NCBI RefSeq assembly: GCF_900683735.1
Contig: NZ_LR215979.1
Coordinates: forward strand, 2,356,001 to 2,420,000
DNA from: Fusobacterium ulcerans ATCC 49185
Lineage (GTDB): Bacteria > Fusobacteriota > Fusobacteriia > Fusobacteriales > Fusobacteriaceae
Direction of reading: 5' to 3'
Length of the DNA stretch: 64,000 bases
Positions 1 to 64,000 of this stretch are shown here, one piece after another. The notes under the pieces were generated by a model, which was given only the letters and a program-made list of their open reading frames with translations, was not told the origin of the DNA and ran no database searches. The translations under genes and the position numbers were made by a program. The first letter of the stretch is position 1. Each line of letters opens with the position of its first letter.

Positions 1-98
1 TAACCAGATAATTTTATAATTTAAATCTAAAAAAGTCAATTACCTTTTTTAGTCTAAAAACCTGAAAATTTTTATTTTTTTACAGGTTTACTTTAGAA

Positions 99-141
99 AT
101 AAAAAAAATAACTATTCCTCAACTTTGAAGTATAGTTATTT
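99..141 (-). terminator. terminator after licD
   Basis: On the minus strand, 10-bp arms (106-115 and 132-141) enclose a 16-nt loop and are followed by a run of eight T. It lies just past the stop codon of the LicD gene, as expected for a Rho-independent terminator of the kinase-licD unit. Confidence 0.75.
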
Positions 142-154
142 CTGTAGTTCCTAT

Positions 155-892
155 TTATTTTTCAATTTTTATTATATCTTTAATATGTTTATGATGTAAA
201 GGTTTAGGATTTTCAGGTGGAGTCATATAGTCACCATATAATAATGTAAGAAAATTATCATAATCTTTTGGTGCTTTATATTTTCTGTCTTCAAATTCAA
301 TTTCTGTTAAAGGAAAGAACTTTTCTACAGGATTCAATTTAATTTTAAATCCAGTTTCCACTCCTCTTCCTATATATGGTCCTTTAGTTTTTGAAATAAA
401 TCTTTTTTTAAAAAAGCCATTTGATAATATTTTTAAATGTATCTCTCTTTTAAAATGAGTTTTCCATTTTCTCCATAGAGAGCTTCTATCTTTACTTAAT
501 TCTAAATATCCATTCAGAAAATTTACTTTTTCTACATCATCATAATAATCTAAAGGAAAGATATCAATATCAATTTCTGATTTACTTCCATCTTCATTTA
601 ATATATAGTGATTATTATCTTTCAATTTATAGAAAGCTCCTCTTTTATATGTTTCTAAAGAAAATCTTCCATTATTTGTATATTTATCATATATCTTTAA
701 AAATTTTTTATAATCCTCTCTAGGCATTCCCAAGTCAACATCATCATCCCATGGAATAAATCCTTTATGTCTTGCCGCACCTAATAAAGTTCCAAAGTCT
801 AATATATATTCAAGATTATTTTCTTCACATATTTTCACAAAAAAATCTAAACAATCTTTTTCTACTAACTGTAATTTTCTTAATTTATCCAT
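155..892 (-). CDS. LicD family phosphotransferase
   Basis: LicD-type nucleotidyltransferase-fold enzyme, a family that transfers phosphocholine or related phospho-groups onto cell-surface sugars (LPS or teichoic acid). The signature is clear: GTLLGAARH (residues 34-42) followed by IPWDDDVDLGM (46-56), whose aspartates bind metal. The start is placed at 892 because GGAGG lies 6 nt upstream; an in-frame ATG 30 nt earlier has no such site. The protein has 245 residues, soluble, with no signal peptide. It follows the LPS-kinase-like gene by 57 nt and ends at a terminator, so the two probably form one unit that decorates the LPS core. The exact phospho-donor (choline, ribitol or other) cannot be read from the sequence, and no choline uptake or activation genes are nearby. 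Confidence 0.85.
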   Translation of the reverse strand: MDKLRKLQLVEKDCLDFFVKICEENNLEYILDFGTLLGAARHKGFIPWDDDVDLGMPREDYKKFLKIYDKYTNNGRFSLETYKRGAFYKLKDNNHYILNEDGSKSEIDIDIFPLDYYDDVEKVNFLNGYLELSKDRSSLWRKWKTHFKREIHLKILSNGFFKKRFISKTKGPYIGRGVETGFKIKLNPVEKFFPLTEIEFEDRKYKAPKDYDNFLTLLYGDYMTPPENPKPLHHKHIKDIIKIEK

Positions 893-949
893 AATTTCCT
901 CCAAGTTTATTATAACTATCAAGAAAATTATATCATATTTAAAATATAT

Positions 950-1528
950 TTACTTATTTTTTTCTACTCTTTCTCTTATCTTTTCATAAGTTTCTTTTCC
1001 GTTTAAATATTCATTCATTTTCTCAAGAATTTCTCCACTTTCTAAAAGTTGTCTTTTCAATCTCTTCATAGTAGATTTTTTTCTAAACTTAGTAAGAAAA
1101 TCTTTTCTGTAATCTTCTAAGTCTATTGCATATATCTCTCCATTGGAAACTATGAAATTATTAAAATTAAAATCCCCATAATACACATCCAAATTTATAA
1201 TCTTAGAAACTATGTCAATAAATTTATTTATTAAGATTTGAACTTTTTCTTTATTTTTAATTGTCAATATTTCATCCATTAAACTTCTGCCTTCTATTTC
1301 GCTAGTTATTACTGAATATTTTGAATATTCAAGCACATTAAAGGTTCTAATCCCATTTTTTTGAAATAGTTCAGCAATATATTTTATATTTTCTCCAGGA
1401 TATTTTCTTAAACCTAAAATACATTTTATTTTCTTTTTCCATTTTAATTTTATTGTCTTAGTATATGTTTTTGCTTCAGTATCATATACAACCTTTCTTA
1501 AAACTCCATCAATTATAATTTTCTGCAT
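950..1528 (-). CDS. LPS core kinase-like protein (RfaY/WaaY type)
   Basis: Small protein-kinase-fold enzyme of 192 residues resembling LPS core heptose kinases. The catalytic loop is YYGDFNFNNF (116-125), with D119 as base and N124 as metal ligand, and D136 in AIDLEDY acts as the DFG-like metal aspartate. The N-terminal strand region is rich in Lys, as in WaaY-like proteins. The likely substrate is a core sugar hydroxyl of LPS, with ATP as donor, at the cytoplasmic face. It lies upstream of licD in the same direction, and a GGGGG tract precedes the ATG. The family is assigned from motifs only; other small-molecule kinases with this fold remain possible. Confidence 0.65.
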   Translation of the reverse strand: MQKIIIDGVLRKVVYDTEAKTYTKTIKLKWKKKIKCILGLRKYPGENIKYIAELFQKNGIRTFNVLEYSKYSVITSEIEGRSLMDEILTIKNKEKVQILINKFIDIVSKIINLDVYYGDFNFNNFIVSNGEIYAIDLEDYRKDFLTKFRKKSTMKRLKRQLLESGEILEKMNEYLNGKETYEKIRERVEKNK

Positions 1529-1654
1529 CTTTCCCCCATGTATTTTTTATTAAAATCTTTATATTTTCAAACTTTTATAGCTAGAATTTTTCTGCTATAT
1601 CTGTTAAACTAAAATTATATAATAAACATTAAAAGTTAAAAAAGGAGTTCTACT

Positions 1655-2533
1655 ATGAAAAAAGTTAAATTTATTTACAACCCCTTTTCAGGTGAAAATG
1701 AAATTTTAAAACATCTTGATACTATTATTCACCTTTACCAACAACAATCTCTAGAAATAGTCCCATTTAGAATAAGTATGAACACTCCATTGGAAAATGC
1801 CTTCACAACCTTAGATGAAAGTTATGATCATATTTTAGCTGCTGGTGGAGATGGTACTATCAATCAAGTTGTAAATATTATAAAGAACAAAAATATTGAT
1901 CTGCCACTTGCTATCCTTCCTGTTGGAACAGCAAATGACTTTGCTAAACATATCGGAATGTCTTCTAATATTGAAGATTCATGTAAAAAAATATTAAAAG
2001 GAACTCCAAAAAATGTAGATTTAGGTTTTGCCAATGGTAAATATTTTATTAATGTATTCAGTTATGGACTTTTTACTGATATTTCTCAAAAAACTCCTAC
2101 CCATTTAAAAAATACTATTGGAAAATTAGCATATTATTTTAATGGTATTATGGAACTTCCTACATTTAAAAAAATGAATATTTCTGTAGAATCATCTGAA
2201 TTCAACTATGATGGAAGTGCCCTTATATTTTTTGCTTTTAATGGAAGAACAGCAGGAAATATCAATATTGCTTACAAAAGTGAAATAGATGATGGACTTT
2301 TAGATATAATAATTGTAAAAGGGGATACTCTTACAAAAACTCTTACTTCCCTATTTCAATTTTTTAAGAGTGAACATCTTGAGATACCTGGAAGTTTTAT
2401 TCATTTTAGAACTTCATATCTTAAAGTATCTTGTAAAGATAAGTCTATTGTTACAGATATTGATGGTGAGCCTGGACCAAGTTTTCCATTAAATATTTCT
2501 TGTATAAAAAGTGGTATAAAAATAATTTACTAG
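1655..2533 (+). CDS. diacylglycerol/lipid kinase family protein (YegS/DgkB-like)
   Basis: Soluble lipid kinase of the DAGK catalytic family, 292 residues, close to the usual 290-310. Motifs: NPFSG (9-13), the nucleotide loop GGDGT (64-68) and GTANDFA (91-97). Such enzymes phosphorylate diacylglycerol or similar lipids at the membrane surface, recycling lipids released by envelope synthesis. The start has AAGGAG 8 nt upstream. It is transcribed away from the kinase/licD pair, from a 126-nt divergent intergenic region with a TATAAT at 1618-1623 but no convincing -35. The substrate is not determined by sequence. Confidence 0.88.
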   Translation: MKKVKFIYNPFSGENEILKHLDTIIHLYQQQSLEIVPFRISMNTPLENAFTTLDESYDHILAAGGDGTINQVVNIIKNKNIDLPLAILPVGTANDFAKHIGMSSNIEDSCKKILKGTPKNVDLGFANGKYFINVFSYGLFTDISQKTPTHLKNTIGKLAYYFNGIMELPTFKKMNISVESSEFNYDGSALIFFAFNGRTAGNINIAYKSEIDDGLLDIIIVKGDTLTKTLTSLFQFFKSEHLEIPGSFIHFRTSYLKVSCKDKSIVTDIDGEPGPSFPLNISCIKSGIKIIY

Positions 2534-3111
2534 ATTTGAAATTACTTAAAATCTCTAAAGTTTTCAAACATTTTTTCATCACATTTCAATCACTTAAATA
2601 GTTTTCTTTTTTTAAATAATTACATAAATTAAAACAGTGTATAAAAAAATTTATTTAAACACAAAATAAAGCAAACAACTTTTATTGTATATTCATTTTT
2701 AAAAAATGTCAATTCCATTTTTTATTTGTAATATTTTCATAAAAAATATTTTTAATTCCTTTTAAAGAAAATTTGTATTATATATTGGACAAAAATATTG
2801 AATATTTTAAGGAAACAGAGAAAAATGAAAAAATTTTTCTGTTTTTTTAATTTATGAATTTTTTTACTTTTTCTGAATATTTATCATATATTTTATGAAT
2901 CATAATTATTCTTTTCATTCTCTTTTCTAATAAAATTATTTCTATTTCAGTATAAGTGTTTTATTTTATATGTAAAATGTTTTTTTTTAGAAAAGTATAT
3001 ATTTAAAAAAAACTATATTTTTTATTTTTTAACTATTCTAAAAAAAATAATCAGCTACATATTATTTTTTTTATATATTTTCATCATTATTTTAGTATAT
3101 TGTAATAGCTA
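2534..3111 (+). other. long AT-rich intergenic region ahead of gltS
   Basis: About 650 bases separate the lipid kinase from gltS. No open reading frame with a ribosome site was seen on either strand. A weak AT-rich hairpin with a T tail near 2815-2849 could end the upstream transcript. The remainder is very AT-rich with no recognisable riboswitch or repeat. Confidence 0.4.
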
Positions 3112-3139
3112 TTGACTATTTTAAAATATAAGGTACTAT
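3112..3139 (+). promoter_or_regulatory. putative gltS promoter
   Basis: TTGACT at 3112-3117 and TACTAT at 3134-3139 are separated by 16 bp and lie 48 nt before the gltS start. The -35 is good and the -10 matches consensus at four of six positions. Confidence 0.5.
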
Positions 3140-3186
3140 TAATAATATAGGGTATCATGACAAAAATATTTTTAGGAGGTTCAAAA

Positions 3187-4407
3187 ATGTTTGAGTACAA
3201 ATTTAACATGGCTGAAACGTTAGCCATAGCTGCAGTCTTACTTTTCTTGGGAAGATGGATAAAGAATAAAAGTGAATTTTTACAAAAATTCTTTATACCT
3301 GCACCAGTTGTTAGTGGATTGATTTTTTCTATTTTCGTTTTTATAGGACGTCAAACTAATGCTTTCCATTTTGATTTTGATTTAACACTTCAAAATTTCT
3401 TAATGATAGCGTTCTTTACTACAGTTGGATTTATGGCTAGTTTCAAACTATTAGCTCAAGGGGGAGTTGGAGTTGCTATCTTCCTAGTTGTTGCTACAGG
3501 ATTGGTAATCTGTCAAGACGCAATTGGAGTTGCTTTATCTAAAGTTCTAGGAATGAATCCGTTATTTGGTCTTATAGTAGGATCTGTACCTCTTACAGGA
3601 GGACATGGTACTGCTGGAGCTTTTGGAACTACAATAGAAGAATTAGGAGTAGTTGGAGCTAGAACAGCAGGGTTCGCAGCTGCTACTTATGGATTGGTTA
3701 TGGGATGTTTAATTGGTGGACCAGTTGCTAGAAGACTTATGATTAAACATAACTTAAAAGGTGAAGATAATAAAGCTCAAGATCCTGATTTAAAAGCTGA
3801 AAAAGTTGAAGTAACAGAAGAAAAAATATTGAATGCTGTTATTATTATAGCTGTTGCAATGGGAATTGGAGCTTCTATTCCTCCATTTGTTAAAGCACAT
3901 ACTGGTTGGTTAATTAAAGGTGGACTAGCTCTTCCAGCATATATCGGACCTATGCTAGTTGCTGCACTGATAAGAAATATAGCTGACTCAATTAAAAAAC
4001 CTCTTCCTATGAAAGAGATTGATATTGTTGGAAGTATATCTCTATCTGTATTCTTGTCAATGGCATTAATGACAATGAAATTATGGGAGCTAGTAGAACT
4101 AGCTGTACCTATGATTATTATATTAGCTGTACAAACAGTATTTGTAATCTTATATACTTACTTTGTAACTTACAATGTTATGAGACTTCCATTTATAGCT
4201 ACTAAATATGATGCTGCCGTAATGGTTACAGGACACTGTGGATTTGGTATGGGAGCTACACCAACAGCTATTGCCAACATGGAATCTTTTACATCTGTAA
4301 ATGGTTTCTCTACAAAAGCTTTCTTTATTGTACCTCTTGTAGGAGCACTATTTATAGACTTTACAAATGCTGCTGTAATAACTTTCTTTATAAACATGTT
4401 TCAATAA
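3187..4407 (+). CDS. gltS: sodium/glutamate symporter GltS
   Basis: Inner-membrane Na+/glutamate symporter of the ESS family, 406 residues (E. coli GltS is 401). Two homologous halves each carry a Gly-rich re-entrant loop: GGHGTAGAFG in the first half and TGHCGFGMGATPTAIANM in the second, which form the substrate and Na+ sites. The start at 3187 is chosen because AGGAGG lies 7 nt before it; an upstream in-frame ATG at 3157 has none. It is followed after 43 nt by murI in the same direction, which suggests that imported glutamate feeds D-glutamate synthesis for peptidoglycan or general catabolism. Confidence 0.95.
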   Translation: MFEYKFNMAETLAIAAVLLFLGRWIKNKSEFLQKFFIPAPVVSGLIFSIFVFIGRQTNAFHFDFDLTLQNFLMIAFFTTVGFMASFKLLAQGGVGVAIFLVVATGLVICQDAIGVALSKVLGMNPLFGLIVGSVPLTGGHGTAGAFGTTIEELGVVGARTAGFAAATYGLVMGCLIGGPVARRLMIKHNLKGEDNKAQDPDLKAEKVEVTEEKILNAVIIIAVAMGIGASIPPFVKAHTGWLIKGGLALPAYIGPMLVAALIRNIADSIKKPLPMKEIDIVGSISLSVFLSMALMTMKLWELVELAVPMIIILAVQTVFVILYTYFVTYNVMRLPFIATKYDAAVMVTGHCGFGMGATPTAIANMESFTSVNGFSTKAFFIVPLVGALFIDFTNAAVITFFINMFQ

Positions 4408-4450
4408 ATAAATATTAATATTTGATTTTTATTTCAGGGGGGCTTGAATC

Positions 4451-5242
4451 ATGAAAAAAAACTATAACATTGGAGTCTTTGACTCTGGAGTTGGTGGAAC
4501 AACTGTATTAAAAAGAATTATTGAATTATTACCTAATGAAAATATTATCTATTATGGTGATAATGGTAATGCACCTTATGGTGAAAAGACAATCAAGGAG
4601 ATTCAAGGATATTGTCTGAATATTATGGATTTTTTCATGATGAATAACTGCAAAGCTGTTGTTATTGCCTGCAATACTGCAACTGCTGCTTCGCTGGAGT
4701 TAATAAAGGGAAAATATTCAGTTCCTGTTATTGGTGTTATCTCACCTGGAGCTAAATCAGCTGTAGAAACAAGTACAAATAAGTGCATAGGAGTTTTATC
4801 TACTCCATTTACAGCTGCATCAAATGCTTATGCTGATGAAATAGCTAAATATTCAAAATCAGCTAAAGTATATCAAGAAGGATGTCCAGAATTATGTCCT
4901 ATGATAGAAACAGGTTGGGAAACTTTTGAAGACAGAGAAACTATTATCAAGAATCATATTTCTAAATTCCCTAGAAATGTAGATACAGTTGTTTTAGGAT
5001 GTACACACTATCCTATAGCAAGAGAAGATATTGCTAGAAACTTCTGTGGAAATATAGTTGACCCAGCAAGAGAAACATCAGCTGCTCTATATGAGATTCT
5101 AAAAAATTCTAACCTTTTATCTGATTCTACTACTAAAGGAAAAATTGATTTCTTTGTTAGTGGAGATAAAGAAAAGTTTAAAAAAGTGGCAGAACAATTT
5201 TTAGGATTTGAAATAAAAACACTTTATAGAATTGAAAAATAA
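4451..5242 (+). CDS. murI: glutamate racemase
   Basis: Cytoplasmic, cofactor-independent racemase converting L- to D-glutamate for the peptidoglycan stem peptide. Catalytic landmarks: FDSGVGG with D11/S12 near the N terminus, ACNTATAAS with catalytic Cys74, and LGCTHYPI with the second catalytic Cys184. At 263 residues it has normal length. The start is preceded by a GGGGGG tract 9-10 nt away. It lies in an apparent operon with gltS and ends at a strong terminator. Essentiality is typical of the family. Confidence 0.96.
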   Translation: MKKNYNIGVFDSGVGGTTVLKRIIELLPNENIIYYGDNGNAPYGEKTIKEIQGYCLNIMDFFMMNNCKAVVIACNTATAASLELIKGKYSVPVIGVISPGAKSAVETSTNKCIGVLSTPFTAASNAYADEIAKYSKSAKVYQEGCPELCPMIETGWETFEDRETIIKNHISKFPRNVDTVVLGCTHYPIAREDIARNFCGNIVDPARETSAALYEILKNSNLLSDSTTKGKIDFFVSGDKEKFKKVAEQFLGFEIKTLYRIEK

Positions 5243-5265
5243 AAATTGAATAAAAATTACGAGCT

Positions 5266-5293
5266 AGAGTGGTCTGTTGACCACTCTTTTTTA
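5266..5293 (+). terminator. terminator after murI
   Basis: A perfect 9-bp stem (AGAGTGGTC/GACCACTCT) with a TGTT loop is followed by a T-rich tail, 24 nt past the murI stop. Confidence 0.92.
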
Positions 5294-5398
5294 TTCATAT
5301 AACTTTTCAAAAGGATTTAAAATATCTTTTACTAATACTAATATTAGAGCTATTTTAAATTTATTTTATCTGAATATTTACCTAATTTTAATCTTAAC

Positions 5399-5427
5399 TT
5401 GTTATTATTATAAATGATATTTACAAT
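5399..5427 (+). promoter_or_regulatory. putative promoter for the family 9 glycosyltransferase
   Basis: TTGTTA at 5399-5404 and TACAAT at 5422-5427 are spaced 17 bp, just ahead of the ribosome site and the ATG at 5444. The short implied leader leaves just enough room for the ribosome site. Confidence 0.5.
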
Positions 5428-5443
5428 TTTATGAGGTGTTTCT

Positions 5444-6481
5444 ATGAAAATATTAATAATTCGATTTAAACAAATAGGAGATGCTGTTTTGTCTTCTGTT
5501 ATCTGTAATACATTAAAAAAAACTTTTCCTGACTCTGAGATAGATTATGTTCTATATGAACATATTTGTCCACTTTTTCAAAGCCATAAATATATAGATA
5601 ACATTATTCCTATCACTGGAGAAGAGCAGAAAAATCCATTAAAATATATTTCAAAAGTTTGGAAGGTCACAAGAAAAAAATATGATATTATTATTGATAT
5701 TATGTCTACTCCTAAAAGTGAAATTTTTTCTCTTTTTTCCATGAATAGTAAATATAGAATAGGAAGAGTAAAAAAATACAGAGGTTTTTTCTATACACAT
5801 AAAGTAAAAGAACCCAAGGATGCAAAAGATAAAGTGGAAAAATTTCTAAAATTATTAGATCCATTAAAAAAGAAATACAGCTTGATATATGACAATCAAT
5901 ATACTATTTCTATAACAGCCAAAGAAAAAGAAATGATGAGAAAAAGAATGATAGAAGCTGGAATAGATTTTACACAACCTGTATTTGCATGTGCTGTAAA
6001 TTCTAGAAGACCTGAAAAAGTTTATGATACTGAAAAAATGAAAATTATTATTGAAAATCTAATAAAAGATTTAAATGTACAAATTATATTCTATTACTCT
6101 CCTAGTGAAGAAAAATTTGTAAAAACTTTTCATAAAAACTTAGGAGATTATGCCAATGTCTTTTCAAATATAAAGACAAAATCTATTAGGGATCTTGCAA
6201 TGCTTTTATCTAATTGTGACTTATTTTTTGGAAATGAAGGAGGTCCTAGACATATAGCTCAAAGCTTAGATATTCCAAGTTTTGCTATCTTCAGTCCAAA
6301 TGCTTCAAAAAAAGAATGGCTTTCTAATGCTTGTGAAAGACACCAAGGAGTAGAATCTGAAGATATGCCTTTATATATTTCTTCTCTTTCCAGAGATGAA
6401 AAATATGCTCTCATAACTCCAGAATATGTTACTGCTAAAATAAAAGAATTATACAATAAATTTGTAAAAAAACCTGAGTAA
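5444..6481 (+). CDS. glycosyltransferase family 9 (LPS heptosyltransferase-like)
   Basis: GT-B fold enzyme of the ADP-heptose:LPS heptosyltransferase group, 345 residues. The N terminus MKILIIRFKQIGDAVLSS is the typical acceptor-side opening with the conserved GD pair, and the C-terminal half has FFGNEGGPRHIAQSL followed by IPSFAIFSP, the nucleotide-sugar binding region. It is expected to add heptose to the growing LPS inner core at the cytoplasmic membrane. It stands alone between two terminators. Whether it acts as heptosyltransferase I, II or III cannot be decided here. Confidence 0.87.
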   Translation: MKILIIRFKQIGDAVLSSVICNTLKKTFPDSEIDYVLYEHICPLFQSHKYIDNIIPITGEEQKNPLKYISKVWKVTRKKYDIIIDIMSTPKSEIFSLFSMNSKYRIGRVKKYRGFFYTHKVKEPKDAKDKVEKFLKLLDPLKKKYSLIYDNQYTISITAKEKEMMRKRMIEAGIDFTQPVFACAVNSRRPEKVYDTEKMKIIIENLIKDLNVQIIFYYSPSEEKFVKTFHKNLGDYANVFSNIKTKSIRDLAMLLSNCDLFFGNEGGPRHIAQSLDIPSFAIFSPNASKKEWLSNACERHQGVESEDMPLYISSLSRDEKYALITPEYVTAKIKELYNKFVKKPE

Positions 6482-6502
6482 CATTTTACACTCAGGTTTT
6501 TC
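6468..6502. terminator. bidirectional terminator between GT9 and nhaC
   Basis: Stem arms AACCTGAGT (6471-6479) and ACTCAGGTT (6490-6498) enclose 10 nt, with A-run and T-run flanks suited to both strands. The glycosyltransferase stop codon lies inside the hairpin. Confidence 0.85.
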
Positions 6503-6507
6503 ATTTA

Positions 6508-7899
6508 TTATTTATCTTCTTTTTTTATTTTCTCAATTGTAAATCCTGTAAATCCATATATTACAGATAAAACAGGAGAGATAAGATTAAAGAAACAGTA
6601 TGGTACATATACCCATGGCCCCACTCCTAATGCTCCCATCATGAAGGCCCCACATGTGTTCCAAGGGACAAGGGGAGATGTCATCGTTCCAGAGTCCTCT
6701 AAAGCTCTGGAAAGGTTTTTTGCAGCCAATCCTCTCTCCTCATAGCTTTCTTTGAACATTCTTCCAGGTATAACTATTGAAAGATATTGATCTCCTGCTA
6801 CTAGATTAACAAATATAGGTGTCAGTATAGTTGAAAGAACTAATTTTCCATTTGTATTGGCAAACTTAAGTATCTCCTGTGCAATTCTTCCAAGCATTCC
6901 AGATTTTTCCATTATCCCACCAAATGTCATGGCACAAAGTATAAGAGATACTGTCCACATCATTGAATCTAGTCCTCCCCTTGTGAGAAGTTCATCTACC
7001 ATTGGCATTCCAGTATGACCTACATATCCATAATGGAGTGAATAAAGTGCTTCTTTCAAGCTAGAACCCTGTACAAATATTGCTGTAGCAGCTCCTATTA
7101 AAGACCCTACAAAGAGTCCAGGAATAGCTGGAACTTTCATTATAACCATTCCTATAACGAAAACTGGTATTAACAAAAGAAAGGGATTTATTTTAAACGA
7201 TCCTGTAAGGGCATTTAAAATTTCATTTATCTGAGCTGTATCTACTTCTCCACCAGATGTCTTCCTTAATCCAATTACTACAAACCCAATCAGAGTTAAG
7301 ACATATGATGGTACTGTTGTATAGAGCATATGCTTTATATGTTCAAATAAATTAGATCCTGCCATTGCTGGTGCTAATGTTGTTGTATCAGACATAGGTG
7401 AAAGTTTATCTCCGAAATATGCTCCTGAAATAATAGCCCCTGCTATTATAGGTCTAGGAAGTCCTAATCCCTCACCTATACCTACTAATGCTATTCCTAC
7501 TGTTGAAGCTGTACTCCAAGAACTTCCTGTAGATATAGATACTACAGAACATATTATTACAGTCACTGGTAAAAATACTGAAGGTTCTATTATTTTCAAT
7601 CCATAATATATCATCGTTGGAACTACTCCTGATAGTATCCAGCTTCCTATTACCATTCCTATTATTATTAAAATCAGTATAGCTCTCATAGACATCTTTA
7701 TGGTGTCTACTACACCATCTTCCAATTCATTCCAAGTTGCACATCCAGATATTTTTGCTATCAATGCTGCAAAAATTGCTGAAATAAAAATTGGAATATG
7801 CACATCAAGTTTAGCCACTTGAACAGCGTAATAAAGTGTTACTACCAGAAATATAACTGGCAGCAGTGCATAATAAAGTGATACCTGTTTCTTTTTCAT
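6508..7899 (-). CDS. nhaC: Na+/H+ antiporter NhaC family
   Basis: Integral membrane Na+/H+ antiporter of 463 residues with about 11-12 hydrophobic segments. Diagnostic stretches are GSSWSTASTVGIALVG, GAIISGAYFGDKLSPMSDTT and, near the C terminus, LEDSGTMTSPLVPWNTCGA, all typical of NhaC. It exports Na+ in exchange for H+ and so supports pH and sodium homeostasis; in Fusobacteria it can recycle Na+ used by symporters such as GltS. It has its own promoter at 7946-7974 and ends near the bidirectional terminator. Confidence 0.93.
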   Translation of the reverse strand: MKKKQVSLYYALLPVIFLVVTLYYAVQVAKLDVHIPIFISAIFAALIAKISGCATWNELEDGVVDTIKMSMRAILILIIIGMVIGSWILSGVVPTMIYYGLKIIEPSVFLPVTVIICSVVSISTGSSWSTASTVGIALVGIGEGLGLPRPIIAGAIISGAYFGDKLSPMSDTTTLAPAMAGSNLFEHIKHMLYTTVPSYVLTLIGFVVIGLRKTSGGEVDTAQINEILNALTGSFKINPFLLLIPVFVIGMVIMKVPAIPGLFVGSLIGAATAIFVQGSSLKEALYSLHYGYVGHTGMPMVDELLTRGGLDSMMWTVSLILCAMTFGGIMEKSGMLGRIAQEILKFANTNGKLVLSTILTPIFVNLVAGDQYLSIVIPGRMFKESYEERGLAAKNLSRALEDSGTMTSPLVPWNTCGAFMMGALGVGPWVYVPYCFFNLISPVLSVIYGFTGFTIEKIKKEDK

Positions 7900-7945
7900 T
7901 TCTCTCCTATCATCTCCCTCTTAATATTGATTTATTTGCAAGTTT

Positions 7946-7974
7946 AATATACTTTATGTTGAGCTAAAAGTCAA
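7946..7974 (-). promoter_or_regulatory. nhaC promoter
   Basis: On the minus strand TTGACT (7969-7974) and TATATT (7946-7951) are spaced exactly 17 bp, between the stop of the upstream small gene and nhaC. Confidence 0.72.
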
Positions 7975-7982
7975 TATAATTA

Positions 7983-8444
7983 TCAAATTATTTCTTTTGC
8001 CTCTTCTGCTGTATTTTTCTTGATTTTTTCAATTGCTTTTCCATCATGGTTATCTTCTATATAAGTATCCTTCAAATTTTCCATAAGTTCATCATATTTT
8101 TCATCTGTCAGCTTTAAATCTTTAACAATATATTCTAAAGACTGCTTTTTAGAATAATTAAATTCTGTTGCATAAAAATCTGCACTGATATCAGTTTCTG
8201 TATTGGTTATTACAATTTGAAAATCTGACTCTTCTTTATTTTTACAACTGAATAGATATTTTAATGACCCAAATCTATACCTTTCTATTTCACACTTGAT
8301 CCATTCTATATCTCCAGCATACCTGTAATAAATTCTTATCTCATCTTTATTGTCTTCTCTTTCTCTTTTTCCAGAAAATTTAAAAACTGTCAGCAGCCCT
8401 ATAACAATAACAGCCCCTATCGCTCCAAATGTTAAGTTATCCAT
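7983..8444 (-). CDS. small membrane-anchored protein, unknown function
   Basis: Unrecognised 153-residue protein. It begins with one hydrophobic segment (about residues 4-22) followed by a basic KREREDNKDE stretch, which predicts an N-terminal anchor and a cytoplasmic soluble domain of about 130 residues. The middle carries alternating strand-like segments, including one with a single cysteine (FSCKNKEE), and the C-terminal third is charged and helical. It has a good ribosome site (GGAG), its own strong promoter and no clear operon partner. I do not recognise a family, and it may be lineage-specific. Confidence 0.75.
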   Translation of the reverse strand: MDNLTFGAIGAVIVIGLLTVFKFSGKREREDNKDEIRIYYRYAGDIEWIKCEIERYRFGSLKYLFSCKNKEESDFQIVITNTETDISADFYATEFNYSKKQSLEYIVKDLKLTDEKYDELMENLKDTYIEDNHDGKAIEKIKKNTAEEAKEII

Positions 8445-8480
8445 ATTAATTCTCCTTTGTTGTTATTTATACAATGAGTT

Positions 8481-8508
8481 ATTATAGCATTCTCACATGA
8501 TTTTTCAA
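8481..8508 (-). promoter_or_regulatory. promoter of the small anchored protein
   Basis: TTGAAA (8503-8508) and TATAAT (8481-8486) on the minus strand are spaced 16 bp, with a TGC extension directly before the -10. Confidence 0.78.
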
Positions 8509-8563
8509 GTAAAAATATTATTTTCCTTTTATTAATTATCTTTATTTCGTCTTAAAAATTTTG

Positions 8564-8605
8564 AATAAAAAATAGACCTGAACAAAAAATTTCATTCAAG
8601 TCTAT
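8564..8605 (-). terminator. terminator of the feo operon
   Basis: Minus-strand arms of 11 bp (8595-8605 and 8572-8582, one G-U pair) are followed by a run of T, directly downstream of the Cys-rich mini-gene. Confidence 0.82.
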
Positions 8606-8618
8606 CTGTATTCACAAT

Positions 8619-8780
8619 TTATTTATGTTCATGAGCATGGTCACTGCATTTTCCTCCACAGCCCTTGCATCCACCACCACATCCACAGCTACTCTCTTCA
8701 CCTTTGAGCATTCTATATACACTTCTTAATGAATAAAAAGCTATTACTGCTACTATTATTATTAATATCACTGTTTTCAT
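8619..8780 (-). CDS. FeoB-associated Cys-rich membrane mini-protein
   Basis: A 53-residue reading frame with one N-terminal membrane segment (residues 3-16) and a tail packed with Cys and Gly: C32, C34, C38, C41 and C45, ending in HAHEH. GGAG lies 10 nt before the ATG. Proteins of this shape next to feoB are known as the FeoB-associated Cys-rich family and are thought to play a FeoC-like or metal-handling part, but the mechanism is not established. It lies 51 nt after feoB and before the operon terminator, so it is the last gene of the ferrous iron operon. The His/Cys tail suggests metal binding (inference). Confidence 0.85.
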   Translation of the reverse strand: MKTVILIIIVAVIAFYSLRSVYRMLKGEESSCGCGGGCKGCGGKCSDHAHEHK

Positions 8781-8831
8781 TTATTTTCATCTCCTTTTTT
8801 CAGAAAATAAATCTTTCCCAAAAGAATTAAA

Positions 8832-11027
8832 TTAGAAGAACAAACTTCCTATTTGGAATATTAATACTGAAACAACATATGGTACTACAAGCATTATTGA
8901 CACTACAAAACCTAAATATTTCCATCCAAACTCTTGTTTAATTGCTGCCAGAGTTGCTACACATGGCACCACAAGAAGTATAAATGCCATAAATGAATAT
9001 GCTCTCAATGGAGCTAAATTATCATTTGGCCATAAGTTTGCTGTAGCCTGCACAATTCCTCTTCCTTCTTCTTCTATTTCTTCTTCATCAGGAGTTACAA
9101 AAAGTCCTTCTAAATCAAAACTAAGCATACCTACTACTGAATCTTTCACTGCTATCCCTAAACCTTTTACTTGTTCAATAGTGTCTTCTGCAAATGTTGT
9201 TGTTTCTTCTTCCTCATCACCTTCACCAGCATCCTCTAATGGAAGTACTTGTGCCATAAATCCTACTACTATTTCTTTAGCTGCAATACTAGGTGGGATA
9301 GCTGCTACAGTTTCCCATCTATCTCCAAATCCTGTAGGTCTCATTATTGGAGCAAATGCATGTCCAAATTTAGCTATATATGATACACTTGCATCTCCTT
9401 TCCCTGGAAAATAAGTAAGTGTCCATAAAATTATTAAAATACCCATAATTATAGTTGTTGCTCTTTTTAAATATTCAGATACTCTCATCCAAGTTGAGCT
9501 TAAAATAACTTTTAAACTTGGAACTCTGTATGGAGGAAGTTCTATTAATAAAGCTTTATTATCAGTTTTAAATCCTTTTACGTTCTTAAGAGCAAGTCCT
9601 ACTAGAATAGCTATAACTATCCCTAAAACATATAAAGACATCACTATTATTCCTGCTTTAGCTCCAAAGAAAGCTGCTGTAAACAATCCATATACTGGAA
9701 GTCTTGCTCCACATGACATAAACGGAGCCATTGCTGCTGTCATTTTTCTTGAACTTTCATCCTCCAATGTTCTTGTTGCGTATATAGCTGGTACAGAACA
9801 TCCAAATCCTACTACCATTGGAACAAATGCTTTTCCATTCAATCCAAGTTTTCTCATTATTTTATCCATTAGGAAAGCTACCCTTGACATATATCCACTC
9901 TCTTCCAATATTGCAAGGAAGAAATAAAGAAAAACCATAACAGGAACAAATACTAAAACTCCTCCTACTCCTCCTATTATTCCATCTACTATCAGTGAAT
10001 TTAACCAGTCTGGTGTTCCTTCTACAAGGATTCTTACATATTTTCCTATATATCCATTAATAAATCCATCTACCCAGTCTATAAATGGAGCACTACCATT
10101 AAATACAAATCCCATTACTCCTGCCATTATTAATAAAAATAATGGAAGTCCAAAAACTTTATTTAACAATATTTTATCTACCTTATCAGTAAAATCAAGT
10201 CTTGATTTTATAGAAGTAGTGAAAGTACGAGCCAAAATACCATTTACTGCTCCATATCTTCCTTCTGCTAAAATAGTTTCACTGTCATTATCATATTTTT
10301 CTTCCATTTTAGTTATTTCTTCTTCAAAAGCACCTTTTAAATCAACACCATATTTATTTTTAAGCTTTTCTATCAAGTGGCTGTCTCTTTCCATAAGTTT
10401 TATAGTAAGATATTCACTTGGATATTCTTTAAGGATATTTTTAAATTTTTCATCTGAATTAATTTTCTTTTCTATATCTCTTATTATTCTTGTTATTGTA
10501 TCATCAAATGGAAGCGAATATTTTTTAATTTTTTCTTTTTTAGCTGCCAATTCTATTATTGAATCCAATAACTCTTCAATACCAGTTCCTTTCAGAGCTG
10601 AAACTGAAATAGCTTTCAATTCTATCAATTGCTGAAACTCTTTCATATTCAATTTATAGTTTAGCTTAGTAAACTCATCAAAAAAGTTTAGAGCCATAAT
10701 AGTTGGTTTTTCTAATTCTTTTAAAAGATAAGTTAAATAAAGATTTCTTTCAAGGTTAGTAGAATCAATTACATTAATAACTACATCAGGATCTTCATCA
10801 AGAATAAAATCTCTTGTTATTTTTTCTTCCAAAGTATATGGACTTAAACTATAAACTCCTGGAAGGTCAACAAGTTTTATCTCTTCTCCCTTATAGTTAA
10901 ATATTGCTTCTTTCTTTTCTACTGTTACTCCAGGCCAGTTTCCTACTTTAAGTTTTGACCCTGCTATTGCATTGATAAGTGCTGATTTTCCTACATTCGG
11001 ATTTCCTGTAAAAGCTAGCTTTATCAT
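8832..11027 (-). CDS. feoB: ferrous iron transport protein B
   Basis: Inner-membrane Fe(II) transporter with a cytoplasmic N-terminal GTPase. G1 is GNPNVGKSAL (8-17), G3 is DLPGVYSL, G4 is NFFD, and the GDI-like helical spacer follows to about residue 270. The membrane part has two Gate domains with VGFGCSVPAIYATRT and related cysteine-containing loops. At 731 residues it has typical length. Between two late membrane segments there is an acidic loop (EGDEEEETTTF to EEEIEEEGRG, about 50 residues) that looks longer than in E. coli FeoB. It lies 7 nt downstream of feoA and upstream of the Cys-rich mini-gene. Confidence 0.97.
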   Translation of the reverse strand: MIKLAFTGNPNVGKSALINAIAGSKLKVGNWPGVTVEKKEAIFNYKGEEIKLVDLPGVYSLSPYTLEEKITRDFILDEDPDVVINVIDSTNLERNLYLTYLLKELEKPTIMALNFFDEFTKLNYKLNMKEFQQLIELKAISVSALKGTGIEELLDSIIELAAKKEKIKKYSLPFDDTITRIIRDIEKKINSDEKFKNILKEYPSEYLTIKLMERDSHLIEKLKNKYGVDLKGAFEEEITKMEEKYDNDSETILAEGRYGAVNGILARTFTTSIKSRLDFTDKVDKILLNKVFGLPLFLLIMAGVMGFVFNGSAPFIDWVDGFINGYIGKYVRILVEGTPDWLNSLIVDGIIGGVGGVLVFVPVMVFLYFFLAILEESGYMSRVAFLMDKIMRKLGLNGKAFVPMVVGFGCSVPAIYATRTLEDESSRKMTAAMAPFMSCGARLPVYGLFTAAFFGAKAGIIVMSLYVLGIVIAILVGLALKNVKGFKTDNKALLIELPPYRVPSLKVILSSTWMRVSEYLKRATTIIMGILIILWTLTYFPGKGDASVSYIAKFGHAFAPIMRPTGFGDRWETVAAIPPSIAAKEIVVGFMAQVLPLEDAGEGDEEEETTTFAEDTIEQVKGLGIAVKDSVVGMLSFDLEGLFVTPDEEEIEEEGRGIVQATANLWPNDNLAPLRAYSFMAFILLVVPCVATLAAIKQEFGWKYLGFVVSIMLVVPYVVSVLIFQIGSLFF

Positions 11028-11034
11028 CTTCTAT

Positions 11035-11265
11035 CTACCCCTCTATCTTTTCAACTTCTATATTTTTAGCATCTTCTTTTCTTATGGCAATACCTGTAGA
11101 CTTTATTATATATTCTTGTGGATCACCTAATGGAGCATTTCTTTCTAATTTTATTATTTCACCTGCTGTTATCCCCATATCAACTAATCTCTTTTTTAAT
11201 TCTCCAATCTTTCCAATTTTTACAATCTTTGCTTTCTCCCCATTTTTTAAATCACATAATTTCAT
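11035..11265 (-). CDS. feoA: FeoA domain protein (feoA1)
   Basis: Small cytoplasmic SH3-like protein of 76 residues, needed for FeoB activity in other bacteria. The hallmark pattern is KRLVDMGITAGEIIKLERNAPLGDP in outline: a conserved L-x-x-M/L-G-I turn followed by APLGDP. GGAGG precedes the ATG by 6 nt. It lies 7 nt before feoB and so is translated from the same message. A promoter candidate is at 11287-11315. Confidence 0.93.
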   Translation of the reverse strand: MKLCDLKNGEKAKIVKIGKIGELKKRLVDMGITAGEIIKLERNAPLGDPQEYIIKSTGIAIRKEDAKNIEVEKIEG

Positions 11266-11286
11266 AATCTGCCTCCATATATAATA

Positions 11287-11315
11287 ATTAAAAATAGAAA
11301 TCTTTTGTATATCAA
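11287..11315 (-). promoter_or_regulatory. putative feoA-feoB promoter
   Basis: Minus-strand TTGATA (11310-11315) and TTTAAT (11287-11292) have a 17-bp spacer. It lies between the two feoA genes, downstream of an 18-bp palindrome. Confidence 0.5.
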
Positions 11316-11335
11316 AGTATTTTTTCTAAAGAATA

Positions 11336-11353
11336 GCAGCCTATATAGGCTGC
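11336..11353. repeat. 18-bp perfect palindrome between the two feoA genes
   Basis: GCAGCC-TATATA-GGCTGC is fully self-complementary. It follows the stop of the upstream FeoA gene by 12 nt. It lacks a clean T tail on the minus strand, so it may be either a weak terminator/processing hairpin or a protein binding site just upstream of the feoAB promoter. Confidence 0.5.
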
Positions 11354-11365
11354 ATGCTTATATTT

Positions 11366-11587
11366 CTATTTAGTTTCTACCAATATTTTATTAGCTAGTC
11401 CAAAGTTAAGAGCATATTTACAATTATTAATTTTTACAATAATAGAATCACTGCCATCTCTTAAAACACAGATCTTATTTCCTATACAGAAACCTTTTTC
11501 AAGCAGTCTTCCTTTACAGCATCCTGCTCCTTTTATATCTTTTATGATTAATTCTTTATTAGGTTCAGCAAAAGCTAATGGTAACAT
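11366..11587 (-). CDS. second FeoA domain protein
   Basis: A 73-residue FeoA-like SH3 domain with divergent sequence: KDIKGAGCCKGRLLEKGFCIGNK retains the K-x-R-L-x-x-x-G turn but adds three cysteines (GCC and FC). The start at 11587 is preferred because GGGAGG lies 7-8 nt upstream; the extended reading to 11602 would start inside the ribosome site. It is the first gene of the feo region and has its own consensus promoter. A second FeoA could modulate FeoB or respond to iron or redox through the cysteines (inference). Confidence 0.85.
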   Translation of the reverse strand: MLPLAFAEPNKELIIKDIKGAGCCKGRLLEKGFCIGNKICVLRDGSDSIIVKINNCKYALNFGLANKILVETK

Positions 11588-11639
11588 AACTACCCCTCCC
11601 AATGAAACAAAATCCTTTTATCCACATTTTATATAATAT

Positions 11640-11667
11640 ATTATACCAAAAAAGAAAAATTTGTCAA
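11640..11667 (-). promoter_or_regulatory. consensus promoter of the feo region
   Basis: Minus-strand TTGACA (11662-11667) and TATAAT (11640-11645) match consensus at all twelve positions with a 16-bp spacer, and the -10 has a TGG extension. No obvious Fur box overlaps it. Confidence 0.88.
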
Positions 11668-11714
11668 TAGAAAAGGTTTGATTGTTAAAATATGTATTTT
11701 TTAAACTATTCTAA

Positions 11715-11762
11715 ATAAAAAAGATCAGATTAAGAACGAATCTTATAGTTCTCAAGCTGATC
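11715..11762 (-). terminator. terminator after the WYL regulator
   Basis: A 15-bp stem with two mismatches (GATCAG paired with CTGATC at the base) is followed on the minus strand by six T. It lies 56 nt past the WYL gene stop. Confidence 0.82.
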
Positions 11763-11817
11763 CATACAGACAAATTAATATTTTTTCAATATTTTGTAAT
11801 TATATAAAAAACTTTTT

Positions 11818-12660
11818 TTATTTGTATAATTCTAAAACTTCCAAATATTCATTTTTTATTTCTTCTCTCAAGCTTTTTGGCTCCAGTATTTCAGCCTCTT
11901 TTGAGAATTGTCTGAAATATAGTTTGGCATTTTCATTTGCCACTTCAAAGAAATATATATCCCCCTCTTTTTTTATAAGTTTAGGACGATAGTTTGTAAA
12001 ACTTTTTAATAGGCTATCTCCCTCTTCTGTCAATCTCACTTTTACTATATTTCCATTACCTAAAAATGGATCAAAATTTTTACGGACATTCTCTATATAT
12101 TTTTTGTCCTTACCTTTTATTTTTTCATCTAATATGGAAATTATTTCTAACTCTTTTAATTTGAAGTTAGCATAATTCTTTTTCTCCTCATCATAACAGA
12201 AAAGGAAATTCTCATCTCCTCTTTCCTCTCTTTTTATAAAATAAGGTTCTACATTAAATACTCTTTTTAGATATTTTATCTTTATTTTCTTTTTTTCTTT
12301 TATACCTTCCAATATCATTTTAACTCTGTCTTCAAATATAAATATTTCTCTTTGATATTTGAATTTAGAAGTATATAATTCAAAAAGATCTCTAAAATAC
12401 TCAGCTTCTATATCTACTTCATTAGCTTTTAATACATCATAATATATTTCTCTATTAGAAACATTCAAGTCAAATTGAATTATTTTCTTTAATGGCCTTC
12501 CTTGTGTTTCCAAAAGTTTTTCAACATCCATTTTTCTATTATATTTAAATCTTTCAAGGATATAGTTGCAAAGTTTATTATTATTTATTCCAAATTCTTC
12601 AATATCATTTTTCATAAGACGCCAGATATCTTCTGGTACTGTCACCCTGATTTTCTTCAT
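11818..12660 (-). CDS. WYL-domain transcriptional regulator
   Basis: A 280-residue regulator. The N-terminal part, KKIRVTVPEDIWRLMKND, resembles a ribbon-helix-helix or short winged start rather than the usual DeoR-type helix-turn-helix. The centre to C terminus (about 125-275) fits a WYL ligand-binding domain: YLKRVFNVEPYFIKRE followed by NFLFCYDEE and a KLKEL strand. WYL regulators sense nucleotides or other small ligands and control defence, DNA repair or metabolism genes. No defence genes sit next to it. It is monocistronic with an extended -10 upstream and a terminator downstream. The target is unknown. Confidence 0.75.
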   Translation of the reverse strand: MKKIRVTVPEDIWRLMKNDIEEFGINNNKLCNYILERFKYNRKMDVEKLLETQGRPLKKIIQFDLNVSNREIYYDVLKANEVDIEAEYFRDLFELYTSKFKYQREIFIFEDRVKMILEGIKEKKKIKIKYLKRVFNVEPYFIKREERGDENFLFCYDEEKKNYANFKLKELEIISILDEKIKGKDKKYIENVRKNFDPFLGNGNIVKVRLTEEGDSLLKSFTNYRPKLIKKEGDIYFFEVANENAKLYFRQFSKEAEILEPKSLREEIKNEYLEVLELYK

Positions 12661-12695
12661 CTTCCTTTGCTCCCCTTTTTAGAATATCTTTAAAT

Positions 12696-12705
12696 ATTAT
12701 ACCAC
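12696..12705 (-). promoter_or_regulatory. extended -10 for the WYL regulator
   Basis: TGTGG precedes TATAAT (12696-12701) on the minus strand, 35 nt before the start codon. The -35 is poor, which is acceptable for an extended -10 promoter. Confidence 0.45.
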
Positions 12706-12868
12706 AAAGGCAGAAATATGAAAACCAGATAAAATTAATTTTCCACAACTCAAAATAGGAGAAAGACCTATAGACAGAAATACAATCTTAGAATTTTACT
12801 CATTTTCAAATTTCTAAAACTTATTCTAAACCTTTTGGTCATTCTCCTTTTATATGGAATTCTTTAAT

Positions 12869-13660
12869 TTATGCTGAAAAAAGCTCACTATCTTTTAATC
12901 CAGCTTCTTTTTTATTAAATATTCTCAATAGTTTTTCAGAAGTAAGATTTTTCTTCTCATCTCCTCTTACATCTATCAATATCTCTCCTTCATGAAGCAT
13001 AATAAGCCTATTTCCATAATTTATTGCATCCTGAAGATTATGAGTTATCATAAGTGTAGATATATTATTTTTTTCTACTATCTCTCTTGTCTTTTCCATT
13101 ATTATTTTAGAAGTTTTTGGATCAAGAGCTGCTGTATGTTCATCCAATAAAAGAACCTGAGGTTTATTTAAAGTAGCCATTATCAGTGCAAGACATTGTC
13201 TTTGCCCTCCAGATAAAGATCCAACCTCTGTATCCATTTGATCTTCTATCCCTAAATCAAGTTCTTTTAACAGTGATCTATAGTACTCTTTTCTCTTTTT
13301 ATTTAACCCCAATGTAAACCCAAATCTTTTTCCCTTGTTATCTGCCATTGAAAGATTTTCAAATACTGTCATTGAAGGAGCTGTTCCCATTGCTGGATTT
13401 TGATATACTTTTGATATAAAGCTTCCTCTTTTGTATCTTGGAAGACTTGTTATATCTCTTCCATCTATATCAATAGTTCCGCTATCAGGAACAATATTTC
13501 CAGTTATAGTATCTAAAAGAGTAGATTTTCCTGCTCCATTACTCCCTATTATAGAGATAAAATCTCCTTTTTCTACATGGAGGTCCAGACCTTTAAATAC
13601 TCTTTTTATACTTCCTAGTTCAGTCTGGAAACTTTTTTTCACATTATTTATATTAAGCAT
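12869..13660 (-). CDS. ABC transporter ATPase, TrpXYZ type
   Basis: ATPase of 263 residues: Walker A GSNGAGKSTLLD, Q-loop in KVYQNPAMG, signature GSLSGGQRQCLAL and Walker B VLLLDEHTAALD. The glutamate expected after the Walker B aspartate is present, and DEHTAALD rather than DEPTAALD is typical of the COG1101 group. It pairs with the permease upstream, whose last 8 nt it overlaps, implying coupled translation. It powers uptake of a small molecule, predicted to be tryptophan from the leader of the operon. No clear terminator was seen after it. Confidence 0.9.
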   Translation of the reverse strand: MLNINNVKKSFQTELGSIKRVFKGLDLHVEKGDFISIIGSNGAGKSTLLDTITGNIVPDSGTIDIDGRDITSLPRYKRGSFISKVYQNPAMGTAPSMTVFENLSMADNKGKRFGFTLGLNKKRKEYYRSLLKELDLGIEDQMDTEVGSLSGGQRQCLALIMATLNKPQVLLLDEHTAALDPKTSKIIMEKTREIVEKNNISTLMITHNLQDAINYGNRLIMLHEGEILIDVRGDEKKNLTSEKLLRIFNKKEAGLKDSELFSA

Positions 13661-14501
13661 TTACAACCCCTCCTTTTAACAAATGTTTTTTTTCTTTCAA
13701 GAAAATTATTATCACTACAAGTGCTGAAGTTATAAGTTTCAAATCACTTGCATTCATTCCTACTTTTAAAGACAGCGCTATTATAGTTCTATATATTATA
13801 GTTCCAAGTATTACCATCATTGATATTTTTATTACTTTCTTTTTTCCAAAGAGTGCATCCCCAATTATTATAGATGCCAGACCTGTGATGATTGTTCCTG
13901 TTCCCATTCCTACATCAGCAAATCCTTGATACTGTGCAAGTATTGCTCCTGAAAGAGCTACAAGACTATTTGCAAGCATAAGTCCATATATTTTCAATGT
14001 TTTTTCATTTAATCCCAATGAAATTATAAGGCTTTCATTATCCCCAAGAGCTTTAAGTGCAAAACCAAATTTTGTTTTAAGAAGAAAATCTATTCCTAAT
14101 TTTACTATAAGAAGGATAACAGCTACTACAATGATAGCTGAAACATTTCCATTAAACAGATGTTTTACTGAAAATAGAGGTATATTAGATTTTCCCATTA
14201 TTCTTAAATTTATGCTGTAAAGACCTGTCATAACAATAATACCAGCCAGAAGATTTGTAACTTTTAGCTTTACATGGATCATTCCTGTAATAAATCCTGC
14301 TGCTGCTCCTGCTGCCATAGCCAGAATAAGTGCCAGTACAGGATTAACTCCTTTTACTATAGAAGCTGCTGCCACTGCTGCTCCTAAGGGAAAACTCCCA
14401 TCCACTGTCATATCTGGAAAGTCCAGTATCTTATATGATATATAAACTCCTAATACCATTACTGCAAAAATAAAACTTTGTTCTAATGTTCCTAATAACA
14501 T
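13653..14501 (-). CDS. ABC transporter permease, TrpXYZ type
   Basis: Inner-membrane permease of 282 residues with about 8 hydrophobic segments. The sequence near the N terminus, FPDMTVDGSFPLGAAVAA, is the typical motif of the COG4120/branched-chain-like permease family that pairs with COG2984 binding proteins. GGAG lies 7 nt before the start. It is placed between the two binding protein genes and the ATPase gene, all in the same direction. It is one of two copies expected in a homodimeric channel. Confidence 0.9.
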   Translation of the reverse strand: MLLGTLEQSFIFAVMVLGVYISYKILDFPDMTVDGSFPLGAAVAAASIVKGVNPVLALILAMAAGAAAGFITGMIHVKLKVTNLLAGIIVMTGLYSINLRIMGKSNIPLFSVKHLFNGNVSAIIVVAVILLIVKLGIDFLLKTKFGFALKALGDNESLIISLGLNEKTLKIYGLMLANSLVALSGAILAQYQGFADVGMGTGTIITGLASIIIGDALFGKKKVIKISMMVILGTIIYRTIIALSLKVGMNASDLKLITSALVVIIIFLKEKKHLLKGGVVNA

Positions 14502-14536
14502 CTCTATCTCCTTTTCTATCCTTCATCATTGAAGTA

Positions 14537-15457
14537 TTAATATTGCTTAGCTCCTTCTAAAGCTTTTGATGAAAGATCTACATTATATTTTTCTGCTGCT
14601 TTTTTATTTATTATTAATTGAGTATCTTTTAAAGTTTCTATAGGAATAGTATTTGGTGCAGTTCCTTTTAAAACTCTTACAGCAACTTCTCCTGTTTGGT
14701 ATCCCAATTTTTCATAATCTATTGTTTCAGTAACTAAAGCTCCCTGTATAACTTGATCTTCAATACTTCCTATAACTGGTTTACCTGCTTTATTAGCTTT
14801 TTCTAACAGAAGCGGAGTTGATGCAACTACTAAGTTATCTGTTGGTGTATAAAGTACATCTACTTTTGGAAGAAGAGAATCTAATCCAATAGCCATATCA
14901 TTTATTGTTGTAATTCCTGTTTCTACAATTTCTAAACCTAATTTTGCTGCTTCTACTTTTGCCTGTGCTACTTGCACTTGTGAATTTTGTTCACTTGTAT
15001 TATAGATAATTCCTACTTTTTTAGCCTTTGGTAAAAGTTTTGTTATTATTTCAAGCTGTTTATATATTGGAGCTGCATCACTTGTTCCTGTGATATTCTC
15101 TCCAACTAATCCTGCACTTTCAGTATCTGTTACTGCTGTTATAAGAATAGGAATTTTTTTAGTTGCATTATATGCAGCCTGAGCACTTGGTGTAGATATT
15201 GCCAGAATGATATCTTTTTTATCCTGAACAAATGAATTTGCTATCATTTGAGCTGTTCCAAAATCTCCCTGTGCATTTTGATAATCTATTTTTGCATCAC
15301 CATAACCACCATCTTTAAGTGCTTTGATAAATCCTTCTCTAGCTGAGTCCAAAGCCTGATGTTCTATTATTTGAGTTATTCCTACTTTTATTTTCGCTGG
15401 TTCCTTTCCAAAAGCTACCATTGAAAGTCCCATTAACAACATAATTATTTTTTTCAT
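14537..15457 (-). CDS. periplasmic substrate-binding protein, TrpX type (second copy)
   Basis: Substrate-binding protein (ABC_sub_bind family) of 306 residues. A Sec signal peptide ends near MVAFG, with no lipobox cysteine, so the mature protein should be free in the periplasm. Characteristic stretches are KVGITQIIEHQALD, NAQGDFGTAQMIA, VGIIYNTSEQNS and LYTPTDNLVVAS. It is clearly paralogous to the protein encoded just upstream, which has a lipobox. The 166 nt between them hold a modest hairpin (15571-15593), so expression may differ. Tryptophan or a related aromatic compound is the predicted ligand, based on the operon leader. Confidence 0.9.
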   Translation of the reverse strand: MKKIIMLLMGLSMVAFGKEPAKIKVGITQIIEHQALDSAREGFIKALKDGGYGDAKIDYQNAQGDFGTAQMIANSFVQDKKDIILAISTPSAQAAYNATKKIPILITAVTDTESAGLVGENITGTSDAAPIYKQLEIITKLLPKAKKVGIIYNTSEQNSQVQVAQAKVEAAKLGLEIVETGITTINDMAIGLDSLLPKVDVLYTPTDNLVVASTPLLLEKANKAGKPVIGSIEDQVIQGALVTETIDYEKLGYQTGEVAVRVLKGTAPNTIPIETLKDTQLIINKKAAEKYNVDLSSKALEGAKQY

Positions 15458-15623
15458 CTTTACATTCCCCCTGTGAACTAACTTTTATTTCATAGGGTTA
15501 TAATACCACTAAAACCATTATTCTTATAGATAACAATTAAAATACTTATTTGTTCCACATTATATTTCTAAAACCCCTGTTTTACTAGGGTTTAAAAATA
15601 TTATTTTTCAAAATGTGTTCGTA

Positions 15624-16520
15624 CTATTCTCCCTTTATGCCAAATTTTTCTGCAACATCTTTATTTATGTGTATTTCTGACTTCTCTACAACTTCATATG
15701 GAATGTTTTCTATCTTTTCTCCATTTAAATATTTAGCTACCATTTCTCCTGTTTGATACCCTACCTGATAATCAGATATCCCATCTATTGCAAGTGCTCC
15801 TTGATCTGCAAAACTTTTTGTTGCTCCTATTATTGGCTTATTTGCTTTATTGCTTTTCTCTACAATAAGAGGATAAGTAGAAGCAACTGTATTATCTATT
15901 GAAGTATAAAGAACATCTATTGTTGGAAGAAGTGTATCTAATGCAGATGCCATTTCACTGATATTACTTATTCCTTTTACCTTTACTGTATAACCTTTTT
16001 CTTCTGCAACTTTAGTAAATTCCTCTGTCAGATAAAAAGAGTTCTGCTCACTTGTATTATATACAATTCCTATATTTTTAGCCTCTGGTAAAAGTTTTTC
16101 TATAAGTTCAACCTGTTTTTTAACTGGTGACTTATCACTTACTCCTGTTACATTTTTTCTAAGTATTCCAGCATTTTCTGGATTAACTACAGCAGAGAAA
16201 AATACAGGTTTATTTTTTACATTGTTTACAGCTGCCTGAGCACTTGGTGTAGATACAGCAATTATCACATCACTGATATTATTAAATTCCTGAGCTATCA
16301 CTTGTGCTGTTCCAAAATCTCCCTGTGCATTTTTATAATTAATATTTATTTTATTCTCATCATATCCTTTTTCTTTAAGAGCATCTATCACCCCTTTTCT
16401 TACATCATCTAATGAAGGATGTTCAACTATTTGAGTAATTCCTATTTCTATTTTTTTCTGCTTTTCTGTTCCACATGCTGTGCATAAAATAACTAAAAGT
16501 AAAATAAATAATTTTTTCAT
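15624..16520 (-). CDS. lipoprotein substrate-binding protein, TrpX type (first copy)
   Basis: Substrate-binding lipoprotein of 298 residues. The signal peptide ends in LCTAC, a good lipobox with Cys16 as the lipidated residue. The mature domain shares KIEIGITQIVEHPSLD, NAQGDFGTAQVIA, IGIVYNTSEQNS and VLYTSIDNTVAS with its downstream paralogue. It is the first structural gene after the Trp leader, with GGGAGG 6 nt before the ATG. In Streptococcus and other Firmicutes this family is predicted or shown to bind tryptophan (from memory of the TrpX literature); here the leader gives independent support. Confidence 0.92.
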   Translation of the reverse strand: MKKLFILLLVILCTACGTEKQKKIEIGITQIVEHPSLDDVRKGVIDALKEKGYDENKININYKNAQGDFGTAQVIAQEFNNISDVIIAVSTPSAQAAVNNVKNKPVFFSAVVNPENAGILRKNVTGVSDKSPVKKQVELIEKLLPEAKNIGIVYNTSEQNSFYLTEEFTKVAEEKGYTVKVKGISNISEMASALDTLLPTIDVLYTSIDNTVASTYPLIVEKSNKANKPIIGATKSFADQGALAIDGISDYQVGYQTGEMVAKYLNGEKIENIPYEVVEKSEIHINKDVAEKFGIKGE

Positions 16521-16544
16521 TTTTTTCCTCCCTGAAATATATTA

Positions 16545-16578
16545 AAAATAAAAAGCCCTGTCAAAATCAGACAAGGCT
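16545..16578 (-). terminator. second attenuator terminator in the Trp leader
   Basis: Minus-strand AGCCTTGTC (16578-16570) pairs with GACAGGGCT (16562-16554) across a 7-nt loop with one G-U pair, followed by TTTTATTTTT. It lies 25 nt before the ATG of the first binding protein gene. Confidence 0.85.
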
Positions 16579-16602
16579 TACTAAACAAATATTTTTATAT
16601 AT

Positions 16603-16633
16603 AAAATAAAAAACCTGTTCACTTGGAACAGGC
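16603..16633 (-). terminator. first attenuator terminator in the Trp leader
   Basis: Minus-strand CCTGTTC (16632-16626), a CAAGT loop and GAACAGG (16620-16614) form a perfect stem followed by TTTTTTATTTT. The loop and 3' arm (16624-16616) can instead pair with 16683-16675, just after the leader stop codon. Confidence 0.88.
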
Positions 16634-16674
16634 TTAAATACATACTAAAAATAAATAAAAGTATCTATAATTTA

Positions 16675-16740
16675 AAATGAACATCTATGACAAAACCTGA
16701 TCCACCTGTCTAGTATTAAATTTGTGAAGTCTGTTTTGCC
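16675..16740 (-). promoter_or_regulatory. alternative RNA pairings of the Trp attenuator
   Basis: Hairpin 1:2: GGCAAAAC (16740-16733), which starts inside the third Trp codon, can pair with GTTTTGTC near the end of the leader frame (8 bp with one G-U). Antiterminator: TGTTCATTT (16683-16675), starting 1 nt after the leader stop, pairs over 9 bp with AAGTGAACA (16624-16616) and removes the 3' arm of the first terminator. A ribosome stalled at Trp codons would favour the antiterminator; a ribosome at the stop codon would cover it. Pairings were read by eye. Confidence 0.65.
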
Positions 16741-16765
16741 ACCACCAAGTAAATCTATTCATCAT
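16685..16765 (-). CDS. Trp-rich leader peptide
   Basis: A 26-codon reading frame beginning MMNRFTWWWQNRLHK and ending in a TAG stop. GGAGG lies 9 nt before the first ATG; the second codon is also ATG. Three consecutive TGG codons occupy 16747-16739, very unlikely by chance in such AT-rich DNA. It begins close to a near-consensus promoter and is followed by alternative RNA pairings and two terminators before an ABC transporter operon. The peptide itself probably has no function beyond ribosome positioning. It acts as the tryptophan sensor of a transcription attenuator: scarce Trp-tRNA stalls the ribosome and allows readthrough. Confidence 0.85.
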   Translation of the reverse strand: MMNRFTWWWQNRLHKFNTRQVDQVLS

Positions 16766-16801
16766 TTTTGTTCACCTCCATTTTTTATTTTCTTATAAAA
16801 G

Positions 16802-16830
16802 AGAATACACTATTTCTTTTAGAATGTCAA
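16802..16830 (-). promoter_or_regulatory. promoter of the Trp transporter operon
   Basis: Minus-strand TTGACA (16825-16830) and TATTCT (16802-16807) are spaced 17 bp, about 40 nt before the leader peptide start. It lies directly after the stop of the upstream gene. Confidence 0.82.
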
Positions 16831-16838
16831 ATTTATTT

Positions 16839-17279
16839 TTATTGATTAATAGTTATTCTTGTACCATCAGATAATTCTATTATTTGAGTTCTTCCATCTG
16901 AATAAACTACTTTTCCACTTCTTTGCGAAGTTTGCTGATTATTGTATCCATTGTTATAATTTCCATTATAATTATTGTTATATCCACCACTATAATTGTT
17001 AGCTGTAACTGTATTTAATCTAGCAGGAACTCCAGAATTTCCATATTTATAACGAGCATTCTGAGCCACTGCTTGTCTTTCATAATCTCTTCTTATATTT
17101 GTATCTAGCTGATCCAAATCCCTCTGGTGTTTTATCTCGCTATTTTGATAACTATTATTTAATATAAGTGCTGAACCTCCAATGATAGCTGCTCTTGTTC
17201 CACCACTCATACTTCCCCACCAGCTTGCATTAGCTATAGCTGATACTGCCATTAATCCTATTATTATTAATTTTTTCAT
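16839..17279 (-). CDS. secreted Asn/Tyr/Gly-rich protein, unknown function
   Basis: A 146-residue exported protein with a clear Sec signal peptide (MKKLIIIGLMAVSAIANA, cleavage near residue 18). The mature N terminus, SWWGSMSGGTRAAIIGGSA, is Gly-rich, followed by a charged helical stretch (about 45-70) and a low-complexity region of Asn, Tyr and Gly (about 90-115, repeats of the NYNNGYN kind). The C-terminal 25 residues, with VYSDGRTQIIELSDGTR, look like a small beta hairpin. I recognise no family. It is monocistronic, with a palindrome upstream; an envelope or surface role is possible. Confidence 0.75.
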   Translation of the reverse strand: MKKLIIIGLMAVSAIANASWWGSMSGGTRAAIIGGSALILNNSYQNSEIKHQRDLDQLDTNIRRDYERQAVAQNARYKYGNSGVPARLNTVTANNYSGGYNNNYNGNYNNGYNNQQTSQRSGKVVYSDGRTQIIELSDGTRITINQ

Positions 17280-17337
17280 ATATATCCCTCCAGTATTTCC
17301 AAATATGTATAAAATAAAAAATTATATGCAAACACAC

Positions 17338-17357
17338 AATTGACCTATCAGTCAATT
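17338..17357. promoter_or_regulatory. inverted repeat upstream of the Asn-rich secreted protein
   Basis: AATTGAC-CTATCA-GTCAATT is a perfect 7-bp inverted repeat with a 6-bp spacer. It lies about 12 bp upstream (in the direction of transcription) of a TATAAT (minus strand) serving the gene at 16839-17279, a place where an activator or repressor would bind. Confidence 0.45.
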
Positions 17358-17391
17358 TATTTTACCATATTTTTTTAAGAATGAAAAGACA

Positions 17392-17793
17392 TTATTTTAG
17401 AGCAATAAAAATTTCTACTCTCCCATCTGGATAATATTTTTCATAGTCTACTGTATAAGCTCTGTTTAAAAGACCTTTTTCCTCCAATTCCCATATTTTC
17501 TCCCATGTCTTCACAATTCCATCAGTAGACAAAATATCTACAGAAAAAACCTGATAATTCTCTTCCTCAATTATTATTTCTTTATGAGAATCTATATTAT
17601 CAGCTCCTATAAAAAGTGTGTAATCTCCTTTATAATCACTTTCATATTCAGAATAGACAGCATATTTATTAATTTCATCTTTTTCAGGGAACTTCATACT
17701 TGTTTCATACCATAGTTTTTGTATTTTATTAGTAATGTCTGGATCTTTAAAATTATTCAACCTTTTTTCTGATAATACACACACTTTTTCCAT
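17392..17793 (-). CDS. GyrI-like effector-binding domain protein
   Basis: Stand-alone small-molecule-binding domain of the GyrI-like (AraC effector-binding/SOUL-type) fold, 133 residues. Recognisable elements are KIQKLWYETSMKFPEKDEI, AVYSEYESDYKGDYTLFIGA and the closing YEKYYPDGRVEIFIALK with its conserved E-x-Y pattern. The start at 17793 is chosen because AAGGAG lies 12 nt upstream; a longer reading would use a TTG without a ribosome site. Such proteins bind hydrophobic or cationic drugs and sometimes hydrolyse or buffer them; the ligand is not known here. Confidence 0.75.
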   Translation of the reverse strand: MEKVCVLSEKRLNNFKDPDITNKIQKLWYETSMKFPEKDEINKYAVYSEYESDYKGDYTLFIGADNIDSHKEIIIEEENYQVFSVDILSTDGIVKTWEKIWELEEKGLLNRAYTVDYEKYYPDGRVEIFIALK

Positions 17794-17849
17794 AAAATAA
17801 CTCTCCTTTTTATGTAATTTCAATAGATGAAGTACTTTTCCTCTTATAC

Positions 17850-17878
17850 ATTCTAATATATTTTTTAAAAAAAGGCAA
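17850..17878 (-). promoter_or_regulatory. putative promoter of the GyrI-like gene
   Basis: Minus-strand TTGCCT (17873-17878) and TAGAAT (17850-17855) have a 17-bp spacer, directly after the T tail of the upstream terminator. Confidence 0.5.
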
Positions 17879-17915
17879 AAAAAGAAAGCAGCTGAATAAC
17901 TGCTTTCTTAATTTT
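17872..17915 (-). terminator. terminator after the YbhB-like gene
   Basis: AGAAAGCAG (17883-17891) and CTGCTTTCT (17900-17908) form a 9-bp stem followed on the minus strand by seven T. A short T run on the other side may also allow function on the plus strand. Confidence 0.85.
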
Positions 17916-17923
17916 TTAAGATT

Positions 17924-18475
17924 TTAATTATTATAATTTCCTTCTAATTCAGCACTTTCAAGAACATGACCTTTCATTTCTCTGTACACTTTATTTAGAT
18001 AGAAAGTTCCATCAATTTTTATCTCTTTATCTAAAGCATATAATCTGAAAATGTATGTGTGCTCTTTATCTGGTGGTGCAGGCCCTCCATAGAATGAAGC
18101 TTTTTCTCTATCTAATCCCCCCATTGATGATACCCAGCTGTTTATTCCTTGCAATATTTTCTTATCATCTCTGCTGGCATTTTCTTTTAATTCTGTATAA
18201 TCTCCTGGAATTAAAGCTACCCAGTGTATCCATGAAAATCCTGAAACAGGTACTGCATCATAATCTTCCATTACAAGCACAAAAGATTTTGTTCCTTTTG
18301 GCACATCTTTCCATTTTAAAGGAATTGAAAGAGCTGGCATTCCATCTATAAACTTTTCTCCATACTTACCATATTCTACAGAAATACTACCATCTTTTAT
18401 CCCTTTACTTTCCAATGTCATTCCCATGGAATTCACCCCCAATAAAATCATTAAAATTAATATAAATTTCTTCAT
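17924..18475 (-). CDS. exported YbhB/YbcL (PEBP-like) protein
   Basis: Phosphatidylethanolamine-binding-like protein of 183 residues, the bacterial relatives of Raf kinase inhibitor protein. Hallmarks are the PALSIPLKWKDVPKGTKS strand pair, VMEDYDAVP (the DPD-like pocket), WIHWVALIP and FYGGPAPPDKEHTYIFRLYAL with the conserved GPxPP-H. Unlike E. coli YbhB it starts with a Sec signal peptide (about residues 1-18), so it should be periplasmic, like YbcL. Function in bacteria is unclear. It is monocistronic with its own promoter and terminator. Confidence 0.9.
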   Translation of the reverse strand: MKKFILILMILLGVNSMGMTLESKGIKDGSISVEYGKYGEKFIDGMPALSIPLKWKDVPKGTKSFVLVMEDYDAVPVSGFSWIHWVALIPGDYTELKENASRDDKKILQGINSWVSSMGGLDREKASFYGGPAPPDKEHTYIFRLYALDKEIKIDGTFYLNKVYREMKGHVLESAELEGNYNN

Positions 18476-18506
18476 TTATAACCTCCTCATTAATCTTCCT
18501 GATTAG

Positions 18507-18535
18507 ATTATAAATGTATATCTATTTAATGTAAA
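18507..18535 (-). promoter_or_regulatory. promoter of the YbhB-like gene
   Basis: Minus-strand TTTACA (18530-18535) and TATAAT (18507-18512) have a 17-bp spacer. Confidence 0.72.
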
Positions 18536-18556
18536 TAACTCACTTTTTTGTAAGTA

Positions 18557-18892
18557 TTATTTTTTATCTGAATTTTCATCTAACAAATATTTAGCTCCAA
18601 AGCTCTGCATTTTTTCCAATATTGGAAGAAGTTCCCACCCCATCTCAGTCAATAGATATTCACTATGCTTAGGATATACATCCTCATGTTCAATCTTTGT
18701 TATCAGTCCTGTTTTCAAAAGTTCATTTAGATGATCTATGAGCATTTTTTCATTACATCCCTTTATATCTTTTTTAAAATCTCTTATCCTCATTGAACCT
18801 AATCTCAATCTCCACAATATCATTGAAGTCCATTTTTTCTTTAGTATCTCCTGTGTAAGTTCAAGTGGACATGTTATTATTTTTTTAGCCAC
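18557..18892 (-). CDS. HxlR family transcriptional regulator
   Basis: Winged-helix regulator of 111 residues. The family pattern is clear: CPLELTQEILKKKW with Cys8 (the redox/aldehyde-sensing cysteine of many members), LRLGSMRIRDFKKDI, NEKMLIDHLNELLKTGLI (recognition helix) and PKHSEYLLTEMGWELLPIL. HxlR proteins respond to formaldehyde, diamide or other electrophiles. It begins 3 nt after hydF, so it is co-transcribed with recR-hydF. It could feed back on hydrogenase maturation or act on the neighbouring YbhB-like gene (inference). Confidence 0.9.
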   Translation of the reverse strand: MAKKIITCPLELTQEILKKKWTSMILWRLRLGSMRIRDFKKDIKGCNEKMLIDHLNELLKTGLITKIEHEDVYPKHSEYLLTEMGWELLPILEKMQSFGAKYLLDENSDKK

Positions 18893-18895
18893 CTT

Positions 18896-20110
18896 TTACC
18901 TCTTAAGTTCAAATATTTCAACTACTCTATCTAATATACCAGTAAGTTCTGCTATAATAAGTCCAAAGTTGGTTATCTCAGAACATCTTTCTATTCTGCT
19001 CATAGTTTCAGCTCTATTAAGCATACATGAACCACAGTGTATAACTAGAGAATACTTTTCTAAATCTTTTGGAAAATCCTTTCCTAAACAGTTTTCTATA
19101 ATTATTCCTGGTATTTTTTTCTTGAGAAGCATAGGTATTTTCTCTCTTGCTATATCACCTTTCAGTTGGTGATGTGTACAAGCTTCAGCAATGAGTACTC
19201 TATCTCCTGACTTTAAATTATTTATCTTTTTAGCTCCTGCATAAAGAGTTTTCAAATCTCCTTTTGATCTTGCCATTATTATGGAGAAAGATGTCAAAGG
19301 AACACTTCTATCTAATTTTTCATTAACTATTTTAAATATCTGTGAATCTGTTATCACCAGATCTGGCTTTCCATTAAATATTTTTAATGCTTCATCTAAT
19401 TGATCAAGAGTAGTCATTACAGGAATTCCACCAAAATCTAATATATCTCTCAATATCTGTACCTGTGGAAGTATAAGCCTTCCCTTAGGAGCTTGTATAT
19501 CCTGTGGAGCTACCAGAAGAATTTTATCCCCTGCTTTTATCTTATCTCCTATAAGAATTTCACCTTCAATAAATTTAGGAGTTTTTTTCACAATCTCCTT
19601 TTTCAATATATCAACATTCAAACCACTCTCAGTACTAATTTGAATAAATTTTATTCCTAATTTTTTTTCTGCTTCTGCTGTCTTTTTTTTAAAATCTTCT
19701 CTGTCTTCAACAATATCTACTTTATTCAATACAACTATAAAAGGCTTTCTTTTATCTTTTATTTTTTTTATCCATTCTTTTTCAAAATAAAGAGTTTCAT
19801 CTTCTAATATAGTTTCTGCTGAAACTACAAAAATAGCTGTGTCCATCTTATCCAATACTTCCATAGTCTTTTCAATCCTAAGGCTTCCAATAGCACTTAT
19901 ATCATCTATTCCTGCTGTATCTATAAAGACTACAGGTCCTATTGGTAAAAGCTCCATAGCTTTATATACAGGATCTGTAGTAGTTCCTTTTACATCAGAT
20001 ACAAGTGATGTCTTCTGATTTGTTATACAATTTATCAGACTTGATTTTCCTGCATTAGTTCTTCCAAATATTGCTATATGGACTCTATTTCCTCTAGGTG
20101 TTTCTATCAT
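18896..20110 (-). CDS. hydF: [FeFe]-hydrogenase maturation GTPase HydF
   Basis: Scaffold GTPase that carries the diiron subcluster to [FeFe] hydrogenase. The N-terminal GTPase has GRTNAGKSSL (16-25), DTAGIDD and NKVD. The C-terminal cluster-binding domain has ACTHHQ and HCGSCMLNRAE, giving the C-x-H ... H-C-x-x-C ligand set expected for HydF. The start at 20110 has AGGAGG 4 nt upstream; a longer frame starting inside recR is less likely. Length is 404, as usual. hydE, hydG and the hydrogenase itself are not in the window. It indicates H2-producing fermentation. Confidence 0.95.
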   Translation of the reverse strand: MIETPRGNRVHIAIFGRTNAGKSSLINCITNQKTSLVSDVKGTTTDPVYKAMELLPIGPVVFIDTAGIDDISAIGSLRIEKTMEVLDKMDTAIFVVSAETILEDETLYFEKEWIKKIKDKRKPFIVVLNKVDIVEDREDFKKKTAEAEKKLGIKFIQISTESGLNVDILKKEIVKKTPKFIEGEILIGDKIKAGDKILLVAPQDIQAPKGRLILPQVQILRDILDFGGIPVMTTLDQLDEALKIFNGKPDLVITDSQIFKIVNEKLDRSVPLTSFSIIMARSKGDLKTLYAGAKKINNLKSGDRVLIAEACTHHQLKGDIAREKIPMLLKKKIPGIIIENCLGKDFPKDLEKYSLVIHCGSCMLNRAETMSRIERCSEITNFGLIIAELTGILDRVVEIFELKR

Positions 20111-20120
20111 TTTTCCTCCT

Positions 20121-20714
20121 CTATACTTCATGCCTTCCATCTAAAGCTTTAGAAATAGTAGCAGTATCTGCAAATTCAATATTCCCTCCTATTGGAATAC
20201 CACTTGCTATTTTAGTTATTTTTACACCAAAAGGTTTTAAAAGTTTTGTCAGATAAAGTGAAGTAGTTTCTCCTTCTAAATCAGGATTAAGTGCAAGTAT
20301 AACCTCACTTATATCTGTTGCTGCCACTCTCTCTAAAAGAGATTTTATATTAAGTCTATCCGGTGTCATTCCATTCAATGGAGCTATTTTTCCATTCAGA
20401 ACATGATAAGTTCCATTAAACTTTCCAGTTTTTTCAAAAGATATTATATCTCTGCTGTCTTCTACTACACATACTATATCTTTATCTCTTGTTTCATCTG
20501 CACATATATTACATAGATCATTTTCACAAAAATCTCCACAGACAGGACATTTTTTAATAGTTTTTTTAACCTCTTTCATAGCTTCTGAAAATTTTTCTAC
20601 TTGTTCATCACTCATTTCTAGAATATGGAAAGCTAATCTTGTTGCACTTTTTCTTCCTATTCCAGGAAGTTTATTAAATTCATCAATTAATCTCTCCAAA
20701 CTTTTAGTTGCCAT
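20121..20714 (-). CDS. recR: recombination protein RecR
   Basis: DNA repair protein acting with RecO and RecF in loading RecA on gapped DNA. At 197 residues it has the helix-hairpin-helix LPGIGRKSATRLAFHIL (near 16-32), the four-cysteine zinc finger CPVCGDFCENDLCNIC and a C-terminal Toprim domain (VCVVEDSRD, LALNPDLEGETTSLYL). GGAG lies before the ATG. It precedes hydF by 10 nt. A terminator-like hairpin lies just upstream and no separate promoter is visible, so recR may depend on readthrough. Confidence 0.96.
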   Translation of the reverse strand: MATKSLERLIDEFNKLPGIGRKSATRLAFHILEMSDEQVEKFSEAMKEVKKTIKKCPVCGDFCENDLCNICADETRDKDIVCVVEDSRDIISFEKTGKFNGTYHVLNGKIAPLNGMTPDRLNIKSLLERVAATDISEVILALNPDLEGETTSLYLTKLLKPFGVKITKIASGIPIGGNIEFADTATISKALDGRHEV

Positions 20715-20729
20715 AAATCCCTCTCCTTA

Positions 20730-20755
20730 CAAAAAAAGCTGGAGTAATCCAGCTT
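20730..20755 (-). terminator. hairpin terminator between the coiled-coil gene and recR
   Basis: AAGCTGGA (20736-20743), loop GTAA, and TCCAGCTT (20748-20755) form a perfect stem followed on the minus strand by a run of T. It lies 9 nt past the coiled-coil gene stop and 15 nt before recR. Confidence 0.88.
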
Positions 20756-20764
20756 TCCCTTAAA

Positions 20765-21079
20765 TTAATTATTTGTTACAGCCTCTTTAAAAGATTTTTT
20801 TAAATCTTTTATAGTTTTATTGATATCTCTTCTTTCTTTTCCTAGTTCTGCATTTTTTATGATATAATCATCTACTCTATCTTCATAGTCAGACTGCATA
20901 TTTTCTACAATATCCATTATCTCCTCATAACTCATATCAGGTTTAAGATATTCTTTAAGATTTAAAAGAAGCTCTACTCTTTTTCTGTTATCTCTTATTT
21001 TTCTGTCGTTATCTTCAATTTCTCTTTTAATTTTATTTTTTCTTCTAGTTTTTCTTACAAGTTCTAATACACTGTCCAT
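20765..21079 (-). CDS. small coiled-coil protein, unknown function
   Basis: A 104-residue, highly charged, cytoplasmic protein. Two long helices (about 5-46 and 62-98) are rich in Lys, Arg, Glu and Asp with heptad-like spacing, joined by the short segment [18 protein letters not shown]. No signal peptide, cysteine or catalytic motif was seen, and I recognise no family. GGGAGG precedes the ATG. It has its own promoter and a terminator, and lies between pfkA and recR. A structural or regulatory adaptor is possible, but there is no direct evidence. Confidence 0.7.
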
Positions 21080-21120
21080 AGTTCCCTCCCTAGTAATTAG
21101 AGTTTTTCTCCTATCTCTAT

Positions 21121-21149
21121 ATTGTATAATAATATGAAAAAAATTTCAA
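21121..21149 (-). promoter_or_regulatory. promoter of the coiled-coil gene
   Basis: Minus-strand TTGAAA (21144-21149) and TACAAT (21121-21126) have a 17-bp spacer, between pfkA and the coiled-coil gene. Confidence 0.66.
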
Positions 21150-21159
21150 TACCATGTGA

Positions 21160-22125
21160 TTATTTTGCTAAAGTTAAAGCCAATTCATAGTCATCACTTA
21201 TAGAATAATTTCTTTCTCCATCCCATGCGTAAGAAATTGGATGAGTAACAAGTCTGTTGTTTTCAAGTCCTACCATTACTCCACCTTCATCATTTTCAAG
21301 AATTTCAATAGCCTTTGCTCCCATTCTTGTAGCAAGCATTCTGTCAAATCCAGAAGGTGTTCCACCTCTTTGAACATGTCCAAGTACTACACTTCTTACT
21401 TCTGTAGTTATTCTCTCTTTTAGAGCTTCTTCTATCTCTTGTACTTTTCCTACACCTTCAGCAACTAAAACTATATCATGAAGTTTTCCATGTTTTCTTC
21501 TTTCTTTTATCTGCAATGCCAGAAGCTCAATAGGATTATCCATTTCAGGAATAAGCACTCCATCTCCCCCTCCAGCTATACAAGCTTGAAGAGCCAAATC
21601 TCCTGCATGTCTTCCCATTACTTCTACAAGGATAGTTCTTTCATGAGATGTAGCTGTATCTCTGATTTTTGATATTGCATCAAGAATTGTATTAAGACAT
21701 GTATCAAACCCAAGAGTAAAATCTGTTCCTTTGATGTCATTATCTATTGTACCAGGTATCCCTACTACTTTTATTCCATGTTCTTTAGAAAGTGCATCAG
21801 CTCCACGGTATGACCCATCTCCTCCAATGACTACAATTCCTTCTATTTCTCTCTTTTTAAGATTGTGTGCTGCAATGGCTCTGAATTTAGGATCTTTAAA
21901 TTCAAGACATCTTGCTGTTAACAGACGAGTTCCTCCTCTGTCTATTATTCCAGATACAAAACGATCATCCATAGGAAAAATTTCATCATTTAGCATTCCA
22001 AGATACCCTCTTTGAATACCATATACTTTTATTCCCTTGCTCATTGCTATTTTAGCTGCAGATCTGATAGCAGCGTTCATCCCTGGAGAATCTCCACCAC
22101 TTGTCAATATTGCTATTTTTTTCAT
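21160..22125 (-). CDS. pfkA: 6-phosphofructokinase
   Basis: ATP-dependent phosphofructokinase, 321 residues, the committed step of glycolysis. Key motifs: GGDSPGMNAAIR (10-21), GGDGSYRGA (ATP loop), PGTIDNDIKGTDFTLGFDT with the catalytic Asp in TIDND, and MGRHAGDLAL. The Gly in GGDGS indicates ATP rather than pyrophosphate use. GGAG lies upstream of the start. It follows accA by 16 nt and probably belongs to an accD-accA-pfkA transcript linking glycolytic flux with malonyl-CoA formation. Confidence 0.97.
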   Translation of the reverse strand: MKKIAILTSGGDSPGMNAAIRSAAKIAMSKGIKVYGIQRGYLGMLNDEIFPMDDRFVSGIIDRGGTRLLTARCLEFKDPKFRAIAAHNLKKREIEGIVVIGGDGSYRGADALSKEHGIKVVGIPGTIDNDIKGTDFTLGFDTCLNTILDAISKIRDTATSHERTILVEVMGRHAGDLALQACIAGGGDGVLIPEMDNPIELLALQIKERRKHGKLHDIVLVAEGVGKVQEIEEALKERITTEVRSVVLGHVQRGGTPSGFDRMLATRMGAKAIEILENDEGGVMVGLENNRLVTHPISYAWDGERNYSISDDYELALTLAK

Positions 22126-22141
22126 TATATATCAATCTCCT

Positions 22142-23098
22142 TTAAATCTCAGTCCCAATAAAAGAACCCATCTTCCTAAACTTATTATATCTATTTTCTA
22201 CTAGTTCTTCCACTGATATTTTTTCTAATTCAGAAAATGATGATAAAATGATATTTTTTAGGTTAAGAGCTATACATTTATGATCTCTGTGAGCTCCTCC
22301 TAAAGGTTCTTCTATAATACCATCAATAACTCCAAGTCTGAATAAACTTTGAGCAGATATTTTTAAACTTTCTGCTGCTTCTTCAGCTCTTGAAGCATCT
22401 TTATATAATATTGCTGCACATCCTTCAGGTGAAATAACTGAATATACCGAATTTTCCAGCATGAATATTTTGTCAGAAACTCCAAGTCCAAGAGCTCCTC
22501 CACTTCCACCTTCTCCAATAACTACAGAAATAACTGGAACTTTAAGCCCGCTCATTTCCATAAGATTTCTGGCAATAGCCTCTCCCTGTCCATGTTCCTC
22601 AGCTTCTAATCCAGGATATGCTCCAGGAGTGTCTATAAATGTAAGAATAGGAATAGAAAATCTTTCAGCCATTTTAAAAAGTCTTAAAGCCTTTCTATAT
22701 CCTTCTGGATTAGCCATTCCAAAGTTTCTATAAATCTTTTCATCAGTTGTTCTTCCTTTTTGATGTCCAACTATCAGAACTTTTTTACCATCAATTTTAC
22801 AAAATCCTCCAACTATAGCAGAATCATCTTTAAATAGTCTGTCTCCATGAAGCTCTATAAAATCAGTAGTCATATTTTCAATATAGTCTAATGTATAAGG
22901 TCTTCCTGGATGTCTTGCTACAAAGACTTTGTCCCATGAACTTAGATTTTTATATACTGTTTTTAATTTTTCATTTCTAGTTGCTTTAAATTTTTCTATC
23001 TCACCAGATAAATCTATACCTTTTTCTTCGGAGAATTTTTGTAATTCCTCTATTTTTTTTTCAATTTCAATTATCTCTTTTTCAAATTCAAATTCCAT
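22142..23098 (-). CDS. accA: acetyl-CoA carboxylase carboxyltransferase alpha
   Basis: Alpha subunit of the carboxyltransferase that, with AccD, transfers CO2 from biotin to acetyl-CoA to give malonyl-CoA. At 318 residues it shows the crotonase-like core with [36 protein letters not shown] and [15 protein letters not shown]. The N-terminal region is a charged helix. A strong GGGGGG ribosome site precedes the start. It is 19 nt downstream of accD and 16 nt upstream of pfkA. accB and accC are not in the window. Confidence 0.97.
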
Positions 23099-23117
23099 TT
23101 TTCCCCCCTACCTAAGT

Positions 23118-24017
23118 TTATATTAAATTACTTAGAATAGTATGTAATGTATTTTTCATATCTTCCCTTTTAGTTATTACATCAACCATTCCGCTTTTTT
23201 GTAAAAATTCACTTGTTTGAAATTCATCAGGAAGTTTTTGCTTAATAGTCTGTTCTATAACTCTCTTTCCTGCAAACCCAATCATAGCCTTAGGCTCACT
23301 CACTATTATATCTCCAAGCATAGCAAAAGAAGCTGTTACTCCCCCAGTAGTAGGGTTTACAGGAACAGCTATAAAGGGTACTCCTGCCATTCTTAATTTT
23401 TCTGCTGCTGCAGATGTTTTTGCCATCTGCATTAAAGATAATATTCCTTCATGCATTCTTGCTCCACCAGATGTAGCAACAACAATTACAGGAATTCTCT
23501 CTTGAAGTCCTCTTTCCATAGCTCTTGTAATTTTTTCTCCAACTACAGAACCCATACTTCCACCCATGAATTTAAAATCCATGGCTGCAATGCTCACTTT
23601 TATTCCATTGATATCTCCTGTTCCAGAGATAACTCCTTCTCTCATATCACATTCATTTCTAGCTTTTCTATTTTTTTCTTCATAGCCTGGAAAATTAAGA
23701 GGATTAACTGATTCAAGTTCTGAATCTTCCTCTTTAAAAGTTCCTTCATCTATTAATAGAGCTATTCTTTCTCTTGCTGTCATCTCAAAATAATAATCAC
23801 AGTGACTGCATTTTTTTAAATTTCCTTCTATGTCAACTTTATATAATATTTCTTGGCATTGAGGGCATTTTACCCATAGTCCTGTTGACTTATTATCTAT
23901 ATGCTTTGTGTCCTTCTGTTCTACTTGATCTTCTGTGCTTTCTACTGTTAAAGTCACATATTTTTTTCTGCTTTTATTTAATGAAAAATTCTTTTTATTC
24001 AAAGAAAAAAAACCCAT
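23118..24017 (-). CDS. accD: acetyl-CoA carboxylase carboxyltransferase beta
   Basis: Beta subunit of the carboxyltransferase, 299 residues. The N-terminal zinc ribbon has CPQCQEILYKVDIEGNL followed by CSHCDYYF, giving four cysteines. The crotonase core has SGGARMHEGILSLMQM and NPTTGGVTASFAMLGD. A lysine-rich N-terminal extension of about 45 residues precedes the zinc ribbon. It is the first gene of the accD-accA-pfkA run, and it diverges from the LPP20-like lipoprotein gene across a 222-nt region with two inverted repeats. Confidence 0.97.
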   Translation of the reverse strand: MGFFSLNKKNFSLNKSRKKYVTLTVESTEDQVEQKDTKHIDNKSTGLWVKCPQCQEILYKVDIEGNLKKCSHCDYYFEMTARERIALLIDEGTFKEEDSELESVNPLNFPGYEEKNRKARNECDMREGVISGTGDINGIKVSIAAMDFKFMGGSMGSVVGEKITRAMERGLQERIPVIVVATSGGARMHEGILSLMQMAKTSAAAEKLRMAGVPFIAVPVNPTTGGVTASFAMLGDIIVSEPKAMIGFAGKRVIEQTIKQKLPDEFQTSEFLQKSGMVDVITKREDMKNTLHTILSNLI

Positions 24018-24064
24018 TTCTTCCTCCTCGTTTACTTTTCTCTAATAACTAATTTTATAAGATT

Positions 24065-24122
24065 TTTTGAATTATTTCAATAAATATTTGATTTTACTTT
24101 CTATATATTATAAAATATATAG
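24065..24122. promoter_or_regulatory. divergent regulatory region with two inverted repeats
   Basis: Between accD (minus) and the lipoprotein gene (plus) there is TTGAATTATTTCAA (24067-24080), an inverted repeat with 5-bp arms, and CTATATATT-ATAA-AATATATAG (24101-24122), with perfect 9-bp arms. Both are AT-rich and lie where accD promoter elements would be expected. They could be operators for a fatty acid synthesis regulator; no known consensus is matched. Confidence 0.4.
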
Positions 24123-24239
24123 TAATATATAATCTTCTAACGACTTAAAAATGAATGATAGAGGGAAATTTTAGAATTAAAAATTACAAAAATAATTTTT
24201 TGAAAAAATTAAAATTATTTTTTCTCTAGGAGGTTTTTC

Positions 24240-24788
24240 ATGAAAAAAATCAATTTTACACTGTTTTTATTTCTTATTATTTTAGCAACTGGATGTAGTG
24301 GTCTGGATAATGCATTATCTAATGTTCTTCCTAACAAATCAAATGCTGTTCCTTTAGAATTACAGGAGCAAATGGCAACTAGAGTAACTCCTGAACAGGA
24401 ATTATTTGCCCTTGGATCAGCAGAAGTAGAAACAAGTGGCGCTATTATTGCTCAAGCAAAAGCTAATAAAAATGCTAAAGATCTGCTGAAAGGAAAAATA
24501 AAAAAAGAAGTAGCTGTTCATTTTAATTCTTTCATGCTTAATATGGATTCATATTCAAAAGGGTTAGCTTCTCCAGTGTTGCCTGATCTTACTGAATATG
24601 CTTCTGAACTTATACTTAAAAATGCTTCTCAAAAAGGGGCATGGGAAAACAATAAAAAGGTTTATTCTCTTTTTGTTGTAGAAAGAGATGATGTTGCTGT
24701 TCAATCAAAAAATGTATTCTCAACATTCTTAGAAGATATCTCAGGAAGACTTCTGAATACAAAGGATAAATTATCTGAAGGAGAATAA
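24240..24788 (+). CDS. LPP20-like lipoprotein
   Basis: A 182-residue lipoprotein. The signal peptide ends at LATGC, a lipobox with Cys19. The mature protein has the LPP20-family pattern LFALGSAEVETSGAIIAQAKANKNAKDLL in outline: a G-S-A motif followed by an alanine-rich helix in which small residues recur, as found in Helicobacter LPP20 relatives. It probably sits in the outer membrane or periplasm; function is unknown. A strong AGGAGG site precedes the ATG. It lies 30 nt before citC, an odd partner that may share its transcript. Confidence 0.7.
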   Translation: MKKINFTLFLFLIILATGCSGLDNALSNVLPNKSNAVPLELQEQMATRVTPEQELFALGSAEVETSGAIIAQAKANKNAKDLLKGKIKKEVAVHFNSFMLNMDSYSKGLASPVLPDLTEYASELILKNASQKGAWENNKKVYSLFVVERDDVAVQSKNVFSTFLEDISGRLLNTKDKLSEGE

Positions 24789-24818
24789 TTTAAAAATTAT
24801 GTCAGGAGATAAATAGTT

Positions 24819-25853
24819 ATGAATATAGAAAAAGTCAATTTAAGCAATTCTTTTGAAAAAAAAGAAGTTATGGATTTTTTAGCTGGTTTTGATCTTAAAT
24901 ATGATGAAAATATTGATTATACGGTTGTTATCAGAGAGAACGACAAGATTATAGCCACTGCTTCAAAAGGAAAAAATATTATAAAATGTTTTGCTATTGA
25001 TAAAAATCATCAAGGTGAAGGAATTTCTGGTTCTATTCTTACAAATGTAACTAATAAAATGTTTGACCAAGGTTATCTTCATAGTATGGTATTTACAAAA
25101 ACAAGCAATCTGGATATATTCTTTGGAATAGGTTACAAAGAAGTAGCTCATACTGATAAAGTTATTCTTATGGAAATGGGTATCAACAGTATTGACAAAA
25201 CTATAAATAAAATAAAGAAAGACTTCAATATAAAAGCTGAAACTCAAAAAGCTATGCTTGTGATGAATTGCAATCCATTTACTTATGGCCATCAATTCCT
25301 TATAGAAAAGGCTGCTTCAGAAAATGAAGAAGTCCTTATATTTGTAGTTCAGGAAGATAAATCTGTTTTTCCTTTTAAAACAAGATATGACCTCGTAAAA
25401 AAAGGAACTGCTCATCTTTCAAATGTAAAGGTAATTCCTGGAACTGAATATATAATTTCTTCTGCTACTTTCCCTAATTATTTTCTTCGTAAAGAAGATG
25501 ATTCTCTTATGGAATATACAAAATTAGATGCTACTATAGCTGGAAAGCAGTTTGGAGAAAAATTGAATATAAATAAAAGGTATATAGGCGAGGAACCTTA
25601 TTGTCCTGTAACTAAAAAATATAATGATGCTTTAATGGAAATACTTCCTGAATATGGAATGAAAGTTATTCTAGTTCCTAGAAAGGAACTTCACCATACA
25701 GCCATCAGTGCTTCTATTGTCAGAGAAAAGCTGAAAGAAGGCAAAATAGAGGAATTAAAAGAATTCGTTCCTCCTACAACTTTCGAATTTTTAATCAGTC
25801 CAGAAGGAAAGGAGATAGAAGAGAAACTGAAAAACAGTAACTCTCCTCACTAA
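24819..25853 (+). CDS. citC: [citrate (pro-3S)-lyase] ligase CitC
   Basis: Enzyme that acetylates the prosthetic group of the citrate lyase acyl carrier protein with ATP and acetate, activating the lyase. The N-terminal part (about 1-130) is a GNAT acetyltransferase-like domain; the rest is a nucleotidyltransferase domain with MNCNPFTYGHQFLIEKA (the H-x-G-H-like motif is TYGHQ) and HTAISASIVREKL near the end. At 344 residues it has typical length. It overlaps no neighbour and is followed after 5 nt by the citX-citG fusion. Structural genes citD, citE and citF are absent from the window. Confidence 0.94.
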   Translation: MNIEKVNLSNSFEKKEVMDFLAGFDLKYDENIDYTVVIRENDKIIATASKGKNIIKCFAIDKNHQGEGISGSILTNVTNKMFDQGYLHSMVFTKTSNLDIFFGIGYKEVAHTDKVILMEMGINSIDKTINKIKKDFNIKAETQKAMLVMNCNPFTYGHQFLIEKAASENEEVLIFVVQEDKSVFPFKTRYDLVKKGTAHLSNVKVIPGTEYIISSATFPNYFLRKEDDSLMEYTKLDATIAGKQFGEKLNINKRYIGEEPYCPVTKKYNDALMEILPEYGMKVILVPRKELHHTAISASIVREKLKEGKIEELKEFVPPTTFEFLISPEGKEIEEKLKNSNSPH

Positions 25854-25858
25854 TATTG

Positions 25859-27211
25859 ATGTTTGATTTAAATAAGTTTTTAGAATTCAGGGAACAGAGA
25901 GTAGAACTTCAAAATTCCCTTATTAGTAAATATTCCCTTCCTCTCATTGCTGTAAGGACTAATTATCCAGGTGAAAATAAACTTGAAGCTTTAGCTGTAA
26001 GAATAGCTGATATAGCTGCAAAAGAAGTGGAAGAATGTTTTGCAGAAAAAATAATATATAGTGAAGTTTTAGAAAATCTTGAAGGAAAAATATACCTTTT
26101 TGTCATAGATGAAAGAGCTGAAAATATAAAAGAAACTACTATCTATTTTGAAGAAAATCATATTTTAGGAAGATGTGTGGATATAGATGTCTATGATACA
26201 GAAGGAAACGGACTTTCCAGAAGCCAGTTTGGATATGAAAAGAGAAAATGTCTTATCTGTAATGACATGGCTTTCATATGCGGGAGAGTTATGAAACATT
26301 CTCATCAAGAGATAAAAAATATTCTTATGGAGAAATATATTCAATACAATAACTATGTTATAAAAAGAGAAGAAATAGTGAAAAAGCTTGGAGATATTGC
26401 TGTTGAAGCTATGATATTTGAAGCTGCTACCTCTCCATCTTTTGGACTTGTTTCTCCTCTTACACAAGGTTCTCATGATGATATGGATTTCTTTACTTTC
26501 TTAAAAAGTTCTTTTGCTATTAAAGAAGGCTTTGAAAAAATGGCAAGAGTTGCATATTCTTATCTCACACTTGAAAAAGCTTTTTTAAGAACAAGAAAAA
26601 TAGGAATTGAAACTGAAAAATCCATGTTTGAAGTTACTGAAAATATTAATACTCACAAAGGAATGATATTTCTTCTTGGAATAGCTGTAGTTACAGCTTC
26701 AAGAGTATTATATGAAGGAGCTTCTTTTAATGATATTCAGCCTATGATAAAATATATGTGTAAAGATATTTTAAAAGATTTTGAAAATCTAAAAAATAAA
26801 ACTGAACTTACTCATGGAGAAAAATTATATAAAAATTATGGTTTTACAGGAGTAAGAGGTGAAGTAAGAGAGGGCCTTGATATAATTTTTAATGGCTCTC
26901 TTAATATTCTGGAAGATTCTATTAAAAAAAATAATGATATGAATCTTGCATCTCTTCAAACTCTTATTTTTCTTATGGGAAAAGTAATGGATAGTACTAT
27001 TGTCCACAGACATGATATTCATATGCTTCGCAGAGTAAAAAGAGAAGCAGAGGAATTTTTTGCTGCTGGGGGAGTTTATAGTGAATTAGGAAGACAAACT
27101 GCTGAAAATATGGAAAAAATATATATTAAAGAAAGAATAAGTCCAGGTGGAAGTGCTGATCTTTTAGCAGTTACAATATTTTTATATAAAATAAAAAATC
27201 TTTTCTTTTAA
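25859..27211 (+). CDS. citXG: CitX-CitG fusion, citrate lyase prosthetic group enzymes
   Basis: Bifunctional protein of 450 residues. The N-terminal CitX domain (about 1-165) attaches the phosphoribosyl-dephospho-CoA prosthetic group to citrate lyase ACP; its signature is GRCVDIDVYDTEGNGLSR followed by KRKCLIC and HSHQEI. The C-terminal CitG domain (about 175-450) makes the triphosphoribosyl-dephospho-CoA precursor from ATP and dephospho-CoA, with SPLTQGSHDDMDFFTF. Fused CitXG is known from Haemophilus and others. The start is taken at ATG 25859; a TTG just before it is possible. There is no good ribosome site, so translation is probably coupled to citC. Confidence 0.92.
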   Translation: MFDLNKFLEFREQRVELQNSLISKYSLPLIAVRTNYPGENKLEALAVRIADIAAKEVEECFAEKIIYSEVLENLEGKIYLFVIDERAENIKETTIYFEENHILGRCVDIDVYDTEGNGLSRSQFGYEKRKCLICNDMAFICGRVMKHSHQEIKNILMEKYIQYNNYVIKREEIVKKLGDIAVEAMIFEAATSPSFGLVSPLTQGSHDDMDFFTFLKSSFAIKEGFEKMARVAYSYLTLEKAFLRTRKIGIETEKSMFEVTENINTHKGMIFLLGIAVVTASRVLYEGASFNDIQPMIKYMCKDILKDFENLKNKTELTHGEKLYKNYGFTGVRGEVREGLDIIFNGSLNILEDSIKKNNDMNLASLQTLIFLMGKVMDSTIVHRHDIHMLRRVKREAEEFFAAGGVYSELGRQTAENMEKIYIKERISPGGSADLLAVTIFLYKIKNLFF

Positions 27212-27311
27212 ATGTTTTTTATTTATAAATATTTAAATATAAGTATAAATTTTATAATCTATTATTAAAAAATATGATTGTTTAAAGAATTGTTTATCTT
27301 TTAAATAGAAA

Positions 27312-27339
27312 TTGAATATATATAATGCTATGATATAAT
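27312..27339 (+). promoter_or_regulatory. promoter of the MarR-type gene
   Basis: TTGAAT (27312-27317) and TATAAT (27334-27339) are spaced 16 bp, with a TGA extension directly before the -10. Confidence 0.75.
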
Positions 27340-27375
27340 ATATGTAAGAAATTATTAGTATTTGGAGGTTCAGGT

Positions 27376-27933
27376 TTGGAAAATCATAAAAACTTGTACT
27401 ATGATGAAATCATTGACAAATGGATCAGCATGGATGAAAGTGAAGAAATAGTAAATAAAAGATTTAAATCTCTAAATAAAAAATCAGAGATATTATATAA
27501 TTTTGTTATTGCTTATACAAATTATATGAATGAAAAAAGAGATTATGGAACTGGTGAAGAACTGTCTATGACAGAAGCTCATATACTTACAGATATAGTT
27601 GATTATGAAGGTATCACTGTTACTGAACTTTCAAAAAAATGGAGAAAAACAAGAAGTGCTATATCACAGACTATAAAAAGTTTATTAAAAAAAGAATATA
27701 TTTATAGAGTAAATTCTAAAGATGATGCTAAATTCTTCTATCTTTATCCCTATGATAAAGCAAAATCTTTTGTTCTTGCTCATAAGAGATATGATAATAT
27801 AGATATAGTTAAAACTAATAAGTCACTTTTAGAAAAATTTTCTGTTGATGATCTTGTTACTTTTGATAATATTCTTGAAGAATATACTTCTATTTTATTA
27901 AGAGAAGAAGAAAAAAGAGAAAAGAAAAAATAG
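27376..27933 (+). CDS. MarR family transcriptional regulator
   Basis: Winged-helix regulator of 185 residues. The core has MTEAHILTDIVDYEGITVTE, then KKWRKTRSAISQTIKSLLKK (recognition helix) and a wing with NSKDDAKFFYLY, the usual MarR arrangement, flanked by long N- and C-terminal dimer helices. It starts with TTG, with GGAGG 7 nt upstream and no nearby ATG in frame. It is monocistronic with a strong promoter and terminator. Its target is not evident; it lies between the citrate lyase accessory genes and the oppositely oriented redoxin/permease pair. Confidence 0.88.
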   Translation: MENHKNLYYDEIIDKWISMDESEEIVNKRFKSLNKKSEILYNFVIAYTNYMNEKRDYGTGEELSMTEAHILTDIVDYEGITVTELSKKWRKTRSAISQTIKSLLKKEYIYRVNSKDDAKFFYLYPYDKAKSFVLAHKRYDNIDIVKTNKSLLEKFSVDDLVTFDNILEEYTSILLREEEKREKKK

Positions 27934-27943
27934 TTTTATATAA

Positions 27944-27976
27944 AACAGACCTGAAAATTTCAGGTCTGTTTTTTTG
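27944..27976. terminator. bidirectional terminator between marR-type gene and redoxin
   Basis: AACAGACCTGAAA (27944-27956) and TTTCAGGTCTGTT (27958-27970) are perfectly complementary and are followed by a T run on the plus strand and a shorter one on the minus strand. It separates two convergent genes. Confidence 0.92.
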
Positions 27977-28003
27977 AGGTATTGTGACATAAGAAATTAT
28001 TCT

Positions 28004-28558
28004 TTAATTTGTAGTTATATATTTATATACTATATCCAATACTTCTTTTGCTCTAGGGATATCAGCTCCATCTTTTGCATAATGTGAATATATCACCTTG
28101 TTATTTCCATCTACAATAAACATTGCAGGAAGCTGAAGTTCATTTCCTTCATACTCTCCATGAGAAAGCCCCATACTTTTAGCTTCAGTTACCTTTTCAA
28201 CTATATTTCCTGCTTTAAGTTTATCTAAAGATTCTGCTGCTTTTATTTCAAATTTCTTGTATAATTCCTGTTCAGGATCACATATTATCTCAAATTTCAG
28301 CTTTGCCTCTTTATCTGCTGCTTTTATCACTTCTGGTACAGACTGCAGTACTATCTTAACATCTGCACCCATCTCTTCAAATTTCTCATATAATTTGTTA
28401 AATTCCATGATATCCAGCTGACATATTGTACAGCCATAATATCTTAAAAAAGCTAATATTCCTATTTTATTTCCCTTGTTTTTAAAATAATCTTTTCTCA
28501 TTTCATAGGCTGTATCATATACAAAATTTTCCAGAAATTCGTTTTCTCTTACTATCAT
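28004..28558 (-). CDS. AhpC/TSA-type peroxiredoxin-like protein
   Basis: Thioredoxin-fold protein of 184 residues. The active site region is FLRYYGCTICQLDIMEF, a C-x-x-C in the place of the peroxidatic Cys, like the Prx-like 2 or AhpC/TSA relatives. Later parts, CDPEQELYKKF and LQLPAMFIVDGNNKVIYSHY, are typical of the fold. It probably reduces peroxides or disulfides in the cytoplasm. It lies 41 nt downstream of the amino acid permease and may share its transcript. GGGAG precedes the start. Confidence 0.85.
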   Translation of the reverse strand: MIVRENEFLENFVYDTAYEMRKDYFKNKGNKIGILAFLRYYGCTICQLDIMEFNKLYEKFEEMGADVKIVLQSVPEVIKAADKEAKLKFEIICDPEQELYKKFEIKAAESLDKLKAGNIVEKVTEAKSMGLSHGEYEGNELQLPAMFIVDGNNKVIYSHYAKDGADIPRAKEVLDIVYKYITTN

Positions 28559-28599
28559 GGCATCACTCCCTATTAAATTGTCTTATATTTTTATTCTGT

Positions 28600-29961
28600 T
28601 TATTCTTTCTCTTTTTCTGTATCTTCAGTTTCATAACTTACATGACATTTTATTTTTCCACTATTATATCTTATATGAGCATAAGTAAAAGCAAAAACTA
28701 TAACGCATAAATTTCCTATTAGTAATGGCAGTGATAAGCTTGTTCCAAGGAGTATAGCCTGCAGTATAAAAATCATTACAGCAGCTGTTACTAAAGCTTT
28801 TACTGCTCCTTCTTTTATATGCAGTGGTGAATTCTCCCATTGTCTAGGAAGTTTTTTTGCTACACTTAATAGACATAGAGCTATCATAGAATTTGTAACA
28901 CTTTGTACAGTTGTTACTATTTTTGATATTATGCTTATATTTAAATTGAAAACTACTGGTAATAATCCTACAAAAAAGAATATTGTCAACAGATACATTG
29001 GTGTTTTATAATTTCTATGTAGTGTTGCAAGTTTTGCTGGAAGCCATCCATCATTTGCTGCCTGCATCAATGGTTTTGTTGCAGAAGCAAGCTGTGAATT
29101 CAGCGTTGAAATAAGAGCTGCCCATGCCCCACCTACAATAAAGAATACATATAATTGTTTTGGAAGTATCTCTTTTGCCACATGAGTAAGAGGTTCATTA
29201 GCTACACGTGCTACTGGAAATACTCCTGCTGCAACTGTTGCCATAAATCCATAGAGTACTGCAACTGCCAAAGTAGATGTTATCATAACCTTAGGAATGT
29301 CCCTAGTTGGATTTTTAGCCTCTCCTGACAGATTAGCTATAACCTGTGCACCACCTGTTGCAAAAGTCAATTGTGCAGTAGCTCTAAGCAGCCCTAGCCA
29401 TCCTCCTGTCATAAAACTTGCAGGATCCATATAATTAGGATCTATTTTTCCAAATCCATAAACTGTAAATGCTGTGAGTGCTACTACTAAAGAAACAACT
29501 ATTAGATTTTGAAACTTTGCAAACTTATCTATTCCTAAAAAATTTAATCCATATAATATTATCAAAATCCCAATAGCTAAAAGCTTTCTTGGTACAAATG
29601 GCAGAAATGGCAATGCATAATCTGCAAATGAAAGACAATACATTGATAATGATATATTTGTTAAAATAAATATTATTGTATAAGCTCCAGTATATTTTTC
29701 CCCAAGAAGTGAACCAATTATCGAATATTGTCCCCCTCTAAATCTTGCAGTAGTATTGATAAGAGTTAAAGGATACCATGAAATAAGTACCATAACTGCT
29801 GATAATACAAATGCTAAAGGTGCTGATCTTCCAGTCATCCCTATTGCTACTCCAGTCAAAGACATTATTCCAGCTCCTATTATCTGTCCCACAGATGCTC
29901 CCATCAAATCCCAAAAACCAAGCGTTCTTTTTAGTTCTTTTGTTGAAGTCAAATTGCTCAT
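28600..29961 (-). CDS. APC family amino acid permease
   Basis: Integral membrane amino acid permease of 453 residues with about 12 hydrophobic segments. The first segment has the substrate-binding GASVGQIIGAGIMSLTG motif (unwound helix 1), and helix 6 follows with FATGGAQVIANLSGEAKNP, diagnostic of the APC superfamily. The amino acid transported cannot be read from sequence. A strong GGAGG site precedes the ATG. The redoxin gene follows. Confidence 0.9.
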   Translation of the reverse strand: MSNLTSTKELKRTLGFWDLMGASVGQIIGAGIMSLTGVAIGMTGRSAPLAFVLSAVMVLISWYPLTLINTTARFRGGQYSIIGSLLGEKYTGAYTIIFILTNISLSMYCLSFADYALPFLPFVPRKLLAIGILIILYGLNFLGIDKFAKFQNLIVVSLVVALTAFTVYGFGKIDPNYMDPASFMTGGWLGLLRATAQLTFATGGAQVIANLSGEAKNPTRDIPKVMITSTLAVAVLYGFMATVAAGVFPVARVANEPLTHVAKEILPKQLYVFFIVGGAWAALISTLNSQLASATKPLMQAANDGWLPAKLATLHRNYKTPMYLLTIFFFVGLLPVVFNLNISIISKIVTTVQSVTNSMIALCLLSVAKKLPRQWENSPLHIKEGAVKALVTAAVMIFILQAILLGTSLSLPLLIGNLCVIVFAFTYAHIRYNSGKIKCHVSYETEDTEKEKE

Positions 29962-30120
29962 TTTTATACCTCCAAATAATTTATTGAAAAATTATTAATA
30001 AGCTGCCTTTTTCCTTCTATTATTTCATATCTTTCTAACCCTTAAAAAATATGAACTTTTTTATCCCTAAATATTTTTATATTTCAGCATATAATATCTA
30101 TGAAATAATTTCCCACATAT

Positions 30121-31308
30121 TTATTTATAGATTTTTTCTAATGCTTTTCCAAGTCTTTCAAGTTCAGCTTCTATTACCCAAGTAGGAGCTGCTAGATTTA
30201 TTCTCTCATATCCGCTTCCCTCTTCTCCAAAAATATATCCTTCATCAGTAAAGAATTGAGCATCCATATGCATAAATCTTTCTAATTCTTCATCACTTAT
30301 TTCTAATGCTTTGAAATCCAACCATTGAAGATATGTTCCCTCTATTAATCTGGCCTTGATTTTAGGGAACTTTTTCTCAAAGAATTCTTTTACTAGCTTC
30401 TGGTTAGTATCCAATACTGTAATTAATTCTTCAAGCCATTTTTCTCCTTGGTTATATGCAATTTCACATGCTTTAAATCCCAATATATTTACAGATGAGC
30501 TTCTCATTCTCTGAAGTGTTTCTGAATATTTTTCTCTTATTTCCTTATTTTTTATAATAATACTAGATGTTGCTAAACCTGCAAGATTAAATGTTTTAGA
30601 CGGAGCTGTACATGTAATAAGCCTTTCTTCTATCTCTCCTCCCAGTCTTCCCAGCATATAATGTTCATATCCTGGCATAATAAGATCTGCCCATATTTCA
30701 TCTGATACAACTACTAAATCATTTTTTACTGATATCTCAGCTACTTTCTTTAGTTCTTCTTTTGTCCATACTCTTCCTACTGGATTATGTGGACTACAAA
30801 AGATGAGAAGCTTATTTTTAGGATCTTTTGAAATTTCATCAAATTTTTCAAAGTCTATTGTATAGTATCCATCTTTTTCTATTAGTGGACAATTTGCAAT
30901 ATTTCTTTCATTTTTTTCTATTGCCATAGAAAATGGATAGTATACAGGTCTAAATATTATTACCCCTTCTCCTGGTTCTGTGAAGGCATTAACTGCTGCA
31001 TAGAAAGCATTAACTACTCCAGGAGTATTTAATATCCATTCTTTTTCCACCTTATAATTATGCCTTCTGTCCATCCATGATATAACAGAATCAAGAAAAT
31101 CTGGATAAGCTTTTGTATATCCTAATATAGCAGTATCTAAATGTTTTTTTAATCCTTCAACAATCTCAGGAGCTGGTTTAAATTCCATGTCTGCCACTGA
31201 TAAAGGTACCACATCATCTGCTACATTTGGATTCCAACTGTACATTTGTTCCCACTTTGATGCCCCAGTATTTTTTCTAGATACAAGTGTTGTAAAGTCA
31301 TAACTCAT
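30121..31308 (-). CDS. PatB/MalY-like C-S lyase (aminotransferase fold)
   Basis: PLP enzyme of fold type I, 395 residues, resembling MalY and PatB cystathionine beta-lyases. The Schiff-base lysine is in TAPSKTFNLAGLATS, the substrate carboxylate arginine lies near the C terminus in YERINLAAPTW, and VSDEIWADL carries the PLP-pyridine aspartate. It cleaves C-S bonds of cystathionine or cysteine, releasing pyruvate, ammonia and homocysteine or H2S, relevant for a sulfide-producing anaerobe. It lies 64 nt after the DUF401 carrier gene, perhaps in one unit. Confidence 0.9.
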   Translation of the reverse strand: MSYDFTTLVSRKNTGASKWEQMYSWNPNVADDVVPLSVADMEFKPAPEIVEGLKKHLDTAILGYTKAYPDFLDSVISWMDRRHNYKVEKEWILNTPGVVNAFYAAVNAFTEPGEGVIIFRPVYYPFSMAIEKNERNIANCPLIEKDGYYTIDFEKFDEISKDPKNKLLIFCSPHNPVGRVWTKEELKKVAEISVKNDLVVVSDEIWADLIMPGYEHYMLGRLGGEIEERLITCTAPSKTFNLAGLATSSIIIKNKEIREKYSETLQRMRSSSVNILGFKACEIAYNQGEKWLEELITVLDTNQKLVKEFFEKKFPKIKARLIEGTYLQWLDFKALEISDEELERFMHMDAQFFTDEGYIFGEEGSGYERINLAAPTWVIEAELERLGKALEKIYK

Positions 31309-31372
31309 TTTTATTCCTCCTTTTTTCTAAATATAACATATTTGTTTTCCACCAAAACTTTTTATAAAATAT

Positions 31373-32578
31373 TTATGTAAACATGAATAACAGATAGCTG
31401 TACACTGCTGTTATTGCTGTAAATATAATAAATATAGGAAAGGTTTTCTTAACTAATTCTATAAAAGATACATCAAATGCTTCTGTTACTATTGCAAGGC
31501 ATATATGAGTTGGAGATACCTGCATTGCTATATAAGTCATACACATAAGAAGTATCATCAATGCAAGTCCTCCATTAGGTATAGTTGCAAAAGCAAGTGG
31601 CAAAGCCAGAGCTATTATTGCCTGTGATCCTGCTACTAAAGTTCCTATTACAAATATCAAAGAAAATATTATTGTTGGATGTATTGGAAGCTTTTCAAAA
31701 TATTCAGGTAATCTTCCTATCACTCCTGTGAAAGTAAGAAGTTCTTTAAATATCATTATCATTACTGTACTTACTATCAATTTTGTTTCAAATGCTGTTT
31801 TTATCATAGGAATAAGTTCATCAATTGAAAATTTATTTAAAATTGCTGATACTATTATCACTGGTATAACTGCCATATATACTGGTATTTTTAGTGTCAG
31901 TATTATAGTTATAGTTACTGCTATTGGCCATAAACTTATTATAAGATTTATTATGTCGTCTTTTTTATCTCTTGATTGGCTGATGCCAGTAGATTTAGGT
32001 ATTTTTCTTACATAAAACACATATCCTAGAATAAATAAAATTGCTACCATAGGGAGCATCCCAACAACAAATTTTGTCATATCCACTCCTGATAAATCAA
32101 GAGCCAAAAGTATTGAAGAATATGTTGGAAGAAAAGCTTCTGATATATGTCGATAGTAACTTGTTACAAAAGTCTGTTCTTCTCTTGTCAGATAATCTCC
32201 ACTTGCATTTTGAACTATTGGTGCTGCTATAAGTACTGCTCCAGCAGATGGAAGCAATCCTATAACAAATGGTGCTATCATTGCATTTATTCTCCTGCTG
32301 TTAAATATATTGTCTAAAGACTTTTCTGCTAATAAAAGATGTCCCCTTTTCTCCATCATTCTCTGTACATACGTTATTGTATAAAAAGCAAGTACCAAAG
32401 ATATTGTATCTCTACTAGCACAAGATTTAAAAGCAAGTTGAAAGGAAGTTATTACAGGAATTCTGTAAAGAATAATACTTATTACAGCTCCAACTAATAT
32501 GGATATATACAAAGGTTTTTTTAATTTGATAAAAAATACTATTCCTGTAAATATGACTATCAATTTTACAATATCCAA
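31373..32578 (-). CDS. DUF401 family membrane carrier
   Basis: Polytopic membrane protein of about 400 residues and 10-11 segments, recognised as the DUF401 family of the ion transporter superfamily. Internal landmarks: FVIGLLPSAGAVLIAAPIVQ and SPTHICLAIVTEAF, Pro-Ser/Thr rich breaks expected in re-entrant loops. The substrate is unknown; the neighbouring C-S lyase suggests an amino acid or sulfur compound (inference). The start is placed at a TTG (32578) because GGGGTGAT lies 4 nt upstream; a GTG at 32587 overlaps that ribosome site. Confidence 0.8.
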   Translation of the reverse strand: MDIVKLIVIFTGIVFFIKLKKPLYISILVGAVISIILYRIPVITSFQLAFKSCASRDTISLVLAFYTITYVQRMMEKRGHLLLAEKSLDNIFNSRRINAMIAPFVIGLLPSAGAVLIAAPIVQNASGDYLTREEQTFVTSYYRHISEAFLPTYSSILLALDLSGVDMTKFVVGMLPMVAILFILGYVFYVRKIPKSTGISQSRDKKDDIINLIISLWPIAVTITIILTLKIPVYMAVIPVIIVSAILNKFSIDELIPMIKTAFETKLIVSTVMIMIFKELLTFTGVIGRLPEYFEKLPIHPTIIFSLIFVIGTLVAGSQAIIALALPLAFATIPNGGLALMILLMCMTYIAMQVSPTHICLAIVTEAFDVSFIELVKKTFPIFIIFTAITAVYSYLLFMFT

Positions 32579-32636
32579 TTTTATCACCCCAAATATATTT
32601 TTTGATTAATAATTAAATATCTTAACTATTAAATCA

Positions 32637-32665
32637 ATAATACAACTTATCAAAAATAAATTCAA
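32637..32665 (-). promoter_or_regulatory. promoter of the DUF401-patB unit
   Basis: Minus-strand TTGAAT (32660-32665) and TATTAT (32637-32642) have a 17-bp spacer. The rest of the 340-nt gap (32579-32918) holds only a branched hairpin near its right end. Confidence 0.6.
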
Positions 32666-32802
32666 GTTATTTTTTAATTCTTTTTGTTCTATTTTTATAT
32701 TTTAAGTATTTATAATATAAATATAAAAATATAAAAAGTAATTTCACCTGTTTTAAACACTTGTATAATTTATACGTAAATAGATAATATCATATAAATA
32801 AA

Positions 32803-32896
32803 AAATGAGCCTAACTTATTAAGTAAGATTAATTCTTAATAATTTTCCTAATTGAAAACTTTTAAAGATTACTCTACTTTTAGGTTAGCCTCATTT
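32803..32896 (-). terminator. branched hairpin terminator after the NCS2 permease
   Basis: Outer arms (32884-32896 and 32803-32815) pair over 13 bp with one mismatch and enclose a second perfect 8-bp hairpin (32817-32824 with 32835-32842). The minus-strand end runs into TTTTTTATTT. The large distance between the arms makes it less certain than the others. Confidence 0.5.
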
Positions 32897-32918
32897 GATA
32901 TTTTGAGTATAACTTATT

Positions 32919-34223
32919 TTAGATCATAAGATTGACTAAACAAAGTGCCCCTATGAACATTAATGTAACATTTATTTTTTTAAAATCACCAGTTACTAAA
33001 TGAAGAATTATGTAAGTAAGAAATCCTAAACTTAAACCTATACTGATACTATATGTTAAAGGCATCATTACAATAATGATAAATGCTGAAAATAAAGATT
33101 TCATATCTGTAAAATCTAAATCTTTAACATTTTTAAACATATATCCTCCAACTATGATAAGAGCTGGTGCAGTTGCATATGCAGGTACTACTCCTACTAT
33201 TGGTGAAAAGAATAATGCTCCTATAAACATTAGAGCTGTAACTACAGAAGCTAGTCCAGTTCTTGCACCAACAGCTATTCCTGCTGCTGATTCAACGAAA
33301 GTAGTTACTGTACTTGTTCCAAGCATAGATCCAAATATTGTAGCACTTACATCTGTATAAAGCATTCTTCCAAGACCTTTAATATGTCCCTTTTCATCTA
33401 CCATTCCTATTTGCTTAGAACAAGAAATAAGAGTTCCTAGTGTATCAAACAAGTCAACAAACATAAATGAAAATATTGGTCCTATCAAAGAAAGTTTTAA
33501 AGCTGATAAGATATCTAATTTCATAGCTATTGGAGCAATACTTGGAGGTAAAGATACTATTTGCCTAGGTATATCTACATTTCCAGTTATAAAAGCCAAA
33601 ATAGTTGAAACCATTATTCCAATAAGAATTCCACCTTTTACCTGTTCTATTTCCAATACCATAGCTACAACAAGCCCTACTATTCCTATTATTACAGGAA
33701 TTGTTATAGGCCCTAATGCTACTAAAGTTGCTGGACTTGCCACTACTAATCCAAGATTTTTAAGTCCTATCAAAGTAATGAACATTCCTATTCCTCCACC
33801 TACTGCTATTTTCAGTGGAAGAGGTATAGCATTTGCAATTCTCTCTCTTATTCCACCTATTGAAAGTATAAGGAAAAAGAATCCAGAAATAAATACAATA
33901 CCAAGTGCTGTTTCCCAAGGCACTCCTTTACCTAATACAAGAGTATAAGTAAAAAATGCATTTAATCCCATTCCAGGAGCCAATGCAAATGGTGCATTTG
34001 CCCAAACTCCAGATAATAAAGTTGCTATTGCTGAAGCCAGACAAGTTACTGTTATTAAAGCTCCAACATCCATCCCTGCATCTCCAAGTATTGATGGATT
34101 TACAAAGATAATATAAGACATTGCCAGAAATGTAGTTACTCCTCCAATAACTTCTTGTCTTATTGTGCTTCCTCTTTCAGATATTTTAAACATTCCTTCT
34201 AAAATACCATTGTTTTGTGACAT
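32919..34223 (-). CDS. NCS2 family purine permease (AzgA/PbuG-like)
   Basis: Proton-coupled nucleobase permease of 434 residues and about 13-14 membrane segments. Features: GGVTTFLAMSYIIFVNPSIL at the start, ALAPGMGLNAFFTY, FVDLFDTLGTLI and GTSTVTTFVESAAGIAVGAR, all hallmarks of the AzgA-like branch that carries guanine, hypoxanthine or adenine. AGGAGG lies 7 nt before the ATG. It is last in the alr-to-rlu run, with 23 nt to the pseudouridine synthase gene, leaving no room for a separate purine riboswitch. Confidence 0.93.
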   Translation of the reverse strand: MSQNNGILEGMFKISERGSTIRQEVIGGVTTFLAMSYIIFVNPSILGDAGMDVGALITVTCLASAIATLLSGVWANAPFALAPGMGLNAFFTYTLVLGKGVPWETALGIVFISGFFFLILSIGGIRERIANAIPLPLKIAVGGGIGMFITLIGLKNLGLVVASPATLVALGPITIPVIIGIVGLVVAMVLEIEQVKGGILIGIMVSTILAFITGNVDIPRQIVSLPPSIAPIAMKLDILSALKLSLIGPIFSFMFVDLFDTLGTLISCSKQIGMVDEKGHIKGLGRMLYTDVSATIFGSMLGTSTVTTFVESAAGIAVGARTGLASVVTALMFIGALFFSPIVGVVPAYATAPALIIVGGYMFKNVKDLDFTDMKSLFSAFIIIVMMPLTYSISIGLSLGFLTYIILHLVTGDFKKINVTLMFIGALCLVNLMI

Positions 34224-34246
34224 TTTCTTTCCTCCTATGTTAAAAT

Positions 34247-35119
34247 TTAATTACTACCAAGTCTTTTAATATATTCATCTGGAATAGGTAGATTTATCTC
34301 TATTCCATACTTATTTATTTTTAAGTAGTGAGAAAATAAATACATCATTTTCTCTTTTCCTCTTCCATATTTAGTGTCACCTATTATTGCATTTCCCATA
34401 TTAGCTAATTGAACTCTCAATTGGTGTGTTCTTCCACTTCCAAGAGTTCCTTCAAGAAGAGTACAGTCTTTTCCATATTTCTTTACTTTAAAAGAACTTA
34501 GACTTTCCTTTGCTCCTTCTTCAAATTCTTCTACTTCTATTACTTTATCTTCTATTTTTTTCAGATAACTTTTTATAGTAAATTCTTTCTCTTTTACTTT
34601 TCCCTCTACAAGTATATAGTATTTCTTGTCTATATTTCTATTTCTTATCTCTTCTGCTAATTCTCTAGCTGTTACCAAAGATTTAGCTCCTATAATTAAT
34701 CCAGAAGTTGCTTTATCGATTCTATTTACAAAATTAAAATTAGGATTTTTTAAATATCCTTTCAATAATTCTGATATTCCAAAATCATACCCACTTCCTT
34801 TATGCATAACCATATTATTTTTTTTATTAAAAATAAGGATGTTCTCATCTTCATAAACAATAGATTTTTTTATTTTTTCAATCCCTTTATCTTCAACATC
34901 TAATAGCTTTTCTTCTTTTGTTTCTCCACCTTTGAAGAAAACCTTTATCTCATCATTAAGTTGAAGTCTATAATTTTCTTTGCTTTTCTTACCATTAACT
35001 TTTATCTTTCCAGTTCTTATTCCTTTAAATATTTCAGTCAAAGGTATATCCTCATATTTTTTTCTAAGAAATTTGTCCAGTCTTACATCTTCATACTCTT
35101 TATCCACTATGTATTCCAT
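34247..35119 (-). CDS. RluA-family pseudouridine synthase
   Basis: rRNA or tRNA pseudouridine synthase of 290 residues. An N-terminal S4 RNA-binding domain (about 10-75) is followed by the catalytic domain with NFVNRIDKATSGLIIGAKS, where Asp in RIDKATSG is the catalytic residue, and GRTHQLRVQLANMGNAIIGD. The S4 domain fits RluC or RluD, which modify 23S rRNA; the target positions cannot be told apart here. It follows rodA by 7 nt. Confidence 0.92.
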   Translation of the reverse strand: MEYIVDKEYEDVRLDKFLRKKYEDIPLTEIFKGIRTGKIKVNGKKSKENYRLQLNDEIKVFFKGGETKEEKLLDVEDKGIEKIKKSIVYEDENILIFNKKNNMVMHKGSGYDFGISELLKGYLKNPNFNFVNRIDKATSGLIIGAKSLVTARELAEEIRNRNIDKKYYILVEGKVKEKEFTIKSYLKKIEDKVIEVEEFEEGAKESLSSFKVKKYGKDCTLLEGTLGSGRTHQLRVQLANMGNAIIGDTKYGRGKEKMMYLFSHYLKINKYGIEINLPIPDEYIKRLGSN

Positions 35120-35126
35120 ATTACTC

Positions 35127-36233
35127 CTAATCTCTATACATTTTCACACTTTGAACTATTCCAAGCATCATAAAACTTATTAAAAGAGATGTTCCTCCAT
35201 AGCTCATCAAAAGAAGAGGTTTCCCTGTTACTGGCATTATTCCCATTATCATTCCTACATTTATTATCAAATGAAATAAAAATACAGATGCTATTCCATA
35301 ACAAACCAGTCTTCCATATTTGTCCTCTGTAGTATCTGCTATATAGACTATCTGTAAAATCAGAATAAGATATAGTCCTAATAAAACAACTCCTCCAACA
35401 AATCCTCTCTCTTCCAAAAATACTGATCCTATAAAGTCTGTATGTGCTTCTGGAAGAAATCTCAGTTTACTTTGAGTACTGTTCAGAAATCCCTTTCCAT
35501 AAAGACCTCCTGAACCTATAGCTATCATAGACTGTGTTACATTCCATCCACTTCCTAAAAGGTCTGCTTCAGGATTTAAAAATGTAAGTACTCTCTGTTT
35601 TTGATAGTCTTTTAAAAAGAAGAAAAAGGCTGTAGGAACAGAGATTATTCCTGTAATAACCATTATTATTATTGATTTCCAGTCTATTCCATGTATAAAT
35701 ATGAGAACAAAATATGTCATCATAAGTATAAGAGCTGTTCCCAAATCAGGCTGTCTTAATATCAATAAAAATACTGGAAGAATATGAAGAAAAGATATCA
35801 TAACACTTTTTAATCCTATAAATCTATCTCTGTATTTTGAAACAAGAAATTCTGAAAAAGTTAAAATAACCAGTATCTTTCCTATTTCAGAAGGCTGTAC
35901 ACTTATAGGCCCAAGATCTATCCACCTTTGAGCTCCAAGTCTTTTTACTCCCACTACATATACTGAAAGGAGAACTAAAATATTAAAAATATAGATTAAT
36001 TTATAATATTTAGCATATTTTCTATAATCTACAAAAGAGAAAAATAGATATACAAAGATACCTATTACTCCCCAAAAAGCTTCTCTTTTATAAAAAAGAG
36101 CAGTCTTATGTATAGTAGCACTGTAAATTGTCAGTACACTTATCACAACGATAATTACTGCATTAAGCAGAAGAAGGTTGTTCATTTTTTTTATTTTTTT
36201 TAAAATCAAAGCTGTATCTCTGCTTTTTCCCAT
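35127..36233 (-). CDS. rodA: rod shape-determining RodA (SEDS glycosyltransferase)
   Basis: Polytopic SEDS-family peptidoglycan glycosyltransferase of 368 residues and about 10 membrane segments. Key parts: QPSEIGKILVIL, RQPDLGTALIL (with the catalytic Asp region near PDLG), FLPEAHTDFIGSV and TGKPLLLMSYGGTSLL near the C terminus. The last pattern, MSYGGTS, and the linkage to dut and envelope genes favour RodA over FtsW. It works with a class B PBP in cell elongation. It lies in the alr-lptFG run. Confidence 0.92.
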   Translation of the reverse strand: MGKSRDTALILKKIKKMNNLLLLNAVIIVVISVLTIYSATIHKTALFYKREAFWGVIGIFVYLFFSFVDYRKYAKYYKLIYIFNILVLLSVYVVGVKRLGAQRWIDLGPISVQPSEIGKILVILTFSEFLVSKYRDRFIGLKSVMISFLHILPVFLLILRQPDLGTALILMMTYFVLIFIHGIDWKSIIIMVITGIISVPTAFFFFLKDYQKQRVLTFLNPEADLLGSGWNVTQSMIAIGSGGLYGKGFLNSTQSKLRFLPEAHTDFIGSVFLEERGFVGGVVLLGLYLILILQIVYIADTTEDKYGRLVCYGIASVFLFHLIINVGMIMGIMPVTGKPLLLMSYGGTSLLISFMMLGIVQSVKMYRD

Positions 36234-36246
36234 ATACTGCTACTCC

Positions 36247-36687
36247 TTATTTCCCTGTATGACCAAATCCCCCTGCTCCTCTTTCAGTTTCATCTAAAGA
36301 ATCCACTTCTACAAATTCCATCTGTGCAACTTTATTTAAAACAAGCTGCCCTATTCTCTCTTGAGGATTTATTACATACTCATCTTTACTAAGATTTACC
36401 ATTATAACTTTTAATTCTCCTCTATAATCACTATCTATAGTTCCAGGTGTATTCAAAAGAGTTATTCCATGTTTGATTGCCAGTCCACTTCTAGGTCTTA
36501 CCTGAACTTCATATCCATCAGGTATAGCTATTTTAAGTCCTGTTGAAACTAATGCTCTCTCCAGTGATCTTAGTACTATTGGTTCTTCTATGTTTGCTCT
36601 CACATCCATTCCTGCTGAACCAGATGTTTCATATTTAGGAAGTGAAACATTTTCTTCTTTTACTACTTTTACTACAACTTTTTCCAT
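36247..36687 (-). CDS. dut: dUTP diphosphatase
   Basis: Trimeric dUTPase of 146 residues, keeping uracil out of DNA and giving dUMP for thymidylate synthesis. All five motifs are present: SAGMDVRA, RPRSGLAIKHGI, NTPGTIDSDYRGE, RIGQLVL and the C-terminal RGAGGFGHTG arm. GGAG lies 8 nt before the ATG. It is packed between the M16 peptidase gene and rodA with gaps of about 13 nt. Confidence 0.97.
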   Translation of the reverse strand: MEKVVVKVVKEENVSLPKYETSGSAGMDVRANIEEPIVLRSLERALVSTGLKIAIPDGYEVQVRPRSGLAIKHGITLLNTPGTIDSDYRGELKVIMVNLSKDEYVINPQERIGQLVLNKVAQMEFVEVDSLDETERGAGGFGHTGK

Positions 36688-36699
36688 TTATGATCTCCT

Positions 36700-37923
36700 T
36701 TATATATCTCCAAGTATTGTGCAAGAATAGAATTCCTCTTGGAATAAATATTCTGCTGTCTTTTTTATATCTTCTAATGTTATATTTTCTATTTTTGATA
36801 TTATCTCATCAATCTCAGTCACTCTTCCATAGAGCATATAAGTACTTGCCATTCTTGTCATTTTCCCTTTACTATTTTCAAGACTGAAAGTAAGCATACT
36901 TAAAAACTGATTTTTAGATTTTTGAAGTTCATATGGAGTTATTCCATTTTTCTTTATATCTTCAAATTCATCTTTGATTATATCTATAACTTCCTGATAG
37001 CTTTCTTTAGTAGTACCTGCATATATAGTAAAAAGTCCTCCCTCTATAAATGCTGTACCATAACTGTAAACTGAATAGGCTAATCCTCTTTCTTCTCTTA
37101 TCTTTTGAAATAATCTTGAACTCATATTTCCTGCAAGTACACTTGAAATTATAGCTCCTGGATACTTCATATCTTCTATCTGACTGTTTCCTCTTGTATT
37201 AAAACAAAGATGTACTTGATTAGTTTCCCTCTTTATTCTGTTTTCTCCATTATTTATTGTAAAAGAGGCATCCATATCTCTTTTAAAATTACTATCTCTA
37301 AATTTTCCCAACCCTTTATTTAATTCTTCTACTACATGGTCATAATCTATTTTTCCAGCAACAGATACTACAAGATTTGATGCTACATACTGTTCATCAA
37401 AATATTTTAAAAATTTCTCTCTAGTTATATTATTAAGACTTTCTATAGTTCCCAATACTATATTTGATTGAACTCCAGTTATTGCATATTTTACATTTTC
37501 ATCATGCACTATCTCTTCTGGAATATCATCATACATTCTTATCTCTTCTATTATTACATTTCTCTCTTTATCTAAATTTTCCTGTGTAAAAGTAGAATTT
37601 AAAAACATGTCTGATAATACATCTATACCTGTATCAATTTTACTTGAAAGCATCTGTATATAGTAAGCGGTCATATCTCTGCTTGTATAAGCATTTATTA
37701 ATCCACCTTCATTGTCTATTAATTCAGATATTTCTTTTGCACTTCTAGTTTTTGTTCCTTTAAACATCATATGTTCTATAAAATGAGAAACTCCACTCTC
37801 ATCTGGATATTCATTTCTTGATCCTGTATTAACAAATATCCCTAGACTTACAGTACTTACACTGTCTATATTTTCCATTAAAACAGGTATGCCATTGTCT
37901 AATCTTCTTATTTCTATGTTCAT
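36700..37923 (-). CDS. M16 family zinc metallopeptidase
   Basis: Insulinase-like (pitrilysin) peptidase of 407 residues, similar to the YmxG/PqqL type mitochondrial processing peptidase relatives. The inverted zinc motif is HFIEHMMFKG (H-x-x-E-H, near 47-51), and the distal glutamate follows in ERNVIIEEIRMYDD. The second half has the R-Y-like substrate pair in RGLAYSVYSY. The enzyme may trim exported or damaged peptides. It is located between lptG and dut. Confidence 0.92.
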   Translation of the reverse strand: MNIEIRRLDNGIPVLMENIDSVSTVSLGIFVNTGSRNEYPDESGVSHFIEHMMFKGTKTRSAKEISELIDNEGGLINAYTSRDMTAYYIQMLSSKIDTGIDVLSDMFLNSTFTQENLDKERNVIIEEIRMYDDIPEEIVHDENVKYAITGVQSNIVLGTIESLNNITREKFLKYFDEQYVASNLVVSVAGKIDYDHVVEELNKGLGKFRDSNFKRDMDASFTINNGENRIKRETNQVHLCFNTRGNSQIEDMKYPGAIISSVLAGNMSSRLFQKIREERGLAYSVYSYGTAFIEGGLFTIYAGTTKESYQEVIDIIKDEFEDIKKNGITPYELQKSKNQFLSMLTFSLENSKGKMTRMASTYMLYGRVTEIDEIISKIENITLEDIKKTAEYLFQEEFYSCTILGDI

Positions 37924-37938
37924 TCACTCACTCCACTC

Positions 37939-39027
37939 TTAATATTCTGCTCTATACATAAAATATATTCCAATTCCTAAAAAAATTATATTAGGAATCC
38001 ATCCACTGACAAATGGATTTAAAAATCCATTTATACTCAAAGCTTCAAAAGAAGCCTGTACTATATAATATCCATAACCTAAAGCTACAGATAATGCCAT
38101 ACTTATTGCTGAAGCTCCTCTTACATATCTGCTTCCAAGTGAAAGACCTAAGAAGGAGATTATGAAACTTGAGAAAGGAAAAGAATATCTATTTCCTATT
38201 TCAACAAGTAATTCTCTTGTATCTCCACCTATACTTTTTATCTCTCTTATAGATTTTTTCAATTCTTTTATTGTAAGAGTTTTGGGTTCTACACTTTTTG
38301 TTATGAACTTATCTGGTTCATCATCATATTTATCCTCTGTAAAAATCTTTACTTCTTTTGCTTTTTCCAGTTTTTCTCCATTATAAATATTAGCATCTTT
38401 CAATACCCATACTTTTTTACTAAAATTATATCTTCCTTCTTTTGCAGTAACTATTCTTTCAACTTTATCAAAACTTTCATTCAAATCAACTATTTCAATA
38501 TTCTCACTAAAACCAGTTTCTCTATTTATTTTCCCCATAAGATAAACATAGTTTGAATTTTCCCCTCTTAGAAAAGCATTTCTCTTTTCTGCTGGCATTT
38601 CTCTTCTGGATCTGTCCCCATCTTTTATCTCTCTGTTTTTTCTTACAGAATAAGGATAGAGACTATCATTTATAAAAAATACAATTACAGCTATTACTGC
38701 TGAAATAAGGATAGGAAAAAGTACTATTCTTTTAAAACTTATTCCAGCTGTTTTTAAAGATATGATTTCAAGATTGGAAGCCATGGAACTTATTGTCATC
38801 AATGAACCTAATAATACTGCTAAAGGTGCTACATCTATTAATATTTTTGGTATCATTGTAAGAATATAAAATATTGATTCATTAGCTGAAAATCTTCCAT
38901 CACTTACATATCTTATAACTTTAAACAATTGACTTACTAAAAATATCCCTACAAAAGCTATCAGACTGAGGAAAAATGATTTTATAAAATTTTTACTTAT
39001 GTATCCATCTATTATTTTTATTTTCAT
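37939..39027 (-). CDS. lptG: LPS export permease LptG-like
   Basis: One of two YjgP/YjgQ-type permeases forming the LptB2FG ABC transporter that extracts LPS from the inner membrane. At 362 residues it has six hydrophobic segments and a periplasmic beta-jellyroll domain (about 130-265), as usual. ISLKTAGISFKRIVLFP is the coupling helix region that contacts LptB. The assignment as LptG rather than LptF rests on order after its partner and is not certain. It abuts the partner gene with no gap. Confidence 0.85.
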   Translation of the reverse strand: MKIKIIDGYISKNFIKSFFLSLIAFVGIFLVSQLFKVIRYVSDGRFSANESIFYILTMIPKILIDVAPLAVLLGSLMTISSMASNLEIISLKTAGISFKRIVLFPILISAVIAVIVFFINDSLYPYSVRKNREIKDGDRSRREMPAEKRNAFLRGENSNYVYLMGKINRETGFSENIEIVDLNESFDKVERIVTAKEGRYNFSKKVWVLKDANIYNGEKLEKAKEVKIFTEDKYDDEPDKFITKSVEPKTLTIKELKKSIREIKSIGGDTRELLVEIGNRYSFPFSSFIISFLGLSLGSRYVRGASAISMALSVALGYGYYIVQASFEALSINGFLNPFVSGWIPNIIFLGIGIYFMYRAEY

Positions 39028-40104
39028 TTATATCCCCCTAGATTTTTTCTTATAGAAATAGAAAGTCACTAAAAATAAAATTATATTTGGTGTCCATACT
39101 CCTATGAATGGAGGAATTTTACCTCTATTAGCCATAACCATTCCTATATTCAGAAATGTTATATATGAAAATATTACTGCAAGGCTTAAAGCAAAATTAG
39201 CTCCTTTTCCACTTCTATGATGCCCTATGGAAATAAATACCCCAAGCAAAGAAAGCATTATTGTAGATAGTGGCAGAGCCAGCTTTCTATTTATCTCTAC
39301 CTTATATGGTACTTTTTCATTTTTAGGAAGCTCTTTCATTTCTTTAATGAGCATACTTATACTCATAGCTTCTATATCCTTTACTTTAATATCTATTCCA
39401 TCAAAATAAGCAGTAAGAGGTACTCTTTTATCATCAAATTCTCCTCTTAGTTTTTCTTTTCCATCTTTATCAAAATCATAAAATTTAGAATCTGTTATTA
39501 TCATTGAAGAATCTTTCCAATATGCCTCTTTTCCAACTAATACAGTAGGAAAAGCTACATCTTCATCTTTCTGAAATATAAGTACTCCTTGAGCTATTCT
39601 GTCCTTTCCTTCTATTCTGTCTATATAGAGATTATATTCATCAACTTCATCTATAAAAGTTTTCTCTTTTAACTGAAATACAGGATTTTCATAAGCTATC
39701 TTAGTTGTTATATATTGAAGCTTGCTGAATGATCTTGGAATTATACTTTCTTGAAGGAAAAATATAAAAAGCGTAGTAATAGAAGCTAGAATAAATATAG
39801 GTTTTATAATCTCTCTAAGATCCATCCCTATAGAACTCATAGCTGTTGCCTCACTAGTTCTTGTAAATTTTGAAAATGTCAGCATTACCCCTAAAAATAT
39901 TCCCATAGGAATAGTTTGAGACAGAATAGGTGGAAGATAAAATGATAATATCCTCATTATGTCAATTATTGATATCCCTTTTACTATTATATTTTCCATC
40001 ATAGCCACTATGATATCTATCAGGAAAATAAATGTAAATAAAGAGATCCCAAATAATATTGGCATTTTCACCTCTTCTAAAATATATTTTTCTATTATTT
40101 TCAT
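39028..40104 (-). CDS. lptF: LPS export permease LptF-like
   Basis: Partner permease of the LPS exporter, 358 residues. N-terminal segments contain FLPPILSQTIPMGIFLGVML, the coupling helix is SEATAMSSIGMDLREI, and the periplasmic domain spans about 130-250. The last part has two or three segments with TIMLSLLGVFISIGHH. Its stop abuts the start of the second permease, implying coupled translation and a 1:1 ratio. lptB lies about 8 kb away in another run. Confidence 0.85.
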   Translation of the reverse strand: MKIIEKYILEEVKMPILFGISLFTFIFLIDIIVAMMENIIVKGISIIDIMRILSFYLPPILSQTIPMGIFLGVMLTFSKFTRTSEATAMSSIGMDLREIIKPIFILASITTLFIFFLQESIIPRSFSKLQYITTKIAYENPVFQLKEKTFIDEVDEYNLYIDRIEGKDRIAQGVLIFQKDEDVAFPTVLVGKEAYWKDSSMIITDSKFYDFDKDGKEKLRGEFDDKRVPLTAYFDGIDIKVKDIEAMSISMLIKEMKELPKNEKVPYKVEINRKLALPLSTIMLSLLGVFISIGHHRSGKGANFALSLAVIFSYITFLNIGMVMANRGKIPPFIGVWTPNIILFLVTFYFYKKKSRGI

Positions 40105-40113
40105 AAATTTCTC

Positions 40114-40647
40114 CTAAAAAAGTTTATTAACATATCTATTAATTAATTCCAGATTTTTTAATTCTTTTATTTTATCTTGGAAAACTTCAGGTACATATTT
40201 TTCTATATTTGGAACCACTTCCAAAAAAACTTCATTTGTGTAACTTCCCTTAGAATATTTCTTTAGACTTTTATACATATCTGTTGAATAGTTGTAGATT
40301 AAAAGAATCAGAACAGAAAGAAGTATTCCCTTAGCTATTCCAATTACTCCTCCTAAAATTCTTGTCACTATTCCCTTGCTTTGATTTTTAAGTATATTTC
40401 TTACTAAATGTATTACAATTCCAAGTAAAATATATACTGCCCAAAAAGTTATTATATATGTTATAAAATAACGATCTTTATCTTTTGATAATCCTAAGAA
40501 TTCTATTACAGCTGGAGTATATTTTTTAGCAATAATAAAATTTACTACCAGTCCAAAGATAGCTAAAAATTCAACAAACAATCCATTTCTCAATCCATAA
40601 AGGAGAGATAAAACTATTATGACTCCTACTAATATATCTAAATACAT
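40114..40647 (-). CDS. CvpA family membrane protein
   Basis: Membrane protein of 177 residues with four hydrophobic segments, similar to colicin V production protein CvpA. Typical pieces: MYLDILVGVIIVLSLLYGLR at the start (GxxxGxxxG-like helix 1) and TRILGGVIGIAKGILLSVLI. Function is still unclear in most bacteria, with links to envelope stress and, in some, purine gene clusters. The start at 40647 is an ATG with GGTGG 5 nt upstream; a GTG 9 nt earlier overlaps that site. Confidence 0.82.
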   Translation of the reverse strand: MYLDILVGVIIVLSLLYGLRNGLFVEFLAIFGLVVNFIIAKKYTPAVIEFLGLSKDKDRYFITYIITFWAVYILLGIVIHLVRNILKNQSKGIVTRILGGVIGIAKGILLSVLILLIYNYSTDMYKSLKKYSKGSYTNEVFLEVVPNIEKYVPEVFQDKIKELKNLELINRYVNKLF

Positions 40648-40661
40648 CCCTACCACCTTTC

Positions 40662-41843
40662 TTAGTTATCTACTATTTTTACCCATAAAGCTTTTAAATA
40701 CAAAGTTTCTGGCACATGAAGTATCCATGGATGATCCTCTGGCTGATAATTTATTCCTATCACTTGAAGAAGTTTTCCATTTTTAGATGCTGCCATTCTT
40801 GTCACTTCTATCAAATCCTGAAGAGTTATATGATAGGCACATGTTATTACTCCAAGTATTCCCCCTTCATTTAAAAGTTTAAAACTGTCATCACAAAGAT
40901 CAAAGAAAAAATCTCTCCCTCTATGTATATCAGCTTTCCTTTTTATTAAAGATGGAGGATCTAATGTAATCACATCAAATTTTTCTCCTCTTCCTATTAG
41001 AGTTTTAAGAAGAAGAAAAGCATCTCCTTCCATAGTTACAAAATCTCCTGTAAATTCATTTAAAGTATAATTTTCTCTGCATAATTCCAATGCATGAGGT
41101 TCTTTATCTATAGCTGTTACTTTTTTACAGTTTTCTTTCAAAGCAGCCATTGAAAATCCTCCACTGCTTGAAAATACATCTAAGAATTTTGTATCCTTTG
41201 TAAGATATTTTCTTATAAACTTTCTTGAATCTCTCTGATCTAAGAAAAATCCAGTTTTTTGTCCATCTATTATATCTATACTATATTTAAGACCATTGTC
41301 TTCCATTATAACTCTTTCAGGTATTTCTCCAAAAACTATTCCTGTTTTCTGTTCCACCCCTTCAAGAGTTCTATTTTCAACATCACTTCTCTCATATATA
41401 CCTTTTGGTTTCATTACTTTTTTAATGCTATTTATTATATCCTGTCTAAAAGTTTCCACTCCAGAATTTCTAAACTGCACAGATACATACTTGTCAAATT
41501 TATCTATAATTAACCCAGGTATTCCATCTCCTTCTGAAAAAAAAGCTCTTATACAATTAGTTTCATTAAAAAGATGTTCTCTTTTTTTATAAGCTTTTCT
41601 AATTTTTTCAAGAATAAAATTTTTATCTATTTTCTCATCTTTTGTAGTAAGTATTCTCACAAAAGCTGATGTAGAATCTGTTACATATCCTCTTCCTACA
41701 AAAGCCATATCAGATGAACATACATCTACTATATCTCCAGTTTTTACATTTCCTATTATAGTTTTTATCTCATCCTTGAAAACATTGGGATAGAAATTTA
41801 TTATCTTCTTCTCTTTACCACTTATTAATATAATTTTTGTCAT
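40662..41843 (-). CDS. class I SAM-dependent rRNA methyltransferase (RlmI-like)
   Basis: RNA cytosine-C5 methyltransferase of the RlmI family, 393 residues. An N-terminal PUA domain (about 1-80) is followed by an EEHEE-like middle and the Rossmann domain: KFLDVFSSSGGFSMAALKEN (SAM loop), ITLDPPSLIKRK (motif IV, substrate-binding DPPS) and VITCAYHIT, whose Cys would be the catalytic nucleophile. The expected target is 23S rRNA m5C. It lies between cvpA and alr with short gaps. Confidence 0.88.
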   Translation of the reverse strand: MTKIILISGKEKKIINFYPNVFKDEIKTIIGNVKTGDIVDVCSSDMAFVGRGYVTDSTSAFVRILTTKDEKIDKNFILEKIRKAYKKREHLFNETNCIRAFFSEGDGIPGLIIDKFDKYVSVQFRNSGVETFRQDIINSIKKVMKPKGIYERSDVENRTLEGVEQKTGIVFGEIPERVIMEDNGLKYSIDIIDGQKTGFFLDQRDSRKFIRKYLTKDTKFLDVFSSSGGFSMAALKENCKKVTAIDKEPHALELCRENYTLNEFTGDFVTMEGDAFLLLKTLIGRGEKFDVITLDPPSLIKRKADIHRGRDFFFDLCDDSFKLLNEGGILGVITCAYHITLQDLIEVTRMAASKNGKLLQVIGINYQPEDHPWILHVPETLYLKALWVKIVDN

Positions 41844-41855
41844 TAGCTCTCCTTT

Positions 41856-42950
41856 TTATCTTGTTATTAAATATGGAGTACCATTCTTTTTGTAGACTCT
41901 ATATACTCTTCTTCCTATCCCTGTCAATATATCCCAAGTTGATTTATGGATAGAATTTATTTCTTCTATTATATCATCTCTTATAACAATTGCTTCAGTA
42001 CCTATATTTATTTTTTTCAAAATTGATTCTGGTATTTTTACCATACACATATCCATACATATCTCTCCAACTATTGGACATTTTTCTCCTTCGATTAAAG
42101 CATATGTTTTATTGGAAAATTCCTTTTTCATACCATCAGCATATCCTATAGCAAGAGTGGCAAAAGTTTCTCCCTCTTTCAATTTTACAGTTCTTCCATA
42201 AGATATATATGAATCCTCTTCAAGAGTTCTTATAAAGAGTATTCTGGTTTTCATTGTAAAAACCCTTTTGAACCCTGGTATTCTTTCATTTCCCAACATA
42301 CCATACATACATATACCAGCTCTTACTAGATTTCCTTTAAATCCATCATTGAATCTAAGTATTCCACCACTATTTAAAATATGTATATATTTTATATTTT
42401 TATACTCTTCAAATATTTTAAATTTATTTATCTGTTCTTTAGTATAATTATATGCTTCATCACTCATTCCATCTGCATCAGAAAGATGTGAATAAATACC
42501 AATTACTTTTATACCTTTTTCTGCACAGTAATCTACTGCTTCTTTTCCTTTTTCAGGAGTAAATCCTAATCTTCCCATACCAGTATCTATTTTGATATGT
42601 ATTTCTGCATCTATTTTATTGGATTCTAAAAATTCTACCTGTCTCATACTGCTTATAGTTATTTGAAAATGTTTCTCTGCAGCTATTTCTATCTCATCAT
42701 TAAAAAGTGAACCTAATATAAGTATCTCTTCTTCTATTCCGCCTTCTCTTAGTTCCATTGCTTCTTCTAAAGAGGCTACTCCAAAGATTTCAACTCCATG
42801 TTTTGAAAGCTCTTTAGCAGTTTCGATAGCTCCGAATCCATAACTATTAGCTTTTATAACTCCTAATACATTCGTGCCATGGACTAATTCTTTAATTTTA
42901 TCTAGATTATATTTTAAATTGTCCATATCGATTTCTAACCAAGCTCTCAT
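41856..42950 (-). CDS. alr: alanine racemase
   Basis: PLP-dependent racemase giving D-alanine for peptidoglycan, 364 residues. The PLP lysine is K33 in GVIKANSYGFGA, the other catalytic Tyr lies in SYISYGRTVKLKEG, and AGICMYGML is the PLP-phosphate loop region. Together with murI it provides both D-amino acids of the stem peptide. It is the first gene of the alr-to-NCS2 run. GGGAG lies upstream. A GC-rich hairpin separates it from secF. Confidence 0.95.
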   Translation of the reverse strand: MRAWLEIDMDNLKYNLDKIKELVHGTNVLGVIKANSYGFGAIETAKELSKHGVEIFGVASLEEAMELREGGIEEEILILGSLFNDEIEIAAEKHFQITISSMRQVEFLESNKIDAEIHIKIDTGMGRLGFTPEKGKEAVDYCAEKGIKVIGIYSHLSDADGMSDEAYNYTKEQINKFKIFEEYKNIKYIHILNSGGILRFNDGFKGNLVRAGICMYGMLGNERIPGFKRVFTMKTRILFIRTLEEDSYISYGRTVKLKEGETFATLAIGYADGMKKEFSNKTYALIEGEKCPIVGEICMDMCMVKIPESILKKINIGTEAIVIRDDIIEEINSIHKSTWDILTGIGRRVYRVYKKNGTPYLITR

Positions 42951-42989
42951 TTTTCCTATGCTCCCTTTTCTATTATGATTTAAATTTAT

Positions 42990-43029
42990 AGAGGGCGACT
43001 TTAAAATTTCTCATTTTCAGCTGCCCTCT
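42990..43029 (-). terminator. hairpin between secF and alr
   Basis: AGAGGGC and GCCCTCT (43023-43029 with 42990-42996) form a 7-bp GC-rich stem with a 26-nt loop. It lies 24 nt after the secF stop. A U tail is missing on the minus strand, so it may be a weak terminator or an mRNA-processing/stability element ahead of alr. Confidence 0.4.
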
Positions 43030-43053
43030 TATATTATATATTATATTTTATTA

Positions 43054-43998
43054 TTAAACTAATATTTTTTCTTCATTCTTTGATTCTTTCTTTTTTTCCT
43101 CTCCCAAACTTTTAAGTCCTTTATTTGGCCCTTTTTTATTTTTATCAAGGAAATATACCAATGGTGTTGCAATAAATACTGAACTATAAGTTCCTGCAAG
43201 AATACCAATCAAAAGAGTAACAATAAATGTTTTTAAACTGTCTCCACCAAAAACAAGTATAGCAATAATAGCAAATAATGTAGTTACAGATGTATTAATA
43301 GATCTTATCATTACTTGATTTACACTTTTATTTAAACAATCCTCAAATGAAGTTTTATTTTTACGTTTTAGATTTTCTCTTATTCTATCAAATACAACTA
43401 TTGTATCATTGATAGAATATCCAAGTATAGTAAGTATTGCTGCTATAAATGGTGTATCCACTTCATAACCTAAAAGTGAAATTACTCCAACAGCTATAAT
43501 AAGATCATGGAACAATGCTGCTACTGCTGCCACTGCAAATGTAAATTCAAATCTGAAAGTTATATAAAGAATTATAAGAAAAGCTCCTATCCCTAGAGCA
43601 TATATTGCTGAAGTTTTCAATTCTTCCCCAACACTTGCTCCTACTTTCTCCTCTTTATTTACATCAAAAGTTCCAATTTTTTTTAAGCTGTCAAGAACTT
43701 CTGCCTTTTCTGTTTCAGTAAGCTCAGGTGTTCTTATAATAACAGTATTATCTTCAGAAATTTGCACTTTTCTACTGTTAGGATTTACCTGATTTATCTC
43801 TTTAGAAATTTCATCTAAATTATTGTTAATATCATTCAATGTTACTGGTTTCTCAAATCTCAGTTGGAATAAGTTTCCTCCAGAAAAATCAATACCATAG
43901 TTAAGCCCTTTTATGAAAAAAGCTCCAAGAGAAAGAACAACAATAACTAATGATAGTCCTACAAATTTTTTACTATTTTTTATAATTTCTATTTGCAT
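43054..43998 (-). CDS. secF: protein translocase subunit SecF
   Basis: Membrane subunit of the SecDF complex that uses the proton or Na+ gradient to pull exported proteins through SecYEG. At 314 residues it has six segments; GIDFSGGNLFQLRF opens the periplasmic domain, and TPFIAAILTILGYSINDTIVVFDRIREN is the RND signature region (cut here in outline: ILGYSINDTIVVFDR). It overlaps the end of secD by 10 nt. Confidence 0.96.
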   Translation of the reverse strand: MQIEIIKNSKKFVGLSLVIVVLSLGAFFIKGLNYGIDFSGGNLFQLRFEKPVTLNDINNNLDEISKEINQVNPNSRKVQISEDNTVIIRTPELTETEKAEVLDSLKKIGTFDVNKEEKVGASVGEELKTSAIYALGIGAFLIILYITFRFEFTFAVAAVAALFHDLIIAVGVISLLGYEVDTPFIAAILTILGYSINDTIVVFDRIRENLKRKNKTSFEDCLNKSVNQVMIRSINTSVTTLFAIIAILVFGGDSLKTFIVTLLIGILAGTYSSVFIATPLVYFLDKNKKGPNKGLKSLGEEKKKESKNEEKILV

Positions 43999-45221
43999 GC
44001 TGTTTTCCCCCTAACTCCAAATAATTCTGGTCTGCTTAATTTAAATACTGTGATGAAAGTAAGTAAAAGTATCTTAGTAATTGTGATAGCTGTAAACATA
44101 GATGCCAATGTACCTATTGTTAATGTTACAGCAAATCCTTTTACAGGACCAGTTCCAAAAGTGAAAAGAATAACAGTTATTATCAATGTTGTAAGGTTTG
44201 AGTCAAAGATAGCTACAAATCCCTTGCTAAATCCTGCATCTATTGCATTACGTATAGTATTTCCCAATCTAAGTTCTTCTTTTATTCTTTCAAATATGAT
44301 AACATTTGCATCAACTGCCATACCTGCTGACAGAATAAGTCCTGCTATACCAGGAAGAGTTAATGTTGCATCTATAAAGTTAAGACATCCAAAAGTTATA
44401 AGTCCAAATATTATAAGAGCTATATTTGCAACTATTCCTGGAAGTCTATAGAACACTATCATAAAAACTCCTATAAGTATCATTGCAAATACTGCTGCTT
44501 GTTTACTTTGAGCTATTGACTCATCTCCAAGAGATGCTCCAACAGTTCTTGTTTCAACTATTTCAGCTTTTACTGGAAGAGCTCCTGCGTTTAAAAGTGT
44601 AGCTGTTGCTTTTGCTTCTTCTACAGTATAATTTCCTGTAATTACCCCATTTCCACTTGGTATTTCTGAATTGATCATAGGAGCTGTCTGTACTTTTCCA
44701 TCTAGTGTGATAGCAAGTTTTCTTCCTATGTTATTTCTTGTGATCTCAGCAAATCTTACTGCTCCCTCTTGATTCATTTCAAATTGAATTTGAGGTCTTC
44801 CTAAGTTGTCATAAGATACATCTGCCTTCTTTAATGCTCCTCCAGTTAAAAGAGTTTCTCCAAGAGTCCCATCTGGATTTTCAAGTTTAAACTCCAACAA
44901 AGCTGTTTTTCCTATCATGTTTATTGCATCTTCTGTATTGCTTATTCCTGGAAGTTCGATTATTACTCTGTTGCTTCCAGCTTTTTGAACAAGTGATTCT
45001 GCTACTCCCAATCCATTTATTCTTCTGTCCAGAACTTCAATAAGTCTGTTCATTGCTGCATCATCAAGAGTTACCCCTTCATCTGGTACAGCTTCCAGTA
45101 CTACATACACTCCACCTTTTAAGTCCAGCCCAAGTTTAGTTGGTTTAAAAAAGCTAAGCCATATAGCTCCTATTACCACAACTATAACAAGAGACAATCT
45201 CATTAATAATTTTGATCCCAT
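43989..45221 (-). CDS. secD: protein translocase subunit SecD
   Basis: Partner of SecF, 410 residues. The first periplasmic domain starts with LGLDLKGGVYVVLEA, later SDxS-like pieces follow, and the membrane part shows AGLILSAGMAVDANVIIFER with the conserved Asp of the ion relay. At 410 it is a short, typical non-E. coli length. GGAGG lies 4 nt before the ATG. It follows ruvX by 20 nt. Confidence 0.96.
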   Translation of the reverse strand: MGSKLLMRLSLVIVVVIGAIWLSFFKPTKLGLDLKGGVYVVLEAVPDEGVTLDDAAMNRLIEVLDRRINGLGVAESLVQKAGSNRVIIELPGISNTEDAINMIGKTALLEFKLENPDGTLGETLLTGGALKKADVSYDNLGRPQIQFEMNQEGAVRFAEITRNNIGRKLAITLDGKVQTAPMINSEIPSGNGVITGNYTVEEAKATATLLNAGALPVKAEIVETRTVGASLGDESIAQSKQAAVFAMILIGVFMIVFYRLPGIVANIALIIFGLITFGCLNFIDATLTLPGIAGLILSAGMAVDANVIIFERIKEELRLGNTIRNAIDAGFSKGFVAIFDSNLTTLIITVILFTFGTGPVKGFAVTLTIGTLASMFTAITITKILLLTFITVFKLSRPELFGVRGKTACK

Positions 45222-45241
45222 TTCTCCTCCAAAATATTAGT

Positions 45242-45661
45242 TTATCTTTTTGTATCTAAGAAAGTTTGAAGTATTATAGCAGCAGCTATTTTATCAACTA
45301 CCTTTCTCTTTTCCAAAGCGCCCTTTTTGTTTGATTCATTCAACATTCTATCTGCTGATACAGTAGTAAGTCTTTCATCAACTTCTATTATTTCCAAACC
45401 TTCAATCTCTTTGTTCAATTTTGCTATGAACTCTCTGACTTTCTCTGCCTGTCTTTTTTCAGTCCCATCCAGACTTTTAGGGATACCTACTACTAATGCT
45501 TTTGTATTTTCTTGAATACAAAGTTCTTTGATTCTTTTTACTGCTTTTGTTTTTTTTCTGTCTATTACTTCAAGGGGAGTAGCTACTATCCCCATTATAT
45601 CAGATCTTGCTACTCCTATCCTCACATCTCCTACATCTAAGGAAATATATTTTTTATACAT
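45242..45661 (-). CDS. ruvX: Holliday junction resolvase-like RuvX (YqgF)
   Basis: RNase H-fold nuclease of 139 residues, involved in processing of rRNA 5' ends and possibly of Holliday junctions. Motifs: SLDVGDVRIGVARSD (Asp in the DxG position), VVGIPKSLDGTE and EVDERLTTVSADR, with the catalytic acidic residues. It is 10 nt downstream of alaS, a common neighbour order (alaS-yrzL-yqgF in Bacillus). Confidence 0.94.
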   Translation of the reverse strand: MYKKYISLDVGDVRIGVARSDIMGIVATPLEVIDRKKTKAVKRIKELCIQENTKALVVGIPKSLDGTEKRQAEKVREFIAKLNKEIEGLEIIEVDERLTTVSADRMLNESNKKGALEKRKVVDKIAAAIILQTFLDTKR

Positions 45662-45671
45662 TAATTACCTC

Positions 45672-48272
45672 TTATAAAGAATTTTTTAAAGTTTCTTTTA
45701 CAGCATTCATAGCTTCTTGTATTTTAGTTACATCTTTTCCACCAGCTTGAGCAAAATCAGGTCTTCCTCCACCATTTCCCCCAGTGATTACAGCAGCTTC
45801 TTTTACAAGATTTCCAGCTTTTATTTTAGAAGTAAGTTCTTTAGTTACTCCAGCAGCAAATATAGCTTTATCTGCTCCTGATGCTAAAACTACAACTGTA
45901 TTAGTCATTTTATCTTTTACATAGTCTATCATTTTTCTAAGATCATCAGCTGTCGTAGTTTTAAAAGTTTTCATGATAACTGTTACTCCATTGATAACCT
46001 CAGAATTTTCTGCTAAAGCCTGAGCTTCTATTTGAGTAAATCTACTTTTTAATTCTTCAAGTTCTTTGCTCGTTTCTTTGATTGTTTCTACCATTTTTTC
46101 AACTCTGTCCAGAAGATTAGCTTCATCAGACTTTATAGCTTTTTCTACATTTTTTAGAAGCATTTCAATGTTTTTAACTGCTTTATATGCTCCTTTTCCA
46201 GTTACAGCTTCAATTCTTCTGATTCCAGCAGCTATTCCTGCTTCACTTTCTATTTTGAATAGTCCTATTTTTCCTATATTGTCTATATGAGTTCCTCCAC
46301 AAAGTTCCACAGAAAAACCTTCTACAGTCACTACTCTTACTACATCTCCATATTTATCTCCAAATAATGCTGTAGCTCCAGCTTTTTTAGCTTCATCCAT
46401 ACTCATATTAGCAATTGAAACATCTATAGCTTCAGCTATTTTTTCATTTACCAATTCTTCTACTTTTTCTATTTCTTCATTAGTCATAGCTTCGTAATGG
46501 TTAAAGTCAAATCTTAATCTTTCTCCATTTACAAATGATCCTGCTTGTTGTACATGAGAACCTAGTACTTCTCTTAATGCTTCATGAAGCAAATGAGTAG
46601 CTGTATGATTTTTAGCTGTTGCTAGTCTATTCGCCTCATCAACTTCTAGGAAATATTCCTCTCCTTCTATTGGAGCTCCTTTTAATATTTCTACAGTATG
46701 TGTAAATATTCCTTTTTGTTTTTGAACATCTATAACTTTACCTTCAAATCCATTTCCAGTAATGATACCAATATCTGCTGCCTGTCCTCCAGACTCTCCA
46801 TAAAATGGAGTTGTATCAAATATCATAAGTTTCTTGCCATCTTTTCCATCTCTTGCACTTAAAAGTTTTCCTGTATCTTTAAGAGTTGTGTATCCAGTAA
46901 ATTCAGTAGCTCCATATTTATCATAAAACTCCTCAATAAAACTGTCCTGTCCTTTTTCCATTACAACTTCTCTTGCAGCTCTTGCTTTTTCTTTTTGTTC
47001 AGTCATTTTTGCTTCAAATTCTTCTTTAGATATTTCTATCTCTTTTTCCTGACATATTTCTTCAGTTAATTCATATGGAAAACCATATGTGTCATAAAGT
47101 TTAAATGTAACTTCTCCATCAAGTTTAGTAATTCCTGCTGATTTTAACTTTTCAATTTCCTGATTTACAAGCTGCATACCTTGATCAAGAGTACGAGAGA
47201 ATTTTTCCTCTTCTATTTTTACAACTTTTTTAATGTGATCAATATTACTTCTAAGATCTGGATAAGCATTTTCCATCATGCTTACTACTTTATCAACCAT
47301 CTTATATAAGAATAATTCTGATTGTCCTAAAAGTCTTCCATGTCTTACTGCTCTTCTCAATATTCTTCTCAGAACATATCCTCTTCCTTCGTTTGATGGT
47401 ATAACTCCATCATTGATCAAGAAAGTAACTGCTCTTGAATGGTCTGTTATTACTTTTAATGAGAAGTTTTCTTCCTCATCTCTTCCATATTGTGAGTTAG
47501 TAAGTTTTACTGCTTCCTCTAACAATGGGAATAAAAGATCTGTTTCAAAGTTATTTGATTTTCCTTGTACCATAGCAGCTATTCTTTCAAGTCCAGCTCC
47601 AGTATCTATGTTTTTCTTAGGAAGAGGTTCAAGACTTCCATCTTCCATTCTGTTCCATTCAGTAAATACAAGATTCCAGATTTCAATAAAACGATTGTCT
47701 GTTCCTTCATCGCCAAGTTTAGAGTTTTCATCTCCACCATAAGCTGGTCCTAAATCCACATGAATTTCTGAACATGGTCCGCATGATCCAGTAGGCCCTG
47801 CTGCCCACCAGTTCTCATCCTCTCCTAATCTTACAAGTCTTTCTTTTGGAAAATTACATTTCTCTATCCAGATTTGTTCTGCCTCATCATCTGTTGTAAA
47901 TACTGATACCCAAAGTTTCTCTTTATCTATTTTTAATACCTCAGTAACAAATTCCCAAGACCATTCTATCGCTTCTTTTTTGAAGTAGTCTCCAAAAGAG
48001 AAATTTCCAAGCATTTCAAAGAATGTATGATGTCTTGCTGTTCTTCCAACATTTTCAAGGTCATTCGTTCTGATACATTTTTGATATGTTGTCACTCTTG
48101 GATATGGAGCTTCTTTCTGACCTAAAAAATATGGTTTAAATGGAACCATTCCTGCTACTGTTAATAATAAAGTTGCATCATCAGGGATAAGAGATGCACT
48201 CTCGAAGTGTTTATGATGTTTTGCTTCAAAAAACTCAATAAACTCTTTTCTAATTTGATTTCCTGTTAACAT
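45672..48272 (-). CDS. alaS: alanyl-tRNA synthetase
   Basis: Class II synthetase of 866 residues. Motif pieces: NQIRKEFIEFFEAKHHKHF at the start, FHTFFEMLGNFSFGDYFK in outline (HHTFFEMLGNFSFGDYF), the editing domain HTATHLLHEALREVLG with its HxxxH and CGGTH, then the C-Ala region with GGGRPDFAQAGG near the end. The start at 48272 is an ATG with GGAGG 5 nt before it; the longer reading begins with a TTG inside that ribosome site. It is part of the dusB-to-secF run. Confidence 0.96.
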   Translation of the reverse strand: MLTGNQIRKEFIEFFEAKHHKHFESASLIPDDATLLLTVAGMVPFKPYFLGQKEAPYPRVTTYQKCIRTNDLENVGRTARHHTFFEMLGNFSFGDYFKKEAIEWSWEFVTEVLKIDKEKLWVSVFTTDDEAEQIWIEKCNFPKERLVRLGEDENWWAAGPTGSCGPCSEIHVDLGPAYGGDENSKLGDEGTDNRFIEIWNLVFTEWNRMEDGSLEPLPKKNIDTGAGLERIAAMVQGKSNNFETDLLFPLLEEAVKLTNSQYGRDEEENFSLKVITDHSRAVTFLINDGVIPSNEGRGYVLRRILRRAVRHGRLLGQSELFLYKMVDKVVSMMENAYPDLRSNIDHIKKVVKIEEEKFSRTLDQGMQLVNQEIEKLKSAGITKLDGEVTFKLYDTYGFPYELTEEICQEKEIEISKEEFEAKMTEQKEKARAAREVVMEKGQDSFIEEFYDKYGATEFTGYTTLKDTGKLLSARDGKDGKKLMIFDTTPFYGESGGQAADIGIITGNGFEGKVIDVQKQKGIFTHTVEILKGAPIEGEEYFLEVDEANRLATAKNHTATHLLHEALREVLGSHVQQAGSFVNGERLRFDFNHYEAMTNEEIEKVEELVNEKIAEAIDVSIANMSMDEAKKAGATALFGDKYGDVVRVVTVEGFSVELCGGTHIDNIGKIGLFKIESEAGIAAGIRRIEAVTGKGAYKAVKNIEMLLKNVEKAIKSDEANLLDRVEKMVETIKETSKELEELKSRFTQIEAQALAENSEVINGVTVIMKTFKTTTADDLRKMIDYVKDKMTNTVVVLASGADKAIFAAGVTKELTSKIKAGNLVKEAAVITGGNGGGRPDFAQAGGKDVTKIQEAMNAVKETLKNSL

Positions 48273-48295
48273 GTTCTCCTCCAACTATTTAAAAT

Positions 48296-49021
48296 TTAAT
48301 CTAATTTAAATTTTTCACCTAAATAAATTTTTCTTGCTGTTTCATCATTAGATATCTCTTCTGGTGTTCCACTGATTAAAACTTTTCCATTTGCCATTAT
48401 ATATGCTTTTTCTGTAATACGCAATGTTTCTCTTACACTGTGGTCCGTTATCAGTATTCCCAATCCTCTGTTTCTCAAATATCTTATTATCTGCTGTATA
48501 TCTTCAACTGCTATTGGGTCAACTCCAGCAAAAGGTTCATCCAATAGTATAAAACTTGGGTTATTTGCTATTGTTCTGGCTATTTCTATTCTTCTTCTTT
48601 CACCACCAGATAATGAATATCCTAAAGATTTTCTTACATGAGTAAGTTTAAATTCTTCCATGAGCTTTTCTATTATCTCTTGTTGCTCTTTAGAAACTAC
48701 TCCTTTCATTTCAAGAACTGCTGCAATATTTTCTTCTACTGTAAGATTTCTGAAAACAGATGGCTCCTGAGCTAGATACCCTATTCCTAAATTAGCTCTT
48801 TTAAACATAGGATAAGTTGTCACATCAGCATTATCACAATAAACTTTACCACTTTCAGGTTTTATTATTCCTGTTATCATATAGAAAGTAGTAGTTTTTC
48901 CTGCTCCATTAGGACCTAAAAGACCTACTATTTCTCCTTTATTTACCTCAAGGCTGACATTATCCACTACTGTTCTCTTTTTATAGCTTTTACAAAGATT
49001 CTGAGCTACCAAACTTCTCAT
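48296..49021 (-). CDS. lptB: LPS export ABC transporter ATPase LptB
   Basis: ATPase of the LPS exporter, 241 residues (E. coli LptB is also 241). Walker [14 protein letters not shown], signature [17 protein letters not shown], Walker [17 protein letters not shown] and the H-loop [11 protein letters not shown] are all present; the FAGVDP stretch is typical of LptB. It works with LptF and LptG. It follows the giant LptC/LptA-like gene by 10 nt, matching the lptC-lptA-lptB order known in Proteobacteria. Confidence 0.95.
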
Positions 49022-49031
49022 TAGCTCCTCC

Positions 49032-51719
49032 TTAATTATTTTTATGGTTTATAAATACATGCCCTCTTGCTTTTATTTTCTTTGTGTTCATATTATAAGT
49101 TCCTTCATCTGCTTCTATTATAGATTCTTTATTTTCTATTTTTACATTTCCCACAAGATCTAGTATACCAGTTTTTTGTCTGATTATTCCTTTTTCAGAA
49201 GTTATAATAGTTACTCCCTGTTCAGGATTCTTATTTTCAATGTAAACATTTCCTACTAAAGTAGCTATATCTTTATTAATGTCTATTTCAGCAGTATCAG
49301 AAGTTATGATAGTATTTCCATTTTTAGCATCAGTTACTGTAAGTTTTGTATTATCTCTTGAGAAAATAAGGCTTCTTTCTATATCTGCTTCAATATAATC
49401 AGATTGAAGTTTTTTATCTTCTTGAATAAATACAGCATTCTTTTTAATTTCACTTCTTATTGCTTTGTAACCATCATCATTTTTAAAGTAAACTCTTGCA
49501 AAATCTCCTGTAAAGTCTGTACGTTTTCCTTGATGCATCATATTTCCTTTTGCATTCCCTATGAAATCTATTCTCATCTCTCTCAGATTTCCATCTGCTA
49601 TATCTGACTTAAATCTATCTCCAGCTTTAGAAGTTATATCTGCATTTGTACTTTTTAATAATCCTTGCTTATTATCAAAAGTTCCTTCACTTCCAACTAT
49701 AGTAAAATCTCCATACTCTATTGTATATTTTTCAGGAGAAACGACTATTTCAGTTTTAAGGTTATAGTCAAGTCTATTTCCTTTCAACCTGCTTTCTGGA
49801 GTTACTATAACAGTATTTTTTCCAAATTCTACCTTATCTTCATTTGTAAAATATTTCATTTTGTCACTTTTTATATCGTTTTCTACATTTTTACCTTTAA
49901 AATTATCTCCAGTAAATACCGAAGATTTTACATCAAATACTCCATTTGACATAGTGCCTGATGTAGTTTTATCATGACTTTCAAAATTTATAGTTTCAGG
50001 TATATATACTTTTTCATCTTTTAAATTATACTTTCCTCTTGTTGATTTTGCTACTATTTTTTCACTATTTATTACAAGATTTCCAATTAGCTCCATATAA
50101 TTATCTTTTTGGAATAAGAGTTTATCCCCAGTTACAGTAGTTCCATTTTCTGTATTTTTAAATGAAATCTTACTTTGAAGTTCTCCAGTTCCATTTTTAT
50201 TATTATAAGTAAGATTTTCTCCACTAGCAACAAAATTTCTTCCAGCAGCGTTTATTGTTCCATTACTTACAAGTTCTCCAGTATTTTCATCATATATAGC
50301 TCCAACTCCTGTAAAAGATGTGCCGTCTTTTAACATCGTTACTTTATATTTATCTGGAGTTTCTACTTTTCCTGTAGCTCCATTATACGTTATATCATTG
50401 CTTTCTAATCTGTAGTCTTGATTTTCAAATACCGAATTTTCTTTTACTTTATATATTTTTGTTTCTGTATTAAAATCCATTCTTTTACCTTTAGCTGTTT
50501 GCTTCTTAATTTTGTCATACATAGTTCCATTTACTATATATCCATCTTTTGTTATATCATTGAAGTAGAATTTATCTCCAACACTATCATACTTCTGACT
50601 TTTATAATCATACTTTTTATCTGCAAACATTTCTTTTGTTTCATTATTATATCTAAATTCTTTACTTTTCAATTCTCCATTATCTGAAATATATACTGCA
50701 TCTCTTTTTTCTCCATATGCAGTTATAAATTTAGTATTATTATTGTATACTATTTTATCTGCTGTCAGTTCCTCTCCTTTTGTTGATGTCATCTTCACAT
50801 CTCCATAAAAAGTCAGTTCTTCTGTAGTTATATCGTATACTGCTTCTTTTCCAGAAAAAGAATATACTCCATTGCTTCCAGTTATTTTTCCAAAAAACTT
50901 AACTATATTACTGTTTGCTTCTCTTTGTATTTTATCAACATATATCTTATATCCATTAGTTTCTATCATTACATTTTTAGTAATTAAGAATGCTTCTGTA
51001 TTATCTTGATACCATAGATTTCCTGCTGATAATTTAGCTCCATTATAAGTTACATCATAAGGTTCCCATGCTTCAAGAATTTTATCATCTATAGAATATT
51101 TCAAATTAAGAAAATTTCCAGATATTTTTCCATTCTGTTGATCTGTTCCATCAATAGCTATATTTCCTGAAAGTGTAACAATCTTATTAATATCACTATA
51201 TTTTCCAATATTCCCTTTCAGTTTTATTTTATCATTTTCTAGAATTACATTATCTTTCAATTCTATATAGCTCATTTTACTGTCAGTTATGAAATTTTTC
51301 CCAGAAATTTTTATTTTCTTCTCAACATTTTCTGCTGATACCCCTACATCTGATGTTATTTCATCTTTTAGTTTATCATAGTGAGCTGCTTCTGTATTAA
51401 ACTTCCATCCATTTGGACTTATTCCAAGAATATTATTTTTCAATGCTAAATTTCTCACTTTGTCTATAAATACATTATCTCCACTTATTACCATATCCTT
51501 TACTAGTGCTTTTGCCTTTTCAAAATTTGTTTCATTATCATCTACATAATCTACTTGTTTATCTGCTTCAACATGATAATCTTCACTATCATAAGTAACA
51601 TTTGTTGTTTCGATAGCTTTTTTTATATCAGAAAGATCATTTTCATCTTTAAAATAGTTTAAGTAACCTAATATTATTATAACTACAAAAATAATTATAT
51701 AGATTTTCTTTTTATTCAT
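49032..51719 (-). CDS. giant LptC/LptA-like LPS bridge protein
   Basis: An 895-residue protein in the position of lptC and lptA, directly before lptB. One N-terminal membrane anchor (residues 5-23) is followed by a long periplasmic region built of repeated OstA-type beta strands, with recurring patterns such as [31 protein letters not shown] and [14 protein letters not shown] about every 20-60 residues. LptC and LptA are usually about 190 and 185 residues, so the two seem merged and expanded into one anchored jellyroll filament. It should bridge LptFG and LptD across the periplasm. No separate lptA or lptC was seen in the window. Confidence 0.85.
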
Positions 51720-51721
51720 AT

Positions 51722-54346
51722 TTAACTCCTATTTAATATTTTTTTCAGCTCATTAAGCTTTAATAAGGCTTCCAAAGGCGTCATTCCATTAGGATCTAAC
51801 TCTTCCAATACTCTCATAACTATTTTTTGTTCTTTTGTCAGTTCTTTCCCTTTTAAATTATTTTTCTCTTCTTCAACTGGTTCTTCTTTCTGAGGAGTTC
51901 CAAAAAGTATAAGCTGTTCTCCTTTTAATTTTTTTTCAATTATTTGTTTTCTATCTTCTAAATTTCTTAATACAGATTTTGATCTATCCAATATCTCTTT
52001 GGGTAATCCTGCAAGTCTTGCTACTTCTATTCCATAAGATTTATCTGCTCCGCCTTTTACTATTTCTCTTAAAAAAACTATTTCTTTATCATTTTCTTTT
52101 ACTTCTATTCTATAATTTTCAGCTCTGTCCAGTTTATCTTCTAATTGAGTAAGCTCATGATAATGTGTAGCAAATATTGTTTTTGCTCCTATTCTTTCAT
52201 GAATATATTCAGTGATGGCTGTTGCTATGGAAATACCATCAAAAGTTGAAGTTCCTCTTCCTATTTCATCAAGTATTATAAATGACCTGTTTGTTGCACT
52301 GTTTACAATATTAGCAACTTCACTCATTTCAAGCATAAATGTAGACTGCCCTGTAAGGAGATCATCACTTGCACCTATTCTTGTAAAAATTTTATCTACC
52401 AACCCTATTTTAGCATAGTTAGCTGGTACATATGATCCCATATGAGCCATAATTATAATTAAAGCTACCTGCTTCATATAAGTAGATTTCCCTGACATAT
52501 TTGGCCCTGTAAGTATTATCATTTCTTTATTATCATCAAATACTATATTATTCTTTACATATTCTCCTGCTGGAATAAGCTTTTCTACTATGGGATGTCT
52601 CCCAGCAATTATTTCTATATCTTTTCCTGCATGTATTTCAGGCTGGATATATGAATTTTTTATTGCTATATGAGCCAGATTGCTTGCCACATCAAGGTAG
52701 GCTATCTTATATGCCAAATCTTGAAGTATTCCTTTATGGCTTTTTACTTCATAAGCAACTTCTTTAAATAACTGATATTCAAGATTTTCTATCTTATCTT
52801 TAGCATTTAATACCTTTTCTTCATACTCTTTCAAATCAGGTACTATATATCTTTCAGCATTAGCAAGAGTCTGCTTTCTGATATAGTCTGCTGGTACTAA
52901 ATGAGAATTTGCTCTTGTTACTTCAATAAAATATCCAAATACTTTGTTGTATTTTATTTTAAGCCCTTTTATCCCTGTTCTTTCTCTTTCTCTGTTTTCT
53001 ATTTCAAGGATATAGTCCTTTCCATCTTTTGATAAACCATGAAGCTCATCAAGCATCTCATTATATCCCTGCCTTATAATTCCTCCTTCTCTCACTGAGA
53101 AAGGAGGCTCATCTACAATAGTTGTTTCTATCAAATTGTAAATATCAATAAGAGTTTTTACTTCAATGGAAAATATAGAATTCCCCTGTAAAAGTTTTAA
53201 TATTTCCAATGAATTTTTTATAGAAATTTTTAATGAAATCAGATCTCTTCCATTTTCAGTTTCAAGAATAAGCTTTCCTATTATTCGTTCTATATCATAT
53301 ATACTTTTCAATTTTTCTCTAATTTCTTCTCTAAGGAGTACATTTTCAATAAAAAAAGATATATCCTTTTGTCTCTCATTTATTTTTTCTATGTCAAGAA
53401 GAGGATTTTTTATAAATTTTTTCAAAAGTCTGCTTCCCATAGAAGTCATACATTCATCCATCACCCATAAAAGTGTTCCCGCTCCATTTTTTTCTCTATA
53501 ATTATCCACTATATCCAGATTTTTTTGAGTAGTTATATTAAGCTCCATTATATTTTCACTGCTGGTATATAATATGCTATTTACAGGAAGTTCTTTTCCC
53601 TTTTGCAGTTCTGCTACATAGTTTAAAACAGTTGCTGATATTGTAACAGCCATTTTTTTATCTTTTAATCCAAAACTTTCTAATGATATTACTTTGAAAT
53701 AATCTTTCAGATAGTCTTCGCATTTTCTCTTTTCAGTTATTTTACTTATGTTAACATCTGATAAAGTATTATGTTTTTTTAATTCCTCATAATATTTATC
53801 ATAAGTTCTTTCTTCCAACAATATTTCTTTAGGAGCAGTTTTATTTATTTCTCCTAAAAGTTTAAATATTATATCTTCTCCTTCCAGTTCACTAGCTTTA
53901 AATTCCCCAGTTGTAATATCCACATAAGCTATTGCTCCTTTATTTCCATCTATTTTTATTCCCATAAGATAGTTATTACTCTTTTCATCAAGATAATCTG
54001 TATCAATAACAGTTCCAGGTGTTATAACTCTTACAACTTCTCTTTTTACTATTCCTTTAGCACTCTTTGGATCTTCTACCTGCTCACAGATAGCTACCTT
54101 ATATCCTTTGTTGACTAGTTTAGCTATATATGAAGATACTGAATGATATGGAACTCCAGCAAGGGGAACATCTTGATCTTTTTCTCTATTTCTGCTTGTC
54201 AATGTGAGCCCCAGCTCTTTAGAAGCTATTACTGCATCATCAAAAAACATTTCATAAAAATCTCCTAGTCTGAAAAATAGAAGATTATCCTTATTCTGTT
54301 CTTTTATTTCTTTGTATTGACTCATTAAAGGTGTATCTCCAGCCAC
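51722..54346 (-). CDS. mutS: DNA mismatch repair protein MutS
   Basis: Mismatch recognition ATPase, 874 residues. The mismatch-binding loop is GDFYEMFFDDA, where the Phe wedge and Glu contact the mispair; the ATPase has TGPNMSGKSTYMKQVALI, DEIGRGTSTFDG and ATHYHELTQLE. It starts with GTG, preceded by AAGGAG 8 nt away, and the resulting MAGDTPLMSQY matches the usual MutS beginning. It lies 12 nt after dusB and 2 nt before the LptC/A-like gene. mutL is not in the window. Confidence 0.97.
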   Translation of the reverse strand: MAGDTPLMSQYKEIKEQNKDNLLFFRLGDFYEMFFDDAVIASKELGLTLTSRNREKDQDVPLAGVPYHSVSSYIAKLVNKGYKVAICEQVEDPKSAKGIVKREVVRVITPGTVIDTDYLDEKSNNYLMGIKIDGNKGAIAYVDITTGEFKASELEGEDIIFKLLGEINKTAPKEILLEERTYDKYYEELKKHNTLSDVNISKITEKRKCEDYLKDYFKVISLESFGLKDKKMAVTISATVLNYVAELQKGKELPVNSILYTSSENIMELNITTQKNLDIVDNYREKNGAGTLLWVMDECMTSMGSRLLKKFIKNPLLDIEKINERQKDISFFIENVLLREEIREKLKSIYDIERIIGKLILETENGRDLISLKISIKNSLEILKLLQGNSIFSIEVKTLIDIYNLIETTIVDEPPFSVREGGIIRQGYNEMLDELHGLSKDGKDYILEIENRERERTGIKGLKIKYNKVFGYFIEVTRANSHLVPADYIRKQTLANAERYIVPDLKEYEEKVLNAKDKIENLEYQLFKEVAYEVKSHKGILQDLAYKIAYLDVASNLAHIAIKNSYIQPEIHAGKDIEIIAGRHPIVEKLIPAGEYVKNNIVFDDNKEMIILTGPNMSGKSTYMKQVALIIIMAHMGSYVPANYAKIGLVDKIFTRIGASDDLLTGQSTFMLEMSEVANIVNSATNRSFIILDEIGRGTSTFDGISIATAITEYIHERIGAKTIFATHYHELTQLEDKLDRAENYRIEVKENDKEIVFLREIVKGGADKSYGIEVARLAGLPKEILDRSKSVLRNLEDRKQIIEKKLKGEQLILFGTPQKEEPVEEEKNNLKGKELTKEQKIVMRVLEELDPNGMTPLEALLKLNELKKILNRS

Positions 54347-54358
54347 TTTCTCAACTCC

Positions 54359-55321
54359 TTACATAGTTACTCTTTCTGGTTCTGAAAGAAGGTTATCTTT
54401 CACTCTATTTAAAAGTTCTACTATTTCATTATAATTATCTGTATGATTTATTTTATCTTTTATTTCAGCAGTATTTCTTATTCCTTTCAAATACCAACAC
54501 AAATGTTTTCTAAGTTCAAAAATAAATGGTCTTTCTGGATGCTCTATCTCAGTTCTTCTTGTATGTTCAATCGCCATATCTATTTTTTCAATGTCAGTTA
54601 CTGGATGAAGAATTTTTCCATGTTCAAAGTATTCTCTAATATCTCTTATAAGCCATGGATTTCCAAATATACCTCTAGCAAGCATGATTCCATCTACTCC
54701 TGAATAATCTACTCTCTCTTTAGCATCTTCAGCAGTAAATATATCTCCATTTCCTATTACTGGAATATCTACGCTTTCCTTTACTTGTTTTATAAGACTC
54801 CAGTCAGCTTTTCCAGTATACATCTGCTCTCTTGTTCTTCCATGAACTGTTATATGTTTGCATCCAGTTTCCTGAGCTATTTTAGCTATTTCAACAGGAT
54901 TTTTACTCTCCTTATAACCGACTCTTATTTTTATAGAAAGATCTGTCTTATCATCTAAGGCACTTCTCATTTCAGAAAGCATAGCTCTCACAAGTTCAGG
55001 CTGCTCCATGAGAGCTGCTCCATATCCATTATTAACTATTTTTTTCATTGGACAACCTGAGTTTATATCTATATGTTTCACTCCAAGACTCTCCACAAAT
55101 TTTGCACTCTCTACCATTTTTTTTATATCTTTACCAAAAAGCTGTACAGAATCTCCTTCTCTCAATCTTAAAATAACTTTAAGAGTTTTTTCACAAGCAA
55201 CTTCTAAAGCGTTTATACTTACCATTTCTGTAAATAAAAGATCTGGTTTAAATTCTTTTAAAATTCCTCTATATGTATAATCTGTAACCCCTGCAATAGG
55301 AGCAGTATATATTTTTATCAT
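54359..55321 (-). CDS. dusB: tRNA-dihydrouridine synthase (DusB-like)
   Basis: FMN enzyme reducing uridines in the tRNA D loop, 320 residues. Landmarks: TAPIAGVTDYTYRG, INSGCPMKKIVNNGYGAAL with the catalytic Cys in SGCP, ITVHGRTREQMYTGKAD and GNGDIFTAEDA. The start at 55321 is chosen for the match to family N termini; GGAGG lies 11 nt upstream. An ATG 21 nt earlier overlaps the ribosome site. It is first in the run to secF, with a promoter at 55372-55400. The symbol dusB is by family resemblance. Confidence 0.92.
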   Translation of the reverse strand: MIKIYTAPIAGVTDYTYRGILKEFKPDLLFTEMVSINALEVACEKTLKVILRLREGDSVQLFGKDIKKMVESAKFVESLGVKHIDINSGCPMKKIVNNGYGAALMEQPELVRAMLSEMRSALDDKTDLSIKIRVGYKESKNPVEIAKIAQETGCKHITVHGRTREQMYTGKADWSLIKQVKESVDIPVIGNGDIFTAEDAKERVDYSGVDGIMLARGIFGNPWLIRDIREYFEHGKILHPVTDIEKIDMAIEHTRRTEIEHPERPFIFELRKHLCWYLKGIRNTAEIKDKINHTDNYNEIVELLNRVKDNLLSEPERVTM

Positions 55322-55371
55322 AAATTTTTCTTCCTCCAACATCAAATAAAAAAATGTATCTCAATCTAAAA

Positions 55372-55400
55372 ATTTTACCATATTTATGATATTTTTTCAA
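55372..55400 (-). promoter_or_regulatory. promoter of the dusB-to-secF run
   Basis: Minus-strand TTGAAA (55395-55400) and TAAAAT (55372-55377) have a 17-bp spacer and a TGG extension. Confidence 0.68.
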
Positions 55401-55432
55401 TATAACTAGACATATTAGAATAAAAAAAAATT

Positions 55433-55471
55433 TATTTAAAAAATAAAAGCCCTGAACAAGTCAAGGCTTTT
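55433..55471 (-). terminator. terminator after thrS
   Basis: Minus-strand AAAAGCCTTGA (55471-55461), a 5-nt loop and TCAGGGCTTTT (55455-55445, one G-U pair) are followed by a T-rich tail. It lies 9 nt past the thrS stop. Confidence 0.88.
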
Positions 55472-55479
55472 ATAATTAA

Positions 55480-57393
55480 CTATTTATCAAATCTTATTTT
55501 AGCTTCATCTACAATAATATCTAAGAATTCGTCCAGCTTCATAGATTCTTGTTGTTGAGAACCAAATTTTCTTATATTTACTTCTTTATTTTCAACTTCA
55601 TTTTTACCTAAAATCAGCTGTACAGGAACTTTATATTTTCCATTAGCTTCTCTGATTTTATATCCAATAGATTCTGCTCTATCATCAATCTCTGCTCTGA
55701 TTCCTCTCTCTTGAAGAGCTTTAAATATCTCTTTAGCATAAGGAACTACTTCATCGTTGATAGTTAATATTTTTACTTGAGTAGGTGCTAACCATAATGG
55801 GAAAGCTCCTGCAAAGTGTTCAATAAGAATTCCTATAAATCTTTCTATTGAACCATAAACAACTCTGTGAATCATTACAGGTCTATGTTTTTCCCCATCT
55901 TCTCCTATATAACTGATATCAAATCTTTCAGGAAGATTGAAGTCTAATTGAATAGTTCCACATTGCCAAGTTCTTCCAATAGCGTCTTTGATTTTGAAGT
56001 CTAATTTAGGTCCATAAAAAGCTCCATCTCCTGGATTTAATTTATATGGTTTTCCAATTTTATCAAGAGCTCCAGCAAGTGCTGCTTCTGCTTTTTCCCA
56101 TATTTCATCTGATCCAATTGCTTTTTCTGGTTTAGTTGATAATTCAATGTGATATTCAAATCCGAATAGTTTGCTATAGAATTTATCTATCAATTCAACT
56201 ACTCCAATAATTTCTTCTTCTATTTGGTCTGGAGTCATAAATATATGAGCATCATCTTGAGTGAATGATCTTACTCTCATAAGCCCATGTAAAGCTCCTG
56301 AAAACTCATGTCTATGAACTGTTCCTAATTCTCCACATCTAATTGGAAAATCTTTGTATGAATGCAGTTGATATTTATATGCCAAGATACCACCTGGACA
56401 GTTCATTGGTTTTATAGCGAATTCAGTTTCATCTATTGTTGAAGTATACATATTTTCTCTATAGTTAAACCAGTGTCCAGAAATTTCCCACAGTTCTTTA
56501 TTCAACATTATTGGAGTAGTAATTTCTTGATATCCTGCAAGAGTATGCTCTCTTCTCCAAAGATCTATAAGAGTATTTCTTATAACCATTCCTTTTGGAA
56601 GAAATATTGGAAATCCTGGTCCATATTCGCTTACAAAGAATAAATCCAATTCTTTTCCCAGTTTTCTATGATCTCTTCTTTCAGCTTCTTCTAAAAGAGT
56701 TAGATAAGCTTTTAATTTAGCTTCATCAGAAAAAGCAAATCCATATATTCTTTGAAGCATTTTATTGTTAGAATCTCCTCTCCAATAAGCTCCAGCAACT
56801 GATTTTAATTTGAAAGCTTTCAAGTATGATGTAGAAGGTACATGAGGTCCTCTGCACAGATCCATAAATTCTCCCTGTTTGTAGAAAGAAAGTATTTCTC
56901 CTTGAGCTATTTCTTTTATGATTTCTACTTTATAGATTTCACCTAATTTTTCAAAGTGTTCTATAGCTTCCTCTCTAGTCATCATAACTCTTTCAATTTT
57001 TTCATTTTCTTTTACTATTTTTTTCATTTCATCTTCAATTTTTACTAAATCTTCTTCTGTAAACTGCTCCTTTGGATCAAAGTCATAATAGAATCCATTT
57101 TCTATAGCTGGTCCTATCGCTACTTTTGTTCCTGGGAATAATCTGATAACAGCTTGAGCCATTAGATGAGCTGTTGAATGTCTTATTATCTCTTCTCCTT
57201 CTTCACTGTCAGCAGATATAAATTCTACTTTTGCATCTTTGTCTAAAATTGTTGCCATATCCATTGGTGTTCCATCTATTTTAACAGCTACTGCTTTTTT
57301 TGCTAAAGAGTTACTGATACTCTTTGCTATTTCAAACATATTCGCTTGTCCTTCAAATTCTTTTATATCTCCGCTTGGTAATTCTACTTTCAT
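55480..57393 (-). CDS. thrS: threonyl-tRNA synthetase
   Basis: Class II synthetase of 637 residues with a TGS domain (1-60), the editing domain HSTAHLMAQAVIRLFPG with its HxxxH, and catalytic motifs MNCPGGILAYKYQL (motif region with zinc Cys) and GELGTVHRHEFSGALHGLMR (motif 2), followed by an anticodon-binding domain. It follows lptD by 31 nt. In Firmicutes thrS has a T-box; here no such leader fits in the gap, so transcription seems to come from the lptD promoter or inside lptD. Confidence 0.97.
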   Translation of the reverse strand: MKVELPSGDIKEFEGQANMFEIAKSISNSLAKKAVAVKIDGTPMDMATILDKDAKVEFISADSEEGEEIIRHSTAHLMAQAVIRLFPGTKVAIGPAIENGFYYDFDPKEQFTEEDLVKIEDEMKKIVKENEKIERVMMTREEAIEHFEKLGEIYKVEIIKEIAQGEILSFYKQGEFMDLCRGPHVPSTSYLKAFKLKSVAGAYWRGDSNNKMLQRIYGFAFSDEAKLKAYLTLLEEAERRDHRKLGKELDLFFVSEYGPGFPIFLPKGMVIRNTLIDLWRREHTLAGYQEITTPIMLNKELWEISGHWFNYRENMYTSTIDETEFAIKPMNCPGGILAYKYQLHSYKDFPIRCGELGTVHRHEFSGALHGLMRVRSFTQDDAHIFMTPDQIEEEIIGVVELIDKFYSKLFGFEYHIELSTKPEKAIGSDEIWEKAEAALAGALDKIGKPYKLNPGDGAFYGPKLDFKIKDAIGRTWQCGTIQLDFNLPERFDISYIGEDGEKHRPVMIHRVVYGSIERFIGILIEHFAGAFPLWLAPTQVKILTINDEVVPYAKEIFKALQERGIRAEIDDRAESIGYKIREANGKYKVPVQLILGKNEVENKEVNIRKFGSQQQESMKLDEFLDIIVDEAKIRFDK

Positions 57394-57424
57394 AATTTCC
57401 TCCTATTTATATACATTCAAATTT

Positions 57425-60400
57425 TTAATCTACTATATCTTGTGGTTTCAATCCATCAAATAAGTAAGTTTGAGGGCTTGTTTTTTGCTTAGCATCTGTA
57501 TCTGCTCCAAGACCAAATATAGGTTTGTCTGGGAATGCAAGCAATGTAAATTGAAGAGCTACTCTCCATTCATAGTCTCTTGTTCCTAGATCATATTCTC
57601 TCTCATAAGCTACTGCCCATTCATAATATCCAAACTCTTTACCTATTTCTACTCCTAAACCATCAAGTGAACTTTTTCTTCTATTCTTACTAGAAGTATC
57701 CTTAAAGTTTTCATAAAATTTAGCATAAGTTTTTACATTCCATCCTTCACTTGGTTTCCCAATTTTTGCCATCAAGCTTACTTTATGCTCTCTGTTTAGT
57801 CTATCCCAGCTTCCACTGTTGTTCCATCCTGAATTTTCTTCTATTTCATATCCAAATCCAACTCTATTTTGAGAATAGAATATTCTTGCTTTTACTTCTT
57901 CTAATGAATCCCATAAATCTCCTGTTTTATCATATCTTGCATCATTTCTCTGCATCATAAAATGTATTTTGAAATTACGTTTATAATCTCCAAGACTATT
58001 AAATCTATCATACATTATACTGTTAAGATTGAAATTTACACTATTTCTTTCTCTGTCTCTTAAGATATCTCTTACTCTATAAAGTTCTGCCTGTGTCAGC
58101 TGATTAGAATCTTTGTTGAATTCAAGTTCAGCATATTTCTTTAATTCCTCATCTGTAAATCTTTTATCTCTGTATTCATAAGTAAATGATAATACATCAG
58201 AGTTATTAATATTCTTAACTCTTCCATCTGCTAAAGGTTTTTTTGCTCCATATTCTTTATGCTTATAATCTTCATAAGTAACTCTATAATAATTTTCCAC
58301 ATCTCCACCATCTAAAAATGAAATTCCATAGATTTTATTATCTACATCTATTTCTTTAAAATATTTAGGATTACTATTTAAAATAGAATAATTCTTTCTT
58401 ACATCTGTACCTTGACTAAAATCAAATCCTAATCTATTATCTCCAAAAGAATATTGATATGCATATGTATTTGCTCTGATTTTTTCTTTAGCATTATCTA
58501 CATTTTTTATATCCCATATTTTAGAATCTATTCCTTGATTTTGATAAGATAATCTATGTCCTTCATAGTTATATACTACTCCATAGTTTCTGAAGGTTAA
58601 ATCATTATAGTTTCTGTCTCTTTCATTTTCGCTTGTATACTGTCTATCCTGTCCATAATTTAGTGACAAAGACTGTCTGTCATCAATTTTAAAGTTTACA
58701 TCATTTTTAAATGTCTGTCCATTAAGTTCACTTGTATCAGCAGGATTTTCTCTTCTCTTATACTCAATATTATATGCGGTTTCTGTATTTCCTATCATTG
58801 CATTAATAGTATCTTTAATTTCATAGATATTATCTTTGTTTTTTAATCTGATATCCTCAGAACTCATAGTTTTCTTTCTGATATCGTTGTAGGCAGTACC
58901 AAATTTAATATCACCAGAATCATAATCATATCTTTGATAGAAAAGGCTCAAATCATTGCTTAAAGCAAAATCCACTCTTCTATCTTTATTATCTGTATTA
59001 TCAAAAAGCTGTATTGTATGATTAAGTTTTAACTGCGTTCTAAGAGTTGAATCTTCACCGCTTGCATAATGTTTTGCATATGGATTATATCCTTTATCAT
59101 ACTTATCATATCTTATTCCACCAAATAGAGCTAATTGTCCAAAAGCTCCAAGAGGTATTTCATTTTTTTCAGCTCCAAATTCGTAGAATTTAGATTCATT
59201 TACATATTGTCTGTATGAATTAAGTGAAAAAGCTGGTTCATAGTATATTCCTTCTCTATCCCAGAATTTTTCCTTTGTCTGTCCAGTTGCAAAAGTAAAC
59301 TTAGCGGTATCATTATAGAAATCTACATATGCTCTCTCTTCTCTAAAATCGCTGTATATTATATTTTCAAATCTATTATATTCTCTGTCTCTTACATTAG
59401 CTAAATTTCCTACACCTGTAATTTGACTTACAACATTTTTTCTTAGAGGATCGTCCATTAAATCAAGCTTTCTTTCATGTTCGTTAATATTGTATCCAGC
59501 TTTTACTCTGTAATCTCCCCAGAAATCATAATCACCAAAAGATACTCTCAAATCTCTGCTGTCATATTGAGAATATTCTCTTATTGTACTTGGATTATAT
59601 TTATAATAAAAATTCCCTCCTAAAAGGCTATTATATTGAATCATAGAATCAAGATTTGGATCTCTTTCCCATAATCCTAATCTTCTAAATTTATCTCCAT
59701 TTTTTTCATCATAACTGAATCCTATATTATTTTTCTTTTCAAAAAATTCAAAACCAAAGTCTTCAGCTCTTGATTGGGTATCGTTTAATGTTGAACCTGG
59801 ATCCATATCATATAAATAATTATAATAACCACCAATTCTGTATCTGCTATTATCTTTGTATAATTCAATCTGTGAATAAAGATCATTATCTATGTTGCTT
59901 CCATAGTCAATATCATCTATATCATCATATACCATAAGAGCATAAGCTTCTTTATCATCAGTTAATTTTAATCTGGTTTTTAAGGTTATATCTTTATCTG
60001 GTCCTAATTCCTTCAAATCTGAATTCATTGAGAAGAAACTTATTGTAGAATCAAGTTTTGGTCTGGTATTATTTAAAAATCTTCCATTTCCTTCATAATC
60101 TGTTATTATATCTTCCAGCTTAGGAATCATATTATATGTTCCATTGATAGCATTAAACTGTAAAATACCTTTTTCTCCATTGTATTCATGAGTATAATTT
60201 AATCTGTATCTTTTATTTTTTTCTTCATAATCAACAGGATCACTGTATTTCTCTTTTTTGTCAGCTTTTGACCAAACCAGAGCATCATCTATATTTAATT
60301 TCGCTGTTCCAAATTTATCTGTTTTATACCAGTTTTCCCATCTACCTATTAATAGTCCCATTTGGTCAGCAAACTTAGGAGCAAATCCTCCTTTGAATTT

Positions 60401-61150
60401 ACTGTCCCTATCACCATAAAGAACTCCCCATGAAGTCTGCCATCCATAGTAATCTTTTGTTCCCCATTCTGGGAATAAAGGAACTTCTGAGTCTTGTCTT
60501 ATATTTACTCTATACCATGGTATACTGAAAGGAAAAATATCATTATCCCCTAAGTATAGGTCGCTCCCTTTTAAAGTAAGCTGTTTATCTGGCTCAACTA
60601 TTATTTCCTTAGAAAGAAGATGATATCCTGCTTGATTTGGATCAGCTGTTTCAACTATATTGTAGTCAGTTGTAAGCCATCCATTATTTATATAAAGATT
60701 TCCATTTGCATATTCAAATACTTTTCCACCAAAATATATTTTATCATTTGGTGCTTCTCCTCCAGTTACCTTTCCTATTTCAAGATATCCAAAGTTATTA
60801 TAAAAAACTCCCTGGTTTCCATCTAAAGATACATCTCCATTAGTTGATTCTAATTTAAGCATCCCAGTAGGTTGATCTACCTGAGTTATTATATTTTCTT
60901 TAAGATAAGCTCTATTTTTTTCCTTATCTCTTTGCATATTGAAAACTTTTAATTTTAAATCTCCATATTTTACATTGACACCACTTTGAGAAGTCACTGT
61001 ATCACTAAGAAGGTCAACTTCTATCTCATCAGCTCCACCTAATATTCTGTCACTGGTGTTCTCTATGTTTCCCGTGGGAACACTACTCATTCCCAGAATA
61101 TTTAAAGAAATTATAATATATGCTGCTGCAAGATAAATTTTTCTCCTCAT
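57425..61150 (-). CDS. lptD: LPS assembly outer-membrane protein LptD
   Basis: Outer-membrane LPS translocon, 1241 residues, considerably longer than E. coli LptD (784). A Sec signal peptide (about 1-23) is followed by an N-terminal jellyroll resembling LptA (about 38-200, with DEIEVDLLSDTVTSQSG and IYFGGKVFEYANGNL), then a long beta-barrel with many Tyr/Asp-rich strands, ending in VALQFTLLAFPDKPIFGLG. The barrel has long charged loops rich in KEKYSD-like pieces. It is the first gene of the lptD-thrS unit. No LptE-like lipoprotein gene lies near it. Confidence 0.93.
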   Translation of the reverse strand: MRRKIYLAAAYIIISLNILGMSSVPTGNIENTSDRILGGADEIEVDLLSDTVTSQSGVNVKYGDLKLKVFNMQRDKEKNRAYLKENIITQVDQPTGMLKLESTNGDVSLDGNQGVFYNNFGYLEIGKVTGGEAPNDKIYFGGKVFEYANGNLYINNGWLTTDYNIVETADPNQAGYHLLSKEIIVEPDKQLTLKGSDLYLGDNDIFPFSIPWYRVNIRQDSEVPLFPEWGTKDYYGWQTSWGVLYGDRDSKFKGGFAPKFADQMGLLIGRWENWYKTDKFGTAKLNIDDALVWSKADKKEKYSDPVDYEEKNKRYRLNYTHEYNGEKGILQFNAINGTYNMIPKLEDIITDYEGNGRFLNNTRPKLDSTISFFSMNSDLKELGPDKDITLKTRLKLTDDKEAYALMVYDDIDDIDYGSNIDNDLYSQIELYKDNSRYRIGGYYNYLYDMDPGSTLNDTQSRAEDFGFEFFEKKNNIGFSYDEKNGDKFRRLGLWERDPNLDSMIQYNSLLGGNFYYKYNPSTIREYSQYDSRDLRVSFGDYDFWGDYRVKAGYNINEHERKLDLMDDPLRKNVVSQITGVGNLANVRDREYNRFENIIYSDFREERAYVDFYNDTAKFTFATGQTKEKFWDREGIYYEPAFSLNSYRQYVNESKFYEFGAEKNEIPLGAFGQLALFGGIRYDKYDKGYNPYAKHYASGEDSTLRTQLKLNHTIQLFDNTDNKDRRVDFALSNDLSLFYQRYDYDSGDIKFGTAYNDIRKKTMSSEDIRLKNKDNIYEIKDTINAMIGNTETAYNIEYKRRENPADTSELNGQTFKNDVNFKIDDRQSLSLNYGQDRQYTSENERDRNYNDLTFRNYGVVYNYEGHRLSYQNQGIDSKIWDIKNVDNAKEKIRANTYAYQYSFGDNRLGFDFSQGTDVRKNYSILNSNPKYFKEIDVDNKIYGISFLDGGDVENYYRVTYEDYKHKEYGAKKPLADGRVKNINNSDVLSFTYEYRDKRFTDEELKKYAELEFNKDSNQLTQAELYRVRDILRDRERNSVNFNLNSIMYDRFNSLGDYKRNFKIHFMMQRNDARYDKTGDLWDSLEEVKARIFYSQNRVGFGYEIEENSGWNNSGSWDRLNREHKVSLMAKIGKPSEGWNVKTYAKFYENFKDTSSKNRRKSSLDGLGVEIGKEFGYYEWAVAYEREYDLGTRDYEWRVALQFTLLAFPDKPIFGLGADTDAKQKTSPQTYLFDGLKPQDIVD

Positions 61151-61186
61151 AATCTCAATCCTTCTCCTTAATTAATGTTTGAAATA

Positions 61187-61195
61187 ATTATAACA
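61187..61195 (-). promoter_or_regulatory. extended -10 of lptD
   Basis: TGTTATAAT on the minus strand (61195-61187), 36 nt before the lptD start. The -35 is weak. Confidence 0.45.
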
Positions 61196-61232
61196 CAAAT
61201 ATGAATAAATTAGAATAACAGAGCAATATTTT

Positions 61233-61281
61233 ATTTAAAGAAAAAGAGACTGTTTCTCTTTTAGAAAACAACAGTCTCTTT
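61233..61281 (-). terminator. terminator after trxA
   Basis: AAAGAGACTGTT (61243-61254) and AACAGTCTCTTT (61270-61281) form a perfect 12-bp stem followed on the minus strand by TTCTTT. It lies 11 nt past the trxA stop. Confidence 0.85.
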
Positions 61282-61292
61282 AAAATATCTAA

Positions 61293-61607
61293 TTAGTATG
61301 CAGCTAATTTTTCTTTTATCTCTTCTTTAGGTCTTAATCCAACTACTTGATCCACTCTTATTCCATTTTCAAAAACTACCATAGTTGGAATACTTTTTAT
61401 TCCAAACTGTCCTGCTAAGCTTGGATTTTCATCAACATTAACTTTGTATATCTTTACTTTCCCCTCTTCAGAAATTTCTTCTAAAATTGGAGCAAGTACT
61501 TTGCAAGGTCCACACCATTCAGCCCAAAAATCTACAATTACAATACCTTTATTATTTATAACTTCTTCTTCAAAAGTAATCTCATTCAGATTGATTAAAC
61601 TGCTCAC
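61293..61607 (-). CDS. trxA: thioredoxin
   Basis: Cytoplasmic disulfide reductase of 104 residues with the active site WAEWCGPCKVLAPIL (C32 and C35) and the cis-Pro loop in IKSIPTMVVFENG. It starts with GTG, preceded by GGGAGG 7-8 nt away; no in-frame ATG lies nearby. It is monocistronic between an extended -10 promoter and a terminator. No thioredoxin reductase lies next to it, though the neighbouring FAD oxidoreductase with rubredoxin domains is also a redox enzyme. Confidence 0.97.
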   Translation of the reverse strand: MSSLINLNEITFEEEVINNKGIVIVDFWAEWCGPCKVLAPILEEISEEGKVKIYKVNVDENPSLAGQFGIKSIPTMVVFENGIRVDQVVGLRPKEEIKEKLAAY

Positions 61608-61655
61608 TACTTATCCTCCCTGCTTTAAGAAAATTCTTATCTGCAAATTCATACT

Positions 61656-61664
61656 ATTATATCA
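61656..61664 (-). promoter_or_regulatory. extended -10 of trxA
   Basis: TGATATAAT on the minus strand (61664-61656), about 50 nt before the GTG start. A clear -35 is lacking. Confidence 0.45.
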
Positions 61665-61713
61665 TACATACTTAACATATTGTACAAATTTATTGGGAAA
61701 AAATCAAGTTTTT

Positions 61714-63321
61714 TTAAGAGTATATTTTTTCTAAAACGACGTTCTTTTCAGCATTTTCTCTGACACTCTTTATTATTGTGATACCTTTTGAAACATCTCC
61801 TATCAATATAGCACCTTTTAGCTTATTTTCCTCAAAATATAATTTTTTATAAATATTTTTTTTAGTGTCTATATCTTCAACAAATTCTTCACACTCTTTT
61901 CCATTTCCAATCAAACCGATAGAAATAAGTTTGATATTCATTCCATCAAAATTAAGTGGTTGAATTTGTTCCTTATAGACGGCACTATCTCCACTTGCAT
62001 TTATCCCTGCCGTTTTTCCTTGTTCCATAGCTATCTGCCAAAGTCCTATTACTTTCCCTTCATATTCTGCTGCATCTCCACAAGCATAAATATCTTTTTC
62101 TGAAGTTTCCATTTTTTCATTTACAATTATTCCTCTTCCAGTTTGAAGTCCCATATCCACAGCAAGTTTTTTATTAGGAAGTATTCCTGCACTTATAACT
62201 ACTAAATCAGCCATAATATGCTCTCCTTTTTCAAGAACAACAGATGATACCTTTCCTTCTCCCTCTAAGTGATCAACAACCACACCTTTATACACCCTTA
62301 CACCAGAACGCACTATTGCCTGCTCTAATATTTTTGATCCTTTTTCATCTAACTGTCTAGGTAATATTCTTTGCATCATTTCTATTACTGATACATCCAT
62401 TCCTAATTCTTTCAGCCCCCATGCTGCTTCCAGACCTAGAACACCTCCACCAATAACAACTGCTCTTTTACATTTCTTTACATACTCTTTCACATTTTCT
62501 GTATCTTTCATACTTCTAATAGTAAAAACTCCATCTAAAGCAGCATTTTTTATAGGAGGAATAAAACACTCTGATCCAGTAGCCAATATCAATTTATCAT
62601 AGTTATATTCTTTTCCACTTTCTAAAGTTACTTTTTTTTCTTTAGATGATACAGCCTTTACAGCATCTCCAATGGTTATTTTTATATTTTTTTCTTCATA
62701 CCATTTATCTTTTTTTATTTTCAATTTTTCTTCTGGCATATCTGCATAAAGATGTTCTGTTAACATCGTTCTGTAATATGGCATTATACTTTCTTTCCCT
62801 ATGATCTCTATATCTGCCAGTTTATTTTTGCTTCTCACAGCATCTGCTGCTGATACTGCAGCTACTCCTCCACCAATTATAACTACTTTTTCCTCTTTAT
62901 TTAAATTATCTTCTTTTTTATTTTCTATTTTTATAAAAGCTTCCTTCCCAGCTCCGCATACAGGACATATTATTGGACATTCCTCTCCATCTATTACTTC
63001 ATTGCATACTGTACATTTCCAGCTTGTTTCTGAAGCAGGTTTTATCTCTATCTCTTCAAAAAGTTCTTTCCCTACACCACACACAGGACAGGTATCAGGT
63101 ACCTCACCATCAGGAAATATTTCATCACATACTGTACATTTCCAAGCTTTTCCTGAAATTACTTTTTTCCTTTCATTTGATTTATCCGTTGAACTGACTA
63201 TTTTTTCTTCATCTTTTACTTCTTCAAAAAATTCACTTCCAACATTACATACTGGACATACATCTGGAGGATTATCTCCTTCAAATACTTCTCCACATAT
63301 AGTGCATCTCCATTTTTTCAT
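61714..63321 (-). CDS. triple rubredoxin-like/FAD-dependent oxidoreductase fusion
   Basis: A 535-residue fusion. Three short rubredoxin-like modules sit in tandem at the N terminus, with iron-binding pairs C6/C9-C22/C25, C62/C65-C78/C81 and C103/C106-C119/C122. The 12-residue gap between the pairs resembles the C-terminal domain of rubrerythrin rather than classical rubredoxin. The rest (about 145-535) is a pyridine nucleotide-disulfide oxidoreductase with two dinucleotide folds, VVIIGGGVAAVSAADAV and AVVIGGGVLGLEAAWGL, and YACGDAAE, like NADH:rubredoxin reductase. It should pass electrons from NAD(P)H through FAD to its own iron centres and on to oxygen- or peroxide-reducing partners (inference). 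Confidence 0.88.
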   Translation of the reverse strand: MKKWRCTICGEVFEGDNPPDVCPVCNVGSEFFEEVKDEEKIVSSTDKSNERKKVISGKAWKCTVCDEIFPDGEVPDTCPVCGVGKELFEEIEIKPASETSWKCTVCNEVIDGEECPIICPVCGAGKEAFIKIENKKEDNLNKEEKVVIIGGGVAAVSAADAVRSKNKLADIEIIGKESIMPYYRTMLTEHLYADMPEEKLKIKKDKWYEEKNIKITIGDAVKAVSSKEKKVTLESGKEYNYDKLILATGSECFIPPIKNAALDGVFTIRSMKDTENVKEYVKKCKRAVVIGGGVLGLEAAWGLKELGMDVSVIEMMQRILPRQLDEKGSKILEQAIVRSGVRVYKGVVVDHLEGEGKVSSVVLEKGEHIMADLVVISAGILPNKKLAVDMGLQTGRGIIVNEKMETSEKDIYACGDAAEYEGKVIGLWQIAMEQGKTAGINASGDSAVYKEQIQPLNFDGMNIKLISIGLIGNGKECEEFVEDIDTKKNIYKKLYFEENKLKGAILIGDVSKGITIIKSVRENAEKNVVLEKIYS

Positions 63322-63361
63322 CCCTATATTCTCCTCCCTTTCCTTATATATCCTTTTTTCA

Positions 63362-63390
63362 ATTTTAACACATTAAATCCTTTTTTTCAA
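63362..63390 (-). promoter_or_regulatory. promoter of the rubredoxin fusion gene
   Basis: Minus-strand TTGAAA (63385-63390) and TAAAAT (63362-63367) have a 17-bp spacer, with a TGT extension before the -10. Confidence 0.68.
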
Positions 63391-63424
63391 TTGTAATTAT
63401 TACAAAAGTAATATTTTTACAGCA

Positions 63425-63454
63425 TAAAAAAAGGATAGCTTCTTGACTATCCTT
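63425..63454 (-). terminator. terminator after tsaB
   Basis: AAGGATAG (63431-63438) and CTATCCTT (63447-63454) form a perfect stem followed on the minus strand by at least six T. It lies 12 nt past the tsaB stop. Confidence 0.9.
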
Positions 63455-63465
63455 AATATTATTAT

Positions 63466-64000
63466 CTAATTATTCTTTTTTTCTCTCTCTTCTTTTTCTC
63501 TTTCTGCTTGTGATTTATTTAAATAGAAAGGTTCCAGTGTGTATATATTATCATCTTCATGTTGTAAAGCCATTTGAGCTGCCATAGCTGCTCTTGGTAT
63601 TGAATTTACTTTAGAAAATATAATATTTTCTTCTCCCATAATTTCCTTTATAAGTTCTTGATTAACTAATGCTCCATCTCCTATAAAAACAACTTTTTCA
63701 CCTTTTAAATTTGTAAGTATATCTCTTAACTCTCCATCTTTATATTCTGCTTTTCTAACTAATTTTCTATTTTCATATTTATATTGGGAATAATATACTC
63801 TTTCTTTCCTTGCATCAATAAGAGGAACAATTAAACCTTCTCTCTCTTCCCCTGTTTCAGCTAAAACATCTAATTCATTTATTCCAATGATAGGTTTCTT
63901 TAGAGAATAAGCAAGTCCCTTAGCTATTGCTACTCCTATTCTGATTCCTGTAAAAGATCCAGGCCCTGTTGTTACAGCTATCTTATCTACATCTTTTATA
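63466..64000 (-). CDS. tsaB: tRNA threonylcarbamoyladenosine protein TsaB (partial)
   Basis: C-terminal 178 codons of TsaB; the start lies beyond the right edge of the window. TsaB is the ASKHA-fold partner of TsaD in forming t6A at position 37 of ANN-decoding tRNAs. The diagnostic stretch is TTGPGSFTGIRIGVAIAKGL, followed by PLIDARKERVYYSQY. The last dozen residues (AEREKEEREKKNN) form a highly charged tail. It ends 12 nt before a terminator, so it is last in its transcript; tsaE is the usual upstream neighbour but is not visible. Confidence 0.93.
   Translation of the reverse strand, partial: IKDVDKIAVTTGPGSFTGIRIGVAIAKGLAYSLKKPIIGINELDVLAETGEEREGLIVPLIDARKERVYYSQYKYENRKLVRKAEYKDGELRDILTNLKGEKVVFIGDGALVNQELIKEIMGEENIIFSKVNSIPRAAMAAQMALQHEDDNIYTLEPFYLNKSQAEREKEEREKKNN

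Follow-up and report, generated by a model that had tools for sequence, protein, structure and literature searches.

What controls an ABC transporter whose genes follow a 26-codon reading frame with three consecutive Trp codons, and which amino acid does this transporter carry? The locus lies on the minus strand of the window, i.e. the whole stretch of 64,000 nucleotides that was analysed, and all window coordinates given below refer to that strand. An earlier note, made from the sequence alone, had proposed attenuation by ribosome stalling in response to Trp. This is the best explanation of the locus, backed by conservation, by covariation in a partner-swap test and by co-transcriptional folds, and it is very probable that the leader is a classical peptide-leader transcription attenuator which senses charged tRNA-Trp and controls a TrpXYZ-type importer.

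The leader and the transporter operon

The elements named in the earlier note (promoter, GGAGG, the 26-codon WWW frame, the pairing of GGCAAAAC with GTTTTGTC, TGTTCATTT and both terminators) are all found where it had placed them. A sigma-70-type promoter, TTGACA-17-TATTCT (16802..16830), scored 10 of 12 matches in the scan, and a TTGACA-type promoter also precedes the leaders of most relatives. It is followed by the leader Shine-Dalgarno (SD) region at 16769..16779, consisting of GGAGG (16779-16775) with UGAACA on its 3' side, and by the leader peptide ORF MMNRFTWWWQNRLHKFNTRQVDQVLS (16685..16765; ATG at 16765, TAG at 16685). The three Trp codons TGG TGG TGG occupy 16739..16747 and form the putative ribosome stall site; with Trp at 0.62% of codons in the window, the expectation of WWW in a 26-codon frame is approximately 6e-6. 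The leader is hence a short ORF with its own SD and a run of regulatory codons.

Several strands of this RNA have partners. Strand A (16778-16769) is the SD region and pairs with strand D (UGUUCAUUUU, 16674..16683), which lies directly 3' of the leader stop, TGTTCATTT beginning 1 nt past it, and sequesters the SD. Strand B (GUGGCAAAAC, 16733..16742) is region 1 of a 1:2 hairpin, and region 2 (UGGAUCAGGUUUUGUCAU, 16687..16704) serves twice: its 3' part (16696-16687) pairs with B if the ribosome is absent, and its 5' part (16704-16693) is the antiterminator strand. Two intrinsic terminators stand between the leader ORF and the first structural gene, terminator 1 (AAGCCTGTTCCAAGTGAACAGGTTT plus U tract, 16611..16635), whose 5' arm and loop (16635-16624) are the partner of the antiterminator strand, and terminator 2 (AAGCCTTGTCTGATTTTGACAGGGCTT plus U tract, 16553..16579). 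The leader region folds with z = -4.6 (0/200 shuffles as stable), and a scan of 4.7 kb found four terminators compared to 1.1 in shuffles, two of the four being the tandem pair in the leader. A promoter-like site, TTGACA-17-TATATT (11/12), overlaps terminator 2 at 16564-16536 and could start RNA beyond the attenuator; its TTGACA is missing at the equivalent place in G004.

The operon behind the leader encodes two PF04392 substrate-binding proteins, a permease and an ATPase, the composition of a TrpXYZ importer. Binding protein 1 is a TrpX-like lipoprotein (15624..16520, ATG at 16520) and is followed by binding protein 2 (14537..15457), the TrpY-like permease (PF02653, 13653..14501) and the TrpZ-like ABC ATPase (12869..13660). 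The NCBIfam TrpX equivalog NF041285 is the best family for both binding proteins, below its cut-off (265 bits vs 390). In the 166-nt gap between their genes (15623-15458) lies a hairpin, AAACCCTAGTAAAACAGGGGTTT, that lacks a long U tract and is possibly a processing or partial terminator site.

The substrate can be approached through the binding pocket, since structures exist for family members that bind Tyr (CD0873), Phe (VC_1101) and Trp (SP1069), and in these a pocket Tyr blocks Trp while a Gln in its place (Gln-284 of SP1069) hydrogen-bonds the indole (PMC6816091). Binding protein 1 carries Asp at this gate and therefore has a Trp-permissive pocket; binding protein 2 carries Tyr and is closer to CD0873. 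Behind WW trpX leaders, every one of the 17 binding proteins examined has Asp, Glu or Gln at the gate, a few of the 17 sequences representing the same genome via two collections, and 86 of 87 comparison sequences have Tyr; the binding proteins are related, and these counts are not a set of independent events. The comparison set comprises 66 other relatives, all with Tyr, and 21 leaderless or second-copy proteins, 20 of them with Tyr, the sole exception belonging to the leader-bearing operon of G022. Tyr is likewise found in the G056 protein behind an unrelated second leader family (see below). The two relatives controlled by a T-box have Asn and Glu at the gate. Going by these residues, Trp is the predicted ligand of protein 1, and that of protein 2 is probably another aromatic amino acid of the Phe/Tyr type. 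By the rule of PMC6816091, the claim in the earlier note that Trp is the substrate thus gains independent support, and a likely substrate can be set for an importer from a family that transports Tyr and Phe as well, down to which of two neighbouring binding proteins would take Trp. Neither trpB (weak background matches only) nor trpE was found in the organism's own genome; uptake must therefore supply Trp, and the attenuator would control an importer, not a biosynthetic operon.

Conservation, pairings and the predicted switch

The cross-genome comparison that the earlier note had asked for was carried out by searching relatives for the binding protein and reading the DNA upstream. In 19 Fusobacteriaceae genomes of seven genera, the orthologous binding-protein gene has a leader with consecutive Trp codons in front of it, and the pairings carry compensatory changes. 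The run reads WWWQN in g1 (the genus of the window and of Fusobacterium-type genomes; 5 genomes), g14 (3), g7 (2) and g5 (1), WWWQS in g12 (1), WWCKN in g13 (6; the named Psychrilyobacter sp. L108 has this leader too) and AWWQD in g10 (1; found also in the named Ilyobacter MAG L114). Propionigenium maris DSM 9537 (L113) has the leader as well. Tandem U-tailed terminators follow in 13/13 leaders outside g13, and one clear terminator in g13. The sequence of the leader changes between genomes while its pairings persist. In all 11 WWWQN leaders the codons for these five residues are TGGTGGTGGCAAAAC, with zero synonymous change; AAC makes up only 15% of Asn codons, and the invariance of CAA AAC despite this points to selection on the RNA.

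Among 79 named loci the leader was confined to Fusobacteriaceae, apart from one uncertain WRW frame in a Eubacteriales MAG (L117), where MKMTMMNWRWQMNELIKKADNMGQVRLFAV, equipped with GGAGG, lies about 268 nt upstream of a binding-protein gene whose product has Asp at the gate. Matches to TGGTGGYRNCARAAY across the order included leader ORFs adjoining binding-protein genes only before trpX, the rest appearing to be coding sequence or chance; a second match of the leader itself in the own genome sits within a sigma-54-type regulator gene and is a chance match. In G022 (C40:22204-23049) the first binding-protein copy behind the leader has an in-frame TAA and is followed by an intact second copy.

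Three pairings were evaluated by exchanging the partners between nine representative leaders; the leaders are related, and the covariation counts are not fully independent. The leader SD with the strand at or after the stop (A:D) gave p=3.5e-4, the Trp-codon region with the ORF end (B:C) p=0.012, and the ORF end with the 5' arm and loop of terminator 1 (C:E) p=0.008. A:D is illustrated by GGUGAACA with UGUUCAUU here versus AUGCAGA with UCUGCAU in G063. B:C, the protector 1:2 hairpin, is the pairing of GGCAAAAC with GTTTTGTC, which comprises 10 bp once extended, and is compensated in length: CAAAAC/GUUUUG here, CAAAAAC/GUUUUUG in G023 (Psychrilyobacter-type leaders). C:E is the antiterminator, which the earlier note had missed. 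It joins the last part of the leader ORF (UGGAUCAGGUUU) to the terminator 1 5' arm (AAGCCUGUUCCA), in this leader as UGGA.UCAGGUUU with AAGCCUGUUCCA. The 9-bp pairing of TGTTCATTT with AAGTGAACA that had been noted instead does exist in this leader and in that of G003, with 8 bp in G002; it is lost in the other WWWQN leaders and is not the antiterminator; as a conserved pairing of strand D with the terminator 3' arm it was rejected, being absent outside close relatives. Judged by the compensatory changes, the conserved partner of TGTTCATTT is the leader's own SD.

RNA folding, which had also been called for, gave two answers. The equilibrium fold of the complete leader showed no switch in three ribosome states, terminator 1 forming with P 0.92 even with the ribosome on the Trp codons; the switch must therefore be kinetic. 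Because attenuation is decided during transcription, the RNA was also folded as made up to the loop of terminator 1, and these co-transcriptional folds do show the switch. For this locus, leader sequence holds the terminator 1 5' arm with a probability of 0 when the RNA is free, 1.0 with a ribosome stalled on the second Trp codon (W2) and 0.06 with a ribosome at the stop, a switch value that 0/200 shuffles equalled. When the SD was treated as occupied by a following ribosome, the 13 leaders tested gave P = 0.88-1.0 in the stalled state, and 1-21 of 200 shuffles reached the real switch value; without SD occupancy the switch is weak in G024, G065, G015, G020 and G022. When the ribosome was moved codon by codon, the antiterminator formed from the point at which the Trp codons enter the A site and was lost once region 2 was covered. 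The folds, the shuffles and the partner-swap test together point to an antiterminator which is mutually exclusive with the terminator and arises only while a ribosome sits on the Trp codons. What the compared sequences themselves show are the elements and how they are conserved, the compensatory changes, and this position-dependent switch in silico.

At the second terminator the calculations vary between leaders. With the ribosome stalled, region 2 is one possible partner of its 5' arm. The other is the freed 3' arm of terminator 1, a pairing whose probability in that state is about 1 in G001, G004, g14, g7 and g10, 0.67 here, and near 0 in G015 and G022. A CCUGU-like core is common to terminators 1 and 2 in many or most relatives. 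The pairing between the two terminators' arms gave no covariation (p=0.73).

Proposed mechanism and alternatives

For the living cell we infer stalling, read-through and a response to Trp along the following lines. RNA polymerase would transcribe the leader ORF with a ribosome behind it. If Trp-tRNA is sufficient, the ribosome would reach the stop and cover region 2, so that terminator 1 forms, with terminator 2 as a backup, and the transporter genes stay off. If Trp-tRNA is scarce, the ribosome would stall on UGG UGG UGG and cover strand B; region 2 would then capture terminator 1 at its 5' arm and loop while the 3' arm is yet to be made, and transcription would proceed. The pairing of UGGAUCAGG with CCUGUUCCA would be part of this read-through step. 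If the leader is not translated, B:C and SD:D would form and lock region 2, making termination the default. The least certain step is the passage of terminator 2, whose 5' arm may be bound by region 2. In most relatives it may instead be bound by the 3' arm that terminator 1 has released, a hypothetical cascade in which the first terminator would disarm the second.

A different use of the same codons would be a TnaC-type leader, in which the nascent peptide arrests the ribosome at high free Trp and thereby induces the transporter for Trp catabolism. Enzymes of the tryptophanase/tyrosine-phenol-lyase family are encoded in G000-G003, the own genome among them, and make uptake for catabolism possible. 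TnaC has one key Trp and a Pro at its C-terminus, and termination there depends on Rho, whereas the leader considered here has a run of UGG codons, no Pro, mutually exclusive 1:2, 2:3 and terminator pairings, and intrinsic terminators. Furthermore, its C-terminus varies between genera and follows the RNA pairing, not fixed residues, and leader-bearing genera include trpB-positive ones without a match to the tryptophanase model (G017, G020, G023 and G024). We regard a TnaC-type mechanism as very unlikely. TnaC-like 'KLxWFN' frames upstream of Leptotrichiaceae binding proteins were considered and dropped, as no such frame with an ATG, GTG or TTG start was found there.

The chances are equally slim that the frame encodes a small functional protein, or a leader peptide or sRNA acting in trans, as is reported of the rhizobial peTrpL, with attenuation being secondary. 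In favour of this, the peptide is conserved in its N-terminal half (RFTWWWQN), termination in the leader would yield short RNAs, and peTrpL is a precedent (PMC7298713). Conservation tracks the pairing strands, however: CAAAAC shows no synonymous change, and g13 has Cys-Lys in place of Trp-Gln with the pairing kept. An additional role in trans beside attenuation may be compatible with this pattern.

Control by a T-box, as in streptococcal trpXYZ, or by another known riboswitch would fit the kind of target: trpXYZ of S. suis is T-box controlled (PMC9382623), and in L112 and L120, the closest relatives that are not fusobacterial, a T-box lies immediately upstream. Yet no Rfam family reached its gathering score in the window, and T-box matches were absent from the own genome and from the relatives' trpX loci scanned, which refutes this reading at the sensitivity of the Rfam models used and leaves it a negligible probability. 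Chance, i.e. a random short ORF combined with unrelated terminators of the upstream gene, has a comparably negligible claim: short ORFs are common and the same-strand gene at 17279-16839 may need a terminator, but conservation across seven genera, the compensatory changes and the 6e-6 expectation of WWW refute it.

Other Trp leaders and comparison with known systems

WW leaders with terminators also stand before trpE elsewhere in the Fusobacteriales, e.g. MIRFTWWWKNSISDQSNKLSGFAALS in G024 and MEARFTWWQSEWYTRETKYVNQVLSVCL in G020, and short WW or WxWW frames with terminators precede the trp operons at loci L194-L200, L202 and L204-L210, Leptotrichiaceae included; T-boxes were not found at the subset of Fusobacteriales trpE loci scanned. 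The G020 trpE leader and the G004 trpX leader have 17 identical region 2 bases in common, and the G023 trpE leader shares stretches of 21-25 bases around the Trp codons with Fusobacterium trpX leaders. Because of these identical stretches the trpE and trpX leaders are probably related. A second family of leaders in Fusobacterium, GGAGGTTATCAA-ATG...YWW(W), is unrelated in sequence. It precedes an NSS symporter in G005, G006 and G008-G011 and an oligopeptide-type binding protein (PF00496) in G000-G003, including a second WWW leader in the own genome (MILSNLNTVFQYWWWSCTEKLYTEIFNVRYKLTSFDNFYTSV, G000 C1:442548-442605, minus strand, locus L252), and a related form stands before the PF04392 binding protein of G056. 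In this family the SD is sequestered over 10-14 bp, and several examples capture the 5' arm of the terminator in a ribosome-dependent way.

Putative tryptophan control of this kind is family-wide and probably order-wide. A bolder generalisation, which we put forward tentatively and hold to be somewhat less likely true than false, is a Trp regulon across the entire phylum Fusobacteriota that relies on ribosome-stalling leaders instead of T-boxes. Its two families (WWWQN before trpXYZ, with its trpE relatives, and YWW(W) before the NSS symporter and peptide-binding protein) would share one three-helix logic of SD lock, Trp-codon protector and antiterminator, and the tandem CCUGUU-core terminators of trpXYZ and several trpE leaders would be disarmed in sequence, the 3' arm of terminator 1 disarming terminator 2. 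The leaders before trpE, the symporter and the peptide-binding protein are pointed to as further cases.

The suggestion in the earlier note that this attenuator may be undescribed fits the literature searched: no description of a fusobacterial Trp leader was found in open-access papers. The search covered these papers, and novelty is claimed provisionally on that footing. Wels et al. listed no T-boxes in the Fusobacteria and Thermotogae genomes then available (PMC2494555). Classical attenuation by tRNA charging would hereby be placed in a phylum where no description of it was found, and the phylum, the target and the tandem terminators are apparently all new for peptide-leader attenuation.

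The closest known system is trpL of E. coli and other enterobacteria, which likewise has a run of Trp codons in a short ORF, a 1:2 protector, a 2:3 antiterminator and a 3:4 intrinsic terminator, and which is likewise switched by where the ribosome stands. In trpL, too, a distal strand has been reported to sequester the leader SD. The fusobacterial leader differs in its target, an importer and not a biosynthetic operon, in its tandem terminators and in its phylum, and covariance models gave no match on the leader strand for either the trpL RNA (RF00513, Trp_leader) or Bacteroid-trp (RF01692), the latter matching below threshold on the opposite strand. The trp attenuators of Corynebacterium and Streptomyces (PMC1262725) and the Bacteroid-trp RNA resemble it in having double or triple UGG leaders with terminator and antiterminator in a non-proteobacterial phylum; they precede trp biosynthesis genes or trpS, however, and differ in sequence and phylum. 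Histidine leaders in bacilli are a further example of peptide leaders outside the Proteobacteria (PMC2965389). Trp codons also sense Trp starvation at trpRBA of Chlamydia trachomatis, but there the attenuator is reported to be the repressor protein YtgR and not a dedicated leader peptide before a transporter (PMC7755916).

A further counterpart is the T-box of streptococcal trpXYZ (PMC9382623) and of L112 and L120, the nearest binding-protein relatives outside the family, in which UGG was read by eye at the expected specifier position. After the T-box terminator of L112, at about 2220-2245, an SD-preceded short frame, ATGTCTATGACATTTACTTGA, is similar to how the fusobacterial leader begins (MT.FTW), possibly by chance. 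The T-box and the fusobacterial leader have in common the kind of target, the charging of tRNA-Trp as the signal and transcription antitermination as the outcome. In the T-box an RNA structure reads the tRNA, whereas the fusobacterial leader would use a ribosome on codons and stands in the T-box's place, a clear case of one regulatory device filling the role of another on the same gene.
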